A DNA stretch of 64,000 nt from Umezawaea tangerina (GTDB lineage Bacteria; Actinomycetota; Actinomycetes; Mycobacteriales; Pseudonocardiaceae): positions 248,001-312,000 of the forward strand of contig NZ_PVTF01000009.1 of NCBI RefSeq assembly GCF_003002815.1, in the 5' to 3' direction. Within the stretch, counting starts at the first letter, position 1, and each line of letters opens with the position of its first letter. The notes below the pieces were generated by a model. It was not told where the DNA came from, did not search any database, and saw only the letters and a list, made by a program, of their open reading frames with translations. Both the position numbers and the translations under genes were made by a program. This document shows positions 1 through 64,000 of this stretch, piece by piece.

Positions 1-1
1 C

Positions 2-553
2 GACGTCCTGCTGGCCGCCGTCGCGCTCGCCGTGCTCGCACCGGTGATCGGGCTCTGCGCCGTGGCGGTGCTCGTGGAGAGCGGCCGCCCCGTGATCTTC
101 CGCCAGGTCCGGATCGGGCTGGACGGCCGCAAGTTCCGCATCTACAAGATCCGCAGCGTCCGGCCGGGCGGCGCGGACGACTCGCAGACGCGCTGGTCGG
201 TGCGCGGTGACGCCAGGGTCGGCCCGGTCGGCCGGTTCCTGCGCCGCACCTCGCTCGACGAGCTGCCGCAGCTGTGGAACATCGTGCGCGGCGACATGTC
301 GATCGTCGGACCGCGGCCGGAGCGGCCGGTGTTCGTGCGGGAGTTCTCGGCGATCCACGAGCTGTACTGGGCGCGGCACCGGGTGCCCGCGGGCCTGACC
401 GGGCTGGCGCAGGTGCACGGGCTGCGCGGCGACACCTCGATCGCCGACCGGTCCCGGTACGACAACTACTACATCGCCAACTGGTCGTTGTGGCTGGACC
501 TGAAGATCCTAGTGCTGACGGTGGGTGAATTGGTATGTCGCGAACAACGGTAG
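2..553 (+). CDS. Sugar transferase (polyprenyl glycosylphosphotransferase), 5'-truncated
   Basis: The gene enters from the left edge, so its start and probably several N-terminal membrane segments are missing. What remains is the cytosolic catalytic core of the bacterial sugar transferase family (WbaP/WcaJ/PglC type). This family moves a sugar-1-phosphate from a nucleotide sugar to undecaprenyl phosphate, the first membrane step of exopolysaccharide synthesis. A hydrophobic stretch opens the fragment, followed by the typical blocks FRQVRIGLDGRKFRIYKIRS, LRRTSLDELPQLWNIVRGDM and SIVGPRPERP, then RHRVPAGLTGLAQV. The gene overlaps the next one by 19 nt and is probably co-transcribed with it. It fits as the priming enzyme for the polysaccharide operon on the opposite strand. 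Confidence 0.9.
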   Translation, partial: DVLLAAVALAVLAPVIGLCAVAVLVESGRPVIFRQVRIGLDGRKFRIYKIRSVRPGGADDSQTRWSVRGDARVGPVGRFLRRTSLDELPQLWNIVRGDMSIVGPRPERPVFVREFSAIHELYWARHRVPAGLTGLAQVHGLRGDTSIADRSRYDNYYIANWSLWLDLKILVLTVGELVCREQR

Positions 554-1800
554 CCCGATGCGGTGGCGCCTCCCGGACCAGGCGGGCGGTCACCGGGGTG
601 GCCACGGTCGCCGCGCTCATGTCCGCGCAGGCGTGCGCGTTCAGCTCGGCCGCGCAGGACGACTACGGGCCGCCGCCGAAGGCCACCGCGCCGTGCGCGT
701 GGTGGTACGGGATCGGGGACAGCCCGACGGCCAGGGACATCCGGCTCGCGGCGACCCGGTACGACGTGGTGGTGCTCAACGCCATGGAGACCGCGGCCAT
801 GCGGCAGCTGCACCAGCTGAACCCGAAGATCAAGGTGCTGGTGTACAAGGACCTCTCCAGCACCCGCAACTACCCCGGCGCGGTGAACGGCGACCAGGAC
901 GCGTCCTACCTGCCGTCCGGGCTGGGCTACAACACCTCGCAGCGCGAGCACCCCGAGTGGTTCGCGCTGGACACCGCGGGCAAGCGCATCGAGTGGTCCG
1001 GGTACCCGAAGCACTGGCAGATGGCGGTGTGGGACAAGGCCTACCAGATGGCGTGGACGAAGGCCGTGACCGCCGAGGTGACCCGCGAGGGCTGGGACGG
1101 GGTGCTGGCGGACAACGACTTCAACTCGCTGAGCCACTACTCCCCCGCCGTGCTCAAGGGCACCGCGGACGTCAAGGCCACCGACCGGCTGCTGCGCGAC
1201 GGGCTCGACGACTTCCTCGGGGTGACCGGCGAGGCGCTGGCCAAGGCCGGGAAGCTGTTCGTCCCCAACGTGTCCGAGACGCACCTGACACCCGGCCGCT
1301 GGACCGCGCACTCGCGGTTCGGCGGCGCCATGGAGGAGAACTTCGGCTTCCGCGACGACGGCGGCAACGGCGGCCTGCTCACCTTCCGCGGCAACGAGTT
1401 CAACGAGCTGCGCGCCCAGGCCGCGCTCGGCGAGTCGATGCTGCTGCTGGTGACCCGCACGAGGGAGGCCCGCGAGGACCGGGCGGGCTACGCCAGCGCC
1501 GCGCTGCTGGCGGGCCCCCGCACCTGCTGGACCCCGGCCACCACGGACGACTACCTCAACCCGGAGTGGTCGCCGTTGCAGGGATCCGGGCTCGGCGAGG
1601 CGATCGAGACCGCCAACCGCCGCTCGGACGGCATGTGGACCCGCCAGTTCACCAACGGCTGGGTCGCGGTCAACCCGACCGGGGGCGTCCTGAAGGTCAC
1701 CGCCCCCGAAGGCCTGGTCACCATCGAGGGCAGACCCGTCACGGCTCCCCTCGACCTGGCCGCCGCCGACGGCGTGGTCCTGGTGAAACCCAAGCCGTAA
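535..1800 (+). CDS. Secreted putative glycoside hydrolase (GHL15-like)
   Basis: 421 aa. An Arg-rich N-terminus followed by a hydrophobic segment ending near an Ala-Cys at about residue 34 suggests export; it could be a lipoprotein or a Sec/Tat product. The body looks like a TIM-barrel hydrolase of the hypothetical glycosyl hydrolase type: CAWWYGIGDSPTARDI near the start, VLVYKDLSST, then WDGVLADNDFNS, where acidic residues sit at a barrel strand end, and MEENFGF. The family is recognised by pattern only and no substrate can be assigned. The ATG lies inside the end of the sugar transferase gene, so the two are translationally coupled. A polysaccharide-cleaving or trimming role fits the adjacent exopolysaccharide genes. 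Confidence 0.75.
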   Translation: MSRTTVARCGGASRTRRAVTGVATVAALMSAQACAFSSAAQDDYGPPPKATAPCAWWYGIGDSPTARDIRLAATRYDVVVLNAMETAAMRQLHQLNPKIKVLVYKDLSSTRNYPGAVNGDQDASYLPSGLGYNTSQREHPEWFALDTAGKRIEWSGYPKHWQMAVWDKAYQMAWTKAVTAEVTREGWDGVLADNDFNSLSHYSPAVLKGTADVKATDRLLRDGLDDFLGVTGEALAKAGKLFVPNVSETHLTPGRWTAHSRFGGAMEENFGFRDDGGNGGLLTFRGNEFNELRAQAALGESMLLLVTRTREAREDRAGYASAALLAGPRTCWTPATTDDYLNPEWSPLQGSGLGEAIETANRRSDGMWTRQFTNGWVAVNPTGGVLKVTAPEGLVTIEGRPVTAPLDLAAADGVVLVKPKP

Positions 1801-1821
1801 CGGCGTTCCCGGTCCGCAGAG

Positions 1822-1847
1822 GGGTAGTCCGGTCCGCCGGATTACCC
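1822..1847. terminator. Hairpin between convergent genes
   Basis: An 11-bp stem (1822-1832 with 1837-1847, one G-T wobble) closes a TCCG loop. It lies between the plus-strand hydrolase stop and the minus-strand glycosyltransferase stop, and probably terminates both directions. There is no U-run, as is usual in high-GC actinobacteria. Confidence 0.55.
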
Positions 1848-1858
1848 ACCCGCGACCG

Positions 1859-2953
1859 CTACGCCAGCAGCTCCTCGTAGAGCTCCAGGTGCTTGCGGGC
1901 GCAGGCCTCCGGCGTGAACCGGGCCCGTGCCCGCGTGGCCAGCTCCTGCCCCGTCCCGGCCGGGTCGGGGTTCGCGAACAGCGTCCGCAGCCGGTCGGCC
2001 AGACCGGGGACGTCACCGGGCTGCGACAGGTACCCGGAGGCGCCCACCATGTCCGCCACTCCCCCGGTGTCGGTCGCCACCACGGGTTTCCCGGCCGCCA
2101 TCGCCTCCGCCACGACCAGCGGCTGCTGCTCCATGCTCGACGGCAGCACCAGCGCGTCGCAGGCCAGCAGCAGGTCCGGCACGTCGTCGCGGAAGCCGAG
2201 GAACTCCACCTTGCCCGCCAGCGCGGGCTGCCCGGCCAGCCGCTCCGCCGCCTCGCGCTGCGGGCCGTCACCGATCACGGACAGCCGCCCGTCGGCGGGC
2301 ATCACCCCCGGCATGGCCAACGCCGTCAACAGGTCCAGGACTCCCTTGCGCGCCACCAGGAGCCCGACGAACGCCAGGTGCCGCACCGGTCCGGACGGCA
2401 GCCGCACGTCCGTCGTCGCGACGCAGTTGTCGATCTGCGCCAGGCGTTTCGCGGGCACCCGCAGCCGGTCGGCCAGGAACCTCCCCATCGCGGGAGCGGG
2501 CACGATCGTGCGGTGCACGGTCCGCGCGACCAGCGCGTCGGCGGTGAGCACGGCACGGGTGTAGGCCGAGGGCGGGGTGGCGCCGGGGATGCCGCGGAAC
2601 CACGGTTCGCCGACGTCGTCGGGGACGCCGTGGTAGGTGTGCACGACCGCGGACGACCGCAGCCCGGTGCTGACCAGTCCCGCCCGGCGGTCCTGGGCGT
2701 GCACGACGTCGGGCCGCCACGCCCGCACGACCCCGCGCGTGCGCCTGCCCGCGACCACGTCCCCCTTGCGGGGCACCGAGATCTCCTCGTGGTGCCCGGC
2801 GAGCAGCCCGGCGCCGCGCGCGGGTGCCGGGCCGAAGACCCTGACGTCGGCCAGCCCCGACTCGATCAGCGTCGCGGCCAGCCGGACCGTCACGTCCACC
2901 GGTCCGCCCCGGTCCTGGGTCAGCAGGTAAGCGACGCGCAGCCGTCCACTCAT
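1859..2953 (-). CDS. Glycosyltransferase family 4 (GT-B)
   Basis: 364 aa. It begins MSGRLRVAYLLTQDRGG and has the GT-B retaining-transferase layout. The N-terminal acceptor domain carries DVVHAQDRRAGLVST and VHTYHGVPDD. The C-terminal donor domain carries LAFVGLLVARKGVLDLL, SVIGDGPQ, VEFLGFRDDVPDLLLACDALVLPS and the nucleotide-sugar-binding E-x7-E region MEQQPLVVAEAMAAGKPVVA. It is the last gene of the polysaccharide operon. Its ATG overlaps the TGA of the upstream glycosyltransferase by 2 nt (2950-2953). The sugar specificity cannot be read from sequence. Confidence 0.88.
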   Translation of the reverse strand: MSGRLRVAYLLTQDRGGPVDVTVRLAATLIESGLADVRVFGPAPARGAGLLAGHHEEISVPRKGDVVAGRRTRGVVRAWRPDVVHAQDRRAGLVSTGLRSSAVVHTYHGVPDDVGEPWFRGIPGATPPSAYTRAVLTADALVARTVHRTIVPAPAMGRFLADRLRVPAKRLAQIDNCVATTDVRLPSGPVRHLAFVGLLVARKGVLDLLTALAMPGVMPADGRLSVIGDGPQREAAERLAGQPALAGKVEFLGFRDDVPDLLLACDALVLPSSMEQQPLVVAEAMAAGKPVVATDTGGVADMVGASGYLSQPGDVPGLADRLRTLFANPDPAGTGQELATRARARFTPEACARKHLELYEELLA

Positions 2954-4056
2954 GTCATCCGTCCCCTGGCGAGCTTGTCGACGAGCGCGGCGACCTGGTC
3001 GGCCATCCGGCCCCGGTCGAAGAGGGCCTCGGCGCGCCGCCTGCCGCGCCACCCCTCGGTCGTGGCGAGTCCGGGATCCGCCAACCGGTGGGCGACGGCG
3101 GCGGCGAGCGCGCCGACGTCGCCCGCGGGCACGACCGCGCCCGCGTCCCCGACGCTCTGCCGCACGCCGCCGACGTCGAACGCCACGACGGTCCGGCCCG
3201 ACGCCATCGCCTCCAGCGGCACCAGCGCCATGCCCTCGGCGCGGGACGGGAGCACGACGACGTCGGCGGCGGTGTAGAACGGGGCCGGGTCGTCGCTGTG
3301 CCCCCACCACCGCACGGAAGCGTGGTCGGACACCGGGTGCTCGGCCCGCCAGCGGTGCCCGTCCGGGCCGTCGCCGACCAGCACGAGCCGGGCGCCGGGC
3401 ACCCGCGACAGGACCTCGGGCCACGCCGTCAGCAGCTGGTCCTGGCCCTTGAGCGAGGCCAGCCTGCCCACGCACACCGCGAGCGGCCCGTCCTGCCCCA
3501 GTCCGAGCCCGCGGCGGGCGGCCGCCCGGTCGCCGGGGCGCAGCCGTTCGGTGTCCACGCCGTTGCACACCACCTCGGCGTCCGCCGTCACGCCCGCCGC
3601 GCGGCCGGTGGCCAGCTCGTCGTCGCTCACGCACACCACCAGGTCCGTCCACCGCGACGCGTGCCGCTCCCAGGCCGCGCTGACCCGGCCGAGGGCGCCG
3701 CGCGCGGTCTGGAACGACCAGAGGTGCGGCTGGAACACCGTGGGGATCCGGCCGCGCACCGCGAGCCTGCCGACCAGCCCGGCCTTGGAGCTGTGCAGGT
3801 GCACCACGTCCGGGGTGAGCCGGGTCAGGATCCGGTGCAGCGACAGGGCTTCCTTCACCAGCCACGGTCCTGGCTGGCGGGTCGCGCGCCAGCCGCGCAC
3901 GTCGAGGCCGAGGCCGCGGGCCCGGTCGGCGAGCCACCCGGTGGGCGGGCACACCAGGACGACGGACCAGCCGCGGGCCCGTTGGGCGAGCGCCAGCTCC
4001 AGCACCACCGCCGCGACTCCGGCCTCGACCGGCTGCGTCACGTGCACGACCCTCAC
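2950..4056 (-). CDS. Glycosyltransferase family 4 (GT-B)
   Basis: 368 aa, GTG start at 4056 overlapping the flippase stop as GTGA. The N-terminus reads VRVVHVTQPVEAGVAAVVLE, a glycine-poor variant of the GT4 opening loop. Further blocks are DVVHLHSSKAGLVGRLA, VVCNGVDTERL, VCVGRLASLKGQDQLL, LVLVGDGPDG and the donor-site segment ADVVVLPSRAEGMALVPLEA. It probably adds one sugar to the lipid-linked repeat unit on the cytosolic face. It is similar in layout to its neighbours but clearly distinct in sequence, so this is not a recent duplication. Confidence 0.88.
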   Translation of the reverse strand: MRVVHVTQPVEAGVAAVVLELALAQRARGWSVVLVCPPTGWLADRARGLGLDVRGWRATRQPGPWLVKEALSLHRILTRLTPDVVHLHSSKAGLVGRLAVRGRIPTVFQPHLWSFQTARGALGRVSAAWERHASRWTDLVVCVSDDELATGRAAGVTADAEVVCNGVDTERLRPGDRAAARRGLGLGQDGPLAVCVGRLASLKGQDQLLTAWPEVLSRVPGARLVLVGDGPDGHRWRAEHPVSDHASVRWWGHSDDPAPFYTAADVVVLPSRAEGMALVPLEAMASGRTVVAFDVGGVRQSVGDAGAVVPAGDVGALAAAVAHRLADPGLATTEGWRGRRRAEALFDRGRMADQVAALVDKLARGRMT

Positions 4057-5474
4057 CGCAGACCTCCGCGCAGTTCGTCGAGTGCGGCGCGGTGCACGAG
4101 GAGCGTGCCGACGCCGTAACCGAGCAGCAGGACGACCCCCTCGGCGAGCGCGCCGACCAGGGAGTCGACCGGTCCGAAGACCCCAAGCCGGTCGAGGAGC
4201 ACAGCGGGGACGACCGCTACCAGCGCGGCGGCCAGCACACGGGCGGCCATCCCGCCAACGGCGGGCGCGACCCCGAGCCTGTGCAGCAGCGACCAGGTCA
4301 CCGGCACCAGCACGCACACGACCGCGAGCTGGGCGCCCGCGACGGCGGCCACGCCGTGCCCGGTCGCCACGACCAGCGCGATCGCGATCAGCACGAGGTG
4401 GGCGCACTCCAGCGCCAGGTACAGCCCGGCGTGGCCGGTCGCCTTCACGGCCTGGTACCAGATGTGCAGCACGCTGATGCCGAGCCCGTAGCCGCACAGC
4501 AGCACCAGCGGCGCGGCGGCGGGGGCCCAGCGCGCGCCCAGCACCACGACGCGGTCGCCGACCACCGCGACCGCCAGGTACAGCCCGCCGGTGACCACCA
4601 GGACGGCGCGGGTGAACCGGCCCGTCGCGGCGGCCAGCTCGGCCCGACGGCCTTCGCGGACCAGCTTGGCGCACAAGGGGAACGCGACGGCGCCGAGCAC
4701 GACGCCGACCATGATGTAGGGCACCCACGCGATCCGGTAAGCCAGCGAGTAGACGCCGACCGCGTCCGGGCCGAGCACGTGCCCGACGGCCAGGTAGTCG
4801 ACGTTCACCACGAGTGCCGCCACGACGGCGGCGGGGCCCACGACGGAGATCCAGCGCAGCGCCTCGGTGGCGACGTCGCGATGCCAGGTGGGCCGCACGG
4901 CCCCGCCGGCGAGCGCTCCGAGGACCGGTTGCGCGACGGCCGTGCACAACAGGCCGACCACCAGCGCGAACGGTCCGGCGCCGCGCAGGGCGAGCACGAC
5001 GGTCACCGCGGCGCCGAGCACCGCGCCGCCCGCGTCGGGCAGCATCCGGCGGCGGAAGTCCAGGTCCCGGTGCATCAGCCCCATCTGCACGCCGCCCGCC
5101 GCCGAGAACGGCAGGCTGAGCGCCGCGAGCCGCACCAGCGGCGCCGCGTCCGGGGCGCCGAGCAGGACGGTGATCGGCGTGGCAGCCAGCACCAGGACGG
5201 CGGCCAGCAGCACGCCGACGCCGACGCTCATCGTCAGCACCGTGCCCGCCATCCGGCGCGGGTCGTGCTCGGTGCGGCTGATCACGTCGTAGACGCCGAT
5301 GGACTGCACGACCTGGCCGAGGTTGACCACGGCCACGGCCAGCGCCACCAGGCCCAGCTCGCCCTGGGTCAGCAACGCCGCCAGCACCAGCGTGACGGCC
5401 ATCTGGCTGCTCTTGCTGACCAGGTTCACCGCGCCGAGCCAGAGCGACCCGCGCACCGCGAGGCCGCGCGTCAC
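4053..5474 (-). CDS. Oligosaccharide flippase (Wzx/MOP superfamily)
   Basis: 473 aa, strongly hydrophobic along the whole length with about 12-14 predicted membrane segments. The N-terminal pattern LWLGAVNLVSKSSQMAVTLV and the block QSIGVYDVISRTEHD are typical of the polysaccharide transport proteins of the MATE-like MOP superfamily. Such proteins flip undecaprenyl-linked oligosaccharide units across the membrane. The GTG start (5474) overlaps the TGA of the upstream GT87 gene, and its own stop overlaps the GTG of the next glycosyltransferase. Together with the ligase/polymerase-like gene at 8870-10087 this indicates a Wzx/Wzy-type export route. Confidence 0.85.
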   Translation of the reverse strand: MTRGLAVRGSLWLGAVNLVSKSSQMAVTLVLAALLTQGELGLVALAVAVVNLGQVVQSIGVYDVISRTEHDPRRMAGTVLTMSVGVGVLLAAVLVLAATPITVLLGAPDAAPLVRLAALSLPFSAAGGVQMGLMHRDLDFRRRMLPDAGGAVLGAAVTVVLALRGAGPFALVVGLLCTAVAQPVLGALAGGAVRPTWHRDVATEALRWISVVGPAAVVAALVVNVDYLAVGHVLGPDAVGVYSLAYRIAWVPYIMVGVVLGAVAFPLCAKLVREGRRAELAAATGRFTRAVLVVTGGLYLAVAVVGDRVVVLGARWAPAAAPLVLLCGYGLGISVLHIWYQAVKATGHAGLYLALECAHLVLIAIALVVATGHGVAAVAGAQLAVVCVLVPVTWSLLHRLGVAPAVGGMAARVLAAALVAVVPAVLLDRLGVFGPVDSLVGALAEGVVLLLGYGVGTLLVHRAALDELRGGLR

Positions 5475-6730
5475 GGATCACCCCGCCTGCGGACGGCGAA
5501 CACCACGAGCAGCACCCAGGCCGCGATGACCGCGACCCCGTCCGCGGTGACCGCCACCCGCGACCCGAACACCGACGTGATCGCCGAGTCCACCACGTAC
5601 AGGTGCGCGAACGGGAAGGCCAACGCCAGCAACGAGAACCCGGCCAGGCGCCACCCCGGTTCACGACGGCGGCGCCACCACACGGCGGCCAGCACGGCCA
5701 TCGCGGGCACGGCGACCAGCACGTCACCGGGCTGGTGGACCACGCAGACCACCACGGCCAGGCAGGTCAGCAGGTCCGCCACGGCCGCCTCGCCGGTGCG
5801 GTCCAACCGTCGCGCCAGCACCGCGCTCGCGGCCAGGACACCCACCAGCGCAAGCGCTTCCGCCCCCGGCGGCAGCCACCCGGTGACGCGGAACAGCACC
5901 GCCGGGACGTCGATCCGCTGCGCGGTCGGCGAGTCCACCGCGCCGTAGTCCGTGCTGGTGGCGTGCGCCAGGTTCGCCGCGACCACGTCGACGAACGCGC
6001 CGATCCCGCCGCCGCGCACCACGAGCAGCACCACCACCGGCAGGCTCGCCACGGCCGCGATCGCGGTCCCGGCCAACGCCACCCGCCGCGACCCGCGGGC
6101 GAGCAGCAGCACCGCCAGCGGCAGCCCGAACTGCGGCTTCAGCCACGCCACCGCCAAGCCGACGGCGGCCCACCGCGGATGCCGGTCGCGGGCCGCCAGC
6201 GCACCCGCCGCGCCCACCGCCAGCAGCGGGTTCACCTGCCCGAGGTACAGCTGCGCCTTGCCGATCTGGCTCGTCACCAGTGCGGCGGCGATCCCGGCCG
6301 TGCCCAGCGCCAGTGGGAGTGGGACCACCCGGCGCACCGCGTTCGCCGCCATCAGCGACAGCAGCACCAGCAGCAGCAACGAGGTCAGCACGAACGCGAC
6401 CGCGCCGACCCGGTAGTCCACCAGCGCGAACGGCAGGTGCAGCACGAGGTGGTAGGGCTGGTAGAGGTTGAAGTCCTGCCGCACCGGCCAGTGCGCGAAC
6501 ATCACCGCCGGGTCGTAGGGGTTGCCGCCCGCGAGGAACTCCCGCAACGGGAAGTAGGTCGCGTCGCGGAAGTCCTGCAACCGCACCTCGGGCCGGTTCT
6601 CCAGCGTCGGCAGGGGAACCTGCCACGACGGCCGCAACGCCCACCAGGCGCTGACCAGCCCGGCGGCGGCGAGCAGCGCCGTGCCGACCGCCACGGCGGA
6701 GCCGGGCCTGCGGAGCTCGCGCAGCATCAT
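5471..6730 (-). CDS. GT87 (DUF2029) mannosyltransferase-like membrane protein
   Basis: About 419 aa with many membrane segments. It starts at tandem ATG codons (6730 and 6727) preceded by a GGGGGTG stretch. The motifs ENRPEVRLQDFRDATYFPLR near the N-terminus, YQPYHLVLHLPFAL and the block GQVNPLLAVGAAGALAARDR followed by WLKPQFGLPLAVLL are the signature of the DUF2029/GT87 family. Family members are polyprenyl-phosphate-mannose-dependent alpha-mannosyltransferases acting at the outer face of the membrane. An upstream in-frame extension to 6820 exists, but the overlapping stop/start chain described for the small ORF upstream favours 6730. Confidence 0.82.
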   Translation of the reverse strand: MMLRELRRPGSAVAVGTALLAAAGLVSAWWALRPSWQVPLPTLENRPEVRLQDFRDATYFPLREFLAGGNPYDPAVMFAHWPVRQDFNLYQPYHLVLHLPFALVDYRVGAVAFVLTSLLLLVLLSLMAANAVRRVVPLPLALGTAGIAAALVTSQIGKAQLYLGQVNPLLAVGAAGALAARDRHPRWAAVGLAVAWLKPQFGLPLAVLLLARGSRRVALAGTAIAAVASLPVVVLLVVRGGGIGAFVDVVAANLAHATSTDYGAVDSPTAQRIDVPAVLFRVTGWLPPGAEALALVGVLAASAVLARRLDRTGEAAVADLLTCLAVVVCVVHQPGDVLVAVPAMAVLAAVWWRRRREPGWRLAGFSLLALAFPFAHLYVVDSAITSVFGSRVAVTADGVAVIAAWVLLVVFAVRRRGDP

Positions 6731-6764
6731 GCGGCACCCCCGTCGGCCCAGGACGCGCCCGGCC

Positions 6765-6938
6765 TCATGCGCACACCGCCCCGTCGGGCTCCTCGGGCGT
6801 GCCCTCACTTTGCGGGACAACGGGACCAGGCTCGTCGGCGGGTGGTGCGGGGGCGGTCGCGGGGCGGACCACGCGGCTCGACACGGCCGCCCAGTCCCCC
6901 ACGGCGGCGGCGAACGCGGGCCCGCGGCGGGAGGTCAT
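6765..6938 (-). CDS. Small hypothetical protein (57 aa) in ATGA-coupled chain
   Basis: MTSRRGPAFAAAVGDWAAVS is followed by a Pro/Ala/Glu-rich tail. The ATG at 6938 overlaps the TGA of the chain-length-type gene (ATGA, 6935-6938). Its own TGA (6765-6767) overlaps another ATG (6768) opening a 13-codon ORF that ends TGA at 6727, which in turn overlaps the ATG of the GT87 gene. No known domain is visible. The stop/start spacing is the main evidence that ribosomes pass through this stretch; the peptide itself may have no function beyond coupling. Confidence 0.4.
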   Translation of the reverse strand: MTSRRGPAFAAAVGDWAAVSSRVVRPATAPAPPADEPGPVVPQSEGTPEEPDGAVCA

Positions 6939-7843
6939 GCGAGCACCACCGCGACGAGCACGGCGGACGCGGGCAGCACGCCGACGGCGGCGGTCAGGTC
7001 GTCGCCGGAGCCGCGGTGGGTCACCGCGACCACCGCGTCGCCCACCGGGGGCTCGGGCTGGTCGCCGTGGTCGGGCACCAGGACCCGCGCCGGGTGGGTG
7101 AGCAGCACCAGCCGGTCGGACAGCTCCTCGGCCCGCTCCACGAGGTCCGGCGCGGCGGCCACGACGCGGGCGGGCCGCCCGGAGGCCCGGCACAGCACCG
7201 CGAGGCGGTCGGCCAGCTCGGGGTCGTCGGCGTTCGCGGTGAGGACCGGGTGGCGGGTTCCCGCGGCGGTCAGCGCCTTGCGGACGGCGTCGTGCCCACG
7301 GGAGGTGAGCAGCTGCCGGACGACCGCCATGGCCACCCCGGCCATGACCGCCGCGGCCAGTGCCAGCCCGGTGGACAGGAGGCGGTCCGGTGCGACCTGC
7401 ACGACGTCCGGGCGCTCGTCGAGGATCCGCAGCTTCCCGACCGGGGCCAGCAGCCCCGCGTCGACGAGGCTGCGCGCGATCGCGGACGCCGTGGCGCCCG
7501 CCTGGTCGGCGGACCCGGCGCGCACGGACAGCCGGGCGAGCCCGGAAGCCGGGACCAGCTCCACGGACACGTGCTTGGCCAGGTCGACGGCCGAGTAGCC
7601 GGACCCGCCCGCGGCGGACTGGAGCACCGAGGGGCTGCGGGACAGCTCGACCAGCGCGGGCAGGGCGAGCGAGACGACCTCGCCGTACTGGGCGGTCGAC
7701 CCGGTGTCCTGGACGGCGGCGGCGGGTTCGGCCAGCAGCCCGACCCGGCCCTGGTACTCGACGGGCCGCAGCAGGCCGACCACCAGCACCAGCGCGCCGA
7801 CGCCGAGAGCGGCCAGCAGGCATTCGACCAGGCGCCGGTTCAC
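6935..7843 (-). CDS. Chain-length-determinant-like (Wzz/YveK-type) membrane protein
   Basis: 302 aa, GTG start at 7843 (VNRRLVECLLAALGVGALVL). One membrane segment lies at about residues 6-26 and another at about 150-170, with an extracytoplasmic domain between them (AAAVQDTGSTAQYGEVVSLA, then LRILDERPDVVQ just before the second segment). The second half is cytosolic with no complete Walker A motif. This layout matches the capsular polysaccharide chain-length regulators, which normally pair with a tyrosine kinase. No kinase is present here and the C-terminal region looks like a degenerate nucleotide-binding fold at best. The gene overlaps both neighbours by 4 nt. Confidence 0.65.
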   Translation of the reverse strand: MNRRLVECLLAALGVGALVLVVGLLRPVEYQGRVGLLAEPAAAVQDTGSTAQYGEVVSLALPALVELSRSPSVLQSAAGGSGYSAVDLAKHVSVELVPASGLARLSVRAGSADQAGATASAIARSLVDAGLLAPVGKLRILDERPDVVQVAPDRLLSTGLALAAAVMAGVAMAVVRQLLTSRGHDAVRKALTAAGTRHPVLTANADDPELADRLAVLCRASGRPARVVAAAPDLVERAEELSDRLVLLTHPARVLVPDHGDQPEPPVGDAVVAVTHRGSGDDLTAAVGVLPASAVLVAVVLA

Positions 7844-8901
7844 CGTCGGCCCCCGTCCACCATCGTGCGCAGGAGCTCGTCGTAGGACTTCATCAGGGTC
7901 TGCCCGTCGTGTTCGGTCCCGGCCACGGCGACGGTGGCGCGGATGTCGGCATCGGAAAGCAGTGCGCGCAGGGCGTCGGCGACGGCCCGCGGTTCCCCGC
8001 GAGGCACCACCACACCACCGCCGTCGGTCAGCGCCTCCCGCACGCCGTCGACGTCGGTGGCGACCACCGGACGTCCGGCGGCCAGCGACTCGAGCACGGC
8101 GATCGGCATGCCCTCCCAGTCGCTGGTGAGCACGGTGACGTCGGCGGCGGTGAGCAGGTCGGCCACGTCCGACCGGTTGCCCAGGAAGCGGACCCGGCCG
8201 TCGAGCCCCAGCTCGTGGGCGCGGCGCTCCAGCGCGGGCCGCAGGCTGCCGTCGCCCGCGAGCCACAGCACGGCGTCGCGGCCCACCATGGCCCAGGCGT
8301 CCAGCAGCACGTCGTGGCGCTTCTGCGGTTCCATCCTGGCCAGGCACAGCGCGACCGGCACGTCGTCGGGCACGCCGAGCGCGGCCCGCACGGTGTACCG
8401 GTCGACGCGCGGGGTCTGCGGGAACGCGGCGTTGCGGATCACCGCGGGCTTGCTCAGCCCGGCCTCGCACAGCCGGTCGGCGGTGGCCGCGGCGACCGTC
8501 ACGACCGAGTCGGACGTGCGGCGCAGCACCTTGGCCGCCTTGGTGTAGTCGGTCGAGGAGACGCCGTGGAACACGGTCAGCACCGGCACCCGGCGCAGCG
8601 GCAGCATCGCGAGCCGGGCGACCGCGGACGCGCCGACGTTGTGCGCCACCACGACGTCCGGCCGGAACTCGCGGTAGGCGCTCTTGGTCGCGAGTGCGGC
8701 GCGCACGACGCCGGTCGCGCTGCGCCGGGCGGGCGGCACGGCGAAGTGCGGCACCCGCAGGGCGTCGGCGCGGTGGCCGCCGCCGCTGGCGACGGCGGAG
8801 TCCCAGCCGAAGTCCCGGCCCGCCATGGTCATGCCCGCGACGAGCGCTTCCGCGCCGCCCGTGCCCATCTCACTGATCACGTGCAGGACGCGCACTCCCA
8901 C
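7840..8901 (-). CDS. Glycosyltransferase family 4 (GT-B)
   Basis: 353 aa beginning MGVRVLHVISEMGTGGAEAL, the canonical GT4 glycine loop. Blocks VVVAHNVGASAVARL, VFHGVSSTDY, ALCLARMEPQKRHDVLLDAW, LWLAGDGSLRPALE, VRFLGNRSDVADLL and the donor-binding stretch SDWEGMPIAVLESLAAGRPV complete a full-length enzyme. It overlaps the upstream ligase-like gene by 32 nt and the downstream chain-length gene by 4 nt. It likely assembles the repeat unit with the two other GT4 enzymes of the operon. Confidence 0.9.
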   Translation of the reverse strand: MGVRVLHVISEMGTGGAEALVAGMTMAGRDFGWDSAVASGGGHRADALRVPHFAVPPARRSATGVVRAALATKSAYREFRPDVVVAHNVGASAVARLAMLPLRRVPVLTVFHGVSSTDYTKAAKVLRRTSDSVVTVAAATADRLCEAGLSKPAVIRNAAFPQTPRVDRYTVRAALGVPDDVPVALCLARMEPQKRHDVLLDAWAMVGRDAVLWLAGDGSLRPALERRAHELGLDGRVRFLGNRSDVADLLTAADVTVLTSDWEGMPIAVLESLAAGRPVVATDVDGVREALTDGGGVVVPRGEPRAVADALRALLSDADIRATVAVAGTEHDGQTLMKSYDELLRTMVDGGRR

Positions 8902-10087
8902 TCCCGGTTCGTATGTCGGCCGCGCAGGCGACCGCGATCATCAGCCACAGCGGCAGGTAGTACTGCTCGGACAGGAACGTCGACGCGACCACGACGGCGA
9001 GCAGGCTCGCCTGCACCGCGACCACCTGGTGCCGGTCGGCGCCGCGGCGCAGGGCGCGTTCGCCCGCCACGACGGCGGTGCCGATCAGCCCGGCGAACAG
9101 CAGGAGGCCGGGCAGGCCCAGCTCGGCCGCGACCTCCAGGTACATGTCGTGCGCCACCGGGGTCTGCTCGTCGACCTCGGCGTTGTGCGACGCGCCCGCG
9201 TACTCCTGCCGGAACCCACCGGGTCCGACGCCGAGCAGCGGGTGCTCGGTGAGGATGCGGGCGGCGGCCTGCCAGCGCAGCTCGCGGGTGTCCACATTGG
9301 TCGAGGCGATGAAGCTCTTCTCCTGCAACGCCTTCGCCAGCTCCTGCTCGGCGACCACCGCGCCGCCGAGCGCGAGCACGGCCAGCACGCCGCACGCTGC
9401 GGCCAGCACCCGCAGCGGCAACACCTTGCGCAGCACCAGGAGCGCGACGGCCGCGGTGAGCGCGAGCCCGCCGCCGCGGGAGAAGGTCGCGGCGGCACCG
9501 GCCACCAGGACCCCGCCCGCGAGCAGCGCGAGCACGGACACGGGCCCGCGCCGCGCGGCCACGATCGGCACCACCAGCGGCAGCGCGGCGACCAGCACGT
9601 GGGCCAGGTCGTTGGGGTCGTCCAGCGGCCCGCTGGCCCGCGACTCGCCTTCGGCGATCAGGCTGTACAGCGCCCCGCCGCCCGCGACGGCGGCCCCGGC
9701 GACGGCCGACACCAGCAGGGACCGGATCGGCACCTCGCGGGCGGCGACGTCGACCAGGATCGCGGTGACCACCAGGAACGGCAGCCAGCGCTGGGTGTAC
9801 TCCAGCGCGTACGGCTCGCCCGCGTGCACCGCGGCGGACACCAGCACGACGACGGCGAACAGCGCGAGCACGCCGTGCACCGGGTGCGGCCGGGGCGGCA
9901 CGCGGTCGCGGACCCGGACGGCCACCCAGGTGACCGCCAGCAGCGCGGGCGCCAGCTTCGCGAGCTGGCCGTGCACGGCCAGCAGGTACCCCTCGACCGG
10001 CGCCAGCGCGACGGTCGCGCACGCGAAGGCGCACAGCGACCGCTCCGGGAGCCGCAGGTCGCGCCGCGCCGCCACCAGCGTCGTCAT
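8870..10087 (-). CDS. O-antigen ligase / Wzy-like polymerase membrane protein
   Basis: 405 aa, about ten or more membrane segments. The ATG at 10087 overlaps the deacetylase stop by 4 nt. The hallmark is the large periplasmic-type loop before the last helices: DTRELRWQAAARILTEHPL, then GVGPGGFRQEYAG and AHDMYLEVAAELGLPGLLLF. This H-x-x-x-L/E-x4-E-L-G-x-x-G pattern is typical of O-antigen ligase/polymerase (Wzy_C) proteins. The protein probably polymerises or transfers the lipid-linked saccharide outside the membrane. No acceptor can be inferred. Confidence 0.85.
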   Translation of the reverse strand: MTTLVAARRDLRLPERSLCAFACATVALAPVEGYLLAVHGQLAKLAPALLAVTWVAVRVRDRVPPRPHPVHGVLALFAVVVLVSAAVHAGEPYALEYTQRWLPFLVVTAILVDVAAREVPIRSLLVSAVAGAAVAGGGALYSLIAEGESRASGPLDDPNDLAHVLVAALPLVVPIVAARRGPVSVLALLAGGVLVAGAAATFSRGGGLALTAAVALLVLRKVLPLRVLAAACGVLAVLALGGAVVAEQELAKALQEKSFIASTNVDTRELRWQAAARILTEHPLLGVGPGGFRQEYAGASHNAEVDEQTPVAHDMYLEVAAELGLPGLLLFAGLIGTAVVAGERALRRGADRHQVVAVQASLLAVVVASTFLSEQYYLPLWLMIAVACAADIRTGSGSARPARDQ

Positions 10088-11043
10088 CCGCGGGTCTCCA
10101 GCGCGTCGCGCTCGCGGCGCAGCCCCCCGGCGCGGACGCGGGCCACGTGCTCGCCGGTGCCCACGAGGTCGAAGTGGCGGCGCAGCTCGCCGAGGACCCA
10201 GCCCAGCAGCTCGGTCTTGCGGGCGCTCGGCACGGCCATGCCGGGGAAGAACTCCATGCCCGGCGCCTCGGTCGCGTCCAGCACGTCGGTCGGGTGCAGC
10301 AGCAGCGACGGGCCGACGCCGCGGGCCCGGCACAGCCGCAGCGCGGTCCGGAAGTACCCGCGCGCCAGCCGCGGCGACACCTGGTTGAGCTGCTGGAGGT
10401 AGGAGGCGTGGATCGGGGTGCGCAGCAGCGGCATCGTCGTGACCGGCAGCTCGACCAGCGACGTCGAGGCACCGACCCGCCACCGGTAGGCGCCGACCGG
10501 GGCGCGGACTCGGGAGAACCCGCCGAACAGCTCGTCGGACTCGGCGCCCTCGGCGACGCTCCGGTTGTGGTACGCCCTGGCCAGCGGCCCGATCCAGGTC
10601 GGCCACGTGCTCGCGTCGTAGGAGTAGCCGCGTTCCACGAGCAGCGCCAGCAGGTCCGGCGTGACGCTGTAGCCGGGGCCGCGGAAGCCGATGGGCCGGG
10701 GCGCGCCCGCGGCGACGATGGCGTCCTCGGTGCGGACCAGCTCGGACTCCAGCTCGGCGGGCGAGTACCGGTGCAGCCACGGCTCGTGGCCCCACGAGTG
10801 GTTCGCGACCTCGTGGCCCGCCGCGCTGATCGCCGCGACGGCCTTGGCGCCGTCCTCGCGCTCGACGTCCGCGCCGACCGCGAACACCGTCGTGGTCAGG
10901 CGCTGCTCGCCGAACACCTCCAGCAGCCGCGGCACGGCGCTGGGCAGGAAGCTCGGGTAGCGGGTCCAGTCCTGGTCGCCGTGGGTCTTGAGGTAGGCCC
11001 AGAGGTTGTCCAGGTCGAGCGACACGCTCGCGGTCGGCCTCAC
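10084..11043 (-). CDS. Polysaccharide deacetylase (CE4, NodB homology)
   Basis: 319 aa, GTG at 11043 (VRPTASVSLDLDN). CE4 landmarks are visible. The D-D motif LDLDNLWAY lies at about residues 9-17. The metal-binding motif NHSWGHE lies at about residue 81. The RGPGYS motif follows, and a late leucine-histidine block is LLLHPTDVLDATE. There is no signal peptide, so it probably acts in the cytosol or on the inner membrane face, removing N-acetyl groups from a nascent polysaccharide. It sits between the transporter and polymerase genes with 4-nt overlaps on both sides. Confidence 0.85.
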   Translation of the reverse strand: MRPTASVSLDLDNLWAYLKTHGDQDWTRYPSFLPSAVPRLLEVFGEQRLTTTVFAVGADVEREDGAKAVAAISAAGHEVANHSWGHEPWLHRYSPAELESELVRTEDAIVAAGAPRPIGFRGPGYSVTPDLLALLVERGYSYDASTWPTWIGPLARAYHNRSVAEGAESDELFGGFSRVRAPVGAYRWRVGASTSLVELPVTTMPLLRTPIHASYLQQLNQVSPRLARGYFRTALRLCRARGVGPSLLLHPTDVLDATEAPGMEFFPGMAVPSARKTELLGWVLGELRRHFDLVGTGEHVARVRAGGLRRERDALETRG

Positions 11044-11879
11044 ACCGCCTCCTCGACCGGTGCGGCGGCCGGGCTGGCCGCGGGCGCCTTGCCCAGCGCG
11101 AGCACGCCGAGCACGACCAGCGCGAGGCCGACGACCACCCACCACTCGCGGCCAGGCGCGACCCGGTCGCCCATCGCGACCATGCCGACGACCGAGGCGA
11201 GCACCATCGAGGTGGCGTCCATCGTGGCGATCGCCGACGTGGCCGACCCGCGTTGCAGCGCGCCCGCGAGCAGCGCCTGGCCGAGCACCGCGGCCGACAC
11301 CAGCACCCACGCCAGCGGCTGCCACGGCAGCGCGAGCAGGTCGCCCCCGGCGAGCGCCCGGCCCGCGACGGCGACCACGGCGAACGCGACGCCCGCGGGC
11401 ACGGCGGCCGACACGAGGGCGTTCGGCCTGCCCGTCCTGACCCCGAGCAGCGCGGTCAGCACGAGCACCCCGACCAGGGCGGCGACCATCGTCGGGGTGA
11501 GGTCGCGCGCGGTCGACGGCGCGGCGGCCCCGCCGAGCAGGACCATGCCGACGGCCAGCAGGACGAGCACGACCACCTCGACCCGGCGGACCCGCCAGCC
11601 GAGCACGAGGACGCCGAACGCGGTCGCGATGCCGATGGCCGAGGCCGACCCGGCCTGCACGAGGTAGAGGGGCAGCGAGCCCCGTGCGAGGAAGGCGAGG
11701 ACGAACCCGCCGACCTGGGCGGTGAACCCGAGCAGGTACAGGCGGTCGGTCGCCAGCCGGGCGATCAGCCCGAGGTCCGCGCCGGGGCGGTGTTCGGCGC
11801 GGCGCGCGGCGACGCTCTGGGCGACGATGCCCATCGCGTACAGGACGGCGGATGCGACGAGTTCCCAACAACCGAGCAC
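11040..11879 (-). CDS. DMT/EamA-type membrane transporter, first gene of the operon
   Basis: 279 aa from a GTG at 11879, chosen because AGAGGAG lies six bases upstream; a longer frame reaches 11999 but has no comparable site. Around nine or ten membrane helices are apparent, beginning CWELVASAVLYAMGIVAQSV, with two repeats of five as in the drug/metabolite transporter superfamily. Residues APGREWWVVVGLALVVLGVL form the last helix. The role could be export of a precursor or lipid-linked sugar (EamA/ArnE-like proteins act on undecaprenyl-linked sugars), but that is inference. The polysaccharide operon promoter should lie upstream, in 11880-12020. Confidence 0.72.
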   Translation of the reverse strand: MLGCWELVASAVLYAMGIVAQSVAARRAEHRPGADLGLIARLATDRLYLLGFTAQVGGFVLAFLARGSLPLYLVQAGSASAIGIATAFGVLVLGWRVRRVEVVVLVLLAVGMVLLGGAAAPSTARDLTPTMVAALVGVLVLTALLGVRTGRPNALVSAAVPAGVAFAVVAVAGRALAGGDLLALPWQPLAWVLVSAAVLGQALLAGALQRGSATSAIATMDATSMVLASVVGMVAMGDRVAPGREWWVVVGLALVVLGVLALGKAPAASPAAAPVEEAV

Positions 11880-12024
11880 GCACGACTCCTCTGAGGCGCC
11901 CCCCGCTCGACCGGTAGTCGTCGAGCCAACGGGGCGGGAGCGTACGTGCCGTGCACCGCGAACACGGTAGAAGGACAACGTTTGCGTTTTTCTTGCCACA
12001 CAACGTGAAAGTCACCGCAGACAG

Positions 12025-12063
12025 CTTCCACGAACGAGTGATCGCGTAACTCGTTCGTGGAAG
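12025..12063. terminator. Perfect 15-bp stem-loop
   Basis: Arms 12025-12039 and 12049-12063 pair perfectly around a 9-nt loop. The hairpin lies 19 nt downstream of the DoxX stop on the minus strand. It probably ends that transcript and insulates the polysaccharide operon promoter. Confidence 0.65.
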
Positions 12064-12081
12064 GTCGAGCTGTTTTCCGTC

Positions 12082-12483
12082 CTACCGGGACAGGACCGTG
12101 CGCAGGCCCGCGCGGTAGTGCCACGCGACGAGTCCGCACAGGACCCCGAGGACCACCGGCGCCGTCACCAGTGCCGGCGCGTCGAGGACCACGACCTGCG
12201 TGTACCCGGCGCCGATCATGAGCCCCACCAGGCCGACCGCGGCGGGCGCGACCAGTCTCGGGACCAGCAGCCCGACACCGCCCGCGAGCTCCAGCGCGCC
12301 GACGAGGTAGCGGAACCACTGGCCCGCGCCGATCTCGGTGAAGATCCGCACGGCGTCGGCCTGGCCGAAGAACTTCGGGGCGGCCGAGGCGACGACGAAG
12401 AACACGCCCACCAGCACCCGCACGACGACGACGGCGATGTGCGCGGAGCGGCTGGAGGCGGCGGGGAGCGAGGTGGCGGTCAT
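12082..12483 (-). CDS. DoxX family membrane protein
   Basis: 133 aa, four membrane helices. The ATG at 12483 is preceded by AAGGGA with good spacing. The family signature is VRVLVGVFFVVASAAPKFFG, then a helix with LVGALELAGGVGLLVPRL and a third with GAGYTQVVVLDAPALVTAPV. DoxX-type proteins are small integral membrane proteins linked in some bacteria to thiol/redox stress; their chemistry is poorly defined. The gene is divergent from a SigG-like sigma factor 136 nt away, suggesting shared control. Confidence 0.85.
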   Translation of the reverse strand: MTATSLPAASSRSAHIAVVVVRVLVGVFFVVASAAPKFFGQADAVRIFTEIGAGQWFRYLVGALELAGGVGLLVPRLVAPAAVGLVGLMIGAGYTQVVVLDAPALVTAPVVLGVLCGLVAWHYRAGLRTVLSR

Positions 12484-12619
12484 GGTGTGTTTCCCTTCCG
12501 GTGGGGGTTGGCTGTTGTGTTGACGGCGCCCGTGGCGAAAACTCATCGCGCCCGACGAAAAACTCGTCCGCGGACCGGTACCGGCCGGTCGGGCGGGCCC
12601 CGGAAGGAGACGGACCGCC

Positions 12620-13606
12620 GTGACGACAGTGGACCCTGCGGTCGACGAGGACTTCCTCGCGCTCGCCGAACCGGTGCGCCGCGAGCTGCTGGCGCACTGC
12701 TACCGGATGCTCGGCTCCGTGCACGACGCCGAGGACATGGTGCAGGAGACCTACCTGCGCGCGTGGAAGGCCTACGACCGGTTCGAGGGCCGGTCGTCGC
12801 TGCGCACGTGGCTCTACTCGATCGCCACCCGCACGTGCCTGACCGCGTTGGACAGCCGCGGCAAGCGCCCGCTGCCCACCGGTCTGGGCGGACCGCGCTC
12901 CGGTCCGGACGACCAGCTCGTCGAACGGCCCGAGGTGCCGTGGCTCGAGCCGATCCCCGACGCCATGCTCACCGCCACCCCGGACGACCCGGCCTCCATC
13001 GTCGCGTCGCGGGAGAGCATCCGGCTCGCGCTCGTCGCCGCGCTGCAGTTCCTGCCGCCGCGGCAGCGGGCCGTGCTGCTGCTGCGCGACGTGCTGGCGT
13101 GGAAGGCGGCCGAGGTCGCCGAGCTGCTGGAGACCACCACGGCGGCGGTGAACAGCTCGTTGCAACGAGCCCGCGCCCAGCTCGACGAGGTGTCGCCGAC
13201 CGAGGACGCGGTCGTCGAGCCGACCACGGCGGAGCAGCGGGAGCTGCTCGACCGGTACGTGAGGGCGTTCGAGGCCAAGGACATCCCGGCGATCGTCGAC
13301 CTGTTCACCTCCGACGCCGTGTGGGAGATGCCGCCGTTCACCGCCTGGTACCAGGGCGGCCCCGACATCGCCCGGCTCGTCGACACCCAGTGCCCCGCCG
13401 AGGGCCCCGGCGACATGCGGCTGGTCCCCACCGTCGCGAACGGCCAGCCCGCGTTCGGGCTCTACATGCGCGGCGAGGACGGCGTGCACCGCCCGTTCAA
13501 CCTGCCGGTGCTCACCCTCTCCCCGGAGGGCGTCACGCACGTCGCGTGCTTCTTCGACCTTTCGCTGTTCGAGAAGTTCGGACTTCCCGCGGAGCTGCGC
13601 GACTGA
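12620..13606 (+). CDS. ECF sigma factor, SigG/SigX5-like with SnoaL-like C-terminal domain
   Basis: 328 aa, GTG start with GGAAGGAGA ten bases upstream. Region 2 is seen at about residues 20-90 ([40 protein letters not shown]). Region 4 follows at about 135-185 ([40 protein letters not shown]). The C-terminal third is a SnoaL/NTF2-like domain ([32 protein letters not shown]). In this sigma-factor class the fused domain regulates activity instead of a separate anti-sigma factor, and none is adjacent. The DoxX gene on the other strand is the obvious candidate target. Confidence 0.88.
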
Positions 13607-13701
13607 GCGCGGAAGAAGGCGGCCGGAGCGCGCGGACCGGAGTTACGATGTCCCGGATCGACGCGCTCCGGAACACGCCATCCGCACCGGGAGGAATCGA
13701 C

Positions 13702-14574
13702 ATGGACACGGGGTTCCGGTCGAGGAAGGGCCTCGACGTCCTGGTCGCCGACGACGGTGCGAGCGAGGTCTTCACCACCTTCTACGAGGGGTACGACCAG
13801 GCCTTCACCCTTGTCGACGAGAAGGAGGAAAGGGACGGGTTCGTCGACTGCCTCGCCCTCAACCACGAACCGGGGTATTCCCGGATATCGGCACGACTGG
13901 GTGATTTCCGCGAACTCGTCGTGGTCGCGGAAATCGACGGCCGGACCATCGGCGGGGCCAATTTCCTGGCCGCACCGCTGCCGGGGCACGCCATTGTCAC
14001 CATGCACCTGAACTACGCTTTCGTCCTCCCCGGAATGCGCGGCCGGGGCCTGTTGCGGCGGCTCGTCGACGCCTGCCGGGAGATCGCGGAACGGCTCTAC
14101 CCCGCCGCGGGCCCGGTCGTGGTGTTCCTAGAGCTGAACGACCCGCTGCTGCTCACCGCCGAGCAGTACGCCCAGGACTCGGCGGCGTCCGGTGTCGACC
14201 AGTTCGACCGGGTGGCCATCTGGGCGCGGCTCGGCGTCCGCGTCGTCGACTTCCCCTACGTCCAGCCGCCGCTGTCGGACACCCAGCAGCCGGGCGGGAA
14301 CCTGATCCTCGCCGTGCTGGCCGAGCAGGACTTCGAGCTCGACGGCGACCTGCTCGCCGACCACCTGGAGCGGTTCTTCGCCATCTCGGTGCTGAAGACG
14401 GGCGACCTCGCGACCAACGACCTCGCCGCCGCGCAGGTCCGCGAGTGCCGCCTGCTGGGCCCCGTCGCGCTGCTCGACCCGCTGCCCGCTCTCGACGACC
14501 TGCGCGCCCAGGTAGGCCGGACGGACGTGGGCGTCCGCGAGCAGCTGGCGAAAGCCGCCACCCACGCCGTGTGA
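13702..14574 (+). CDS. GNAT-fold N-acetyltransferase-like protein
   Basis: 290 aa. The ATG at 13702 has GGGAGGAA upstream; an earlier in-frame ATG at 13648 lacks such a site. The acyl-CoA-binding region of the GNAT fold is recognisable: LVVVAEIDGRTIGGANFLA, then MHLNYAFVLPGMRGRGLLRR (the R/Q-x-x-G-x-G/A turn) and VVFLELNDPLLL. The protein is longer than a simple GNAT enzyme (about 150 aa), and its C-terminal 110 residues match nothing I recognise. It is followed 112 nt later by a gene for an unknown membrane-anchored protein on the same strand. The pairing suggests a two-gene unit. Confidence 0.7.
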   Translation: MDTGFRSRKGLDVLVADDGASEVFTTFYEGYDQAFTLVDEKEERDGFVDCLALNHEPGYSRISARLGDFRELVVVAEIDGRTIGGANFLAAPLPGHAIVTMHLNYAFVLPGMRGRGLLRRLVDACREIAERLYPAAGPVVVFLELNDPLLLTAEQYAQDSAASGVDQFDRVAIWARLGVRVVDFPYVQPPLSDTQQPGGNLILAVLAEQDFELDGDLLADHLERFFAISVLKTGDLATNDLAAAQVRECRLLGPVALLDPLPALDDLRAQVGRTDVGVREQLAKAATHAV

Positions 14575-14686
14575 TCAAACCGTTACCGGCTGATCCGCCA
14601 AGAAGTGAAACCGCCTCGAGTTCTCCGACGATCCCTTTCGGGGCCGCCGACCCGACCCCGGCACGTCGGATGTCCACGGGGAGATC

Positions 14687-16435
14687 ATGAATCGGTTGTC
14701 CACGGACGAGAATAGCCAGCAGGACCTGTTCTCCGGCCTCGCCGACCTGCGGCAACGCGACGGCAGACTGCACCTGACCACGTCCCTGCTCATCAGCCAC
14801 GAGGCGTTGCAGGACGAATTGGCACAAAGGCTTCCGGGACTCACCTGGAATAAGGAGCACGTCGGGGAACTGCGCGGGCACCAGGACAGCAAAGCCCTGT
14901 CCCGTGCCATCGAACCGCTCTTCAACGACATCGCGGACCGCAAAAGAGGGCTTTTCGTCGAGGACTTCCTCATCGACACCGAGAGCATCGTGCCCAGGGA
15001 CGGGTACGGCCCCAACGTGTGCGACATCATCGACATCGAGATGCCGGACCGGGTGTCCTGGTCGACCGAGGGGCGCGACCTCCGCGCGGACCTCGACCGG
15101 CACGTCCGGTTCGAGTCGGTGCGCTGCCGGGCGTTCTGGGTGGCGCACTCGAACCTGTCGCTGTCCTACCACCTGTCGTTCGAGCTCACCTACCAGCACA
15201 GCGCGTCGCACTACTACGCGCTCAGCCTGCTGCAGAAGGTCTTCTTCCCGACCGAGGGCACCTCGGCCATGTACGAGTCCGACGAGGCGTCGCCCGTCGC
15301 CACCTCGCGCCGCGACCGCCAGTCCGTCGCGCGCTCGCTGCCGGAGTACGTCCGGCACCGCTTCCAGCTCGACTCGGTCGACCTGTTCGACACGATCCGC
15401 ACCACCGCCAAGACGAAGGTGACGGCGACCGGTGACCCCCAGCTCTCGAAGACGTTCTTCGACCCCGAGCGGGTCACCGCCACCGACGCCGCCGACTCCA
15501 ACACCACCTGCGTGACCGTGCTGGAGGACCCCTACTTCTTCCGGCTGCTCGACCAGGACATCCGCGAGCGGCTCACCGACCTCGACGCGGTGGACCCCGT
15601 CCCGACCGAGGACGGGGTGCTGGTCTACCGCCGCGAGGTGCTCGACCGCTGCCACCCCGACCACCTGGCCTACTACTTCCTGTCGGGCTACTTCCAGAAC
15701 ATCATCGACTTCTTCCGGCAGGACCTCTCCGAGATCCAGGACAGCACGGACCCGATCTACCCGCCGTCCGGCGTCCAGGACGACTCCGGGTACTTCATCG
15801 TCTACGCCACGCCCGCCTCGCTCTACGAGGTCGTCTCCCGGTCGCGCAGCCTCAACGCGGGGCGCGGCTGGATCGGCACCTGCCCGTACCTCTTCCTCGT
15901 GCACCTGATGACGCTGCACAACGAGGACCTGGTGCGCCGCTACGAGAACCAGGTCCGCGAGCTGATCCGGCACCTCGACGACGTGGGGCTGCTCGACCCC
16001 GGTGACCGGCTGGGGCGGTGGCGCGGCGACGAGACGTTCGACCGGTTCCGCCGCTTCCGGCTGACCACGTTCCAGGAGGTGCAGCGCCACCGCTACTTCA
16101 ACGTCCTGCGGTACGACACCGAGCGCGCCTTCTACGAGTCCATCGAGGAGGTGCGCGGGATCCGGCAGCGCGAGGAGTACTGGGCCGAGGTCGTGGCGGA
16201 CCTGGAGCGCACCGTCGACGACCTGCGCGACGCCCGGCAGCGGCACGTGGACGGCAGGCGCAACAAGCTGCTCGGTGCCGTCACCGTGATCGGCGTCCTC
16301 CAGGTCGCCTTCCAGGGGCTCGACTTCGCCTTCGAGATGAACGCCGCGAAGATCGGCTGGGCCGCGGCGCTCACGTCGGGCGCGGTCGTGCTGGCGACCA
16401 GGGTCTTCCTGTCGAAGCGGGGGTCCGAGCCGTAG
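14687..16435 (+). CDS. Unknown 582-aa protein with C-terminal membrane anchor
   Basis: The large soluble N-terminal region (about 500 aa) is rich in acidic and aromatic residues and shows no domain I recognise. A long helix follows, YWAEVVADLERTVDDLRDAR at about residue 500. Two membrane segments end the protein: KLLGAVTVIGVLQVAFQGLD and IGWAAALTSGAVVLATRVFL. A long helix leading into a C-terminal helical hairpin recalls CorA-type ion channels, but the GxN signature of that family is absent, so I do not assign it. It may be co-transcribed with the GNAT-like gene upstream. A start at the ATG 14687 gives MNRLSTDENSQQDLFSGL; the upstream ribosome-binding site is GGGGAG. Confidence 0.65.
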   Translation: MNRLSTDENSQQDLFSGLADLRQRDGRLHLTTSLLISHEALQDELAQRLPGLTWNKEHVGELRGHQDSKALSRAIEPLFNDIADRKRGLFVEDFLIDTESIVPRDGYGPNVCDIIDIEMPDRVSWSTEGRDLRADLDRHVRFESVRCRAFWVAHSNLSLSYHLSFELTYQHSASHYYALSLLQKVFFPTEGTSAMYESDEASPVATSRRDRQSVARSLPEYVRHRFQLDSVDLFDTIRTTAKTKVTATGDPQLSKTFFDPERVTATDAADSNTTCVTVLEDPYFFRLLDQDIRERLTDLDAVDPVPTEDGVLVYRREVLDRCHPDHLAYYFLSGYFQNIIDFFRQDLSEIQDSTDPIYPPSGVQDDSGYFIVYATPASLYEVVSRSRSLNAGRGWIGTCPYLFLVHLMTLHNEDLVRRYENQVRELIRHLDDVGLLDPGDRLGRWRGDETFDRFRRFRLTTFQEVQRHRYFNVLRYDTERAFYESIEEVRGIRQREEYWAEVVADLERTVDDLRDARQRHVDGRRNKLLGAVTVIGVLQVAFQGLDFAFEMNAAKIGWAAALTSGAVVLATRVFLSKRGSEP

Positions 16436-16505
16436 CCGCGATGAGTTTCCCGCCGCTGTCCGGTCTACCTCCCGATCACGAACACCAAAGCACCGGGAGT
16501 AGGCC

Positions 16506-17141
16506 ATGGGCATCGTCCACGTCGTCATGTTCGCGACACTCGACCTCGTCGGGCAGGCGCCCGGCGGCCCCGAGGAGGACCCGGACGGGTTCCCGTTCGG
16601 GGGGTGGCAGGCGCCGTTGCTCGACGAGGTCGCCGGGGAGCAGGTAGTGGCGGCGTACCAGGGCACGGACGCGCTGCTGCTGGGCAGGCGGACCTACGAC
16701 TTCTTCGCGGGCTACTGGCCGCACCAGGAGGGCAACGAGTTCGCCGACCTGTTCAACAGCATCCCGAAGTACGTCGCCTCCCGCGGCACGCCCGACCTCC
16801 CGTGGGCCGGGTCCACGCTGCTCGGCCCGGACCTGGCCGCGGCGGTGCGCGGGATCCGCGACCGGCACGAGCACGTGACGGTGGTCGGCAGCCTGGACCT
16901 CGTGCAGACCCTCCTGCGCGAGAAGCTGTTCGACCGCCTCGACCTCTGGGTGCACCCGATCGCGCTCGGCGTCGGCAAGAAGGTGTTCGGCGACGGTGCC
17001 GTGCCCACGAACCTCACGCTCCTCCAACCGCCCGCGGCCGGCCCCAAGGGCTCGGTGCACCTGAGCTACGGGCTCGCCGACGGCACACCGGCGACCGGGG
17101 ACATGAGCCTTCCCGACCAGGGCCTCGGGCCTGCGGACTGA
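16506..17141 (+). CDS. Dihydrofolate reductase-fold protein (RibD C-terminal family)
   Basis: 211 aa, MGIVHVVMFATLDLVGQAPG. The block DALLLGRRTYDFFAGYWPHQ and the later VTVVGSLDLVQTLLREKLFD with LDLWVHPIALGVGKKVFGDG are the NADPH-site and core strands of the RibD-C/DHFR-like family (YyaP/YwjB type). These are stand-alone putative reductases of unknown substrate, not true folate reductases. CGGGAGTAGGCC precedes the ATG. No operon partner is evident; the downstream 250 nt holds a decayed gene on the other strand. Confidence 0.82.
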   Translation: MGIVHVVMFATLDLVGQAPGGPEEDPDGFPFGGWQAPLLDEVAGEQVVAAYQGTDALLLGRRTYDFFAGYWPHQEGNEFADLFNSIPKYVASRGTPDLPWAGSTLLGPDLAAAVRGIRDRHEHVTVVGSLDLVQTLLREKLFDRLDLWVHPIALGVGKKVFGDGAVPTNLTLLQPPAAGPKGSVHLSYGLADGTPATGDMSLPDQGLGPAD

Positions 17142-17387
17142 ACGACCCCGCCGGATGGGTCCGGCACGACGTGGGTGGTCCGGCGCCAGTCCGCCGCGGC
17201 TTGCGCCAGGGCGACCAGCAGCACCGCCGTGGACGTCCCGACCAGGAGCGCGGCGCAACGTCCGGAAGGTGCCGGAAAGGATCTCGTCGATCGTCAGGAC
17301 GCGCAACGGGACCACCCCCGGTGTCGGCGCGGGCGACCAGGCGGCGGGTGCCGGTTCGGGTGTGCTCGGCTCCGCCGCGTTGTCCAC
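17142..17387 (-). pseudogene. Frameshifted 5' remnant of a membrane-protein gene
   Basis: Reading the minus strand from a GTG at 17387 gives MDNAAEPSTPEPAP, then PGVVPLRVLTIDEILSGTF and RTLRRAP. A Pro-rich head followed by PLR-x-L-T-x-x-E-I-L is the usual N-terminus of actinobacterial membrane proteins related to the glycerophosphodiesterase membrane domain. The next residues only make sense in another frame, where a clear membrane helix appears (LLVGTSTAVLLVALAQAAAD, about 17190-17255). The coding signal then stops near the end of the reductase gene. A frameshift plus 3' deletion explains this best. No ribosome-binding site is seen; the start abuts a terminator-like hairpin. Confidence 0.5.
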
Positions 17388-17424
17388 GAGAACCGCCCCC
17401 CGGTCGACTGGGGGCGGTTCTCGT
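17386..17424. terminator. Perfect 15-bp stem-loop downstream of the YchJ-like gene
   Basis: Arms 17386-17400 and 17410-17424 are perfectly complementary around a 9-nt loop. It lies 42 nt after the stop of the minus-strand YchJ-like gene and probably terminates it. Confidence 0.65.
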
Positions 17425-17465
17425 GAACGTGCGCGCTTCTCGGGTCCGGTGCGGTGGAACCCGGT

Positions 17466-17852
17466 TCAGACCACGGCGTCGAGGTACACCCACAGGCCGT
17501 TGTCGCGCCGGAAGCGGCTGTTCTCGTGCAGGTCGAACCGCTGCCCGCCGTCGAGGTAGTGCGCGCGGAACTCCACGGTGCCCTCGCGCTGGAGCAGTCC
17601 CCCGCCGGTGGTGCCGAGCACCTCCAGCCGGGTCCACCGCTGCGCCGGGTCGAGGTCCAGCTCCGCGGGCCGGGTGGTGGGGTCCCAGGTGCGCAGCAGG
17701 TAGTCCACGTCGCCGACCGCGAAGGCGCTGTACCGCGAGCGCATCAGCAGCTCGGCCGTGGCCGCGGTCGTGTCGCCGCGGTGGGCCCTGCCGCAGCAGT
17801 CGCCGTAGGAGTTGCCGAGCCCGCACGGGCAGGGAGAGGCTGTGGTGATCAC
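17466..17852 (-). CDS. YchJ-like SEC-C motif protein (UPF0225)
   Basis: 128 aa, GTG start at 17852. The N-terminus carries the zinc-binding SEC-C type motif CPCGLGNSYGDCCGRAH. It is followed by AELLMRSRYSAFAVGDVDYL and LRTWDPTTRP, the signature of the YchJ/UPF0225 family. An NTF2-like fold follows (VEFRAHYLDGG, SRFRRDNGLWVYLDA). The cellular role of the family is not established. The gene is divergent from the glutathionyl-hydroquinone-reductase-like gene 63 nt away, so the two probably share a promoter region. Confidence 0.88.
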   Translation of the reverse strand: MITTASPCPCGLGNSYGDCCGRAHRGDTTAATAELLMRSRYSAFAVGDVDYLLRTWDPTTRPAELDLDPAQRWTRLEVLGTTGGGLLQREGTVEFRAHYLDGGQRFDLHENSRFRRDNGLWVYLDAVV

Positions 17853-17915
17853 ACGCGAGCGTTGTCCTGGCACGCGGACGATTGTGACCGACGTCGAACG
17901 AGGGAGAAGAGCACG

Positions 17916-18941
17916 GTGGCAGCGGACGACAGCGCCGACTTCGAGCGCACGCCGATGAAGTTCGTGGACCGGGTCACCGCGGACGCGGCCGACGGCTGGC
18001 CGGTCGAGGCCGGGCGGTACCGGCTGGTGGTCAACCGGGCGTGCCCGTGGGCGCACCGCTCGGTGATCGTGCGCAGGCTGATGGGGCTGGACGACGCGAT
18101 CTCCCTCGGCGTGACCGACCCGATCCAGGAGCTCATCGCGGGCGAGGTGCACTGGGTGTTCACCGCGGGGACCGGCAGCCCCGGCGACCTCGACCCGGTG
18201 CTCGGCGTGCACGCGCTGCGCGACTCCTACCTCAAGCGCGACCCGGCCTACGACGGCGGCGTGAGCGTGCCGGGGCTGGTGGACGTGCCCAGCGGGCACC
18301 TCGTGACCAACGACTACGACCAGCTCACCCTGGACCTGGGCTCGGAGTGGAAGGCGCTGCACCGCGAGGGCGCGCCGGACCTGTACCCGGTGGCGCTGCG
18401 CGACGGCATCGACGAGCTGAACGACCACGTCTACCGCAACGTCAGCAACGGCGTCTACCGGGCCGGGTTCGCGCCGTCGCAGGCGAGCTACGACCGGGCC
18501 GTGCGCGGGGTGTTCGACGGGCTGGACGGGCTGGAGGACCGGTTGACCCGGCAGCGCTTCCTGATGGGCGACCGGATCACCGAGGCCGACGTCCGGCTGT
18601 ACCCGACGCTGGCCCGCTTCGACGCGGTGTACCACGGCCACTTCAAGTGCAACGCGCGCAAGCTGATCGAGTACCCGGCGCTGTGGGCGTACGCGCGGGA
18701 CCTGTTCCAGACGCCCGGTTTCGGCGACACGACCCACTTCGACCACATCCGGCGGCACTACTACGGGGTGCACGTGGCGATCAACCCGACGAGCATCGTC
18801 GCCGTCGGCCCCGACCCGGCGGCCTGGCTCACGCCGCACTTCCGCGAGCAGCTGGGCGGTTCCCCGTTCGGCGACGGCACCCCGCCGGGACCGCCGCCCG
18901 CCGTCGACCGCGTGCCCGCGGTGGTCCCGGTCCCGTCCTGA
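17916..18941 (+). CDS. Glutathionyl-hydroquinone reductase family (Xi-class GST, YqjG/ECM4)
   Basis: 341 aa, GTG at 17916 with GGGAG nine bases upstream. The Xi-class active-site motif C-P-W-A is present in RLVVNRACPWAHRSVI, and the C-terminal helical domain carries the family blocks VYRNVSNGVYRAGF, FLMGDRITEADVRLYPTLAR, and FDHIRRHYYGVHVAINPTSI. Enzymes of this family reduce glutathionyl-hydroquinones using the catalytic cysteine. Actinobacteria generally use mycothiol, so the natural thiol partner here is probably not glutathione; that is inference. A terminator hairpin follows directly. Confidence 0.9.
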   Translation: MAADDSADFERTPMKFVDRVTADAADGWPVEAGRYRLVVNRACPWAHRSVIVRRLMGLDDAISLGVTDPIQELIAGEVHWVFTAGTGSPGDLDPVLGVHALRDSYLKRDPAYDGGVSVPGLVDVPSGHLVTNDYDQLTLDLGSEWKALHREGAPDLYPVALRDGIDELNDHVYRNVSNGVYRAGFAPSQASYDRAVRGVFDGLDGLEDRLTRQRFLMGDRITEADVRLYPTLARFDAVYHGHFKCNARKLIEYPALWAYARDLFQTPGFGDTTHFDHIRRHYYGVHVAINPTSIVAVGPDPAAWLTPHFREQLGGSPFGDGTPPGPPPAVDRVPAVVPVPS

Positions 18942-18947
18942 CCGACC

Positions 18948-18980
18948 GGTGCCGTGGACGGGACGACCGTCCACGGCACC
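18948..18980 (+). terminator. Perfect 13-bp stem-loop
   Basis: Arms 18948-18960 and 18968-18980 pair perfectly with a 7-nt loop, 7 nt past the reductase stop. Because it covers 18954, a start of the next gene at that ATG is unlikely. Confidence 0.75.
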
Positions 18981-19019
18981 GGGCACGACCTGCCCCCAAG
19001 GCACCTGGTGGGGCACTAT

Positions 19020-20606
19020 GTGCCGGTGCTTGGACTGGAAATCGTCGTCGTCCTCGGTGTGGCGATCCTGCTGTCCGGTGTCGTGGCGCCCCGGCTGCAC
19101 GTCGCGCCACCGCTGGTGCTGCTGGCCTGCGGGGCGCTGCTGGGCTTCGTCCCGGCGCTGCGCGGGGTGAGCCTGCCGCCGGAGCTCATGCTGCTGGTGT
19201 TCCTGCCCGCGCTGCTCTACTGGGAGAGCCTCACCACGTCGTTGCGCGAGATCCGCAGCAACCTGCGGTCGATCGTGCTGGCGAGCACCCTGCTGGTGGT
19301 CGCGACGGCGGCGTCGGTCGCGGTGGTCGCGCACGCGCTGGGGCTGCCGTGGGCCCCGGCCTGGGTGTTGGGCGCGGCCGTGGCGCCGACCGACGCGACC
19401 GCCGTGGGCGCGATCGCCAGGGGGCTGCCGCGGCGCACCGTGACGACGTTGCGGGCCGAGAGCCTGGTCAACGACGGCACCGCGCTGGTGATCTACGGAC
19501 TGGCGATCGGCGTCACCGTCGGCGAGCAGCAGCTCGGCCTCGGCAGCGTCGCCGGGCTGACGCTCCTCGCCTACGCGGGCGGCGCGGTGGCCGGTCTGGT
19601 CGCGGCCTGGCTGTCGGTGCAGACCCGGCGCAGGCTGGACAACCCGTTGCTGGAGAACGTGCTCAGCGTCGTGACGCCGTTCCTCGCCTTCTTGCTGGCG
19701 GAGTTCGCGCACGCGTCCGGTGTGCTCGCCGTCGTGGTGTGCGGGCTGGCGCTGAGCCAGATCGGGCCGCGCCTGGTGCGCGCGGACACCCGCCAGCAGT
19801 CGACCGCTTTCTGGAGCCTGTCGACGTTCCTGCTCAACGGCGCCCTGTTCGTCCTCATCGGACTCCAGGCGCAGACCGCGATCCGCGGCCTCACCACGAC
19901 GATCGGCACCGCGCTGGTGCTGGTGGGCGTCATCTCCGCCGCGGTGTTCGGCACCCGGCTGCTGTGGATGTTCACCGTGCCCTACGTCGTGCGGGCGCTG
20001 GACCGCCGACCCGAGCAGCGGCTGCGGCGGGTCGGTCCCCGTGTTCGGATGGTCAGCGTCATGGCCGGTTTCCGCGGCGCGGTGTCGCTGGCCGCGGCGC
20101 TGGCCGTGCCGGAGGTGATCGCGTCCGGCGAGGAGTTCCCCGGCCGCGACACCATCATCTTCGTGACCTCCGGCGTCGTCGTGGTCACCCTCGTCGCGCA
20201 GGGCCTGCTGCTGCCGGTCGTGGTGCGCTGGGCGCGGCTCGGCCCGGACACCGAGGTCGAGGAGGAAAGGCTGATGGCGCAGCGGATCATGTCCGAGGAG
20301 GCCACCGCCGCGCTGCCCGAGCTGGCCGCGCAGCTGGGCACCAGCGGCGCCGTGCACGAGCGGCTGCGCCAGGAGCACGAGAAGCACCTGCGCAAGCTGC
20401 ACGCAGGCAACGACGAGGACGCCGAGCGCTTCCGCGTCTACAACGACGAGTACACCGCGCTCCGGCTGGCCGTCATCGCGCACAAGCGGGCGACCGTCGT
20501 GCGGCTGCGCGACGAACGCAGCATCGACGACACCGTGCTGCGCCAGATCCAGTCCACTTTGGACATCGAGGAGGTCCGCCTGTCCCGGCGGGAGATCGCC
20601 GAGTAG
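19020..20606 (+). CDS. Na+/H+ antiporter (CPA1 family)
   Basis: About 528 aa with 12 or so membrane helices and a soluble helical C-terminal tail of about 120 residues. CPA1 landmarks: LMLLVFLPALLYWESLTTSL, the ion-site segment APTDATAVGAIARGLP, LRAESLVNDGTALVIYG with the conserved N-D pair, and FRGAVSLAAALAVPE. It exchanges cytosolic Na+ or K+ for protons. Starts at 19008 or 19020 (both GTG) are possible; 19020 has GGTGGGG eight bases upstream. Upstream in-frame codons lie inside a terminator. The stop is one base from the stop of the convergent MerR gene. Confidence 0.9.
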   Translation: MPVLGLEIVVVLGVAILLSGVVAPRLHVAPPLVLLACGALLGFVPALRGVSLPPELMLLVFLPALLYWESLTTSLREIRSNLRSIVLASTLLVVATAASVAVVAHALGLPWAPAWVLGAAVAPTDATAVGAIARGLPRRTVTTLRAESLVNDGTALVIYGLAIGVTVGEQQLGLGSVAGLTLLAYAGGAVAGLVAAWLSVQTRRRLDNPLLENVLSVVTPFLAFLLAEFAHASGVLAVVVCGLALSQIGPRLVRADTRQQSTAFWSLSTFLLNGALFVLIGLQAQTAIRGLTTTIGTALVLVGVISAAVFGTRLLWMFTVPYVVRALDRRPEQRLRRVGPRVRMVSVMAGFRGAVSLAAALAVPEVIASGEEFPGRDTIIFVTSGVVVVTLVAQGLLLPVVVRWARLGPDTEVEEERLMAQRIMSEEATAALPELAAQLGTSGAVHERLRQEHEKHLRKLHAGNDEDAERFRVYNDEYTALRLAVIAHKRATVVRLRDERSIDDTVLRQIQSTLDIEEVRLSRREIAE

Positions 20607-20607
20607 G

Positions 20608-20985
20608 TCAGACCTGCGCGGTCTCCACCCACGTGCACCCGGACTCCGGGCTGCCGCTAAACAGGATGATCTCGTCGAGCTTGTCCCGCGCCCGCACCAG
20701 GTCCGCGATCTGCCCGTCGATGCGCTCCCGCTCCGCGGCCAGCGCGGTGCGCGACTCCGGCGTGCTGGCCTTCGACACGACGCACGGCAGCAGCCCGCGG
20801 ATCGCCTTGCTGGACAGGCCGGCGGAGTACAGCAGCTGGATCAGGTCGACCCGCTCCACCGCCGACTCGTCGTACTGGCGCTGACCGCCGCACCCGCGCA
20901 CCGACGTGAGCAGCCCCTGCTCCTCGTAGTAGCGCAACGACCGCACCGCCACGCCGGTCTTCCCCGCGAGATCACCGATCCGCAC
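20608..20985 (-). CDS. MerR-family transcriptional regulator
   Basis: 125 aa from GTG at 20985, with GGAGGG just upstream. The winged helix opens VRIGDLAGKTGVAVRSLRYY followed by EEQGLL, the MerR signature. A coiled-coil dimerisation helix comes next (AERERIDGQIADLVRARDKL). Two cysteines, in GLLPCVVS and SGCTWV, could be sensor ligands but do not match the CueR or SoxR patterns. The gene is divergent from a secreted lipase, and a MerR-type promoter with an overlong spacer lies between them, so the lipase and perhaps the regulator itself are the likely targets. Confidence 0.87.
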   Translation of the reverse strand: MRIGDLAGKTGVAVRSLRYYEEQGLLTSVRGCGGQRQYDESAVERVDLIQLLYSAGLSSKAIRGLLPCVVSKASTPESRTALAAERERIDGQIADLVRARDKLDEIILFSGSPESGCTWVETAQV

Positions 20986-21019
20986 GACACCCTCCACCCG
21001 TGACCTGGGCCACTGATCA

Positions 21020-21051
21020 TTGCAGCTCACATCTGTGTCAGGTTTTAGCGT
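21020..21051 (+). promoter_or_regulatory. MerR-type promoter with 20-nt spacer and dyad
   Basis: TTGCAG (21020-21025) and TAGCGT (21046-21051) are separated by 20 nt, longer than the usual 17. The spacer contains the imperfect dyad CTCACA-TCTG-TGTCAG at 21026-21041. Overlong spacers with a central dyad are the classic arrangement for MerR activators, and a MerR gene is adjacent. Confidence 0.5.
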
Positions 21052-21092
21052 AGCCGAGTTCGACCCGACCCATCGGAACGAGGAACCCGGCC

Positions 21093-22106
21093 ATGATCCC
21101 CACCCTCCGCCGCGCGGCACTGGGCCTGCTCCTGCTCGCGGGCCTGACAGCCGCCCCTGCCACGGCGGCCACCCACGGCTACGCGCCCGTCGACCGCCTC
21201 GGCCCCCGCCTCTCGGTACCGGCCGCCACCCTCGCGGCCGCCGTGACCTGCACCCCGAACGCCACCCGCGCCGACCAGGAGGTCGCCCTGTTCGTCCCGC
21301 CCACCGCGCTGGGCCCGGACGTGTTCGCCTGGAACTGGTTCCGCGCGATGGACAGCAGCGGCCGCCCGTACTGCTCGGTGGAGCTGCCGGGGTACGCCCT
21401 CGGCGACATCCAGGTGTCCTCGGAGTACGTCGTGCACGCGATCCGGCACGTCCACGCGGTCAGCGGCCGCAAGATCGCCGTCGTCGGCTACAGCCAGGGC
21501 GGCCTCGAACCCCGCTTCGCGCTCCGCTTCTGGCCCGACACCCGCGCGATGGTGGCCGACTACGTCGCCCTCGCCACCCCCAACCACGGCAGCACCGGCA
21601 ACGACTCCGGCTGCGCCGCGGGCAGCTCCTGTCCCCCGTCGTTCTGGCAGATGCGGTCCAGCTCGGCCTTCCTGAAGGCCCTCAACTCCCGCCAGGAGAC
21701 CTTCCCGGGCATCTCGTACACGAACGTCTACACCGTCCACGACCAGTACGTCACCCCGAACCAGGACGACACCGGCTCCACCAGCCTGCACGGCGGCGGA
21801 GGCCGCATCACGAACATCGCCCTCCAAGACCTCTGCCCCGCCGACCAGAGCGAACACATCGCCATCGGCACCTCCGACCCCATCGCCCACGCCCTCACCC
21901 TCGACGCCCTCACCCACCCCGGCCCCGCGACCCCCTCCCGCCTCTCCCCCGACCTGTGCGCGCAGCAGTACATGCCGGGCGTGGATCCGGCGACGTTCGC
22001 GGACGACTTCGCGGCCACCAACGCCGCCATCACCGCGAATCTGGCGACTGCGCCGCAGGTGACGGCGGAGCCCGCGTTGAAGGCGTACGTGTTCGCGGGG
22101 AGGTAG
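21093..22106 (+). CDS. Secreted lipase / alpha-beta hydrolase
   Basis: 337 aa with a clear signal peptide (RRAALGLLLLAGLTAAPATA, cleavage near residue 27). The nucleophile elbow is GYSQGG (VVGYSQGGLEPRFALRFW), and the preceding PYCSVELPGYALGDIQVSSE matches the secreted triacylglycerol-lipase family of actinomycetes. A catalytic aspartate and histidine are probably in YTVHDQYVTP and further on. Cys pairs (GCAAGSSC, LC) suggest disulfides. AACGAGGAA precedes the ATG. Expression is probably under the divergent MerR regulator. Confidence 0.87.
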   Translation: MIPTLRRAALGLLLLAGLTAAPATAATHGYAPVDRLGPRLSVPAATLAAAVTCTPNATRADQEVALFVPPTALGPDVFAWNWFRAMDSSGRPYCSVELPGYALGDIQVSSEYVVHAIRHVHAVSGRKIAVVGYSQGGLEPRFALRFWPDTRAMVADYVALATPNHGSTGNDSGCAAGSSCPPSFWQMRSSSAFLKALNSRQETFPGISYTNVYTVHDQYVTPNQDDTGSTSLHGGGGRITNIALQDLCPADQSEHIAIGTSDPIAHALTLDALTHPGPATPSRLSPDLCAQQYMPGVDPATFADDFAATNAAITANLATAPQVTAEPALKAYVFAGR

Positions 22107-22116
22107 GTCATGCTCG

Positions 22117-22443
22117 GTGCCAGAACGCCGCGTGGGCGTGGAACGTCAGCTGACTCGAATCCCGATCCCCTTGTCGCGCCGCCGCTTCCTCATTCCGCTC
22201 GCCTGTGCGTCGGCCGTGCTGGCCATCGCGTTCACCAGCGTGGTGCAAGACCAAGACGAAGGACCCGAAGCCGCCGAACTCAAGCTCGACGAGCCCGTCC
22301 TCGGACCCGACCGACATGTCCACGGCGGAATCCTCCTCGAGTTCCTCCACCACGGATCCACCGGTAAGCGGATCGAGCCGTGTGGACCGGCCCCAGTGGT
22401 GCGTCCGCGGCGTCGGCCCCGGCGATCAACTCCAGGACGCTGA
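22117..22443 (+). CDS. Small hypothetical membrane-anchored protein
   Basis: 108 aa from GTG at 22117, eleven bases after the lipase stop; AGGTAGG lies nine bases upstream. A single membrane segment (RRRFLIPLACASAVLAIAFT, about residues 21-40) is followed by an acidic stretch. The last part becomes Arg/Pro-rich, as if the real reading frame had been left near 22380, where an adjacent frame carries more protein-like sequence. It could be the 5' half of a frameshifted gene. No function recognised. Confidence 0.35.
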   Translation: MPERRVGVERQLTRIPIPLSRRRFLIPLACASAVLAIAFTSVVQDQDEGPEAAELKLDEPVLGPDRHVHGGILLEFLHHGSTGKRIEPCGPAPVVRPRRRPRRSTPGR

Positions 22444-22636
22444 GCTACCCGTGGCGGGACTGGTGCGGCTGTTGGCGACGGCGCCGCCGGAAGCGCTGAC
22501 GTCGACGACCAACCAGGTGGACGCCGACGCCAGCGCTTCGGTGGTGCAGGCCGGGCACATCGAGAAGGTGGAGCAGCACTTCCACCGGGCGGGCGAGCCA
22601 TCGACGCCCGAAGCCTGTCCGCGCACCCGACCCTGA
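22382..22636 (+). CDS. Small hypothetical protein with VVQAG...HFH motif
   Basis: 84 aa from GTG at 22382, overlapping the previous small gene in another frame. The segment LVRLLATAPPEALTSTTNQV is followed by SVVQAGHIEKVEQHFHR. A short 'VVQAG-x-I-x-x-V-x-x-H-F-H' stretch of this kind is common in small or C-terminal segments of actinobacterial proteins, often near NTPase or signalling proteins. It may be the true C-terminal half of the gene starting at 22117, separated by a frameshift. Function unknown. Confidence 0.35.
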   Translation: MDRPQWCVRGVGPGDQLQDAELPVAGLVRLLATAPPEALTSTTNQVDADASASVVQAGHIEKVEQHFHRAGEPSTPEACPRTRP

Positions 22637-22651
22637 AGCGGGCCGGGCCCC

Positions 22652-23587
22652 CTACATCGGCAGTTCCACCATCCACTCGCCGGTGAACCGCTCCGGTACC
22701 ACCGTCACCGTCACCCGCTGTCCGACCTCCAGCCCCTGCCAGTTGGTGTCGCGAGGGATCACGGCGACGCCTCCGATGGCCTCGTAGTCCCACCAGGAGT
22801 GGTCCTGGACCTCGACGTCGTTCACGAGCACGCGCAGCCTGCCGGGAGTGGTGGACTGGACGCGGAAGTCGCCGCCGCCGGGCCACGTCCAGGTGAGCTG
22901 CCGCGGCAGGTTCGGGTCGGTGGGGTCGGAGCGGAGGACGGTGGTGCCGAGGTGGGGCTGTCGCAGGGCCCTCAGCTCGGCGGGGCGGGGTGGGAACGGG
23001 TAGGTGTCCGGGGGTACGGGTTCACCCACGGCGATCGCGGCGGTCACGTCGGGTGGGGCCGGGACGAGGCGGTAGCCGGATTCCGCGGGTGGCTCGGGGG
23101 CGTGCCTGCCCTCGATCGCGACAGCCACCACCGACGGCTTGCCCACCGCGACGCCGTAGTCCGCCCACGTGGGCAGGGTGGAACCGCCGCCGGGACCGCA
23201 CGGCACCAGGCCCGCGTCCCGGCCGTCCACGACCACGCGGACCACGACCTCCTTGTCGCAGCGGAGGAAGAGGCTGAGGTCGAGCGTCCGGGGGACGAAC
23301 CGCGTGACGGCGGTCCTCCCCGTGGCCTGGGCGAGGATCCGCGTTCCCTGGTGGTGGTCCGGGTAGGCCCGCACCGGCCCGGCGGGCAGGTGCCCCTCCC
23401 GTGGCGTCGGCACGACCAGCGCGTAGAGCGCGCCGACCAGCGCCAGGCACAGCGCACCGGTCACCGCCCGGCGCCGTCGGGAGGCCCGGACGAGGGACTG
23501 CACACCCGCGACGCGGGGACCGGCAGGCGCGTCCGGCAGGTGGTCGGCGCGGTCGCGCAGCACCGACGCGAGGTCGTCGAGGTTCAT
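22652..23587 (-). CDS. Membrane protein partnered with a SigE-family sigma factor (putative anti-sigma)
   Basis: 311 aa. It starts at ATG 23587, overlapping the sigma-factor stop by 4 nt. The N-terminal 40 residues are cytosolic (MNLDDLASVLRDRADHLPDA), followed by an Arg-rich stop-transfer and one membrane helix (AVTGALCLALVGALYALVVP, about residues 41-60). A roughly 245-residue extracytoplasmic domain rich in beta-type sequence completes it. The overlap with a sigma gene and the one-helix topology suggest an anti-sigma or sensor role, but no zinc-binding HxxxCxxC motif is present. The function is an inference from context. Confidence 0.65.
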   Translation of the reverse strand: MNLDDLASVLRDRADHLPDAPAGPRVAGVQSLVRASRRRRAVTGALCLALVGALYALVVPTPREGHLPAGPVRAYPDHHQGTRILAQATGRTAVTRFVPRTLDLSLFLRCDKEVVVRVVVDGRDAGLVPCGPGGGSTLPTWADYGVAVGKPSVVAVAIEGRHAPEPPAESGYRLVPAPPDVTAAIAVGEPVPPDTYPFPPRPAELRALRQPHLGTTVLRSDPTDPNLPRQLTWTWPGGGDFRVQSTTPGRLRVLVNDVEVQDHSWWDYEAIGGVAVIPRDTNWQGLEVGQRVTVTVVPERFTGEWMVELPM

Positions 23588-24078
23588 CGCCGCATCCCTT
23601 CCCGTACCACGGAGTCGTCCAGCCGCAGCTTCGCGATCGCTCGGCTGGCCTGGCTCTTCACCGTGCCGATCGAGCAGCCCAGCACGTCGGCGGCCTGGGC
23701 TTCGGTCATGTCCTCGTAGAACCGCAGCACCACGACGGCCCGCTGCCTGCGCGGCAACCGCCCCAGCGCCTGCCACAGCCACTCGCGCTCGTCGACCGCC
23801 GCCTCCGGCGACACCCCGACCGGCTCCGGCAACACCTCGGTCGGCCGCTCGTCGCGCCACCGCCGACGCCACCACGTCGCGTAGGTGTTGACCATGATCC
23901 GCCGCACGTACGGCTCCGGATCCCCCTGCACCCGCTGCCACGCCCGCCACGCGCGGGCCAGCGAGGTCTGCAGGAGGTCCTCCGCGTGCCCCATGTCCCG
24001 TGTCAGCAGGAACGCGGTCCGCAGCAGACGCGTCGAAGCGCCCGCCACGAACTCCTCGAACCCCTCAGGTACCCCCAC
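23584..24078 (-). CDS. SigE-family RNA polymerase sigma factor (ECF)
   Basis: 164 aa from GTG 24078, preceded by GGGAGGGA seven bases away; a longer frame to 24195 lacks support. Region 2: GFEEFVAGASTRLLRTAFLL, DMGHAEDLLQTSLARAWRAW, PYVRRIMVNTYATWWRRRW. Region 4: WQALGRLPRRQRAVVVLRFY followed by EDMTEAQAADVLGCSIGTVK. This matches the short actinobacterial SigE/TIGR02983-type sigma factors. It directs RNA polymerase to a small regulon, probably including its own operon; the co-translated membrane protein is the probable regulator. Confidence 0.9.
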   Translation of the reverse strand: MGVPEGFEEFVAGASTRLLRTAFLLTRDMGHAEDLLQTSLARAWRAWQRVQGDPEPYVRRIMVNTYATWWRRRWRDERPTEVLPEPVGVSPEAAVDEREWLWQALGRLPRRQRAVVVLRFYEDMTEAQAADVLGCSIGTVKSQASRAIAKLRLDDSVVREGMRR

Positions 24079-24371
24079 CGCAGTCCCTCCCGACTCGCCG
24101 GACTCGGGTACTACAAGTCGGACAGCCCGAACGGTTGCACGGGCCGCGAAACGGCGGCGCACCGATCCGGGAGAACAGCTCGTGGTGGAACCCACCGCCC
24201 CGTTGGGCCAACCGGGTGCGCCGAGGGCTTGCTCCTATCGGCTGTTCCTCCGCGAAGGCAACACGTCGGCGGGAGCGGGGTGGCAGGGTGGCGGGCCCTG
24301 GTAGCAGGGGGTTGTGGCCTGGGGGATTCGACCTGGTGGTCGACAGGTGCTGTCAAGTCCGGGGGGACGAC
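24079..24371. promoter_or_regulatory. Divergent intergenic region (293 nt), no gene
   Basis: This gap separates the sigma-factor operon (minus) and the HTH regulator (plus). It must contain both promoters. No convincing -10/-35 pair or inverted repeat stands out by eye. Confidence 0.4.
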
Positions 24372-25364
24372 GTGCCGCAGTTGCGCATCCACTTCACCGA
24401 CGCGGACATCGCGCGGACGCGGTTGAGGCTGGAGGTGGACCTCATGTGGGAGATCGTGAGCAGCGTCCAGGTCCTCCAGCACACCGACGGGGGTCTGCCG
24501 TTCGACCTCTGGCGCCGCGGGGTGCGGGAGAGCATGAGCCGGGACGGCGGTCTGCGGGCTGCCGTGCGGACGCTGGTGGCGGTGGCGCCGCACGCGGCCT
24601 ACTTCCCGGACTTCCTCACGCCCGCGCGGCACGTGCCCGACATCGCCACCGGTGTCGACGCGGTCCTGTCGACGCCGCCGTGCGCGCTGCGCCAGCAGGT
24701 CGACAGGCTGCGGCCGACGGGGAGTCCGGCGGCGAGGTGGCTGGCCGAGCTCGCCCGCGGGCGGTCGGTGGCCCTGAAGCAGCTGCGGCAGGCCCTGCAC
24801 GTGTACTTCAGGACCCTGGTCGAGCCGCACCTCCAGGTGATCGGCGACGGGCTGCGCATCGAGTGCGCGGGCTGGGCGCAGCGCTACCTGAAGACCGGCC
24901 CCGAGGGGCTGCTGAAGTGGCTCGGCCAGGAGACGAGCTGGCAGCCGCCGGTGCTGGCCGTCGACTACCCGCTGGACCGCGACCTGCACCTCGGCGGGCG
25001 CGGCCTGGAGCTGATCCCCTGCTACTTCTGCCTGCACCACCCGGTGGCCCTCGCCGACCCGCTGCTGCCCCCGGTCCTGGTGTTCCCCATCCGGGTCGAG
25101 TCGCGGCTGCTGGCGGGCGGGCGTGGCGGCGGCGACCACGTGAGCGCGCTGCTCGGGGCCACCAGGGCGACGATCCTGCGGTCGGTCCTCCACGGCGGCA
25201 CCACGACCGGGCTGGCGCGGCAGGTCGGCATCGCGCCGGCCACCGTCAGCCACCACACGGGCGTCCTGCGCGACGCGGGGCTGATCACCACCGACCGGCA
25301 CGAGAACGTCGCCGAGCACCTCGTCACACCGCTGGGACTCCAAGTGCTCGCCGCGGGTAGGTGA
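24372..25364 (+). CDS. Winged-helix transcriptional regulator (ArsR-like C-terminus)
   Basis: 330 aa, GTG at 24372 with GGGGGGA just upstream. The first 250 residues form a domain seen in actinobacterial regulators (LRIHFTDADIARTRLRLEVD, then a WEIVSSVQVLQ helix) whose ligand is unknown. The last 75 residues are a winged helix of ArsR type: LLGATRATILRSVLHGGTTT, LARQVGIAPATVSHHTGVLR, DAGLITTDR. Fusion of a C-terminal HTH to a long N-terminal domain fits the 'DUF5937/HTH' type of regulators. It stands alone and faces away from the sigma operon, with 293 nt between them. Confidence 0.78.
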   Translation: MPQLRIHFTDADIARTRLRLEVDLMWEIVSSVQVLQHTDGGLPFDLWRRGVRESMSRDGGLRAAVRTLVAVAPHAAYFPDFLTPARHVPDIATGVDAVLSTPPCALRQQVDRLRPTGSPAARWLAELARGRSVALKQLRQALHVYFRTLVEPHLQVIGDGLRIECAGWAQRYLKTGPEGLLKWLGQETSWQPPVLAVDYPLDRDLHLGGRGLELIPCYFCLHHPVALADPLLPPVLVFPIRVESRLLAGGRGGGDHVSALLGATRATILRSVLHGGTTTGLARQVGIAPATVSHHTGVLRDAGLITTDRHENVAEHLVTPLGLQVLAAGR

Positions 25365-25394
25365 CCCCGAGGGTCCACTGTGGACACGCCCCGG

Positions 25395-26309
25395 TCAGGA
25401 CGGGTCGGCGCCGCGCCAGGCGGCGACCCACAAGCCCATCCCGGCGGTCACGAGCGTCGCGGCCAGCCAGCCGCTGAAGCCGCTGCCGTCCAGGTAGGCC
25501 CAGAACAGGCCGATGAAGGGGGCCGGGATCACCAGCACGGCGTCGGCGCGGAGCTGGCGTCGCCACCCGGCGGACCGGGCCGCGGCCACGACGTCCGGGT
25601 CCGGTTCGGCGGGGCTGTCGCCGCGGCGGCCGCGGGGGTGCTTGGAGGTGACGGGACCGGAGGGGTAGAGCAGCACGTCGCCGACCTCGACCACGACGAG
25701 CCGGTCGCGGTTCGGGTCGCCGTGCAGCACGACGTCGGCCGGGGACGGCATCGCGACGAGGGCGGGGTCGTAGTAGACGGGGACCCAGCGCTCGCGGGGG
25801 CCGTCGACCTCCAGCCAGGAGCGGACGATGAGGCCCGACTGGACGCGGACGCGGCGGACGCGGGCCTTGCGGGCGGGTTGGCGGGCGGCGCGGGAACGGG
25901 TGAGCAGGCGCCAGGCGGTGGCTGCGATGACGAGCAGGACGACGGCGGCGGTGAAGGCGAGGCCGCTGAGGGCGCGGTCGGCCTGCACCAGCAGCTCGGC
26001 GCCGGGCATCACGACCTGGCCGGGGTCGTCGGGGTCGTAGGCGACCTGGGTCTTCTGGCCCGGTGCCGGTGGGCGGCCGGGGATCTCGACCAGCGCGGTC
26101 CGGTAGGTGCCGTCGGGCAGCGGCCAGCTCAGCTCGACGGTGTTCTGCGCGACCCGGACGACCTGGCCGACCGCGCGGCCGGTCAGCGTGCCGATCCGGT
26201 CCGACGCCGAGGTGAACGACAGCAGCGCGGTCACCGCGACGCCCGCGCACAGCACCAGGACGACCGCGACCGCGGCGACGCCGTGGCGCACCGCCCTGAC
26301 CCGGAACAA
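25395..26309 (-). CDS. DUF3592 domain membrane protein
   Basis: 304 aa, TTG start at 26309 chosen because GGAGGAG lies five bases upstream; no ATG or GTG is as well placed. The DUF3592 pattern is visible: GRAVGQVVRVAQNTVELSWP, then TYRTALVEIPGRPPAPGQKT and VAYDPDDPGQVVMPG. It is flanked by membrane helices at about residues 10-32 and 115-135, with two more near the C-terminus (AVLVIPAPFIGLFWAYLDGS, and the last 25 residues). The role of these proteins is unknown. It follows the peptide ABC operon but a terminator separates them. Confidence 0.75.
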   Translation of the reverse strand: MFRVRAVRHGVAAVAVVLVLCAGVAVTALLSFTSASDRIGTLTGRAVGQVVRVAQNTVELSWPLPDGTYRTALVEIPGRPPAPGQKTQVAYDPDDPGQVVMPGAELLVQADRALSGLAFTAAVVLLVIAATAWRLLTRSRAARQPARKARVRRVRVQSGLIVRSWLEVDGPRERWVPVYYDPALVAMPSPADVVLHGDPNRDRLVVVEVGDVLLYPSGPVTSKHPRGRRGDSPAEPDPDVVAAARSAGWRRQLRADAVLVIPAPFIGLFWAYLDGSGFSGWLAATLVTAGMGLWVAAWRGADPS

Positions 26310-26330
26310 GCGAACTCCTCCTCCACAGGC

Positions 26331-26364
26331 CGACGGCCCGGCGGGAGAACCCACCGGGCCGTCG
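26331..26364 (-). terminator. 11-bp stem-loop after the substrate-binding protein gene
   Basis: Arms 26331-26341 and 26354-26364 pair perfectly around a 12-nt loop, starting 14 nt past the stop of the ABC substrate-binding protein gene on the minus strand. Confidence 0.65.
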
Positions 26365-26377
26365 GGGACCATCGCTA

Positions 26378-28072
26378 TCAGCTCGTGAAGCCGATGTGGA
26401 TGTAGTCGTACGGGTTGTTCGCGAAGCCGACCGCGCCGAAGTTCGCGATGTTCTCGCGGACCGCGACGGCACCGGGGCTCTGGAAGATCGGCAGCTGGTG
26501 GCCCGCCTTCCAGATCTCCTGGTCGATCTGGTTGGCCAGCTCGCCGCGCTTGGTGTCGTCGAGCTCGCTGTTGGCCTGGTCGAACAGCTTGTTGATCTCG
26601 TCGCTGCCGACGCGGCCGTAGTTCTGGTTCACGTTCGCCGGGTCGAGCGCGTAGATCGACTTCGAGGAGCTGATCGGGAACGCGGTGCCCAGCCAGCGGA
26701 ACGACGTGATGTCGAAGTCACCGACGTTGACGTGCGACTTGAAGAAGTCCGCCGACGGGACGGCGACGATGTCGACCTTGACGCCGACCTCCTTGAGCTG
26801 CGTCTGCACCAGCTTGGAGACCTGGTCGCTGGTCGGGTTCGGCGTCGGGATCAGGAAGCGGATCGCGAGGTCCTTGCCGTCCTTCTTGCGGACGTCGCCC
26901 TCGAGCTTCCAGCCCAGGTCGTCGAGGGACTTCTTCGCGGCTTCCTTGTCGAACTTGGCGACCGCGGCGTTGTCCTTGTACTCCTTGGAGCCCAGCAGGT
27001 AGATGTGGTTGCCGAGGACCTTGGGGTCGGGCTGGATCGGACCGAGGATCGCCTTGGCGATCGTGGCGGTGTCGATGCCCTGCATGACGGCCGTGCGCAC
27101 CTTCGCGTCGCTCATGACGGCGGAGGCGGCACCGTTGAACGTCAGGTGGTTGTAGTCCGGCGTGACGGCCTGGCGGATCTTGATGCCGGGGGTCTGCTGC
27201 GCGCGCTTGAACAGGTCGACGTTGGAGCCGATGTCGTACCAGTCGATGGCGCCGTTGGCGAGCGAGTCGGCCAGCGCGGTGCGGTCGATCACACGGAAGG
27301 TGATCTTCTCCAGCTTCGGCTTCTCACCCCACCACGCGGGGTCGCGCACGACGGTGACCAGCTTGCCGGTCAGGTCGATCGTGCCGATCTTGAACGGACC
27401 CGCGGTGACCTTGGGGCCGTCGACCCAGCCCTTGTTGAACTCCTCGGCCGTGGCGTTGAGGGCCTTGGGGTACAGCGGACCGAAGAGGCTCTTCCACTCC
27501 GCGAACTTCTTCTTGAAGGTGACCTTCACCTCCTGGTCGGTCGCGCCCTTCTCGACCTTCTCGATGTCCTCGTAGCCCGTGGTGGACGAGGTCAGGTAGG
27601 CCGCGTCCGCGCCGCTGTTGGCCTTGGCCTGCGCGGCGAAGTCCTCCCAGGAGAAGGCGGCGCCGTCGCTCCACTTGGCCTTCGGGTTGAGCTTGTAGGT
27701 GACGACCTGGGGGTCCTGCGACGTGACCGACGCGTCCTCCAGGTAGTCCTTGTTCAGCTCGATCGTGGCGTCGGCCTTCTGGCTGAAGATGTTCGGCATG
27801 ACCGCGGCGATCATGCGGGCGCCCGAGGCGACGGTGCCGTCGACCTGGTTGTAGTTCCAGTTGTCCGCCAGGGAGTCGACGGGCCACTTGAGCTCGCCGC
27901 CGTCCTTCAGCTTGGACGCCTCGACGGGGTTGATGTCGTCCTTGCCCTGCTCCTGCTGGTCAGCGCCCTTGAGGCCCTGGTCGCTGCCCGACGGACCGCT
28001 ACCGCACGCGGTCAACACCAGTGCCAGCGCGGCCACCGGCGCGGCCACCCTGGCCATTACACGTCGACTCAC
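26378..28072 (-). CDS. ABC transporter substrate-binding lipoprotein (family 5, peptide/nickel type)
   Basis: 564 aa. The signal peptide ends in a lipobox (VAALALVLTACGSG, Cys at about residue 23). Family 5 features include the region VDSLADNWNYNQVDGTVASG, DWYDIGSNVDLFKRAQ and GVKVDIVAVPSADFFKSH. Lys-rich surfaces stand out against the usual Arg preference, as is common for exported actinobacterial binding proteins. It is the last gene of the dpp/opp-like operon, 114 nt after the ATPase gene, and captures oligopeptides or a related cationic ligand outside the membrane. The start at 28072 (MSRRVMARV) has GGGAGGTTC upstream. Confidence 0.9.
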   Translation of the reverse strand: MSRRVMARVAAPVAALALVLTACGSGPSGSDQGLKGADQQEQGKDDINPVEASKLKDGGELKWPVDSLADNWNYNQVDGTVASGARMIAAVMPNIFSQKADATIELNKDYLEDASVTSQDPQVVTYKLNPKAKWSDGAAFSWEDFAAQAKANSGADAAYLTSSTTGYEDIEKVEKGATDQEVKVTFKKKFAEWKSLFGPLYPKALNATAEEFNKGWVDGPKVTAGPFKIGTIDLTGKLVTVVRDPAWWGEKPKLEKITFRVIDRTALADSLANGAIDWYDIGSNVDLFKRAQQTPGIKIRQAVTPDYNHLTFNGAASAVMSDAKVRTAVMQGIDTATIAKAILGPIQPDPKVLGNHIYLLGSKEYKDNAAVAKFDKEAAKKSLDDLGWKLEGDVRKKDGKDLAIRFLIPTPNPTSDQVSKLVQTQLKEVGVKVDIVAVPSADFFKSHVNVGDFDITSFRWLGTAFPISSSKSIYALDPANVNQNYGRVGSDEINKLFDQANSELDDTKRGELANQIDQEIWKAGHQLPIFQSPGAVAVRENIANFGAVGFANNPYDYIHIGFTS

Positions 28073-28186
28073 TGTCGTGAACCTCCCTCATGCCTGGCCG
28101 CGTACGTCGTGGCCCGGTTCGTGCGCCCGGACGCCCCGCGTCCGGAAACCCTCTTTGCCCCGTGGATCACACCGTAGGGGTGCGAC

Positions 28187-30316
28187 TCAGAGGACTTGCC
28201 TGATTTGAGCGAAGTGGCAGGCGGCCTCGTGGTCCTCGCCCTGCTCCTGGCGCGGCGGCTCCACCTCGACGCACGTGCGCTGCTTGTCCTCCGACAGCGT
28301 CGCGTGCAGGAAGCAGCGGGTGCGGAACCGGCAGCCCGACGGCGGGTTGGCCGGGCTGGGCAGGTCGCCCGTCACCAGGATCCGCTCGCGCTGCCGCTCC
28401 TTGACCGGGTCCGGGATCGGGATCGCCGACAGCAGCGCCTGCGTGTAGGGGTGGCGCGGCGCGTCGAAGACCTCGTCGACCTGGCCGATCTCGACGATCT
28501 TGCCCAGGTACATGACCGCGACCCGGTCCGCGATGTGGCGCACCACGGACAGGTCGTGCGCGACGAACAGGTAGCTCAGGCCCAGCTTGGCCTTCAGCTC
28601 CTCCAGCAGGTTGATCACACCCGCCTGGATCGACACGTCCAGCGCGGACACCGGCTCGTCGAGCACGAGCAGCTTGGGGTTGAGCGCCAGCGCCCGCGCG
28701 ATGCCGATGCGCTGCCGCTGGCCGCCGGAGAACTCCGCCGGGTACCGCGACGCGTGCTCGCGGCGCAGCCCGACCAGGTCGAGCAGCTCCGGGACCCGGT
28801 TGGCGATGTGCTCCTTGTCCAGGTCGTGCACCTGCATCGGCTCGGCGATCACGTCGAAGATCGGCAGCCGGGGGTCGAGCGCGGCCATCGGGTCCTGGAA
28901 CACGACCTGGAGGTCGCGGCGGATCGCCTTGCGGGACTTGGCGTTCAGGTCCGCGGCGTCCTGGCCGAGCACGGACAGCGTGCCGCCCATGGGCTTCTGG
29001 AGGTTGAGGATCTCCATCAGCGTGGTCGTCTTGCCGCAGCCGGACTCGCCGACGACGCCCAGGGTCTCGCCCTCGCGGATGTCGAAGGAGATGCCGTCGA
29101 CGGCGTGCACGGTGCCCACCCGGCGCTTGAGCACGACGCCCTTGGTGACCGGGTAGTGCTTCACCAGGCCGGAGAGCTGGAGCACGATCTTGCGCTCCTC
29201 GCGGGGCACCTTCGCGATCGGCGCCTCCTCGACGACCTCGGCGCCGAAGATCTCCACGGCCGCCTCGGCGCCCTCGGTGTCGCTGGCCGCCAGCTCGTCG
29301 GTGCGGATGCAGGCCGCGCGGTGCTCGGCCGAGCCGTCCACGTCCACCAGCTCGGGCTCGGCCGTGCGGCAGGCGTCGACCTCCATCGGGCAGCGCGGGG
29401 CGAACGGGCAGCCCGGCGGCAGCTCGGTCAGCGACGGCGGCTGGCCCACGATCGGCACCAGCGGCTGCTTCTCGCCGACGTCCAGGCGCGGGATGGAACC
29501 CAGCAGGCCCAGCGTGTACGGCATCCGGGGGCGGGCGTAGATCTCGTCGACCTGCCCGGTCTCCACGGCCTTGCCCGCGTACATCACCATCAGCCGGTCG
29601 GCGAAGCCCGCGACCACGCCGAGGTCGTGGGTGATGATCACGATGCCCGCGCCGGTGACCTCCTGCGCGGTCTTGAGCACCTCCAGCACCTGCGCCTGCA
29701 CCGTCACGTCGAGCGCGGTGGTCGGCTCGTCGGCGATGATCAGGTCGGGGTCGTTGGCGATGGCCATCGCGATGACCGCGCGCTGCCGCATGCCGCCGGA
29801 GAACTCGTGCGGGAACGCCTTGGCGCGCTCGACGGCGTTCGGGATGCCGACCAGGTCCAGCAGCTCGACCGCGCGCTTGGCGGCGGCCTGCTTGGAGATC
29901 TTCGCGCCGCGGTGCACCAGCAGCGCCTCGGCGATCTGGTCGCCCACGGTGTAGACCGGGGTGAGCGCCGACAGCGGGTCCTGGAACACCATCGAGACGC
30001 GCTTGCCGCGGATCTTCGAGAGCTCGCCGTCGTTGAGGCCGATCAGCTCGCGGCCCTGGAACTTGATGGAGCCGGTGATCCGCGCCTGCGGGGGCAGCAG
30101 GCCCATGACCGCGAGCGAGGACACCGACTTGCCGGAGCCGGACTCGCCGACGATGCCGAGCACCTCGCCGGGCGCGACCTGGTAGCTCAGGCCGCGCACC
30201 GCGCGCACCCGGCCGGACTCGCTGGGGAAGGACACCGCGAGGTCGTGGACCTCCAGCACCGGCCCGGTCGGGGCCGGGCGGTCGGCGGAGTCGAAGAGGA
30301 GTTCCGCGCTGGACAT
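28187..30316 (-). CDS. Peptide ABC transporter, fused double ATPase (DppD-DppF type)
   Basis: 709 aa containing two complete ABC ATPase domains. The first (about 20-280) has Walker A GESGSGKS, signature FSGGMRQR and Walker B DLIIADEP. The second (about 360-620) has Walker A GESGCGKT, signature FSGGQRQR and Walker B LLVLDEP. Each half ends with the oligopeptide-type C-terminal extension whose cysteines bind an iron-sulfur cluster in homologues ([27 protein letters not shown]). In many bacteria the halves are separate genes. The ATG overlaps the permease stop by one base (TGATG). Confidence 0.93.
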
Positions 30317-31365
30317 CAGGCTTTTCCTCCGCCGGACGTGGTGGTGCTGGACGTGGTGGTGTCGGGTCCCTGCGTGGACGCGGGCGCGTCGTCGTCCCGG
30401 TCCCGGTCGGCCTTCTTCTCGCGCTTGCGGCCGCGGGAGGACGTCGGGTCGAGCGCGTCGCGCAGTCCGTCGCCGACGAAGTTCACGGCGAGCACGAACA
30501 CGACCAGGAAGCCCGCCGGGATGAGGAACAGCCAGGCGTAGGTGAGCGCCGAGTCGCTGCCGGACGCGATGAGCGTGCCGAGCGAGACGTCCGGTGGCTG
30601 CACGCCGAAGCCGAAGTAGCTCAGGCCCGTCTCGGCGAGCACCGCGGAGCCGACGTTGATGGTCGCGTCGATGATCAGCAGCGACGCCATGTTCGGCACG
30701 ATGTGCTTGGCGATGATCCGCCCCGGCGACTGCCCCATGTACTTGGCGGCCTTGACGAACTCGCGCTCCTTGAGCGTGAGCGTCATGCCGCGCACGATGC
30801 GGGCGGTGATCATCCACTGGAACGCCGCGAGCAGCACCACGAACAGCAGCCAGGACTTGCCGCGGAACGCGGGGCTGAGGATCGCGATGATCAGGAACGA
30901 CGGCAGCACCAGCAGCAGGTCGACCATCCACATGAGGCCGCGGTCGACCCAGCCGAGGAAGTAGCCGGCGACCGCGCCGACCAGCGCCGCGAACCCGGTC
31001 GAGATGACCGCCACCAGCAGACCGATGAGCAGCGACTTCTGCAGCCCGCGCATGGTCTGCGCGAACATGTCCGTGCCGATCTTGTCGGTGCCGAAGATGT
31101 GCGCCGGGTAGGGCGCCTGGAGGAACGCGGTGTAGTCCTGCTCGTCGTAGCTCCACTTGGACAGCAGCGGGCCGACGAACGCCAGCAGGTACATCAGCAC
31201 GATGACGACCAGGCCGAACAGCGCCAGCCTGTTGCGCAGGAACCGGGTCAGGACGAGCCTGCCCCTGGTCGTGGACTTGCCGGGCTCCGGCGCGGCGTCG
31301 ACGGGGCTGCCCGAGGCGGCACCCGAGGTACCCGCGGAGTCGCCCTCGTTGAGGATTACGGTCAC
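30316..31365 (-). CDS. Peptide ABC transporter permease (DppC-like)
   Basis: 349 aa with a cytosolic N-terminus, one helix, then a periplasmic-type segment and five helices of the BPD transport domain. The coupling-helix (EAA-type) loop is [20 protein letters not shown], followed by [11 protein letters not shown]. The block [20 protein letters not shown] precedes it. A Ser/Thr/Asp-rich tail of about 45 residues ([18 protein letters not shown]) is unusual for DppC and may be low-complexity drift. It is 13 nt downstream of the DppB-like gene. Confidence 0.92.
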
Positions 31366-31378
31366 GTCGTCACCCTGC

Positions 31379-32353
31379 CTAGATGCGGATTCGGGGGTCG
31401 AGAGCCGCGTAGAGCACGTCGGCCAGCCATCCGGAGAAGAGCACGCAGACCGCGACGAACAGCGTCACCGTGGCCGTCACGTTGGTGTCCTGCGTGGAGA
31501 TGCCGGTGATCAGCCAGTCGCCCATGCCGAACCAGCTGAACAGCCGCTCGGTGAACGTGCCGCCCACCACCAGCAGGCCGAAGCCGAACGCGAACAGCGT
31601 GGCCATCGGGATCAGCGCGGTGCGCAGGCCGTGCTTGAACAGCGCCTTGCGCCGGGTGAGGCCCTTGGCCTGCGCGGTCCTCAGGAAGTCGCTGCCCAGC
31701 ACGTCGAGCATCGACGAGCGCTGGTAGCGGCTGTAGTACGCGATCTGCCCGAGCGCGATCGTCAGGGTCGGCACGATGAGGTGCTGCACCCGGTCCAGCA
31801 GCGACGCGATCCAGCTGCCCTCGAAGCCCGGTGTCGTCTCGCCGGTGAACAGCAGGACGTTGTCGCCGATCGAGTTGTTCAGGTTCTGGGCGCCGAGCTT
31901 GAGCACGGTGCCGAGCACGAACACCGGGGTCGACAGCACCACGAACGAGAACAGTGTGGCGAAGTAGTCGCTGAACTTGTACTGGCGGATCGCGCTCACC
32001 ACGCCGAGCAGCACGCCGAAGAGGATGCCGATCGTGATGCCGAGCAGGAACAGCCGCAGGCTCACGCCCACCCGCCTGCCGAGCTCGTCGGTGATCGGCC
32101 GGTCGGCGATCGTCCGGCCGAAGTCGCCTTGGACGACGCCACCCATCCAGGTGAAGAATCGCTGCGGAATCGGCTGGTCGAGGTGCAGGTCGTGGCGCTT
32201 GGCATCGATCGTGGCGGCGGGCGGCGGAGGATTGCGCTGCTGCAGCACGCCAATGGGGTCGAATGTGATGGAGGCCAGGCTGAAGGCTAGGAACGTCGCG
32301 ACGAACGCCAGCACTACGTAGTTGACCAACCGCCGCAACAGGAATCCGGTCAC
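31379..32353 (-). CDS. Peptide ABC transporter permease (DppB-like), first gene of the operon
   Basis: 324 aa, six membrane helices. The first helix (LVNYVVLAFVATFLAFSLAS) is followed by a periplasmic loop, KRHDLHLDQPIPQRFFTWMG, typical of DppB (L-D-x-P-x-x-x-R-F). The coupling loop is LGSDFLRTAQAKGLTRRKAL with FKHGLRTALIPM. It pairs with DppC as the membrane channel. The operon promoter should lie in 32354-32500, where I see no strong consensus. Confidence 0.92.
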   Translation of the reverse strand: MTGFLLRRLVNYVVLAFVATFLAFSLASITFDPIGVLQQRNPPPPAATIDAKRHDLHLDQPIPQRFFTWMGGVVQGDFGRTIADRPITDELGRRVGVSLRLFLLGITIGILFGVLLGVVSAIRQYKFSDYFATLFSFVVLSTPVFVLGTVLKLGAQNLNNSIGDNVLLFTGETTPGFEGSWIASLLDRVQHLIVPTLTIALGQIAYYSRYQRSSMLDVLGSDFLRTAQAKGLTRRKALFKHGLRTALIPMATLFAFGFGLLVVGGTFTERLFSWFGMGDWLITGISTQDTNVTATVTLFVAVCVLFSGWLADVLYAALDPRIRI

Positions 32354-32833
32354 CTGTGCTCAGTCCTTCCGCGGGTGCAGTGCGACGTTGACGACGGACA
32401 TCGGCGCCAGCCGAAGTGCCCGCTTCTGGCGATGAGATTAAACACGCCCACCTCCGATGATGGGACCGCCCCACGTGTCACCCCGTCAGGATCGCCTGAC
32501 CTGCGTGTTAGCCGCGTGAAACGGGTCGTGCCGGCGAGCAGCATGGCCGATCGGGTACCGGTTTGACCACCGACTCGCGGTGATCTTCCGCCTTGCAACC
32601 GGCTCCACTCCCAATTGGGACGAGTTCGTGACCATCGCCTACACGGGGGAAACACGCGCGTTACCCCGGAGCACTTCGGACAACCCGCGCTTCGGGCAGT
32701 CTTTTTGACCGTTCACACTTCCGCTAACGAGTACCCCGGTCGAGTGAACCCGTTCTTGTGAACGTCGAAAAGTATGGGCGACGCCATTTGTTGAAGTAGG
32801 GGTTGACACGTCAAGCGACCAGCGGAAACGGTC
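32354..32833. promoter_or_regulatory. 480-nt non-coding region upstream of the peptide operon
   Basis: No ORF with coding character is present. Local composition is less GC-rich than the genes. It holds the peptide-operon promoter region on its left side. Stretches such as TTGACA (32803) and TTTTTGACC (32701-32709) on the plus strand have no plus-strand gene behind them. Nothing else is supported. Confidence 0.4.
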
Positions 32834-32864
32834 AAGGGGGTGCCCATCTTCCGGACACCCCCTT
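32834..32864 (-). terminator. Stem-loop after ilvD
   Basis: A 9-bp GC-rich stem (32834-32842 with 32856-32864) with a 13-nt loop, 18 nt past the ilvD stop on the minus strand. Confidence 0.65.
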
Positions 32865-32882
32865 CCACACCGCAGGAAATGC

Positions 32883-34580
32883 CTACCCGCAGACCGCCCC
32901 GCCCGACGCCGAGCCGACCAGCTTCGCGTACTTGGCCAGCACGCCGCGCCGGTAGCGCGCGGGCAGCGGTTCCCAGCCCTCGCGGCGGGCGGCCAGTTCG
33001 GTGGGGTCCACGTCGAGGTCGAGGGTGCCGGTGGCGACGTCGAGCGTGATGCGGTCGCCGTCGCGGACGAACGCGATCGGGCCGCCGTCGACGGCCTCCG
33101 GGGCGACGTGGCCGACGCAGAGGCCGGTGGTGCCGCCGGAGAAGCGGCCGTCGGTGAGCAGCAGGACGTCCTTGCCGAGGCCCGCGCCCTTGATGGCCGC
33201 CGTGATGGCCAGCATCTCGCGCATGCCGGGGCCGCCCTTGGGGCCCTCGTAGCGGATGACCACGACGTCCCCGGCGGTGATCGTGCCGTCCTCCAGGGCG
33301 TCCATGGCCGCGCGCTCGCGGTCGAACACGCGCGCGGTGCCGGTGAACACGTCCGAGTCGAACCCGGCGGACTTGACGACGGCCCCGTCGGGCGAGAGGG
33401 AGCCGCGCAGGATGGTGATGCCGCCGGTCCGGTGGATCGGCTTGTCCATGGCGCGCAGCACGGTGCCGTCGGGGTCGGGGGGCGCGATGTCGGCGAGGTT
33501 CTCGGCCACCGTGCGACCGGTGACGGTGAGGCAGTCGCCGTGCAGCAGGCCCGCGTCCAGCAGCGCCTTCATCACCACCGGCACGCCGCCGATGCGGTCC
33601 ACGTCGGTCATCACGTGCCGCCCGAACGGCTTCACGTCCGCCAGGTGCGGGACCCGCGCGCCGATCCGGGTGAAGTCGTCCAGGCTCAGCTCGACCTCGG
33701 CCTCGTGGGCGATCGCCAGCAGGTGCAGCACCGCGTTGGTCGACCCGCCGAACGCCATCACGACCGCGATCGCGTTCTCGAACGCCTCGCGGGTCATGAT
33801 CGCCCGCGCGGTGATCCCCCGGCGCAGCATCCCCACGACGGCCTCGCCCGAGCGTCGGGCGAACCCGTCGCGCCGCAGGTCGGGCGCGGGCGGCGCGGCG
33901 CTGCCGGGCAGCGACATGCCGAGCGCCTCGGCGGCGCTGGCCATCGTGTTCGCCGTGTACATGCCGCCGCAGGCGCCCTCGCCGGGGCAGATCGCGCGTT
34001 CGATCAGGTCCACGTCGGCGCGGCTCATCAGGCCGCGCGAGCAGGCGCCGACGGCCTCGAACGCGTCGATGATCGTGACCTCGCGCTCGCTGCCGTCCGA
34101 GAGCTTGACGCTGCCGGGCAGGGTCGAGCCCGCGTAGAGGAACACGCTGGCCAGGTCGAGCCGCGCGGCCGCCATGAGCATGCCGGGCAGCGACTTGTCG
34201 CAGCCCGCGAGCAGCACCGAGCCGTCCAGCCGCTCGGCCTGCATCACGGTCTCCACGCTGTCCGCGATCACCTCGCGCGACACCAGCGAGAAGTGCATGC
34301 CCTCGTGGCCCATCGAGATGCCGTCGGACACCGAGATCGTGCCGAACTCCAGCGGGTAGCCGCCCGCCGCGTGCACGCCCTCCTTGCTGGCCTTGGCCAG
34401 CCGGTCCAGCGACAGGTTGCACGGGGTGATCTCGTTCCACGACGAGGCGACCCCGATCTGGGGCTTCACCCAGTCCTCGTCGCCCATGCCGACGGCCCGG
34501 AGCATCCCGCGCGCGGCGGTGCGCTCCAGACCGTCGGTGACGTCGCGGCTGCGCGGCTTGATGTCGGGGGTCTCGTTCAT
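32883..34580 (-). CDS. ilvD: Dihydroxy-acid dehydratase
   Basis: 565 aa, the usual length. IlvD dehydrates 2,3-dihydroxy-3-methylbutanoate (or -pentanoate) to the 2-oxo acid in valine, leucine and isoleucine synthesis. The three cluster-binding cysteines are visible: Cys54 in [10 protein letters not shown], Cys127 in [11 protein letters not shown] and Cys204 in [14 protein letters not shown]. Later conserved blocks are [19 protein letters not shown] and [19 protein letters not shown]. It is monocistronic here, with a terminator behind it. A regulator of the GlxA family is divergent 180 nt upstream, with no known connection to branched-chain amino acids. Confidence 0.97.
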
Positions 34581-34760
34581 GGACGGAACCTAACCCTCCC
34601 CCACCGCCATGACACGCGGGCGCGCCCCGAACACCTTCCCGACTCGTTCGCCAGTGGCGTGAACGCCACGTTCCAACGAGTTCTCGCCAACGGCGGCCAG
34701 GAACTATAAGCCCAGGTGCAAACGTTTGGCGGGATCACGGGGTTGTTCTACGTTGTCGCC

Positions 34761-35699
34761 ATGCACACCGTGGCGGTACTCGCGCTGGAGCAGGTGGTCC
34801 CGTTCGACCTCGGCACCCCGCTGGAGGTGTTCGGGCGAGCCCGGCTGCCCGACGGGCGCCCCGCCTACCGGGTCCGGGTGTGCGCCGCGGAGCCCGTGGT
34901 GGACGCGGGCCTGTTCACCATCACGGCGCGGTGCGGCCTGGACGGGCTCGCCGACGCGGACACGATCATCGTGCCGGGCACGGCGACGGTGACCCGGCCG
35001 GTCCCGGAGCCGGTGCTGGACGCGCTGAGGGCCGCGGCGGCCGCCGGGACCCGGATCGCGTCCATCTGCTCCGGCACGTTCACGCTGGCGGCCGCGGGCC
35101 TGCTCGACGGGATGCGCGCGACCACGCACTGGGCCGCGGCCGCGATGCTGGCCCAGCTGCACCCGGAGGTCGACGTCGACCCGGACGTGCTCTACGTCGA
35201 CAACGGGTCGATCCTCACGTCCGCCGGTGCCGCGGCGGGGTTGGACCTGTGCCTGCACCTGATCCGGCGCGACCACGGGTCGGCGGTCGCCGCGGACGCC
35301 GCGCGGCTGTCGGTGATGCCGCTGGAGCGCGAGGGCGGGCAGGCGCAGTTCATCGTGAACGAGCCGCCGCCCACCCCGCAGGGCTCCGTGCTGGAACCGG
35401 TGCTGCGGTGGATGCAGGACAACGTCGAGCGCGACCTCACGCTCGACGACATCGCCCGGCACAGCGGCATGAGCACCCGCACGCTGCTGCGCCGGTTCCG
35501 CGAGCAGACCGGCTCGACGCCGTTGCAGTGGCTGCACCGGGCGCGGGTGCGCCAGGCTCAGTTCCTGCTGGAGACGACCGGGCACACCGTGGACCGGATC
35601 GCCCTGCAGGTCGGCTTCGGCTCCCCCACGTCGTTCCGGGACAGGTTCAAGCGCGTGACGGGGGTGAGCCCGCAGGCCTACCGGCACGCGTTCCAGTGA
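34761..35699 (+). CDS. GlxA-type AraC-family regulator (DJ-1/PfpI domain + HTH)
   Basis: 312 aa. The N-terminal DJ-1/PfpI-like domain (MHTVAVLALEQVVPFDLGTP) carries ASICSGTFTLAAAGLLDG, where the cysteine of the family is retained, then RATTHWAAAAMLAQLHPEVD. The C-terminal AraC domain has two helix-turn-helix motifs: DLTLDDIARHSGMSTRTLLR and TVDRIALQVGFGSPTSFRDR. Such proteins sense small metabolites and regulate catabolic operons; the ligand is unknown. The ATG lacks a ribosome-binding site, and TACGTT lies only 7-12 bases upstream, so a leaderless transcript is likely. Confidence 0.9.
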   Translation: MHTVAVLALEQVVPFDLGTPLEVFGRARLPDGRPAYRVRVCAAEPVVDAGLFTITARCGLDGLADADTIIVPGTATVTRPVPEPVLDALRAAAAAGTRIASICSGTFTLAAAGLLDGMRATTHWAAAAMLAQLHPEVDVDPDVLYVDNGSILTSAGAAAGLDLCLHLIRRDHGSAVAADAARLSVMPLEREGGQAQFIVNEPPPTPQGSVLEPVLRWMQDNVERDLTLDDIARHSGMSTRTLLRRFREQTGSTPLQWLHRARVRQAQFLLETTGHTVDRIALQVGFGSPTSFRDRFKRVTGVSPQAYRHAFQ

Positions 35700-35717
35700 C
35701 CGTCCGAAGTGGACTGA

Positions 35718-37670
35718 CTACTCGAACTGGCCGATCGGGGTCGGTGCGGGGAAGGCGACCGGCGGCGTGCCGTCGAGCGCCCTGTCCATGAACCGCTGCC
35801 ACAGCAGACCGGGCAGTCCGGACCCGGTGACGGCCTGGCCCGTCTTGTCCCGCAGCGCCACCGCGCCCTCGGCGGTGCCGACCCAGACCGACGCGGCGAG
35901 CGACGGGGTGTAGCCGACCATCCAGGCCTGCGAGTTCCCGCCCGCGTCCAGGGTCTGCACGCCGGGCTTGCCCGCGCACTCCCGGTTCGCGCACGGGATC
36001 CCCGCGATGCCGGGGACCCCCTTGAGCGCGGCGGTGACGTTGTCCGCGACGGCCTTGCTCCTGACCTGGTCGCCGTCGAACGCGGACCTGGCGGCGTCGG
36101 TGTGCTGGTAGAGCAGGTGGCCGGGGGTGTCCTCGACCTTCTCGACGAAGTACGGCTCGTGCCGGACGCCCTCGGCGGCGAACGTGCCGTAGGCGACCGC
36201 CAGGTCGAACGGGCGGACCAGGGTGAGGCCCCCGCCGAGGGCGATGTCGCCGTCCGGCGCGGAACCGGGGTCGTGGCCGCCCAGCAGCTCGCGCTCGACG
36301 TTCGAGACCTTGACCGACGCCGGGATCCCGGCCGCCTTGGCCGCGTCCGCCACGGCGACCGTGCCGACCTGGTTGACGACCAGGTCGTAGAAAACCGTGG
36401 CGACGTCCTGCTCCACCGCGGCGCGCAGGCCGCACTCCTTGGCGCAGGACGGGGTGCCGCCGTTGTTCCTGACGGGGTTGGCCTCCCTGCCGGGGAACGT
36501 CCGCGGGGACGTGCCGTCCAGCTTCGCGCCCAGGCCGATGCCCTTCCGCAGGGCGGCCACCAGGTCGAAGGGCAGGAACGCCGTGCCCGGCGCCTGGAGC
36601 GTGTCGCGCGCGTAGTCGGCCCCCTGGCCGTCCCGGCCCGCCCAGTAGGCGCGCACGGCCCCCTTGGCCGGGTCCACGGCGGTGATCGACTGGCGCAGCA
36701 CCTCCGGCTGGCCCACCATCACCTCGTCGACGGCGCTCTCCGCCGCCGACTGCGCCTTGGGGTCGATGGTCGTCTGCACGACGAGCCCCAGCTGCGCGGC
36801 GCGCTCCACCGGGAAGCCCTTGCGCTCCAGCTCGCGGAGCACCTCGGCCTGGATCAGCGCTCGCGGGCCCGCGAGCGGCTCGAGCCGCGACTCCTCGACC
36901 GGTACCGGTTTCGGGAACTCCTGGGCGGCGCGGTAGTCGCGGGTCATCCAGCCGTGCTCGACCATGCCGTCCATGACCGCGTTCCAGCGGGCCTCGGCGT
37001 AGACCGGGTCGTCCGCCTTCGCCGGGTCCCTGATCACCCCGGCGATCATCGCGGCCTCGGACGCCGTCAGGTCCGCGACGGCCTTGGCGTAGTACATCCG
37101 CGCGGCCGCGACGACGCCGTAGGCCGTTCGGCCGAAGTGGACGGTGTCGAGGTACCCGGTGAGCACCAGGTCCTTGCTCTCGTTCGAGCTGAGCTTGTGC
37201 GCGGTCACGAAGTCGACGAACTCGCGGCGCCAGGAGTCCTCGTACGACTCGGTCACCGCGCGCAGGTACTGCTTCGCCAGGCCGGAGCCGAGGTCGAAGT
37301 CCGAGGACGTCTCGAAGTCCGGCTGCTCGGCGGCGTAGACCGCGTGCCGCACGTCGTCCGGGATCCGCCCGTTCGCGATCAGCGTCCGGTTCGCGCCGTC
37401 GGCGGCCATCCGGGTCATCTCGGAGCCGTCCGCGTAGAGGATCGTGACGACCTTGCCCAGCCGCGCCGAGATCTCGGTCGTGCTGGGCACGTCCACCACC
37501 CGGTCCACCACCGCGAAGGCCCCCACCGGCACGAGCACCACCAGCGCGAGCAGCGCGTAACCGACCCGCCGGACCCAGCGCCACCCCCGCTTCGGCCTGG
37601 CCCGCACATCCCGGTCGTCGCGCTGCTCCGCCACCAAGTTCCTTCCCCCGAGGACTTCGACGCGGGCCAT
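35718..37670 (-). CDS. Class A penicillin-binding-protein-like protein with degenerate active sites
   Basis: 650 aa. One N-terminal anchor (about 36-56) is followed by a GT51-like region (about 75-265) and a transpeptidase-like region (about 295-635). The order and many structural blocks are conserved (YLDTVHFGRTAYGVVAAARM; LALGG/RPFDLAVAYGTFAAEG; AWMVGYTPSLAASVWVGT). The catalytic motifs are not. SxxK is TAFL (363-366), SxN is DVA (422-424) and KTG is KPG (568-570). In the transferase half the first motif is EQPDF (E115 kept, Asp lost), the GGSTITQQ motif is reduced to GSGLAKQY, and the third motif lacks its glutamate. It is probably a non-enzymatic scaffold or regulator of wall synthesis. 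It is divergent from a PknB-like kinase. Confidence 0.85.
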   Translation of the reverse strand: MARVEVLGGRNLVAEQRDDRDVRARPKRGWRWVRRVGYALLALVVLVPVGAFAVVDRVVDVPSTTEISARLGKVVTILYADGSEMTRMAADGANRTLIANGRIPDDVRHAVYAAEQPDFETSSDFDLGSGLAKQYLRAVTESYEDSWRREFVDFVTAHKLSSNESKDLVLTGYLDTVHFGRTAYGVVAAARMYYAKAVADLTASEAAMIAGVIRDPAKADDPVYAEARWNAVMDGMVEHGWMTRDYRAAQEFPKPVPVEESRLEPLAGPRALIQAEVLRELERKGFPVERAAQLGLVVQTTIDPKAQSAAESAVDEVMVGQPEVLRQSITAVDPAKGAVRAYWAGRDGQGADYARDTLQAPGTAFLPFDLVAALRKGIGLGAKLDGTSPRTFPGREANPVRNNGGTPSCAKECGLRAAVEQDVATVFYDLVVNQVGTVAVADAAKAAGIPASVKVSNVERELLGGHDPGSAPDGDIALGGGLTLVRPFDLAVAYGTFAAEGVRHEPYFVEKVEDTPGHLLYQHTDAARSAFDGDQVRSKAVADNVTAALKGVPGIAGIPCANRECAGKPGVQTLDAGGNSQAWMVGYTPSLAASVWVGTAEGAVALRDKTGQAVTGSGLPGLLWQRFMDRALDGTPPVAFPAPTPIGQFE

Positions 37671-37754
37671 TCTGTCGGCCTCATTCGATCAGCCTCGGAG
37701 GTACCCCACTAACATTGCCGTACCGTCAGCGTTTGCCAGTCCGGGGAGTCGCAC

Positions 37755-39344
37755 GTGAGCGAGGAAAACCGGCGGATCGCCGGGCGTTATCAGCTGGCCG
37801 AGCGACTTGGCGGTGGAGCCATGGGGCTGGTCTGGCGCGCCCAGGACCAAAGGTTGGACCGCATCGTCGCGGTCAAGGAACTGCTGCTGCCCTCGTACCT
37901 CGACGAGAAGGCGGCCCAGCAGGCCCGTCGCCGTGCCATGCGGGAGGCGCGCATCGCCGCGCGGCTGCAGCACCCCAACGCGATCGCCGTGTACGACGTC
38001 GTGGAGCACGACGGCCAGCCGTGGCTGATCATGGAGTACCTGCCGTCCAAGAGCCTCGCGCTGGTGATCGCGGAGAACGGGCCGCTGCCGGTCGACGACG
38101 TGATCCAGATCGGCGGCCAGCTCGCCGCCGCACTGGCGGCCGCGCACAAGGTCAACGTGGTGCACCGCGACGTCAAGCCCGGCAACGTGCTGCTCGGCGA
38201 CGCGGGTGCCGTGAAGATCACCGACTTCGGGATCTCGCGCGCCATCGACGACGCCACGGCCACCGCGACCGGTCGGTCCGTCGGCACCCCCGCGTTCTTC
38301 TCCCCCGAGGTCGCCAAGGGCGAGGACGGCGGGTACCCGTCGGACGTGTTCTCGCTCGGTGCCACGCTGTACAACGCCGTCGAGGGCACGCCGCCGTTCG
38401 GCATCTCGGAGAACTCGATCGCCCAGCTGCACCGGGTGGCCGAGGGCACGATCCGCCCGCCGGAGCGGGCCGGGGCGCTGACCCCGGTGCTGCTGCGCCT
38501 GCTCGACCCGGACCCGGAGACCCGGCCGACGATGCCGGAGGCGGCCGAGGAGCTGGCGGTCCTGGCGGAGATCCGGGAACCGGTGCCGACGCTGGTGGAC
38601 CGGGAGCCCGTCGGGGAGCCCGTGGCCGCCGAGCCCGTCGCGGCCGAGCCCGAACCGGAGGCCTCCGTGCCGGTGGTGGCACCGGTCGTGGTCCCGGATC
38701 CTGTCGCACCTCCTGCCGCGCCCACCGCTGCGCCGTCCGCGGCGCCCGCCGTGGCGAAGCCGCCGCCGACGGAGGACGAGAAGCGGCGGAAAAAAGCCAT
38801 CTTCGGCTTGGCCGGGGTGCTGGTGCTGCTGCTCGTGATCGTCGGGGTGGTGTTCCTGATCGCCAACCGGGACAAGGGCACCGAAGGGCAGGGCGGCAAC
38901 CCGTCCAGCTCCACGAGCGCGCCGCCCCAGACGACCTCCGGAGGCGGACAGCCCGCGGAGACCACCGGGGAAGCGGTGACGACGACCTCCGAGACCCCAC
39001 CCACGACCACGTCGCAGCAGCCCTCGAACACGCCTCCGCCGCCCAACGGGACCGCGGCGCAGGCGTTGCAGGACTACTACGCGGGGCTGCTGGCGAACAA
39101 GGAAGCGTCCTACGCGCGCCTGACCAACTCGTTCAAGGCCGCCCGTGCACCGAGCTTCGCGGACTACGTGGACTTCTGGAACCGGTTCAGCTCGGTGTCG
39201 ACGTCGAACGTGGTCGAGCAGGGACCCGGAGTGGTCACCGCGACGGTGAACTACGTCGCCGTGAACGGTACGCAGCCACCGGAGACGTTCACGTTCACGC
39301 TGGTGCAGCAGGGCGGTGCGTGGCTGATCGACAACCAGAGCTGA
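37755..39344 (+). CDS. Membrane Ser/Thr protein kinase (PknB-like, NTF2-like ectodomain)
   Basis: 529 aa, GTG start. The kinase domain spans about 11-270: P-loop LGGGAMGLVW, Lys41 in VAVKE, catalytic loop HRDVKPGNVL (Asp139) and DFG at 157-159, with GTPAFFSPEV in the activation segment. A Pro/Ala/Glu-rich linker follows. One membrane helix lies at about 348-370. Outside, a Thr/Ser/Pro-rich stalk leads to a 95-residue domain (AAQALQDYYAGLLANKEASY to the C-terminus) of NTF2-like character instead of PASTA repeats. An 84-nt gap separates it from the divergent PBP-like gene, suggesting shared control and a common role in wall synthesis. It overlaps the next gene tail to tail. Confidence 0.93.
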   Translation: MSEENRRIAGRYQLAERLGGGAMGLVWRAQDQRLDRIVAVKELLLPSYLDEKAAQQARRRAMREARIAARLQHPNAIAVYDVVEHDGQPWLIMEYLPSKSLALVIAENGPLPVDDVIQIGGQLAAALAAAHKVNVVHRDVKPGNVLLGDAGAVKITDFGISRAIDDATATATGRSVGTPAFFSPEVAKGEDGGYPSDVFSLGATLYNAVEGTPPFGISENSIAQLHRVAEGTIRPPERAGALTPVLLRLLDPDPETRPTMPEAAEELAVLAEIREPVPTLVDREPVGEPVAAEPVAAEPEPEASVPVVAPVVVPDPVAPPAAPTAAPSAAPAVAKPPPTEDEKRRKKAIFGLAGVLVLLLVIVGVVFLIANRDKGTEGQGGNPSSSTSAPPQTTSGGGQPAETTGEAVTTTSETPPTTTSQQPSNTPPPPNGTAAQALQDYYAGLLANKEASYARLTNSFKAARAPSFADYVDFWNRFSSVSTSNVVEQGPGVVTATVNYVAVNGTQPPETFTFTLVQQGGAWLIDNQS

Positions 39345-39855
39345 GGGCTGCCTCCAAGACCGCGCGGGTGACCTGGTCCAAGGGGCGGGTGCCGTCGACG
39401 ATCGTCGCGCCCAGGCTCCGGTAGGTGGGTTCGACGGCGGCGTTGTGGTGGAGAGCGGCCGCCAGTTCCTCGGGGTGCTTGCCGAAGGTGTTCGTGGTGC
39501 GGGTGAGCAGGCGGTGCTCAAGGGTCTCGTCGTCGACGACCAGGCAGATGGTGAGGGCGAAGAGGTCGCGGACGTCGTCTTCGTTTTCCACTGTTCCGCA
39601 GAGGTAGGTGGTCTCTTCGGTGCCTGCTGCCAGGGCTTCGACCTGTTGTCGGTTGACGCGCCAGGAGAAGCGGTCCAGCCAGCCAGGGGGGACGGGGTCG
39701 GGCGGGTCGGCGACGGTGAGGCCGGTGGTGCGGTCGACCCAGTGGTTGTAGCCCTCCCAGTCGGCGTCCACGGCTGGGTGGCCGAGGGAGTTGAGGTGGG
39801 CGCAGAGGGTGGATTTACCCGCGCCTGAGGTGCCGGTGATCCAGATCAGTGGCAT
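39295..39855 (-). CDS. P-loop NTPase, shikimate/adenylate-kinase-like
   Basis: 186 aa from ATG 39855: MPLIWITGTSGAGKSTLCAH, with a perfect Walker A (GTSGAGKST). Later blocks are AVDADWEGYNHWVD, YLCGTVENEDDVRDLFALTI and CLVVDDETLEHRLLTRT, resembling small-molecule or nucleoside kinases. The substrate is not identifiable. The 3' end overlaps the kinase gene by 50 nt in convergent orientation. Longer upstream reading into the repeat element is not credible. No clear ribosome-binding site is present. Confidence 0.72.
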   Translation of the reverse strand: MPLIWITGTSGAGKSTLCAHLNSLGHPAVDADWEGYNHWVDRTTGLTVADPPDPVPPGWLDRFSWRVNRQQVEALAAGTEETTYLCGTVENEDDVRDLFALTICLVVDDETLEHRLLTRTTNTFGKHPEELAAALHHNAAVEPTYRSLGATIVDGTRPLDQVTRAVLEAALSSGCRSATHRPAAPA

Positions 39856-39963
39856 GGGGTGAGGGTGGCATGAGCTTGGCGTGGAGGGCGGGGGAAGAGC
39901 TGAGCCCGGTTCTCTGTGTTGTGCCCGTCTCCCGGTGAAGCCCGGTTCCTGCCCTCTCACCTG

Positions 39964-40345
39964 TGGGGAAGCCCGGCCCCCGGCGCGCGATTGTCTCAAT
40001 GCTTGATCTTGCTTGTCAAGACGATAGAGCTGTCTTGACAAGCAAGATCAAGCAGGAGGGCGCTGTGGATCGGGGGCAGAGGGGAAGTCTGGCTTCGCCA
40101 GCATCGAGCTGCGCTCGACAGGGCATCGGACTACGTCCGACAAGGCATCCTCGGCTTCGCCGTCGGACAAGGCATCCTCGCTGCGCGTTGGACAAAGCAT
40201 CCTCGCTGCGCGTCGGACAGAGCATCCTTGCTTCGCGGCGGACAAGGCCCCAGGCGCTCCGCGCCGGATGCGCGCTGGCGGGCTTCGCCCAACTGGGGAT
40301 CCTCGGCTGCGCCGTCGGAAGGGCATCCTCGCTGCGCTCGGACTG
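39964..40345. repeat. Dispersed repeat element, copy 1 (palindrome core plus hairpin array)
   Basis: The first 36 nt (39964-39999), the core palindrome position, and the about 50 nt after it are almost identical to the copy at 49397. The core is an exact palindrome at 40000-40054 (23-bp arms, 9-nt loop). From 40089 a series of short hairpins follows, each a GC stem with a three-base YNC loop (for example CTGGC-TTC-GCCAG at 40089-40101, CGAGC-TGC-GCTCG at 40105-40117, then TCGGAC-TAC-GTCCGA). The array has more units than in copy 2 and runs to the end of the nitrile hydratase gene. Function unknown. Confidence 0.85.
40000..40054. repeat. Perfect 23-bp-arm palindrome, core of repeat copy 1
   Basis: Left arm 40000-40022 starts TGCTTGATCTTGC and ends GTCAAGAC; right arm 40032-40054 is its exact complement. 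The loop is GATAGAGCT. The arm sequences differ from those of copy 2 at many positions, always with matching changes on the other side. Confidence 0.9.
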
Positions 40346-40353
40346 GGTGGGGG

Positions 40354-40950
40354 TTAGAGCGGTGCGACGCCGATTAGGCCGTTTCTGGTTACGAGGTTGG
40401 CAAGGGCGTGTTCGTCTAGGTTGTCGGTGTTTTTTGGGCGTTGGGGGATGACCATGAAGCGGGTTTCGGCGTTGGCGTCCCAGACGGTGATGGTTGTGGT
40501 CGGGGGTAGGTGGAAGTCGAATTCCGCTAGTACCGAGCGGGGGTCGCGGACGACTCGTGAGCGGTAGGCCTCGCTCTTGTACCAGGTTGGGGAGGGGCCC
40601 AGTAGGGCTACTGGGTAGCAGGAGCAGAGGGTGCAGACGATGACGTTGTGGGTGGTGGGGGTGTTGGCGACCACTTTGAGGCGTTGTTCCTGGAGGCCGC
40701 CGCCCATGGAGAGGCCGATTTCGGTCAGTGCTGTTGAGGCGTCGGTGAGCAGGCGGTGGTGGAAGGCGGGGTCGAGCCAGGCCCTGGCGACCAGGCGGGC
40801 GCCGTTGTCGGGGTTGGCCTTGGCGAGGAAGGCTTCCATGGCCCGGTCGAGTTCCTTGGGGTCCACGAGTCCGCGTTCTTCGAGCAGGGCTTCGACGTGG
40901 CGGACCTGTGCGGCGATGGCGGCGTCGGTTCCGGTGTGGTCTCCGCTCAT
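40354..40950 (-). CDS. nthA: Nitrile hydratase alpha subunit (cobalt type)
   Basis: 198 aa. The metal-binding motif VCTLCSC (Cys106, Cys109, Cys111) is intact; Thr at the second position is the cobalt-type signature, and the two outer-sphere cysteines are normally oxidised after translation. Conserved flanks are VVANTPTTHNVIVCTLCSCY and GPSPTWYKSEAYRSRVVRDP. The enzyme hydrates nitriles to amides in the cytosol. ATG 40950 (GGAG five bases upstream) overlaps the preceding stop as TGATG; GTG 40953 is an alternative. No metallochaperone/activator gene lies in the window. Downstream, the repeat element begins nine bases after the stop. Confidence 0.93.
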   Translation of the reverse strand: MSGDHTGTDAAIAAQVRHVEALLEERGLVDPKELDRAMEAFLAKANPDNGARLVARAWLDPAFHHRLLTDASTALTEIGLSMGGGLQEQRLKVVANTPTTHNVIVCTLCSCYPVALLGPSPTWYKSEAYRSRVVRDPRSVLAEFDFHLPPTTTITVWDANAETRFMVIPQRPKNTDNLDEHALANLVTRNGLIGVAPL

Positions 40951-41222
40951 CACGGCTCCGCTCGTAGGTGGGTCTCCCAGACCGCGAGGGTGACCGAGTG
41001 GTCGCCCTCGCCGAACAGGTCGCGGGCGGTGAAGCGCACGGCGTACACCGGTTGCGGGGTGGTGGGCAGGCCGCGGGCGCGGTCGTCGGCGAGCGGGTGG
41101 TGGCCCTCGACCTCGACGACGACACCGGGGGCGCCGCGGGCGTAGCGGGGCACCCTGGTGTGGTGCGGCGGGTCGAGGTTGGTGGTGCGGACGCGGTCGC
41201 CGGGGGCGAAGAGGTCAGGCAC
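40950..41222 (-). CDS. Nitrile hydratase beta subunit, C-terminal half (separate polypeptide)
   Basis: 90 aa from GTG 41222, which has GAGGAG seven bases upstream; an earlier GTG at 41249 would give an extra nine residues. The content FAPGDRVRTTNLDPPHHTRV and PRYARGAPGVVVEVEGHHPL, then VYAVRFTARDLFGEG, is the SH3-like C-terminal domain of nitrile hydratase beta. It carries no trace of the N-terminal domain, which is encoded by the preceding gene. The arrangement matches three-subunit enzymes such as toyocamycin nitrile hydratase and thiocyanate hydrolase. It overlaps both neighbours (8 nt and 1 nt). Confidence 0.88.
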   Translation of the reverse strand: MPDLFAPGDRVRTTNLDPPHHTRVPRYARGAPGVVVEVEGHHPLADDRARGLPTTPQPVYAVRFTARDLFGEGDHSVTLAVWETHLRAEP

Positions 41223-41499
41223 CGGTGAGCTCCTCGGCGGTGCAGACACCCTTCTCCACCAGGAGGGTGGAGAGGGCGCGGAACCAGCGTTCGTAGTACG
41301 ACGAGGCGAGGAACTCCTGGGGTGGGAGGCGTTCGACGGCGTCGCGGAACTCGTCGAGGTTGTAGACGCCGCGGCCGATGAGGGCGCGGTTGAGCGCGAA
41401 CACGTGGGCCTCCCAGTCCGCGTGGAAGGGTGGCTCCTCGATCTCCCGCTCGATCGGCGGGAACCCGTGCATCCCGCCGACGTCGTTGATCCGGCTCAT
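41215..41499 (-). CDS. Nitrile hydratase beta subunit, N-terminal half (separate polypeptide)
   Basis: 94 aa beginning MSRINDVGGMHGFPPIEREI, the unmistakable N-terminus of nitrile hydratase beta, continuing PPFHADWEAHVFALNRALIG and LASSYYERWFRALSTLLVEK. It ends after GVCTAEELTGA, where a normal beta subunit would continue into the linker and SH3-like domain. GAGGAGG stands five bases before the ATG, so the gene is well expressed on its own. It starts 13 nt after the topoisomerase A gene stop, so read-through from the topoisomerase genes is possible. Confidence 0.88.
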   Translation of the reverse strand: MSRINDVGGMHGFPPIEREIEEPPFHADWEAHVFALNRALIGRGVYNLDEFRDAVERLPPQEFLASSYYERWFRALSTLLVEKGVCTAEELTGA

Positions 41500-41512
41500 C
41501 GCGCCTCCTCGG

Positions 41513-44500
41513 TCAGCCCCGCTCGATCACGTGCCCCACCACGTCCGGGCCGGGGTGCGGTGAGCCGGACCCGTCCCGTCGCTGGTCCACCTCGGGCAGC
41601 TCCACCGGGACGCCGGACTTCGACGAGCCCGCCGGGCGGGAGCCGATCCAGGCCAGCACGAGGCCGGTCTCGCCCTTGAGGAACCGGTGCGCCCGCACGC
41701 CGCCGGTCGCCCGGCCCTTCGCCGGGTACTCCCCGAACGGTGTCACCTTCACGCTCTGGCCGCTCGACGTCACGACCATCGCCTCGCCGTGCACCTCGTC
41801 GTCCGGGCGGACGGCGCCGAAGAACACGACCTTCGCGCCCGCCGAGACGTTGATCCCGGCCATGCCGCCGCCCTTGAGGCCCTGCGGCCGCACGAGCGAC
41901 ACCGCGTACCGCAGCAGCGACGAGTCGGACGTGACGAACGCCAGCGTCTCGGTGCCGTCGGTCAACCAGGTGGCGCCGACGACCTCGTCGCCCTCCTTGA
42001 GGCTGATGACCTCGAACTCGTCGGACCGCACCGGCCACTCGGGCGCGCAGACCTTCACCACGCCCTGCCGGGTGCCGAGCGCGAGGCCCGGCGACGTCGG
42101 GTCCGGTTCGCCGAGCGGGGCGATGCCGACGACCTTCTCGCCCTTCTCCAACGGCAGCAGCTCGCTGGCGGCCATGCCACCGCTCAACGACACCGTGCCG
42201 ACCTGCTCCGGCAGCACCGGCAGCGGCAGCACGTCCGTCTTGAACGCCCGACCCAGGTTCGTGACCAGCAGGATCTGGCCGCGGGCCGTGGAGTGCACCA
42301 CGGCGGCGACCGCGTCGTGCCGGGTGCGGCCCTTGCGGCGCCTGGCCTCCGACGCCTCCTCCGACTCCGCGGCGGTGCGCGCCACGAGCCCCGTCGCGGA
42401 CAGGATCACCTGGCACGGGTCGTCGGCGACCTCCAGCGGCCCGGCGGGCTTGGACGCCGCGAGGACCTCCTTGAGGTCGCCGTCGATGAGCGAGGTGCGG
42501 CGGTCGGCGGACAGGTCCTTGGCCACCGCGGCGAGCTCGGTGGACACGAGCTTCCGCAGCACGGCCGGGTCGTCGAGGATCCTGGTCAGCTCGGCGATCT
42601 CGGTGCGCAGCCGGTCCTGCTCGGCCTCCAGCTCGATCTTGTCGAACTTGGTGAGGCGGCGCAGCGGCGTGTCCAGGATGTAGGTCGCCTGGATCTCGGA
42701 CAGCTTGAACCGCTTCATCAGGCCGTCCTTGGCGGCCTGGGCGTTCTCGCTGTCCCGGATCAGCTTGATGACCTTGTCGATGTCCAGCAGCGCCGTCAGC
42801 AGGCCCTCGACCAGGTGAAGCCGGTCCTCGCGCTTGCGGCGGCGGAACCTCGTCCGCCGGGTGACGACGTCGTAGCGGTGCGCGAGGAACACCTCCAGCA
42901 GCGCCTTGAGCCCCAGCGTCTGCGGCTGGCCCTCGACCAGCACCAGGTTGTTGATGCCGAACGACTGCTCCATCGGCGTGAGCCGGTACAGGTCGGCCAG
43001 CAGCGCCTGCGGGTTCACCCCCACCTTGCACTCGACGACCAGCCGGATGCCGTTCTCGCGGTCGGTGAGGTCCTTGACGTCCGCGATGCCGGAGAGCCGC
43101 TTGGACTTGTTGACCTCGTCGGTGATCTTCTCGATGATCCGCTCGGACCCGACGCCGTAGGGCAGCTCGGTGACCGTGATCGCCTGCCTGCCCCGGCTGC
43201 CCTCCAGCGGACCGATGTCGACCTTGGCCCGCATCCGGACCACACCGCGGCCGGTCTCGTAGGCCTTGCGCACCTCGTCCAGGCCCAGCAGCATGCCACC
43301 GGTCGGCAGGTCGGGGCCGGGCACGAACTCCATCAGCTTGTCCAGCGAGGCGTCCGGGTGCGTGATCAGCCACCGCGCCGCCGTCACGACCTCGCCCAGG
43401 TTGTGCGGGATCATGTTCGTCGCCATGCCGACCGCGATGCCGGACGTGCCGTTGACCAGCAGGTTCGGGAACGCCGCGGGCAGCACGGACGGCTCGACCA
43501 GCGACCCGTCGTAGTTGGGCCGGAAGTCGATCGTGTCCTCGCCCAGCTCGCCCACCAGCAGCATCGCCGCCTCGGACATCCTGGCCTCGGTGTTGTGGTT
43601 GACGAACGCGCCCGCCAGGAACGAGTGGTCCTCGGTGTCGACCCGGACCGAGTAGACCTCGGCCCGCTCGCCGGGCACCACGTCGGTCACCGTCTCGAAG
43701 CGGTAGCCCGAGTCCATGATCGGCAGGATGGTCGCCAGGGTCTCCTGGTCGGCGATCCCGTCCACGATCCGCGCGCGCCCGGTCTCCCAGTCGTCGAGGT
43801 CCAGCGCCTCGCCGACGAACTCGGCGACGAACGGGATCTCGTCGGGGGCCGACCGGTGCGGCCGCCGGAGCAGGTCTTCCAGGCGGCGCGCCTTCGCGTT
43901 CTGGAACCCGACGCGCTCGACGAACGCCCGCAGGTCGCGCACCCCGGACACGGCCAGGCCGGGGGCCGTGCGCCGGGCGATGACGCCGAACTCCGCCAGC
44001 ATCTCCTGGATCTCGGCCGCGAGTTCCCCGCCTGCCGGGCAGTGCACGACCGGGCCGACCTCGGTGGCGCGGACCTCGCCGTCCTCGTCGAACACGGCCG
44101 TCAGGAACGCCCGCTTGACGCCCCAGCCGCCCGCCCAGACGAACTCGGGCACGGCCTCGCCGCGCGCCACGGCGGCGGCACCGCGCACACCCAGCATGGT
44201 CTCGCGGGCGGTGGGGATGACGTCGGCCCAGGCGTTGCGGGCGATGCACACCACCGCGCCCGGCCGGACCTCGTCCAGCCTGCGCCACTGGAACAGGGGC
44301 ACGCCCATGGGCGCTTCCAGGCACAGCACGAGGTGGTTCTCGCTGCCCCGGATGGAGAACCCGGCCCTGGTGGTCACGCTCAGCGTCGGGTGGACGCCGG
44401 AGTTGAACACCTTGCTGACCCGGACGGCCTTGCCGTCCTTGTCGAGGACCTCGAAGTCGGCGTCCGCCTCGGCGTCGGCGGGCAGGTCGACCAGGTCGGC

Positions 44501-45880
44501 GATGCGGGTGCTCGACCCGTCCGCGAGCCGGACGCGGGTGTCGCCGACCACGCAGTACCGCGACGCGGCGGGCCCGTCGTCCGGGCTGCCGAAGTTGCCG
44601 TGGCCGTCGACCAGCGGGGTGTTGAGGGAGAAGTCCTGGGCCAGCCGGACCATGGCGTCGTAGATCGCGCCGTCGCCGTGCGGGTGGTACTTGCCCATGC
44701 AGTTGTGGACGACCTGGCCCTCGACGACGAACGCGTGCTCGGCGGTGCCGACCTGGATGTCGTAGGTGGTGTCGCGGCCGACCGGTTCGACGGACGTCAC
44801 GCCGGTGAGCGACAGGCCGGGCAGGGCCGCGGCGCGCGACTTCGTGGCCGGGACCGCGTGCAGGCCGTCGGTGGTGGACCAGCGCACGAGCATCGCGGCG
44901 AGCGCGGCGGCGTCGGCACCGGTCACGGCCAGGCCCTCGGGGTGGGTGCTCGCGCGGACGCCGAGGTCGGCGAGCATCGCGCGGACCGCGGAGCCTGCCG
45001 CGGCGGGCAGCAGGACGCCGTGCGGCGAGGCGGAACCGGCGCCGTCGAGCAGGCCCGCCAGGAACGGGATCCAGGTCGAGCGGTCGGCGGGCACGGATGC
45101 CGGGACCTCGTCGACCGCGAAGCCGGTCAGGGTCAGGGTGTGCCGCACCGGGTCCTCGTGCTTGTCGCGGGACGCCGCGACGCCCGCGGCGATCGCCCAG
45201 CCGTGCGCGACGTCGAGCGGCGCGCTGTCGGCGAGCTCGACGACGACACCGCCGTCGACGGCCCGGCCCGCGGCCGACACCAGCCCCTGGACGTACGGGC
45301 GCGCGTCGCGGCCCTGCGCGGGCGCGGCGGCCCAGCGGGCGCTGCCGTAACCGGCGGTGAGCCTGCCCGCGAGGTCGCGGGCTGCGGTCCAGCCGGGGGT
45401 CAGGTCGTCGTTCACGGTCCGGAACCGCTGCCCCGGCGTCACGACCATGCTCCGCCCGGTCGACCACGTCACCCTGACCAGCTCGGAGACCGGGTTCTCG
45501 TAGGCCTCGACCACCGGCACCGCGACGCCCTCGGCGTCCAGGACCAGGTCGCCCACCCCGATGGCCTCGATCGGCCGCAGGCCCTCGGGCGTGGACACCA
45601 GCGCGCCGCGCACGAAGCAGTCGCCGACCACGCGGGCCGACTTCACGTACGCGTGCGACGGCCGGTAGCCCTGCTCGTTCATCGAGTACAGGATCCGGCG
45701 GTGCACCGGCTTCAACCCGTCGCGGGCGTCGGGCAGGGCGCGCGAGTGGATGACCGAGTACGCGTACTCCAGGTAGGAGTCCTCGATCTCGGACTTCAGC
45801 GGGTTGTCGACGACGTTCGCGCCCGCCTGGTCGAAGGCGGAGGGGTCGACCTTGGTCGTCGGGCCTTTGCGGCGTGCCAT
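41513..45880 (-). CDS. Type IIA DNA topoisomerase A subunit (ParC/GyrA family) with two inteins
   Basis: 1455 aa precursor: extein 828 aa plus inteins at residues 88-393 and 443-763. The extein carries the GyrA-family winged helix and cleavage domain: [55 protein letters not shown] with catalytic Tyr442, then [13 protein letters not shown], and [15 protein letters not shown]. The C-terminal third is the six-bladed wrapping domain ([20 protein letters not shown], then [10 protein letters not shown]-type repeats). It breaks and rejoins DNA together with the B subunit upstream (34-nt gap). Because the canonical gyrase genes normally sit near dnaA/recF, this is more likely the second, topoisomerase IV-like pair of actinobacteria; gyrA cannot be excluded. 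Confidence 0.93.
43592..44554 (-). other. Intein 2 of topoisomerase A subunit (321 aa)
   Basis: Inserted directly after catalytic Tyr442 (SRY/TEAR). It begins Cys443 ([20 protein letters not shown]) and ends GAFVNHN before Thr764. The block [11 protein letters not shown] resembles splicing block B, and [19 protein letters not shown] is block F. The endonuclease region holds [12 protein letters not shown], a LAGLIDADG-type motif with its acidic residue kept. The site corresponds to the one occupied in Mycobacterium leprae GyrA. Confidence 0.92.
44702..45619 (-). other. Intein 1 of topoisomerase A subunit (306 aa)
   Basis: Inserted between VVGD and [10 protein letters not shown]. It begins Cys88 ([20 protein letters not shown], block A) and ends GQVVHN before extein Cys394. 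Block F-like [19 protein letters not shown] is present. The middle has a LAGLIDADG-like motif LAGLLDGAG in which the catalytic acidic residue is Ala, so the homing endonuclease is probably dead. The splicing residues (Cys first, His-Asn last, Cys +1) are intact. Confidence 0.9.
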
Positions 45881-45914
45881 GGCTGAGCGCTCTTTCTACG
45901 GGTGCGGGGACGGG

Positions 45915-48521
45915 TCAGAGGTCGATCGCGGACTGGTCGACGCGCGAGGAGGACTCCACCAGCCACGCGCGCCGGGGCTCGACCTTCTCGCCCATGAGCA
46001 GTTCCAGCGCGGTCTCGGCCGCGTCCACGTCGTCCATGGTGATGCGGCGGACCGAGCGGGTGGCCGGGTTCATCGTGGTCTCCCACAGCTCGTCGGCGTC
46101 CATCTCGCCGAGGCCCTTGAACCGGGGCACGGGCGTGACGATCTGCTTGCCCGCCTTCTCCAGCCGGGCGACCGTCTGCTCCATCTCGCGCTGGGTGAAG
46201 GTGAAGCGGGTCTCCGGGTTGCGGCCCTTGGTGACGACCTTGTGCAACGGCGGCATCGCCGCGTAGAGCCTGCCGTCCTCGATGACGGGGCGCATGTACT
46301 TGGCGAACAGCGTGATCAGCAGCGTCCTGATGTGCGAGCCGTCGACGTCGGCGTCCGCCATCAGGATCACCCGGCCGTAGCGCATGGCGGCCAGGTCGAA
46401 CGTGCGGCCGGTGCCCGCGCCGAGCACCTGGACGATCGAGGCGATCTCGGCGTTGCGCAGGGTGTCCCCCAGGCTGGCCTTCTGCACGTTGAGGATCTTG
46501 CCGCGCAGCGGGAGCAGCGCCTGGTACTCCGACACCCGCGCCATGCGGGCGCTGTTGTGCACGAAGACGCCGGTCTCCAGGGCGAAGTTGTGCAGGCCGT
46601 CGACCGTGAGGTCGTAGACGTCCGCCACCTCCTCGAGCATCTCGACCGACCGCACCTGGTGGTTGACCGGCGACCGGCCGTCACCGGGGGCGTCGAGGTG
46701 GCCGAACATCGTGGTCTCCACCTCGGTGTCGAGCTTGGGCAGCGCCCAGATCCCCCGGTCGTTCATCCACACCGGCCTGCCGCCGTCCACGATGGACGGC
46801 GAGCGGTACAGCGGCATCAGCGACTGGTTGATGACGAGCTCGTCGGCCCGCCGGTAGCCGCCGTCGAGCAGCCGGAACAGGTGGTCCGGGGTGCACCGGA
46901 TCTCGCCGCCGTTGTCGAGGGTCACGCGGACCAGCGGGGCCATGTAGCGGGTGAGGCGCGGCTCCAGCAGCGGCGCCACGACGACGCGGCCGGTGTCGGT
47001 GGTGGCGTACCCGTAGTGCGTGATGCCGAACTGCCAGTCGGCCACCAGGTCCGCGAACGACCGGGGCCGCCCGTAGGCCATGGCGACCATCGTGTCGCCG
47101 GTGAAGCAGCCCAGCGCGCTGTCGCCCTCCACCAGGAACAGCTCGCTGCGGGACACGCCGGTGGCGCGGCAGTCGACGAGCTTGGGCGGCATCGAGGCGC
47201 CCTCGAGCGCGGTCTTGCGGCGGGCCGCGTCCTTCTGCTGCTTCTGGGTGAGCCGCACGCGCGAGGCGTCGACCACCTTCTGCAGCACGACCTTGGCCTC
47301 CATCTTGGTCTTGCGGTCCTCGGTCCACGCCTTGAGGTACCGCTCGACGACGCCCTGGATGACCTTGGTGATGCCCGCGGTGGACAGCTCGTCCTTGGTC
47401 TGCGAGGTGAACTGCGGCTCGGGGATGCGGACGTGGACGACGGCGGTCATGCCCTCCAGGACGTCGTCCAGGGTCGGCATGTCCTCCTTCGGCTTGAGCA
47501 GGCCGCGGGTCTTGGAGATGGCGTCGTGCAGCGCCTTCACCACCGCGCGGTCGAAGCCCCGCCGGTGCGTGCCGCCGTGAACGTTGCGGATCGTGTTCGT
47601 GAAGCACTCCACGGCCCGCTCGTACCCGGTGCCCCAGCGCAGCGCGACCTCGACCTCGGCCTGGCGCTCCACTTTGGACCGCATGACGCCGTTCTGGTCG
47701 GCCGCGTTCTCCTGGTAGGTGCCGGTGCCGTTGACGATCAGCGTGCCGGACACCGCCTTGTCCCCCGCCGGGGCCAGGAAGTCGACCATGTCGGCCAGGC
47801 CGTTGGGGTAGTGGAACGTCTCCTCGCCGATCGTGTCCTCGATGGCGTGGCGCAGCACGTAGGTCACGCCGGGGACGAGGAACGCGGTGTTGCGCAGCTT
47901 GGCGCGCACGCTCTCCACGTCCAGCGACGACCCGTTCTCGAAGTACCTGGCGTCGTACCAATACCGGATGGACGTGCCCGTCGACTCGCCGCGCTTCATC
48001 CGCCCGGTGATCTGCAACCCGGTCTGGTGGGTGAACGCCGCCTTGGGGCCGGGACCGTCGAACACGGCCGGGACGCCGTGCGCGAACGACATCTGGTGCA
48101 CCTTGCCGTCGCGCTTCACCGTCACGTCGAACCGGTGCGACAGCGCGTTCACGGCCGACGCGCCGACGCCGTGCAGGCCGCCGGAGGTCTTGTAGCCCGA
48201 CCCGCCGAACTTGCCGCCCGCGTGCAGCCTGGTCAGCACCAGCTCGACACCCGACAGGCCGGACTTCGCGTGCACCCCCGTGGGGATGCCGCGGCCGTCG
48301 TCGTCGACCTGGACGCTGCCGTCGGCGTGCAGCGTCACCACCACGCGGGTCGCGTTGCCCGCGATGCCCTCGTCGGTCGAGTTGTCGACGATCTCGGTGA
48401 AGAGGTGGTTGATGCCGCGGCTGTCGGTCGACCCGATGTACATGCCGGGTCGTTTGCGGACCGCTTCCAGACCCTCCAGATGTGTCAGGTCATCGGCCCC
48501 GTAGAGGGTCTCGGCAGTCAC
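45915..48521 (-). CDS. Type IIA DNA topoisomerase B subunit (ParE/GyrB family) with one intein
   Basis: 868 aa precursor: extein 683 aa plus an intein at 472-656. The GHKL ATPase domain is at about 1-220 (LEAVRKRPGMYIGSTDSRGI, EIVDNSTDEGIAG, DDDGRGIPTGVH, TSGGLHGVGASAVNALS). The transducer domain follows, and the Toprim domain contains SELFLVEGDSALG, interrupted by the intein, then SARMARVSEYQALLPLRGKI and MADADVDGSHIRTLL. It provides ATP-driven strand passage with the A subunit encoded downstream. The start ATG at 48521 (MTAETLYGADDL) begins the typical actinobacterial ParE-like sequence. The 232 nt upstream separate it from a divergent lipoprotein gene. Confidence 0.95.
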   Translation of the reverse strand: MTAETLYGADDLTHLEGLEAVRKRPGMYIGSTDSRGINHLFTEIVDNSTDEGIAGNATRVVVTLHADGSVQVDDDGRGIPTGVHAKSGLSGVELVLTRLHAGGKFGGSGYKTSGGLHGVGASAVNALSHRFDVTVKRDGKVHQMSFAHGVPAVFDGPGPKAAFTHQTGLQITGRMKRGESTGTSIRYWYDARYFENGSSLDVESVRAKLRNTAFLVPGVTYVLRHAIEDTIGEETFHYPNGLADMVDFLAPAGDKAVSGTLIVNGTGTYQENAADQNGVMRSKVERQAEVEVALRWGTGYERAVECFTNTIRNVHGGTHRRGFDRAVVKALHDAISKTRGLLKPKEDMPTLDDVLEGMTAVVHVRIPEPQFTSQTKDELSTAGITKVIQGVVERYLKAWTEDRKTKMEAKVVLQKVVDASRVRLTQKQQKDAARRKTALEGASMPPKLVDCRATGVSRSELFLVEGDSALGCFTGDTMVAMAYGRPRSFADLVADWQFGITHYGYATTDTGRVVVAPLLEPRLTRYMAPLVRVTLDNGGEIRCTPDHLFRLLDGGYRRADELVINQSLMPLYRSPSIVDGGRPVWMNDRGIWALPKLDTEVETTMFGHLDAPGDGRSPVNHQVRSVEMLEEVADVYDLTVDGLHNFALETGVFVHNSARMARVSEYQALLPLRGKILNVQKASLGDTLRNAEIASIVQVLGAGTGRTFDLAAMRYGRVILMADADVDGSHIRTLLITLFAKYMRPVIEDGRLYAAMPPLHKVVTKGRNPETRFTFTQREMEQTVARLEKAGKQIVTPVPRFKGLGEMDADELWETTMNPATRSVRRITMDDVDAAETALELLMGEKVEPRRAWLVESSSRVDQSAIDL
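46554..47108 (-). other. Mini-intein of topoisomerase B subunit (185 aa)
   Basis: Inserted in the Toprim catalytic motif EGDSALG/SARMAR. It begins Cys472 (CFTGDTMVAMAYGRPRSFAD) and ends TGVFVHN before Ser657. Splicing block B is GGEIRCTPDHLFRL; block F is VADVYDLTVDGLHNFALET. The linker between them is short and holds no LAGLIDADG motif and no complete HNH motif, so this looks like a mini-intein that lost its endonuclease. Confidence 0.92.
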
Positions 48522-48752
48522 AGGGTCAATCTCCCGATCATGGATTGCGGACGCGGTTCGCGATGGGCGGTACTGGGAGGGTATCTCCAGGGTCCGACAG
48601 TTTTCGGAAGGACCACGGCCGGAGGTGCCCGCGGGTGCACCGGATCACGTCCCCGAAGGCGTTTCCGGGCCCGTCTCGGTTGGTCGGGCGGGGGTGAACC
48701 GGGGGTCGCGCGGGTCCGTAGGAGTTCACGGGACCACCCGGAGGTGAGGACC

Positions 48753-49304
48753 GTGAAGTTCGCGACTCTCGCGATGATCATCGCCGCCGCGGGCGCAGTG
48801 GGCGCCGCGGCGGGCTGCACGTCGGCGCCGGTGGCGGCGGTGGGCGACGTGCCGAAGCTGGAGGTGCCACCGCTGAGCCTGAAGGTGTTCACGGGGAAAC
48901 CGTGCCGGGTCTTCGGGGTGGACCAGTTGGGGGCGCTGGGGGTGGACGGGCCGGGGACACCGGACCCCGAGCAGTTCGCGGGGAAGTGCCGGTGGACGGC
49001 GGACACGAAGACGATCGGGATCTCGCTGTTCGGGGAAGCGCAGGGGTTGGCGCGGGTGTACGCGGCTCGCGGGGCGTTCTCGTACTTCGAGCCCACGGTG
49101 GTGGAGGCGTATCCGGCGGTGGACCGGGATACGGGGAAGGGGACGTCGGGGAGGTGCTCGACGGTGGTGGGGATCGCCGAGGGGGCGGCGTTCGAGGTGG
49201 AGGTGGAGATCGAGGACGAGCGGGCGGCGGAGTACGGGAAGCCTTGTGAGGTGTCGAAGCAGGTGGCTTCGATCGCTTTGGGGAACATCAAGGGTGGGGG
49301 GTGA
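48753..49304 (+). CDS. DUF3558-type lipoprotein
   Basis: 183 aa, GTG at 48753 with GGAGGTGAGG upstream. The signal peptide ends in a lipobox (MIIAAAGAVGAAAGCTSAPV). The mature part has the DUF3558 pattern: [37 protein letters not shown], and C-terminal GKPCEVSKQVASIALGNI. Cysteine pairs probably form disulfides. The family of small mycolata/Pseudonocardiaceae lipoproteins has no defined biochemical role. It stands alone, divergent from the topoisomerase operon. Confidence 0.82.
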   Translation: MKFATLAMIIAAAGAVGAAAGCTSAPVAAVGDVPKLEVPPLSLKVFTGKPCRVFGVDQLGALGVDGPGTPDPEQFAGKCRWTADTKTIGISLFGEAQGLARVYAARGAFSYFEPTVVEAYPAVDRDTGKGTSGRCSTVVGIAEGAAFEVEVEIEDERAAEYGKPCEVSKQVASIALGNIKGGG

Positions 49305-49396
49305 GGCGGCTGGCTTGCGGGTTGCGTCGTGCTCACCGCTTGGTGGAGTTCTGGCCCTCTCACCCCCGTGAGTTCGGCTTTCGGTCCTCCCACCAC

Positions 49397-49715
49397 TGGG
49401 GAAGCCCGGCCCCCGGCGCGCGATTGTCTCAATGCCTTGCCCTAGTTTGTCAAGACGATAAAGCCATCTTGACAAACTAGGGCAAGGCAGGAGGGCGCTG
49501 TGGATCGGGGGCAGAGGGGAAGTCTGGCTTCGCCAGCATCAGGCTGCGCCTGACTCAAGCATCGGACTTCGTCCGACCAGGCATCCTCGGCTTCGCCGTT
49601 GGACCGGGCATCCGCGCTTCGCGGCGGACAAGGCATCGGCTGGCGCCGACGAGGCCCCAGGCGCTCCGCGCCGGATGCGCGCTGGCGGGCTGCGCCCGAC
49701 GGGGCGGGGGTGGGT
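49397..49715. repeat. Dispersed repeat element, copy 2 (palindrome core plus hairpin array)
   Basis: It shares with copy 1 the leader 49397-49432 (TGGGGAAGCCCGGCCCCCGG at its start), the position of the core palindrome exactly 36 nt later, and the segment after it (GGAGGGCGCTGTGGATCGGG onward). The hairpin array follows from 49522: CTGGC-TTC-GCCAG, CAGGC-TGC-GCCTG (49540-49552), TCGGAC-TTC-GTCCGA, CGGC-TTC-GCCG and others. It has fewer units than copy 1. It lies between the convergent lipoprotein gene and the coiled-coil gene. Confidence 0.85.
49433..49489. repeat. Perfect 23-bp-arm palindrome, core of repeat copy 2
   Basis: Left arm 49433-49455 begins TGCCTTGCCCTAG and ends TTTGTCAAGA; right arm 49467-49489 is its exact complement; loop 11 nt (CGATAAAGCCA). 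Compared with copy 1, about half the arm positions differ and every difference is matched on the other arm. Confidence 0.9.
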
Positions 49716-49770
49716 GCTCGCTGTGTGTCGGGTCTGGCTTTGAGGGGCTGTGGTGGTGACTGTGGCGGGG

Positions 49771-50583
49771 TTATTGCTCTAGTTCTGTGACGGCTGTTTG
49801 GGCGGCGGTTCGGGCGGTTTCTGCTGAGGTGAGGTGTTGTTCGGCTTTGTCCAAGGTTCTTTTCGCCTGTTGGGCCTGGCGTTCGGCGTCGCGTAGTTGG
49901 GAGCGGAGGTCTTCCAGGGTGCGCAGGCGGTTGGCGTGTTCGGTGGTGGCGTCCTTGACTTCCTTCTCGTGAGCGGTGACGCGTTGTTCTGCCTCTTCGA
50001 GGGCTTCGCGGGCTTCTGCGAGTTTGCGTTCGTGGCGTAGGGCGCGGCGTTCGGAGAGGTCGTCGATGGGGGTGGCGTCGGTCAGGGGGCCGAAGCCGGA
50101 GTATTCGAGGGCCTTCGTGAGTCTTGCTTCGCGGAGTTGGTCGGCGAGGGTGGCGTCGGACATGGCCGCGGTGAAGGTGTTGCGGACCTGTTGTTCGGCT
50201 TCGGGGGTGAGGCCGCCTGCCGAGGTGGAGGCGAGTGCCGTCAGTTCGGTGATGAGTTCGCGGCGGCGGACGTCCAGTCGGCGGAGTTCGCTCCCGTGCA
50301 TCCGGCGTTGGGCGGAGCGGAGGCGGGAGCCGAGGTCGAAGGCTTCGTCGACGAGGGCGTGACCGTCTCTGACCAGGCGGTTCACCGCCCAGGCCGCGAC
50401 GGTCGGTCTGCGCAGGGCGGCGATGGCGCGGGCGGTGTCCTTGTCGGGGGCGGCGGTGACGCGTTTGGTCCTGGCCGTGACGAAGTCGGCCGGCGGCAAG
50501 GAGTAGAGCTCGTCCGCGGCCTGGTCGACGTCCGATGTGTCCGTGATGCGACCAGTCTGGCCAGAACCGAGCGCGGCCGCCAT
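49771..50583 (-). CDS. Hypothetical actinobacterial coiled-coil protein
   Basis: 270 aa. The first half is helical and Arg/Ala-rich (AADELYSLPPADFVTARTKR, LRRPTVAAWAVNRLVRDG), a pattern seen in conserved actinobacterial proteins of unknown function. The second half (about 165-270) is a long coiled coil (ALRHERKLAEAREALEEAEQ onward) with heptads throughout and few Pro or Gly. No membrane segment or catalytic motif. The codon use is less GC-biased than its neighbours (many GTT, TCT and GAG in the third position region), perhaps a sign of different history. The ATG at 50583 lacks a strong ribosome-binding site. It is divergent from the DivIVA-like gene. Confidence 0.72.
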   Translation of the reverse strand: MAAALGSGQTGRITDTSDVDQAADELYSLPPADFVTARTKRVTAAPDKDTARAIAALRRPTVAAWAVNRLVRDGHALVDEAFDLGSRLRSAQRRMHGSELRRLDVRRRELITELTALASTSAGGLTPEAEQQVRNTFTAAMSDATLADQLREARLTKALEYSGFGPLTDATPIDDLSERRALRHERKLAEAREALEEAEQRVTAHEKEVKDATTEHANRLRTLEDLRSQLRDAERQAQQAKRTLDKAEQHLTSAETARTAAQTAVTELEQ

Positions 50584-50632
50584 CCGTAGTACGGGAAAAG
50601 GGCCGAGTCGTGACGAGCGTGAGGAGCAGCCG

Positions 50633-51247
50633 ATGAGCGTCCACAGCGTGGAGGACCTCGTGCCGCTGAAGACGGGGTTCGACCTGAGCTGGCGCGGCTA
50701 CCAGCGCGAGGAGGTCGACGACTACGTGCACGACCTCGAGCACGACCTCCGCGACCTGGCCGCCGACCGCGACGCCTGCACCGCGCGCGCCGACCACCTG
50801 GCCGAACAGCTGGAGCGCTCGCGCGCGGAGACGGCCGCCCTGCGCGCCGAGCTCAACCGGGTGTGCAGCAAGCCCTACGACCCCGACGTCCTGCCCGTCC
50901 GCCTCGCCGTCATGGTCGAGGTCGCCACCGCCGAGGCGGCCTGCGTGCTGGAACGCGCCGAAGCGACCTGGACCGCGGCCAAGGAGTCCGCAGCGAAGCT
51001 CCGCCTGCACTACGACCGCCTGGCCGACGAGACCAAGCGGCAGCGGGACGCCATCGACGCCGAGCACGCCGCCGTCGTCCGGTTGGCCCGCGTCGAGGCG
51101 GCGGCGATCATCCTGGAGGCGCAGGAACGCCAACGCCACCTGGACACCACCGCGCAGGCCGCCCGCGAACAGGTGGAGCTCGACTTCAAGCTCGCGATGG
51201 ACCAGCGGCGCGCGGAGGCGCTGCGGGAGCTGAAGGGCAAGCGCTGA
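50633..51247 (+). CDS. DivIVA-domain-like coiled-coil protein
   Basis: 204 aa from ATG 50633 with GGAG eight bases upstream. The N-terminal block LKTGFDLSWRGYQREEVDDY with VHDLEHDL is the DivIVA/GpsB-type lipid-binding and dimerisation region (F-x-x-x-x-x-G-Y-x-x-x-x-V-D-x-Y/F). Two coiled-coil stretches follow (about 40-85 and 120-200). Wag31, the main DivIVA, is normally next to division genes, so this is a paralogue. It probably acts at membrane curvature or the cell pole. A strong hairpin follows. Confidence 0.75.
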   Translation: MSVHSVEDLVPLKTGFDLSWRGYQREEVDDYVHDLEHDLRDLAADRDACTARADHLAEQLERSRAETAALRAELNRVCSKPYDPDVLPVRLAVMVEVATAEAACVLERAEATWTAAKESAAKLRLHYDRLADETKRQRDAIDAEHAAVVRLARVEAAAIILEAQERQRHLDTTAQAAREQVELDFKLAMDQRRAEALRELKGKR

Positions 51248-51248
51248 C

Positions 51249-51289
51249 CCCCGTGGAGGGCCGCCCGTGGTGGGCGGGCCCTCCACGGG
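51249..51289. terminator. Long GC-rich hairpin between convergent genes
   Basis: About 17 bp of pairing (from CCCGTGGAGGG to CCTCCACGGG, with a one-base bulge) around a short loop. It sits between the DivIVA-like gene stop and the ThuA-ricin gene stop, and probably works in both directions. Confidence 0.75.
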
Positions 51290-51294
51290 TCCGG

Positions 51295-52596
51295 TCAGCC
51301 CTGCTGGGTGAGGTGGAACGACTGCGAGGCGCTGCCGTTGCAGGTGAGCTGCACGAGCTGAACGCTGTCGGCCGCGGAGCCGCCGGGGACGGTCAGGCAC
51401 TTGGAGCTGAGCCTGCTGACGAAGTGGTAGTTGCCGTCTGTCTCGGCGACGGGCAGCCACTGCTGGTTGTCGCCACCGCCGTAGGCCCACAGGTGCAGGC
51501 CCGCGTTGTCCGCGGTGGAGGTGTTGCTGACGTCGACGACCTGCGCGGCGTTGCCCCGGTTGTTGATCCGCACGTACCCGCCGCTGGTGGGCGCGAACTG
51601 GTACTGCTGGGCGAGGGTGGCGTTGCAGGCGTACTGCTGGACGACCGTGCCGTTCGCGGTGGCGGCGGAGCGGGCGTCGACGCACTTGGAGCTGCCCTTG
51701 TTGACCGCGCTGTACCAGGCCGTGGGCGAGATGCCGCCCGGATCCGGCGGCGTGGTGCCGGAACCGCCGCCGAGCCAGAGCAGGCCGTCGAGGAGGAACC
51801 TGTTCTGGACCTCGCTGTCGAACGTGGAGGACAGGCCGGTGTTGGTCTCGTAGTTCATCGCGTTGTGGCCGAAGTTGGCGTACAGCATCTTGTAGTTCTT
51901 GTTCGTCCACAGGATGGGGTAGTAGCCGCTGCGCCACTGCTGGTTCGGGTCGGTGCCCAGCGGGAAGCTGGACGGGTCGACCGACGCGAGGACCTTGATG
52001 TTCGGGTTGGTCCGCAGGTCGTTGTTCCAGCTGTACCACTCGCTCACCGCGGAGGTGAACGTCGTGGGCAGCCGCTTGGTCGACGGGTGGGTCTGGTCCT
52101 CGACCTTGAGCACGGCGGTGGTCGGGCCCCAGGTGTTGCTCTTGAAGGTGCCGGAGCCGAGGAACGTGTTGTTGAACCAGGGCCAGTTGTTGGCGTTGTC
52201 GGTGTAGGCGGACACGTGGAAGCCGAAGTAGCCGCCGCCTCCTGCCATGTACTGCTGGAACGCCGACCGCTGCGCGGCACCCGTCGGCGCGTCGTCGAGG
52301 AACATGACGACCTGGTACTGGGCCAGGTCGGTGGCGTTGAGCATGTTCCAGTTGGTGGTCGAGGTGTAGGAGAAGTTGTTCTGCGCCGCGATCTGCGGGA
52401 AGCGGACGTTCGCCTCCTTCACCCAGTTGATGTGGGCCGCGTCCCACGTGCCGTTGTAGAAGGCCAGGACCTTGAACTGGGGCGCCGCCTGCGCCTCGAC
52501 GCGCCCGAGTGCCGGGCTGACCACGACGAACAGGCCGGCGAGCAGCAGGGCGAACAGCTGGACGACCTTGCGTTTACCGCTGGGAACGGTGCGCAT
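51295..52596 (-). CDS. Secreted ThuA-domain protein with ricin-type lectin domain
   Basis: 433 aa from ATG 52596 (MRTVPSGKRKVVQLFALLLA, signal peptide ending near VEAQA). The ThuA/GATase-like domain occupies about 35-270: VLAFYNGTWDAAHINWVKEA, YQVVMFLDDAPTGAAQRSAF, GGGGYFGFHVSAY. A Pro/Gly linker (GGGSGTTPPDPGG) leads to a C-terminal ricin B-type beta-trefoil (CBM13), with CVDARSAATANGTVVQQYAC and the Q-x-W signature DNQQWLPV. Such proteins act on polysaccharides outside the cell, though the ThuA activity is uncertain. A long leader (about 200 nt) with a palindromic site precedes it. Confidence 0.85.
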   Translation of the reverse strand: MRTVPSGKRKVVQLFALLLAGLFVVVSPALGRVEAQAAPQFKVLAFYNGTWDAAHINWVKEANVRFPQIAAQNNFSYTSTTNWNMLNATDLAQYQVVMFLDDAPTGAAQRSAFQQYMAGGGGYFGFHVSAYTDNANNWPWFNNTFLGSGTFKSNTWGPTTAVLKVEDQTHPSTKRLPTTFTSAVSEWYSWNNDLRTNPNIKVLASVDPSSFPLGTDPNQQWRSGYYPILWTNKNYKMLYANFGHNAMNYETNTGLSSTFDSEVQNRFLLDGLLWLGGGSGTTPPDPGGISPTAWYSAVNKGSSKCVDARSAATANGTVVQQYACNATLAQQYQFAPTSGGYVRINNRGNAAQVVDVSNTSTADNAGLHLWAYGGGDNQQWLPVAETDGNYHFVSRLSSKCLTVPGGSAADSVQLVQLTCNGSASQSFHLTQQG

Positions 52597-52795
52597 GCAG
52601 GGACCTTTCGGGGGTTCTTCACAGGGAGAGCGCCACCCGTGGAGGGCGACGTGCGGCGGCCCCGGCCGACGCGGCCACGGGCAAGCTCCCGAACCCCTTG
52701 GGGCGTCCTGGGACTCGCTGAAGACATCGATGTCTCCTTCGCGGTGCGAGCCGGTGCGGAAGCACCGGCCGGGCACCCCAAGACAACCCAACTTC

Positions 52796-52814
52796 AGGTC
52801 TTAATTCAAGACCT
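52796..52814. promoter_or_regulatory. AT-rich palindromic operator candidate
   Basis: AGGTCTT-AATTC-AAGACCT is a perfect 7-bp-arm palindrome in an AT-rich island, which is striking in a 72% GC sequence. It lies about 200 nt upstream of the ThuA-ricin gene start and is a plausible repressor site for it. No matching regulator is encoded nearby. Confidence 0.45.
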
Positions 52815-52823
52815 AATTTAAAC

Positions 52824-52845
52824 CGTGAGCACGTGCTCGCTCACG
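52824..52845 (-). terminator. Stem-loop after the SPOR/ectodomain protein gene
   Basis: CGTGAGC pairs with GCTCACG around an 8-nt loop, 7 nt past the stop at 52852 on the minus strand. The inner GAGCACGTGCTC is itself a palindrome. Confidence 0.5.
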
Positions 52846-52851
52846 AAGCGT

Positions 52852-53892
52852 TCACGTGCGCGGCCCCTTGTGCGGGGACGTGGGGAAGAACCCGCCCCTC
52901 GGCGCGGGCAGGGGCGCGGCCGCTGGCGGCGGTACCGGCGACTCCATCATCGGACCGGGGTCGATGTTCAGCGGGCGCAGGCGCACCGGTTCCGGCTCCT
53001 GCCTGCGGCGCTGCTGCTCCTGCGCGGCGTTCGGACGGCGGTCGGCCCGGCGCCTCGCCTGCGGCGGCGGCCCGACCGGCTCGATCGTGGTCAACGTGCT
53101 GCTGGCCGGCATCGGCCGCGGCGCCTGCTTGCCGCGCCTGCCACTGCCCCTGGGCGGCTCGGCCGCGACGGGCGCCGGGGTCGGCTCCGGACGCGGCGCG
53201 GGCTCGATCCGACGACCGCGGCGGTCCACCTCGGGGGCGCGCCTGCGGGTCTTCGGGGTGTTGATCACGGGTTCCCTGGTCCGGCGCGGCTTCTCCGGCG
53301 CGGGCTCGACGGCGGCGGCATCGCCACCACCTCGGCCGAGCAGCGGCGGGAGCACCCAGGCCGCGAGACCGGTCATCGCGAAGCACAGCACCAGGATGCG
53401 GACCAGCGGCGGCACGTTCGGCAGCATCTTCACGGCCATGCCGTTGGCGACGATCACGGCGCCGAAGAACACCACGAACACGAAGACGGCCAGCACGACC
53501 CGGCGCTTGCCCCGCGGGGCGCGCGCGGGCTCGAGGTCGTCGTCGTAGACCGGCGACATCGCCTGCGCGGTGGACTCGTCGACCGAGGTGACGCCGTTGG
53601 AGAACGTCACGCCGATCTGCATCGAGTACTTCTGCATGTACCGGCCCCAGCGGGCGTTCGACGACGAACGCGCCCAGGCGTCCGCGGCGGCCTCGTCGGT
53701 GAACCGGCACACGATCTGCCACACGCCGTTGTCCGTCGGCGACCCGGTCACCGAGCCGCCGAGGCAGCCGGGGGACCGCTGCGCGGCGCTCACCAGCCCC
53801 CTGGCGCCGACGGAGAAGTCCGACAGGCGGCCGGGGGTGACCTTGTGCGAGGTCGTGAGCAGAACGGGCGGGTTCGGCTTGTTGGGTCTCAC
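52852..53892 (-). CDS. Hypothetical membrane protein with Pro/Arg-rich cytosolic tail
   Basis: About 346 aa. The N-terminal 110 residues (RLSDFSVGARGLVSAAQRSP, then VWQIVCRFTDEAAADAWARS) look like a small globular domain. Two membrane helices follow (RRVVLAVFVFVVFFGAVIVA; VRILVLCFAMTGLAAWVLPP), then about 160 residues rich in Pro, Arg and Ala with no fold visible. The start is uncertain: GTG 53892 or TTG 53907; a near-perfect 15-nt direct repeat (GAGACCCAACAA twice) spans this area. No function recognised. Confidence 0.6.
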   Translation of the reverse strand: MRPNKPNPPVLLTTSHKVTPGRLSDFSVGARGLVSAAQRSPGCLGGSVTGSPTDNGVWQIVCRFTDEAAADAWARSSSNARWGRYMQKYSMQIGVTFSNGVTSVDESTAQAMSPVYDDDLEPARAPRGKRRVVLAVFVFVVFFGAVIVANGMAVKMLPNVPPLVRILVLCFAMTGLAAWVLPPLLGRGGGDAAAVEPAPEKPRRTREPVINTPKTRRRAPEVDRRGRRIEPAPRPEPTPAPVAAEPPRGSGRRGKQAPRPMPASSTLTTIEPVGPPPQARRRADRRPNAAQEQQRRRQEPEPVRLRPLNIDPGPMMESPVPPPAAAPLPAPRGGFFPTSPHKGPRT

Positions 53893-53948
53893 GTTGTTGG
53901 GTCTCAAGCCCCTTCCACCCCCGACTGACTCGTGAAGTCCGCGTGGTT

Positions 53949-53962
53949 GGACCACGTGGTCC
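53949..53962. promoter_or_regulatory. Perfect 14-bp palindrome
   Basis: GGACCACGTGGTCC lies 57 nt upstream of the GTG start of the membrane protein gene, in the 298-nt gap before the polyprenyl synthase gene. A palindrome with CACGTG core could bind a TetR- or LysR-type regulator. The rest of the gap (to 54190) shows no gene. Confidence 0.35.
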
Positions 53963-54190
53963 GGCGAATCGGTCGCATGACTGGTCCCATCTTCGTCGTG
54001 AACCGCAGCATGCCGTTCTCGGGTACTACTCCGACACCGGGGCCTACGTACGACATCGGCCGTCGGTTCAACCCGATCAGAACTTTTTTCCCGTCCCAGG
54101 TCAGGCGCCCGCGGCGCGGTGCGGCGGGGTGATCTCCGGCGCGTTCCCGGAGTCTCCCACCCAGGCATACGGACCAGCGGTCGCGGCGGT

Positions 54191-55231
54191 TCACCGGTCC
54201 CGCCCGACGACGTGCCGGGCGAGGTCCAGCAGCGCATCGGCGGCACCCTCGCCGGGGTCGGCCGCCGCCAGGTGGCGGGTCGCCTCCCCCAGCTCGTGCG
54301 CCAGCCGGGTCCGGGCCCACTCGCGGGCGCCGGTCCCCTCGACCAGGGCGGCCAGCAGCGGGACCTCGGCGGGCTCCAGCGGCCGTTCGCGCCGGTACAG
54401 CGCGGCCAGCTCCTGCGCGGCGGCGGTCCCCGAGGTCAGCGCCGCCACGGCCAGCAGCGACTTCTTGCGGCTCAGCAGGTCCGCGCCCACCGGTTTGCCG
54501 GTGGCCAGCGGGTCGCCCCACACCCCCAGCAGGTCGTCGACCAGCTGGTAGGCCAGCCCCAAGTGGTCGCCGAACGCGCGCAGGTGCCCGATCCGGACGT
54601 GGTCGGCGCCGCCCACGAGGCCGCCCAGCGCGCAGGCGAGGCCGAGCAGCGTGCCGGTCTTGCCCGCCGCCATCCGCAGGCACTCGTCCAGACCGACGTC
54701 CGCGCGGGACTCGAACGCGAGGTCGGCGGCCTGGCCCTCGCAGAGGTCCAGCACGCCCTGGGCCAGCCAGTCGAACGCGGTCGTGCCGACGAGCACCGGG
54801 CTGCGACCGAGCGCCCTGGGCGCGGCGGCCAGCAGGGCGTCGCCCGCGAGGACGGCGGCCGACTCGCCGAACACGGTCCAGGCGGTGGGGCGGTGCCTGC
54901 GCACGGGGTCGCGGTCCATCACGTCGTCGTGCAGGAGGGAGAAGTTGTGGACCAGCTCGACGGCGACCGCGGCGGGGACCGCCGTGCCGGGGTCGGCGCC
55001 GACGGCGCGCGCGGCGAGCACGACCAGTGCCGGGCGGACGGCCTTGCCGGGGTCGCCGGTGTCAGGCGCGCCGTGCCGGTCGAGCCAGCCGAAGTGGTAG
55101 CCGGCGATGGCGCGCATCGTGGCGGGCAGGAGGTCGACCTCGCGTCTGAGCGCCGGGGTGACGGTGGCGCGGCACCAGGCGACGGCCTCGCGGGCCGTGC
55201 GGAACTGCGGAGACAGGCCGGCCGTCGTCAT
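54191..55231 (-). CDS. Polyprenyl diphosphate synthase (trans-isoprenyl, GGPPS-like)
   Basis: 346 aa from ATG 55231 with GAGGAG eight bases upstream. The first aspartate-rich motif is HDDVMDRD (Asp102-Asp106); the second is LVDDLLGVWGD at about residue 235. Conserved KAVRPALV and GDALL blocks also fit. The enzyme condenses isopentenyl diphosphate onto allylic diphosphates to make C15-C25 or longer chains. The start of the chain-length region (V-E-L-V-H-N-F-S-L-L-H) has a bulky Phe/Leu before DDVMD, pointing to a medium-length product, but no assignment is safe. It is not next to terpene cyclase genes. Confidence 0.87.
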   Translation of the reverse strand: MTTAGLSPQFRTAREAVAWCRATVTPALRREVDLLPATMRAIAGYHFGWLDRHGAPDTGDPGKAVRPALVVLAARAVGADPGTAVPAAVAVELVHNFSLLHDDVMDRDPVRRHRPTAWTVFGESAAVLAGDALLAAAPRALGRSPVLVGTTAFDWLAQGVLDLCEGQAADLAFESRADVGLDECLRMAAGKTGTLLGLACALGGLVGGADHVRIGHLRAFGDHLGLAYQLVDDLLGVWGDPLATGKPVGADLLSRKKSLLAVAALTSGTAAAQELAALYRRERPLEPAEVPLLAALVEGTGAREWARTRLAHELGEATRHLAAADPGEGAADALLDLARHVVGRDR

Positions 55232-55307
55232 GTGTCGGCTCCTCGCTCGTGACCTCCCTGTGACGTTAGGCACTCGCGCGGTGGGAGCGACACGACCGTT
55301 CGGGTCA

Positions 55308-55334
55308 CCGGGGGCGGGTCACCCCCGCCCCCGG
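55308..55334 (-). terminator. 10-bp GC stem-loop
   Basis: Arms 55308-55317 and 55325-55334 pair around a 7-nt loop, 11 nt after the metallo-hydrolase stop on the minus strand. Confidence 0.6.
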
Positions 55335-55344
55335 CGCGTCGCGG

Positions 55345-55986
55345 TCAGGCGAGGCCGACCCGCTCGTCGACGCCGATCCGCCGGTAGGGAGCACCGGTGC
55401 CGGGGCCGCCCTCGCCGAGCAGCCTGGCGACCAGGCCGAGGCCGGTCTCGCTGAGCAGCACGTCGTGCATCCCGAACGCGCGGCCCGGCTTGACCTCGCG
55501 GATCCAGTCGATGACCTCGGCCAGCTTCGACCACGGCGCGTGCACCGGGACCAGCAGCGTGTCGACCGGGACCTCGGGGGTGGTGAAGGCGTCGCCGGGG
55601 TGGAACACGGCGTCGTCGACGAGGAAGCCGACGTTGTGGATCCGCGGGATGTCGGGGTGGATGACGGCGTGCCACTCGCCGAACACCTTCACGTCGAACC
55701 CGGCGGCGGTGAACGCGTCGCCGTGGCCGACCGCGTGCACCCGCGGGCCCGCGCCCTCCAGCGCGGCGGCGACCGCCGGGTTCGTCCACACCTCCAGGCC
55801 GGGCACGTCGGCCAGCGCCGCGCGGATGCGGTCCTCGACGAAGTGGTCGAGGTGCTCGTGGGTGATCAGCACGGCCTCGGCGCCGTCGAGCGCGGACGCG
55901 TCGGTGAACCCGCCGGGGTCGACGACGAGCCTGCGGCCGTCGCGTTCGAGTGCGACCGAGGCGTGTCCGAACTTGGTCAGCTCCAT
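55345..55986 (-). CDS. MBL-fold metallo-hydrolase
   Basis: 213 aa, MELTKFGHASVALERDGRRL. The metal-binding motif is THEHLDH (H-x-H-x-D-H), and further His/Asp ligands are in HAVGHGDA, FHPGDAF and GMHDV. The layout resembles the UlaG/YtkL-like small hydrolases of the beta-lactamase superfamily. The substrate is unknown. A TGAGAGGGATCG stretch precedes the ATG. It is followed by a terminator and preceded by the YggT gene 15 nt away, so the two form a small operon. Confidence 0.87.
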   Translation of the reverse strand: MELTKFGHASVALERDGRRLVVDPGGFTDASALDGAEAVLITHEHLDHFVEDRIRAALADVPGLEVWTNPAVAAALEGAGPRVHAVGHGDAFTAAGFDVKVFGEWHAVIHPDIPRIHNVGFLVDDAVFHPGDAFTTPEVPVDTLLVPVHAPWSKLAEVIDWIREVKPGRAFGMHDVLLSETGLGLVARLLGEGGPGTGAPYRRIGVDERVGLA

Positions 55987-56001
55987 CTTGGGCGATCCCT
56001 C

Positions 56002-56286
56002 TCAGAAGACGGCGGCGACGACGGCCCGGAGCACCAGCACTCCGACCAGCACCGCGGTGAACGCGAGGTCGATGGACATCCCACCGACCCTGACCGGCCG
56101 CAGGACCCGGCGGACGGGCGCGATGACGGGCTCGGTCACCGACCAGGCGAAGCCGCGGACCCGGCCGGTCCAGGACGGGCCGCCCGAGGTGGACGCGACG
56201 GCCACCCAGTCGAGGACGAGGCGCACCAGCATCACGAGCCAGAACAGCCAGAGCAGCGTGCCGAGCAGCGACCCTACGAGGTCCAT
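56002..56286 (-). CDS. YggT family membrane protein
   Basis: 94 aa from ATG 56286 with AAAGGAG six bases upstream. Two membrane segments (GTLLWLFWLVMLVRLVLDWV and AFTAVLVGVLVLRAVVAAVF) flank the family motif TEPVIAPVRRVLRPVRVGGM (usually T-E-P-x-L-x-P-x-R). YggT proteins are linked to cell division and osmotic tolerance in actinobacteria and plastids. In mycobacteria the family usually follows the division cluster; here it is isolated, next to a metallo-hydrolase. Confidence 0.88.
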   Translation of the reverse strand: MDLVGSLLGTLLWLFWLVMLVRLVLDWVAVASTSGGPSWTGRVRGFAWSVTEPVIAPVRRVLRPVRVGGMSIDLAFTAVLVGVLVLRAVVAAVF

Positions 56287-56423
56287 GGGGGGCTCCTTTC
56301 CCGTACCCACCAGTCTGCCCGGAGAAGGTGAGAGGAACCTGAGCACGACCGGGTGGTGTCTCCGGACAAGACGGACGACCGGGACGCCAGTTGAGACGTT
56401 CTCGCCAGGTACTTTTCTCGCCA

Positions 56424-56435
56424 GAGAGCGCTCTC
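56424..56435. promoter_or_regulatory. LacI-type operator (GAGAGCGCTCTC)
   Basis: A perfect 12-bp palindrome with the central CG typical of LacI-family operators lies 96 nt upstream of the GH3 start. The related CebR operator of Streptomyces controls cellulose/cellobiose genes. No LacI gene is present in the window. Confidence 0.6.
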
Positions 56436-56530
56436 GTGAGGCTGTTGACCGCTTGCGAGAACGGCGTCAGCATCGACGCACCGCTGCCCGGTGTGGCTCC
56501 CCTGCCCCACCCGACGAGAACGGAACCTCC

Positions 56531-59188
56531 ATGACCAGATCCCCCGCCTGGAGACGCGCACGACGAGGTGCGCTCGGGGCGCTGACCGCGGTCGCGCTCC
56601 TGGCCGGCTCCGCCGCCGGGTACTCCAGCGCCGCCCCCGACGCGGAGAAGGGCGGAAACCGGCAGCCCACCGTCGGTCGCCCGAACACCGACCGCAACGG
56701 GTGCGCGCGGATCGAGGACAGGCTCCCGACCCTCAAGGACTGGCCGAAGGTCGACAGCCGGATCGACAAGAACCCGTTCGACGAGCGCCGGATCGCGACC
56801 ATGGTCAAGGGCATGACGCTGGCCGAGAAGATCGGCCAGATGACGCAGCCCGAGATCACCTCCATCACGCCGGAGGACGTCAAGACCTACGCCATCGGCA
56901 CCGTCCTCAACGGCGGCGGCGCGTGGCCGGGCAAGGACAAGCACGCGACCCCGGCGGCGTGGCTGGCGCTGGCCGACGCCTACTGGCAGGCCTCCGTCGA
57001 GACCAGGACGAGGATTCCCGTCCTGTGGGGCATCGACGCGGTGCACGGCAACAACAACGTGTACGGCGCGACCCTGTTCCCGCACAACATCGGGCTGGGC
57101 GCGGCGCAGGACCCGTGCCTGGTGCGCGACATCGGCGAGGCGACCGCCGAGCAGATCCGCGCGACCGGCCAGGACTGGGCGTTCGCGCCGACGCTGGCCG
57201 TGGTCAAGGACGACCGGTGGGGCCGCACGTACGAGGGCTTCTCCGAGGACCCGCGGATCACCCGCGCGTACGGCTACGAGGCCGTGAAGGGCTTGCAGGA
57301 CAGCGACTCGCGCAGGCTCGGCGAGGACGGCGTGATCGCCACCGCCAAGCACTTCATCGGTGACGGCGGCACGCTCAAGGGCACCGACCAGGGCGTGAAC
57401 CCGTCGTCCGAGGCCGAGATGATCAACACCCACGGCCAGGGCTACTACGGCGCGCTCGCCGCGGGCGCCCAGTCGGTGATGGTGTCGTTCAACAGCTGGA
57501 CCAACGAAGAGCTCGGCATCGACGAGGGCAAGCTGCACGGCAGCAAGAAGGCCGTGGACGACATCCTCAAGAAGAAGATGGGCTTCGACGGCCTCGTCGT
57601 CTCCGACTGGAACGGCATCGGCCAGGTCGCGGGCTGCACCAACTCCAGCTGCCCGCAGGCGATCAACGCGGGCATCGACGTCGTCATGGTGCCCAGCGAG
57701 TGGAAGGCGTTCATCGCCAACACCACCGCGCAGGTCGAGAGCGGCCAGATCCCGATGGCCCGCATCGACGACGCGGTCACCCGCATCCTGCGGGTGAAGC
57801 TGCGCTCGGGCCTGTTCACCGCCCCGAAGCCGTCGCAGCGCGACCTCGCCGGGTCGGCGCGGGCCCTGGACTCGAAGAAGCTGGCCCGCGAGGCCGTGCG
57901 CGAGTCCCAGGTGCTGCTCAAGAACAACAACAAGGTCCTGCCGCTGTCGCCGAAGTCGAAGGTGCTGGTCGTCGGCAAGAGCGCGGACAGCCTGCAGAAC
58001 CAGACCGGCGGCTGGTCGCTGACCTGGCAGGGCACCGGCAACACCAACGCCGACTTCCCCAACGGCACCAGCGTCCTCGGTGGCCTGAAGGAGGCGCTCG
58101 GCGCCGCGAACGTGACGTTCAGCGAGAACGCCGACGGCGTGGACCCCGCCGCGTTCGACGCGGTCGTCGCCGTGATCGGCGAGACCCCGTACGCCGAGGG
58201 CACCGGCGACCTGCGCCGCACCCTGGAGGCGGCGAAGATCTACCCGAACGACCTCGCGGTGCTGGACAAGGTCGCGGGCAAGGGCAAGCCGGTCGTCACG
58301 GTGTACGTGTCGGGCCGCCCCCTGTACGTGAACAAGGAGCTCAACCGCTCGGACGCCTTCGTGGCGGCCTGGCTGCCGGGCACCGAGGGCGGCGGCGTGG
58401 CCGACCTGCTGGTCAAGGGCCGCAACACCGGCTCGGGCTACACCGGCAAGCTGTCCTACTCCTGGCCGAAGAGCGCCTGCCAGACCCCGCTCAACGCCGG
58501 GACCGACGGCTACGACCCGCTGTTCAAGCTGGGCTACGGCCTGCGCAACGGGCAGCGCGCCACCGTCCCCGTGCTCAGCGAGGAGTCCCCGGCCAACTGC
58601 GGTGGCGGCGGTGGCGGCAACGCCACGGAGGACCTGGAGATCTTCAACCGCCAGGACTCCGCGCCGTACAAGAGCTACATCGGCTCCCCGGAGAACTGGG
58701 GCGGCACCGAGATCGGCCCCGACGGCACCGCGGCGCACGCCGAGATCACCGTCGTCCCGGCCGACGTCAACGTCCAGCAGGACGGCCTGAAGGCCACCTG
58801 GACCGGCGCGGGCGCGGCCCAGCTGTACATGCAGAGCCCCGGCACGGGTGAGGACCTGCGCGGCTACCTGAACACCGACGCGGCGCTGGTGTTCGACGTG
58901 GTCGTGAACCAGGCACCGGCCAACCGCACCGTGGTCAGCATGCACTGCGTCTACCCGTGCTTCTCGGAGGTCGTGGCCACGAACCTGTTCACGAACCTGC
59001 CGCCGGGCAAGAACACGGTGAAGATCCCGGTCTCCTGCTTCGAGGCGGGCGGCCTGGACTTCGAGCACGTCAACACGCCCTTCCTGGTGTACACCGACGG
59101 TCCGTTCTCGGCGTCCTTCGCCAACGTCAAGTGGGTGCCCAGGGCGGGCGCCGATCCCGACGCGCGGAAGTGCTCCGACCTGACCTAG
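56531..59188 (+). CDS. Secreted GH3 beta-glucosidase/exo-glucanase with C-terminal carbohydrate-binding-like domain
   Basis: 885 aa from ATG 56531. A twin-Arg-containing signal peptide (WRRARRGALGALTAVALLAG) ends near residue 37. The GH3 N-terminal barrel holds the conserved KMTLAEKIGQM-like KGMTLAEKIGQM, AKHFIGDGG and the nucleophile motif GLVVSDWNGI (Asp359); the GH3 C-terminal domain contains the acid/base region EGGGVADLL. The last about 180 residues (TEDLEIFNRQDSAPYKSYIG onward) look like a galactose-binding-type beta-sandwich after a Gly-rich linker (CGGGGGGN). The long enzyme resembles exo-1,3/1,4-glucanases. A LacI-type operator upstream suggests induction by oligosaccharides. Confidence 0.93.
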   Translation: MTRSPAWRRARRGALGALTAVALLAGSAAGYSSAAPDAEKGGNRQPTVGRPNTDRNGCARIEDRLPTLKDWPKVDSRIDKNPFDERRIATMVKGMTLAEKIGQMTQPEITSITPEDVKTYAIGTVLNGGGAWPGKDKHATPAAWLALADAYWQASVETRTRIPVLWGIDAVHGNNNVYGATLFPHNIGLGAAQDPCLVRDIGEATAEQIRATGQDWAFAPTLAVVKDDRWGRTYEGFSEDPRITRAYGYEAVKGLQDSDSRRLGEDGVIATAKHFIGDGGTLKGTDQGVNPSSEAEMINTHGQGYYGALAAGAQSVMVSFNSWTNEELGIDEGKLHGSKKAVDDILKKKMGFDGLVVSDWNGIGQVAGCTNSSCPQAINAGIDVVMVPSEWKAFIANTTAQVESGQIPMARIDDAVTRILRVKLRSGLFTAPKPSQRDLAGSARALDSKKLAREAVRESQVLLKNNNKVLPLSPKSKVLVVGKSADSLQNQTGGWSLTWQGTGNTNADFPNGTSVLGGLKEALGAANVTFSENADGVDPAAFDAVVAVIGETPYAEGTGDLRRTLEAAKIYPNDLAVLDKVAGKGKPVVTVYVSGRPLYVNKELNRSDAFVAAWLPGTEGGGVADLLVKGRNTGSGYTGKLSYSWPKSACQTPLNAGTDGYDPLFKLGYGLRNGQRATVPVLSEESPANCGGGGGGNATEDLEIFNRQDSAPYKSYIGSPENWGGTEIGPDGTAAHAEITVVPADVNVQQDGLKATWTGAGAAQLYMQSPGTGEDLRGYLNTDAALVFDVVVNQAPANRTVVSMHCVYPCFSEVVATNLFTNLPPGKNTVKIPVSCFEAGGLDFEHVNTPFLVYTDGPFSASFANVKWVPRAGADPDARKCSDLT

Positions 59189-59208
59189 GGCCTCGCGACG
59201 ACGGCCGC

Positions 59209-59242
59209 GCGGAAGGCAGGACCACCCCGGTGGTCCTGCCTT
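59209..59242 (+). terminator. Strong 16-bp hairpin after GH3 gene
   Basis: Arms 59209-59224 and 59227-59242 are perfectly complementary with a two-base turn. It lies 21 nt past the GH3 stop. Confidence 0.75.
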
Positions 59243-59284
59243 CCGGCTTTCCGGGTGGCTGACCGCGCGCTGACGGCGGGGTCC

Positions 59285-59300
59285 CGATCAGCGGCACGTC
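59285..59300 (+). promoter_or_regulatory. 11-bp-spaced TCAG direct repeat upstream of HAF paralogue 1
   Basis: ATCAG at 59285 and GTCAG at 59296 are 11 bp apart, ending 53 nt before the ATG. Two inverted copies (CTGAC at 59257 and 59268, again 11 bp apart) precede them. See the matching arrays upstream of the two following paralogues. Confidence 0.5.
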
Positions 59301-59353
59301 AGCGCGGGTCGCCACGTTGGGCCGCGGGTTTCCCCTACCAGCCAAGGAGAACC

Positions 59354-60388
59354 ATGCGGTTCAGATACCCGGTGACCATCGCGTTGGTGCTCGCCGCGAT
59401 CTCCTCCCCCACCGCGTCGGCGGCGACGTGCACGTGGACCCCCACGATCCTCCCGCTGCCCGCGGGCATGACCACGGGCACCGTGTACGCCGCCGACAGC
59501 GGGGGCGGGTACGCGGGCGTGGCCTCCGGCGACGGCGCCACCAGCCACGCCGTGCGGTGGAGCGGCGGCACCGCGACCGACTACGGCACCGTGCCGGGGT
59601 ACGGGCCGTACGTCTCGGTCAAGGGCGTCAACAGGAACGGGGTCGTCGTGGGCAGCACCAGCGCCGCGACCGGCAACCGGCAGCGGGCGTTCCGGTCGGT
59701 GGGCACGGCGCTGCAGGCGCTGCCGGAGCCCGCGGGCGCGAACCACTCGTGGGCCACGGCCGTCAACGACAACGGCGACGTCGTCGGCAACATCGGCGCG
59801 GACGTGACGATCGGCGGCTCCTCCTACCTGGTGAACACCGCCGTCCTGTGGCCCGCGAACGCTCCCGGCACCGTGGTGGAGCTGACCGCGGGCCTGCCCA
59901 CGACGGGCCAGACGATCGCGCGGGGCGTCGACCAGGACGGGACGGTGCTGGTCGAGCACTTCCCGACCACCACGAGCTTCCTCGACGCCGACGTCCTCCA
60001 CCTGTGGCGCGCGGGGTCGGCTCGCGCGCTGCCCGCGCCGTCGGGCGCGTCCTCGGTGGCGGGCAACGCGATCTCCAACGGCCGGGTGGCGGGCGGGTCC
60101 ACCGTCCTGGGCGACCTCTCCGCAACGGTGTGGGAGCCAAACGGGACGATCGTGAAGCCCGCCGCCGCCGACTACACGACCTCGGTCAACCGCACCGGCC
60201 AGACCGTCGGCTGGAAGGCGGGTCCGTCGCTGAACATGACCTACTCCGTCTGGCAGGGCACGACCAAGGTCGGCACGTACTCCGGCCGGTGGGGTCTCAC
60301 CGCGTCCGCCGACAACGGCACGGTCGCCGGGTGGAACCGGACGGCGGCCAACTCGCCGAACCAGCCCGCCTACTACCGCTGCCTCTGA
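59354..60388 (+). CDS. Secreted HAF-repeat (beta-propeller-like) protein, paralogue 1
   Basis: 344 aa with a signal peptide (MRFRYPVTIALVLAAISSPT, cleavage near ASA). AAGGAGA stands three bases before the ATG. The mature protein is built of repeats ending in the pattern W-A-T-A-V-N-D-N-G-D-V-V-G and similar (SVKGVNRNGVVVGS, TAVNDNGDVVGN, ARGVDQDGTVLVE, NAISNGRVAGG, NRTGQTVGWK), the HAF-type repeat of secreted bacterial proteins, likely a beta-propeller. An N-terminal ATCTW and a C-terminal YYRCL each supply one conserved Cys, which could close the propeller. Function unknown. First of three tandem paralogues. Confidence 0.82.
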   Translation: MRFRYPVTIALVLAAISSPTASAATCTWTPTILPLPAGMTTGTVYAADSGGGYAGVASGDGATSHAVRWSGGTATDYGTVPGYGPYVSVKGVNRNGVVVGSTSAATGNRQRAFRSVGTALQALPEPAGANHSWATAVNDNGDVVGNIGADVTIGGSSYLVNTAVLWPANAPGTVVELTAGLPTTGQTIARGVDQDGTVLVEHFPTTTSFLDADVLHLWRAGSARALPAPSGASSVAGNAISNGRVAGGSTVLGDLSATVWEPNGTIVKPAAADYTTSVNRTGQTVGWKAGPSLNMTYSVWQGTTKVGTYSGRWGLTASADNGTVAGWNRTAANSPNQPAYYRCL

Positions 60389-60398
60389 TCGACCGCGG

Positions 60399-60424
60399 TG
60401 CGGCTCCCCCGCCGGGGAGCCGCA
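60399..60424 (+). terminator. 11-bp stem-loop after HAF paralogue 1
   Basis: Arms 60399-60409 and 60414-60424 are perfectly complementary with a CGCC loop, 10 nt past the stop. Its right arm touches the direct-repeat array of the next promoter. Confidence 0.65.
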
Positions 60425-60450
60425 TCAGCGCGCGGTAAGGAGCGGGTCAG
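60424..60450 (+). promoter_or_regulatory. Three 11-bp-spaced direct repeats upstream of HAF paralogue 2
   Basis: ATCAG at 60424, GTAAG at 60435 and GTCAG at 60446 are spaced exactly 11 bp, ending 50 nt before the ATG. The middle one departs by one base. The repeats lie on one face of the helix, as for OmpR/SARP-type winged-helix activators. Confidence 0.55.
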
Positions 60451-60500
60451 GGGACGCCACCACGATGGGCAGTCGTTTCCCCGACCAGCAAAGGACAACC

Positions 60501-61547
60501 ATGCGGTTCGGATACCCGGTGGCCGTCGCCCTGGTGCTCGCCGTGATCTCCCCACCCACCGCGTCCGCGGCGACCTGCACGTGGACACCGACACCACTCC
60601 CGTTGCCCGCGGGCATGACCACGGGCGAGGTGCGCGCGGCCGACAGCCAGGGCGGCTACGCGGGCCAGGTCGCCCCGGCGCCCACCGCCCCCGACTGGAG
60701 CACGCACGTCGTGCGCTGGAGCGGTGGCGCGGTCACCGACTACGGCACCGTCCCCGGCTTCGGCCCGTTCGCGTCGGTCACCGGGGCGAACGGGAGCGGC
60801 GTCGTCGTCGGCTCCACGTACGCGGCGGCGACGGCGCACGACCAGGCGTTCCGGTCGGTGGGCACGGCCCTGCGGCCGCTGCCCGAACCCGCCGGTGCCA
60901 CCGACTCCTGGGCCACGGCGGTCAACGACGGCGGCGACGTCGTCGGGTACGTCGCCAGGACCAGGACCACCGGCGGTTCCTCCCAGGTCGTGCACGTCGC
61001 CGTGCTCTGGCCAGCGAACGCGCCCGGCACGGTGGTCGAGCTGACCGGCCTGCCGACCACGGGCCACACCGAGGCCTCCGGTGTCGACCAGGACGGCACG
61101 ATCCTGGTCGAGCACTTCACCGGGTCCCCCTTCACCGGCGACGCCACCGCGCTGTACCTGTGGCGAGCCGGGACCGCGCGGGCGCTGCCCGTTCCCGCGG
61201 GCACGTCCGCGGTCGCGGGCAACGCGATCTCCGCGGGCCGGGTGGTGGGCGCGTCGACCTACAGCACGAACAGGCCCACGGGCGCGCTCTGGGAGCAGGG
61301 CGGCACCTTCGCCGTCCCCACCGCGTCCACCCGGATGAGCTCGGTCAACCGCACCGGCCAGTCGGTCGGCTACAAGGAGGGCTCGTTCCTGAGCGTGACC
61401 TACTCGGTGTGGCAGGGCACCGCCAAGGTCGGCTCGTTCCCCGGCGGCGGAGCCCTCCTGGTCTCGGCCGACAACGGCACCGTGGCCGGGTGGACCCGCG
61501 CGGATCCCAACGCGCAGGTGCGCCCGGCGTACTTCCGCTGCCTCTGA
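60501..61547 (+). CDS. Secreted HAF-repeat (beta-propeller-like) protein, paralogue 2
   Basis: 348 aa. Signal peptide MRFGYPVAVALVLAVISPPT ending ASA; AAAGGACAACC precedes the ATG. The repeat pattern matches paralogue 1 position by position (SVTGANGSGVVVGSTY, TAVNDGGDVVGY, ASGVDQDGTILVEHF, NAISAGRVVGAS, NRTGQSVGYKEGS), with ATCTW at the N-terminus and YFRCL at the end. The likely ancestral unit is duplicated with its promoter. No catalytic residues are obvious, so a binding or structural role is more plausible than an enzymatic one. Confidence 0.82.
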   Translation: MRFGYPVAVALVLAVISPPTASAATCTWTPTPLPLPAGMTTGEVRAADSQGGYAGQVAPAPTAPDWSTHVVRWSGGAVTDYGTVPGFGPFASVTGANGSGVVVGSTYAAATAHDQAFRSVGTALRPLPEPAGATDSWATAVNDGGDVVGYVARTRTTGGSSQVVHVAVLWPANAPGTVVELTGLPTTGHTEASGVDQDGTILVEHFTGSPFTGDATALYLWRAGTARALPVPAGTSAVAGNAISAGRVVGASTYSTNRPTGALWEQGGTFAVPTASTRMSSVNRTGQSVGYKEGSFLSVTYSVWQGTAKVGSFPGGGALLVSADNGTVAGWTRADPNAQVRPAYFRCL

Positions 61548-61567
61548 CCCGCACCCGACCGCACGCC

Positions 61568-61597
61568 GACGCGGTTCCCGCGACCGGGGGCCGCGTC
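61568..61597 (+). terminator. 13-bp stem-loop after HAF paralogue 2
   Basis: Arms 61568-61580 and 61585-61597 pair with two G-T wobbles around CGAC, 20 nt past the stop. The right arm runs into the repeat array of paralogue 3. Confidence 0.6.
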
Positions 61598-61651
61598 AGC
61601 GTGCGGTCAGCGACGGGTCAGCCGATCAGCGGCCGGTCAGGGGGAAGTCAG
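61595..61651 (+). promoter_or_regulatory. Six TCAG repeats in two 11-bp-period triplets upstream of HAF paralogue 3
   Basis: GTCAG at 61595, 61606 and 61617, then ATCAG at 61625 and GTCAG at 61636 and 61647. Spacings are 11, 11, 8, 11 and 11 bp. The last copy ends 51 nt before the ATG, the same distance as in paralogue 2 and close to paralogue 1. Confidence 0.6.
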
Positions 61652-61702
61652 CGGGCGGCGCGACGGTGAGCCATCGGTTTCCCTTATCAGCCAAGGAGAA
61701 TC

Positions 61703-62746
61703 ATGCGGTCCAGGTACCCGGTGGCCATCGCGCTCGTGCTCGCGGCGATGTCCTCCCCCACGGCGTCCGCGGCGGCCTGCGCGTGGACGCCGACCACACT
61801 CCCGATCCCCACGTCCAGGGTCGCCGCGGTCGTCACCGCGGCGGACAGCGGGGGCGGCTTCGCCGGTGAGGCGACCAGTCAGCGCGTCCTCGGCTCGCCC
61901 ACCGTCGACGCCGTCCGCTGGACGGGCGGCACCGTCACCAACCTCGGCACCCTGCCGGGGCACATCAGCAGGGTCACCGTCACCGGCGTCAACGCCGCGG
62001 GCACGGTCGTCGGCTACTCGCAGGAGACGACCCTGACCCACTACCGGGCGTTCCGCTCGACCGGCACCGCGCTGACGGCGCTGCCGGAGCCCGCGGGCGT
62101 CGACTCGTCGTGGGCGACCGGTGTCAACGACAACGGCGACATCGTCGGGCACGTCGGCACGGACTTCCAGCAGGGCACCACCATCTACACCGTGCACACG
62201 GCGGTGCTGTGGCCAGCGAGCGCGCCGGGCACCGTGGTGAAGCTGTCCGGTGGCCTGCCGACCACGGGGCAGACGATCGCGACGGGGATCGACCAGGACG
62301 GGACGGTGCTGGTCGAGCACTTCCCGACGCAGACCGACGCGTTCACGGCGACCAACCTGTACCTGTGGAAGGCCTCCGCGGCGCGCAAGCTGGTGCTCCC
62401 CTCCGGCACGGCGTCGGTCGAGGGCGAGTCGATCTCCAACGGCCGGGTGGCGGGGACGACCTACTCCTCCAGCACGTCCGCGGGCAAGGGCGTGCTGTGG
62501 GACCAGAGCGGTGCCGCGGTGCTCCCGACGAGCTCGGCGGCCCTGCACTCGGTCAACCGCTCCGGGCAGTCCACCGGGTTCACCACCGCCACCTCGCTGA
62601 CGTTCGGGGTGTGGCAGCTCGGCACGGCGACCACGACGCTCTCGGGCACGCTGGGCGTGAACGTGTCCGCCGACAACGGTGCCGTGGCGGGCTGGAGCCG
62701 GGCGACCGGGTCCAACAACCAGCCGACGGTCTGGCGCTGCACCTGA
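61703..62746 (+). CDS. Secreted HAF-repeat (beta-propeller-like) protein, paralogue 3
   Basis: 347 aa. Signal peptide MRSRYPVAIALVLAAMSSPT ending ASA; AAGGAGA precedes the ATG. Repeats: TVTGVNAAGTVVGYSQ, TGVNDNGDIVGHVG, ATGIDQDGTVLVEHF, ESISNGRVAGTTYSS, VNRSGQSTGFT. It begins AACAW and ends VWRCT, so the paired terminal Cys positions persist although flanking residues diverged. The third copy has lost some of the second repeat similarity around residues 25-50. A very long hairpin terminates it. Confidence 0.82.
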   Translation: MRSRYPVAIALVLAAMSSPTASAAACAWTPTTLPIPTSRVAAVVTAADSGGGFAGEATSQRVLGSPTVDAVRWTGGTVTNLGTLPGHISRVTVTGVNAAGTVVGYSQETTLTHYRAFRSTGTALTALPEPAGVDSSWATGVNDNGDIVGHVGTDFQQGTTIYTVHTAVLWPASAPGTVVKLSGGLPTTGQTIATGIDQDGTVLVEHFPTQTDAFTATNLYLWKASAARKLVLPSGTASVEGESISNGRVAGTTYSSSTSAGKGVLWDQSGAAVLPTSSAALHSVNRSGQSTGFTTATSLTFGVWQLGTATTTLSGTLGVNVSADNGAVAGWSRATGSNNQPTVWRCT

Positions 62747-62759
62747 TCTCGCGGAGCAC

Positions 62760-62806
62760 ACGTGGAGCGGCTCCCCGGAGAAGTTCTCCGGGGAGCCGCT
62801 CCACGT
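62760..62806. terminator. 47-bp near-perfect palindrome between convergent genes
   Basis: Arms 62760-62782 and 62784-62806 (23 bp each) match perfectly around a single base. It separates the HAF paralogue 3 stop from the stop of the DsbA-like gene and probably terminates both. Confidence 0.75.
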
Positions 62807-62822
62807 CGCCAGGTGGTGGATC

Positions 62823-63521
62823 TCAGCCGCAGCCGCCCGCGTGGCTCTCCTCCGACGAGCGCCCGAGGCCGACCGACGTGGCCGACGCGGGCAGCGCGCC
62901 CGCCGGGGCGAGCTTGGAGCGGAGGTGGGTGGCGAACTCGTCGAGCCGGTCCATGCCCCAGAAGCGGGAGAACCGGTGCACGAAGAACGGCACGCCGAAC
63001 ACGCCGTCCTTGCAGATCCGCAGCAGGATCTCCACGCCCTCCTCGCGCAGGGCCCTGTCCGAGGCCGCGGTGGACACCGCGACCGGGTCGAGGCCCAGCG
63101 AGGTCGCCACGTCCGCGATGACCTCCGGGTCGCAGATGTCGCGCCCCAGCTCCCACCGGGTCCGGTAGACGGCGTCGACGTACTCGCGGCCCAGCCCGGC
63201 CCGCCGGGCCACCAGGTAGCCCAGGTGCGGCACCTCCCACACCGGGTCCCGGTCGACCGGCCAGGTCAGCGGCAGGCCGCGGGCCTTCGTCAGCCTGCCG
63301 ACGTCCTGGAGGATGTAGAAGTGCTTCGCGCGCGACATCGCCGAGTACGGGAACTCCTCACCCCGCTCGGTCAGCATCCGCGTGCTCAGCTCGTCGGGCT
63401 CGAAGAACGGCACCCACTCGACGGCCTCGGCCACGTCCGGGTACCTGTCCAGCAGGTCCCGGTAGGCCATCCACGAGTAGGGGCTGCGCAGCGAGAAGTA
63501 GAACCTCGGGTTCTTGCTCAT
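62823..63521 (-). CDS. DsbA-family / 2-hydroxychromene-2-carboxylate isomerase-like protein
   Basis: 232 aa, thioredoxin-like fold of the HCCA isomerase/DsbA type. The start MSKNPRFYFSLRSPYSWMAY has Ser in place of the DsbA active-site Cys pair (S-P-Y-S), as in GST kappa/HCCA isomerases. The cis-Pro loop is GVFGVPFFVHRFSRFWGMDR. ATG 63521 has GAGGAGG five bases upstream, 10 nt after the fabG stop, so they form an operon. Homologues adjoin ketoreductase genes in type II polyene or cinnamoyl-lipid polyketide clusters, where a double-bond isomerase role has been proposed; that context is only suggested here, since the window ends. Confidence 0.8.
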   Translation of the reverse strand: MSKNPRFYFSLRSPYSWMAYRDLLDRYPDVAEAVEWVPFFEPDELSTRMLTERGEEFPYSAMSRAKHFYILQDVGRLTKARGLPLTWPVDRDPVWEVPHLGYLVARRAGLGREYVDAVYRTRWELGRDICDPEVIADVATSLGLDPVAVSTAASDRALREEGVEILLRICKDGVFGVPFFVHRFSRFWGMDRLDEFATHLRSKLAPAGALPASATSVGLGRSSEESHAGGCG

Positions 63522-63531
63522 GCCGTCCTCC

Positions 63532-64000
63532 TCAGATGACCAGTCCGCCGTCGACCCCGAAGACCTGGCCGGTGACGTAGGAGGCGCGGTCGGAGGCCAG
63601 GAAGGACACCAGGTCGGCGACCTCCTCGGGCGTGCCGAACCGGCCGAGCGGGATCCTCTCGGTCATCCTCGCCACGAAGTCGTCGGCGAGGCCGGCGACC
63701 ATGTCCGTGCCGATGAAGCCGGGCGCGACGGCGTTGACCCGGATGCCGTACTTGCCGACCTCCTTGGACAGCGCCTTGCTGAACCCGATGATCCCGGCCT
63801 TGGACGCCGAGTAGTTGGTCTGCGCGGCGTTGCCGTAGACCCCGGCGACCGAGGACATCGTGACGAGGCTCCCCGCGCGCCGCTTCATCATCGAGAACAC
63901 GGCGGCCTTGCACAGGTGGTAGGTGCCGTCGAGGTTGGTCCGCAGCACCGCCTGCCAGTCGTCCTCCTTGAGCAGCACCAGCGGGTTGTCCCGCACGATG
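63532..64000 (-). CDS. fabG: 3-oxoacyl-ACP reductase (FabG-like SDR), start beyond the window
   Basis: The 3' 156 codons are present; the gene continues past the right edge, so the NAD(P)-binding start is missing. The catalytic triad region is visible: [20 protein letters not shown] with Ser and the Y-x-x-x-K motif (YSASK), then [14 protein letters not shown] and the C-terminal [20 protein letters not shown]. It reduces a beta-keto group on an acyl carrier protein using NADPH. It precedes and is probably co-translated with the DsbA-like gene, consistent with either fatty acid or polyketide synthesis. Confidence 0.93.

Follow-up and report, generated by a model that had tools for sequence, protein, structure and literature searches.

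A dispersed hairpin repeat of Umezawaea whose stem varies in sequence yet stays paired

The genome of the soil bacterium Umezawaea tangerina carries at least 140 copies (177 core matches) of a repeat in which conserved blocks enclose a stem whose sequence varies widely while its two arms stay complementary. Pattern searches and alignments show the element to be dispersed, non-coding and structured, with a predicted architecture of outer stem (P1), internal loop, variable stem (P3) and apical loop. We consider it probable that the arms of this DNA element are kept perfect by copying of one arm from the other together with exchange between copies, and that the element stems from a sequence resembling a single-strand origin of rolling-circle elements, this descent being the weakest step of the explanation.

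Architecture and size of the repeat family

Two copies lie in the window, the stretch of 64,000 nt of U. tangerina DNA that was analysed. The initial annotation described them as near-identical blocks around exact palindromes with compensated arms, and this is confirmed: the 36-nt leaders (39964-39999 and 49397-49432) are identical, the blocks that follow the palindrome agree at 94% over 68 nt, the 23-nt arms are exact in both copies (spacers of 9 and 11 nt), and the many positions at which the arms differ between the copies are matched on the opposite arm. It missed that the leader pairs with the trailer to form P1, that the inner 9 pairs of P3 are near-constant with variation confined to the outer 13-17 pairs, that a second sub-family with a different leader exists, and that a hairpin-rich tail lies downstream of the element. 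The parts of the two copies are as follows.

39856..40355, + strand: about 500 bp without counterpart in the sister species G002 (alignment to L254), comprising copy 1 together with its tail and about 108 nt preceding the leader
39964..39999, + strand: leader of copy 1, with the 5' strand of the outer stem P1 and the GATTGTCTC box
39976..39982, + strand: P1 5' strand of copy 1, GCCCCCG, paired with 40071-40077
40000..40022, + strand: P3 left arm of copy 1, outer 13 nt variable, inner TTGTCAAGAC constant
40023..40031, + strand: apical loop of copy 1, a purine-rich box
40032..40054, + strand: P3 right arm of copy 1
40071..40077, + strand: P1 3' strand of copy 1, CGGGGGC
40078..40345, + strand: tail of small hairpins of copy 1
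49397..49432, + strand: leader of copy 2
49409..49415, + strand: P1 5' strand of copy 2, paired with 49506-49512
49418..49421, + strand: P2 of copy 2, GCGC, paired with 49495-49498; invariant in alignment A2, so that covariation is uninformative
49433..49455, + strand: P3 left arm of copy 2, TGCCTTGCCCTAGT plus the constant core
49456..49466, + strand: apical loop of copy 2, its innermost C.A unpaired
49467..49489, + strand: P3 right arm of copy 2
49506..49512, + strand: P1 3' strand of copy 2
49513..49715, + strand: tail of small hairpins of copy 2

Allowing up to three mismatches, pattern searches of the U. tangerina genome returned 117 leaders, 77 trailers and 177 cores, and control patterns read backwards returned none of the three. 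A search for the complete hairpin, the arm sequences being left free, matched 121 places in this genome and 83 in G002, none in the controls and none in G001, where the leader differs. The family is thus neither confined to the two window copies nor uniform in its arms, though many copies have a common arm type. The element spans about 105 nt, with P1, an internal loop carrying an A.T.T box (GATTGTC/G-like), a sequence-free P3 of 22-27 bp and a conserved apical loop, and a tail of mini-hairpins is often appended. Triloops of the form TNC occur in 525 of 614 tail hairpins of the family, reading GNA on the minus strand, and GNA loops form very stable DNA mini-hairpins (PMC4686876).

Compensation in the arms and its possible origins

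Full-length perfect arms are found in 131 of the 140 unique U. tangerina copies, which hold about 60 distinct arm strings, and in 76 of 83 copies of G002; in 31 of the 140, the pair adjoining the loop, the 10th, is open. Among cells unlike the commonest pair, 353 are changed on both sides to another Watson-Crick pair and 10 on one side only, a tally that takes in all 138 non-chimeric copies (two chimeras excluded), and G002 gives 202 two-sided against 11 one-sided cells. The one-sided cells include four G-T and five A-C among the 10 in U. tangerina, and two G-T and seven A-C in G002, five of these A-C lying within two imperfect stems. In alignment A2, whose 62 rows (41 from U. tangerina and 21 from G002) were picked by hand to represent each arm type roughly once, two-sided changes at the variable pairs number 239 and one-sided changes zero, a zero that is flattered because none of the nine imperfect U. 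tangerina copies is among its rows; pairing drops to 43-49% in slid controls, and the one-sided cells beyond the variable arm number two in P1, three in column 24, two in column 51 and one in column 52. In the cross-genus alignment A3, covariation is seen at 16 of 24 pairs of P3 and at 4 of 7 pairs of P1; its 38 sequences comprise 35 of 56 aligned plus three more, with ragged, imperfect and near-duplicate sequences excluded, and P1 covaries between the sub-families as well as between genera. The covarying outer stem and the conserved loops point to a folded single strand, as the initial annotation had supposed.

Covariation is the standard by which an RNA stem is proved functional, and a structured RNA, either a 3'-UTR element or an independent small RNA, maintained by ordinary compensatory selection without a copying mechanism, would fit the strong covariation, the conserved loops and the very stable predicted RNA fold (z -8.1). 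As the whole story we nevertheless regard it as unlikely, given the ratio of two-sided to one-sided changes, the fact that wobble is not the preferred intermediate in either genome, and the lack of a clear orientation preference toward codirectional genes (25 vs 20). The lack of wobble alone is not decisive against RNA, since wobble would also be disfavoured if the element, set between convergent genes, were read on both strands. The window and 20 loci gave no Rfam match at gathering score; the 13 sub-threshold matches (12 to microRNA families) appear to reflect generic similarity among long hairpins and were rejected.

Of 24 U. tangerina copies mapped onto an 800-kb block of G002, 19 have an element at the equivalent place, usually with other arms, a count that excludes short paralogous matches and includes G002 elements 3400061 and 3916168, which fall in gaps opposite L154 and L165. 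The flanks recognise 13 same-locus pairs, a set without L200-L030, L071-L105, L098-L063, L086-L139 and L191-L186. At 17 of the 19 shared loci, 112 of 238 positions carry changes in both arms, with Watson-Crick pairs in U. tangerina and G002 alike. Window copy 2 is common to G002 (locus 2276400), where the left arm reads TGCCACACCCCCGT instead of TGCCTTGCCCTAGT, and window copy 1 is missing there, its flanking genes overlapping (read as TGATG). No target-site duplication was seen in the empty-site comparison at copy 1, and four further loci aligned without sharp borders. As to the mobile repeat proposed earlier, the element apparently can insert, as window copy 1 indicates, but most of the compared copies occupy the same locus in G002.

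The suggestion that one arm is rewritten from the other is strengthened by left arms that equal the complement of a right arm common to imperfect relatives, from which they depart at two to three inner sites. The imperfect stems AGGCTTGGCGAACC/GCTCCGTCAAGCCT and AGACTTGCCGAACC/GCTCCGTCAAGCCC have counterparts that are perfect or inner-corrected and carry an identical right arm, namely G002 3580591, G002 4075497 and U. tangerina L157, the last of which shares its locus with an imperfect copy in G002 and retains two outer mismatches; 4059497 compared with 3916168 adds a second right-arm background. An arm changed to the complement of its unchanged partner, the mark of a template switch, is present in two right-arm backgrounds, with a direction that we infer by taking the imperfect form to be older than the perfect one; were the order the reverse, the stems with mismatches would represent decay. 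The corrected tract of L157 could also come from conversion by another copy. In A. circi, the complement of the trailer stands in place of the leader of L307, resembling a large template switch; this copy sits at a contig end, may for that reason be an assembly artefact, and was left out of the evidence.

Many same-locus pairs differ over the entire arm, and exchange of whole hairpins explains these as well as arm copying does. That such exchange (ectopic gene conversion) is the sole process, the perfect arms all descending from a small number of perfect founders, appears improbable. The chimeras L117, L159 and L304 speak for it, as does the likeness of loops within a genome, the GGGAAAGAT loop occurring in none of the 67 U. 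tangerina matches listed (of 121) and in most G002 matches, but exchange should make no new perfect arms, of which there are about 60 distinct strings, and it would not account for left arms that fit two different right arms. Imperfect stems also persist, with C.C beside GTCAAGGC in part of Amycolatopsis, G.R in genus g26 and five imperfect stem types within the 800-kb G002 block, so either correction is not universal or these mismatches are selected.

In the explanation that we prefer, arm-templated copying combined with copy exchange, the element would become single-stranded and fold into a hairpin, a change in one arm would be copied to the other by DNA synthesis templated on the opposite arm (template switching, quasipalindrome correction), and whole hairpins would be exchanged between copies; together the two processes would let stems drift while staying perfect. 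From the conserved loops and P1 we infer that the folded strand is in use, and we read the fold as kept by selection alongside copying and exchange.

Genomic setting and candidate functions

At a minimum score of 12, 84 of 139 U. tangerina copies lie between convergent genes, 45 between codirectional and 4 between divergent genes, with one lacking a call, and 5 lie inside a gene called by a simple gene finder (range 4-7). Background gene pairs in 800 kb of G002 (n=659) comprise 128 convergent, 404 codirectional and 127 divergent pairs. This excess makes it possible, if still doubtful, that the symmetric hairpin ends or protects both convergent transcripts in the manner of a BIME, a bidirectional 3'-end role that would be compatible with arm copying. 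The same bias is, however, expected if insertion elsewhere is harmful, the excess is smaller in G002 (15 of 34 oriented matches; 11 of 32 cores), no T run was seen, copy 1 of the window lies between codirectional genes, and the polar conserved loops are left unexplained.

Related elements occur in Amycolatopsis, Actinokineospora and other genera of the same bacterial family; some of them mark one end of AICE-like islands and adjoin defence-like genes. One such island (L229) holds an integrase, RepSA and FtsK, the AICE integrase lying at the opposite island end from the element. A role as defence-system RNA was suggested by low-copy loci adjoining SIR2_2, AlbA_2 and GmrSD_N genes and was rejected; the U. 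tangerina copies inspected are flanked by ordinary genes, and we read the defence-like neighbours as AICE cargo beside a conserved end. One exact core pattern gave no match in viral_contigs, and distant searches of plasmids gave none either.

The islands bring in a further reading, that of a single-strand origin or ssDNA promoter of rolling-circle elements, in which the folded minus strand would present two promoter-like boxes, TTGACA (-35-like) within the stem and a -10-like one within the internal loop. Besides the position of the AICE-like copies at one island end and the gene content of L229, the box order is directed at the cargo gene in these copies, TTGACA is present in 34 of 38 family sequences (TTGACG in 4), all 38 match a -10-like pattern 17-20 nt on, albeit a permissive one run without a shuffled control, and the tail triloops are of the GNA type on that strand. 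We hold this reading to be rather doubtful, with position 1 of the -10-like box not being T, a spacing of 19 in 30 of 38, no support in G002 for a bias in replication strand (among trial origins the best split was 49 of 83, and position 0 gave 37), and no evident reason for a chromosome to keep more than 100 copies. A rolling-circle context is seen for the AICE-like copies only, the U. tangerina copies inspected having ordinary genes beside them.

Within our preferred explanation, the original use was most likely on the ssDNA of a rolling-circle integrative element, in a single-strand-origin-like role, and the chromosomal copies would descend from there; the putative function is perhaps still of that kind in AICEs and that of a bidirectional 3'-end element on the chromosome. 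The bolder version, that rolling-circle single-strand signals have gone native, with over 100 chromosomal copies still folding as ssDNA and renewed by hairpin-primed arm copying, strikes us as fairly unlikely. If true, the genome would be a built-in, many-copy reporter of template switching, its stems evolving with hardly any mismatched intermediates.

Relation to known systems

REP, BIME and REPIN sequences with their RAYT are intergenic palindromic repeats that number more than a hundred and seldom lie between divergent genes. The Umezawaea element is likewise intergenic, present in more than 100 copies and rare between divergent genes, but differs in its length of about 105 nt, outer stem, conserved loops and sequence-free stems. 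The link to a RAYT raised by the initial annotation was given up, because no Y1 (HUH) transposase (PF01797) was found in the genome; this domain occurs in 3 of 36 genomes and is absent from U. tangerina and the other 12 high-copy genomes. ERIC, NEMIS and RPE are folded, intergenic, non-coding, non-autonomous repeats of roughly 100 nt with a mostly fixed palindrome. The Umezawaea family shares size, folding and setting with them and is set apart, going by their descriptions, by its variable, compensated stem and its association with AICE-like islands.

The attC sites of integrons have a variable palindromic stem between conserved parts and keep mismatches. The likeness noted earlier, namely conserved ends, a variable palindromic middle and mismatches in the AICE copies, does not extend beyond structure, and a recombination site of an integron-type system seems very improbable: a tyrosine integrase is present within the same islands, but at their far end, and the copies are spread singly without cassettes, cassette arrays or an associated integron integrase (closest pairs about 4 kb apart among the U. 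tangerina copies listed).

We know of no single-strand origin in a chromosomal multicopy state. The Umezawaea family, with conserved blocks on either side of its variable but compensated stem, is undescribed in the literature searched, outside which most subscription papers lie. The accessible part of PMC13155455 does not name the genera that carry the family. The single-strand origins of rolling-circle plasmids and ICEs are alike in being folded ssDNA in rolling-circle elements, and the sso of pBAA1, swapped for another sequence of the same structure, still worked (as cited in PMC4595007). The repetitive hairpin elements of sponge mitochondria (PMC2800124) are also perfect hairpins dispersed in intergenic regions; theirs are short AT-rich stems, and conserved flanking stems or loops are not mentioned in the accessible part of that paper.

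Overall, our study adds a multi-genus repeat family, without Rfam match, that is tied to integrative elements with defence-like cargo. The dominance of two-sided changes, together with arms that complement an unchanged partner, suggests DNA copying as a possible source of compensation, and if arms are indeed rewritten from each other, a rarely seen mutation process is opened to direct study. Template switching rewrites an arm of an imperfect inverted repeat after the sequence of its partner, as inferred in RNA genes (rRNA, microRNA), and the evidence that it maintains stems is called circumstantial by the authors themselves (PMC8794818). Multi-base changes without wobble intermediates and a preserved loop are common to those cases and ours, and what distinguishes the present case is a many-copy repeat family with same-locus pairs and with imperfect and perfect stems sharing one arm, which offers many parallel same-locus tests of template switching as a means of stem maintenance.

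A large family with a conserved fold

The two palindromes of the window (C9:248001-312000 in the 10.68-Mb genome) have exact arms at the coordinates of the initial annotation, carry identical leaders and share near-identical blocks downstream of the palindrome:

40000-40022 and 40032-40054, exact 23-nt arms of copy 1
40078-40345, tail of copy 1, mini-hairpins
49433-49455 and 49467-49489, exact 23-nt arms of copy 2
49513-49715, tail of copy 2, mini-hairpins

They are members of a real, large family, of which we found no description in the open-access literature. Patterns with up to 3 mismatches matched the leader at 117, the trailer at 77 and the core at 177 places of this genome, and the same three patterns read backwards matched none. 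We fetched 140 unique copies, a subset of the places listed or counted, with a core pattern that favours one loop type. The arms are complementary from end to end (13, 14 or 17-18 nt outside the core) in 131 of these 140 copies and comprise about 60 different strings (one count gave 62, another 61 left arms); in 31 copies the tenth pair, which adjoins the loop, is not formed. Three sub-families are distinguished by their leaders, namely A (GATTGTCTCAATG), C (GATTGTTCCAATG) and B (GAGTGTTCTA). A GGGAAAGAT loop was absent among the 67 listed of 121 matches to a loop-blind pattern in this genome, and is carried by most matches to this pattern in the sister species (G002).

The leader pairs with the trailer as P1, and the unit therefore consists of P1, a short P2, an internal loop, a long P3 and an apical loop. 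Folded as RNA, copy 1 scores z = -8.1. The element with its tail gives a better fold than every one of 100 shuffles, whether treated as RNA or as DNA of either strand. Conservation was assessed in two alignments, A2 with 62 hand-chosen rows (61 distinct; imperfect copies of this genome left out) and A3 with 38 chosen sequences from Amycolatopsis, Actinokineospora, Umezawaea and the genera g10 and g26. Little or no variation is seen in the upper stem GTCAAGGC/GCCTTGAC, in much of the GGGAAAG loop and in an A.T.T box of the leader; P2 is invariant in A2 and badly aligned in A3 (61% paired).

In the 140 tails, 525 of 614 triloops on stems of at least 5 bp read TNC, which is GNA on the other strand, and none of the 614 reads GNA on the element's strand; the 167 triloops in 97 kb of upstream control sequence have no leading type. 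GNA loops give very stable DNA mini-hairpins (PMC4686876), and the bias is a hint at single-stranded DNA of one strand.

Compensated changes between the arms

The initial annotation had stated that changes in one arm are matched in the other, and cell counts in both species establish that this compensation is real. Each arm position pair of each copy was scored against the commonest pair at that position within its arm-length group. The 138 non-chimeric copies of our genome gave 1574 unchanged, 353 two-sided Watson-Crick, 10 one-sided (4 G-T, 5 A-C, 1 other) and 1 other cell; with the chimeras included (140 copies), 355 two-sided cells stand against 22 one-sided. The 83 copies of G002 yielded 202 two-sided, 11 one-sided (2 G-T, 7 A-C, 2 other) and 2 other cells. 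At the 13 variable pairs of A2, 239 cells are two-sided, none one-sided and 7 unpaired, and shifting one side by 1-3 columns lowered pairing from 99% to 43-49%. Two-sided change affects 16 of 24 pairs in P3 and 4 of 7 in P1 in A3, where the covariation score was 0.45 versus 0.10 in shuffles.

The arms also differ between the species at the same locus. Copy 2 lies at a shared locus, with TGCCTTGCCCTAGT in our genome versus TGCCACACCCCCGT at 2276400 in G002. Copy 1 does not: where two G002 genes overlap as TGATG, our genome holds a segment of roughly 500 bp (39856-40355) that places the element between the stop and the start codon, and comparison with the empty locus showed no target-site duplication. 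By flanks (about 81-95% identical), 13 G002 copies have a same-locus counterpart; by synteny between an 800-kb G002 block and contig C4, an element occupies the same locus for 19 of 24 placeable copies (17 by filter, L154 and L165 by direct sight of the elements), the exceptions being L052, L059, L158, L164 and L167. Two loci, L056 and L058, belong to both sets. At 17 of the 19 loci shared in this block we compared 238 arm positions. Of these, 102 are unchanged, 112 show a two-sided change and form Watson-Crick pairs in either species, 13 show a one-sided change, and another 11 differ in both arms and are unpaired in one of the species. All 13 one-sided positions fall at the five loci where that part of the G002 stem contains a broken pair, and at least seven of the 11 result from A arms being 13 nt long in one species and 14 nt long in the other.

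Distribution, gene context and AICE-like islands

A first model, scoring at most 19 candidates per genome, matched in 24 of 200 genomes of the bacterial family, representing 7 of 46 genera. The A3-derived model matched in five of 394 genomes of the class, ours and four outside the bacterial family: one locus (L379) is near a Mu-type transposase end, another (L382) adjoins an integrase fragment, and two f2 genomes with one match each (L380, L381) have, by eye, a very different P1, CCTTCCTCG/CGAGGAAGG. The related fold of the latter two also has a GATTGTG box and GTCAAGGC/GCCTTGAC. An exact 25-mer of the loop occurs in at least 120 stretches of named genomes; the 80 listed come from nine named Amycolatopsis species and one further, U. 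endophytica and an Actinokineospora. Among 75 copies from those genomes, Watson-Crick pairing holds in 69-75 copies at every one of the 14 innermost variable positions, and G-T occurs in at most 2. Two loci of another Umezawaea genome (L092, L098) each hold a pair of oppositely oriented elements that lie within about 200 nt of each other. Genome G189 (L220/L239) has a perfect hairpin of 32 bp whose loop is related (AAGGC-TGGAACGAT-GCCTT), with no recognisable leader or trailer. The 83 listed G002 copies lie more densely at 2-9 Mb of the 11.8-Mb record than towards its ends.

Under one gene-finding rule, 84 of 139 copies of our genome lie between convergent genes, 45 between codirectional (25 versus 20 by orientation) and 4 between divergent ones; five lie within called genes, and one has no call. 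The gene finder was simple, and five threshold settings gave similar figures. In G002, 15 of 34 oriented matches are convergent, some palindromes being counted in both orientations, and adjacent gene pairs of the G002 block are convergent in 128 and divergent in 127 of 659 cases. The lack of a clear orientation preference argues against a polar 3'-UTR RNA.

In several genomes of Amycolatopsis, g30 and g20 the element is low-copy, upstream of one cargo gene and accompanied by a conserved non-coding stretch. The cargo varies (SIR2_2, PADLOC Dsr1; AlbA_2; GmrSD_N, PADLOC NsnA; a sub-cut-off ApeA-like match), and other cargo genes have no clear match. Eight loci (L212, L213, L214, L215, L217, L219, L221, L222) are AICE-like islands with a common non-coding end and differing adjacent cargo, and this end is a possible place to search for new defence genes. 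L229 encodes an integrase, a helix-turn-helix protein of excisionase size, RepSA and FtsK; L232 and L233 have proteins matching these by size and similar start, with a tRNA-Lys gene beside the integrase end, and all three look like AICE islands. AICEs replicate by rolling circle through RepSA. In all 38 A3 sequences the minus strand carries a TTGAC(A/G) motif within the stem, followed 17-20 nt later by a -10-like box that was recognised by a permissive, uncontrolled pattern and would be unpaired in the predicted fold. ICEBs1 carries a single-strand origin, and such origins likely rely on structure besides or in place of sequence (PMC4595007). These observations make a single-strand-origin ancestry of the element plausible, though not shown.

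Arm-to-arm copying as a probable source of compensation

Nine copies of our genome are imperfect, comprising seven with one or two broken pairs (4 T-G, 5 C-A, 2 others) and two chimeras (L117, L159) with left and right arms from different arm types. The arms of L304 (Amycolatopsis jejuensis) are likewise of different types, and these mixed-arm copies are likely crossovers or conversion ending in the core. Exchange between copies happens, as the chimeras and genome-specific loop types show.

Two imperfect B-type stems recur in G002: AGGCTTGGCGAACC with GCTCCGTCAAGCCT (first type, two copies in the 800-kb block) and AGACTTGCCGAACC with GCTCCGTCAAGCCC (second type, two copies). Two further copies combine AGGCTTGACGGAGC with GCTCCGTCAAGCCT, that is, the right arm of the first type with a left arm that is its exact complement. 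In our genome, copy L157 (AGACTTGACGGAGC with GCTCCGTCAAGCCC) has a right arm identical to the second type, three inner left positions that are now its complement and two remaining outer mismatches. It occupies the locus of a first-type G002 copy (3.1-kb alignment, 82%), and its stem departs from that copy at those three inner positions of the left arm, at one outer position of the same arm and at the outermost base of the right arm. Two such changes occur in a second background with another right arm (GGGCTTGCCACAGC versus GGGCTTGACGCAGC, both with GCTGCGTCAAGCCC). We infer that the imperfect form is the older, because AICE-like and some other Amycolatopsis copies have mismatches next to GTCAAG.

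Several point mutations, each landing on the complement, are unlikely; one event copying an arm from the opposite arm would account for the multi-position left-arm changes. Two-sided changes far outnumber one-sided ones, and strong selection against a single unpaired position can hardly act on a stem longer than 20 bp when the genome has well over a hundred copies, which argues for copying beyond selection. The initial annotation had offered a mechanism rewriting one arm from the other beside selection on a folded strand; on our reading, compensation stems at least partly from such copying. The conserved internal loop boxes and P1 make selection on the folded form likely too, and both arm copying and inter-copy exchange seem to be required. 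At a contig end of Amycolatopsis circi (L307:2475-2499), leader and trailer are exactly complementary, with arms of about 45 bp; the cause is a large template switch or else an artefact of assembly there.

Template switching that fixes stems and retains the loop has been described by Monttinen and Loytynoja, who call the evidence for stem maintenance by this route circumstantial (PMC8794818); in the present family of dispersed palindromic repeats, the mutational footprint is unusually clear.
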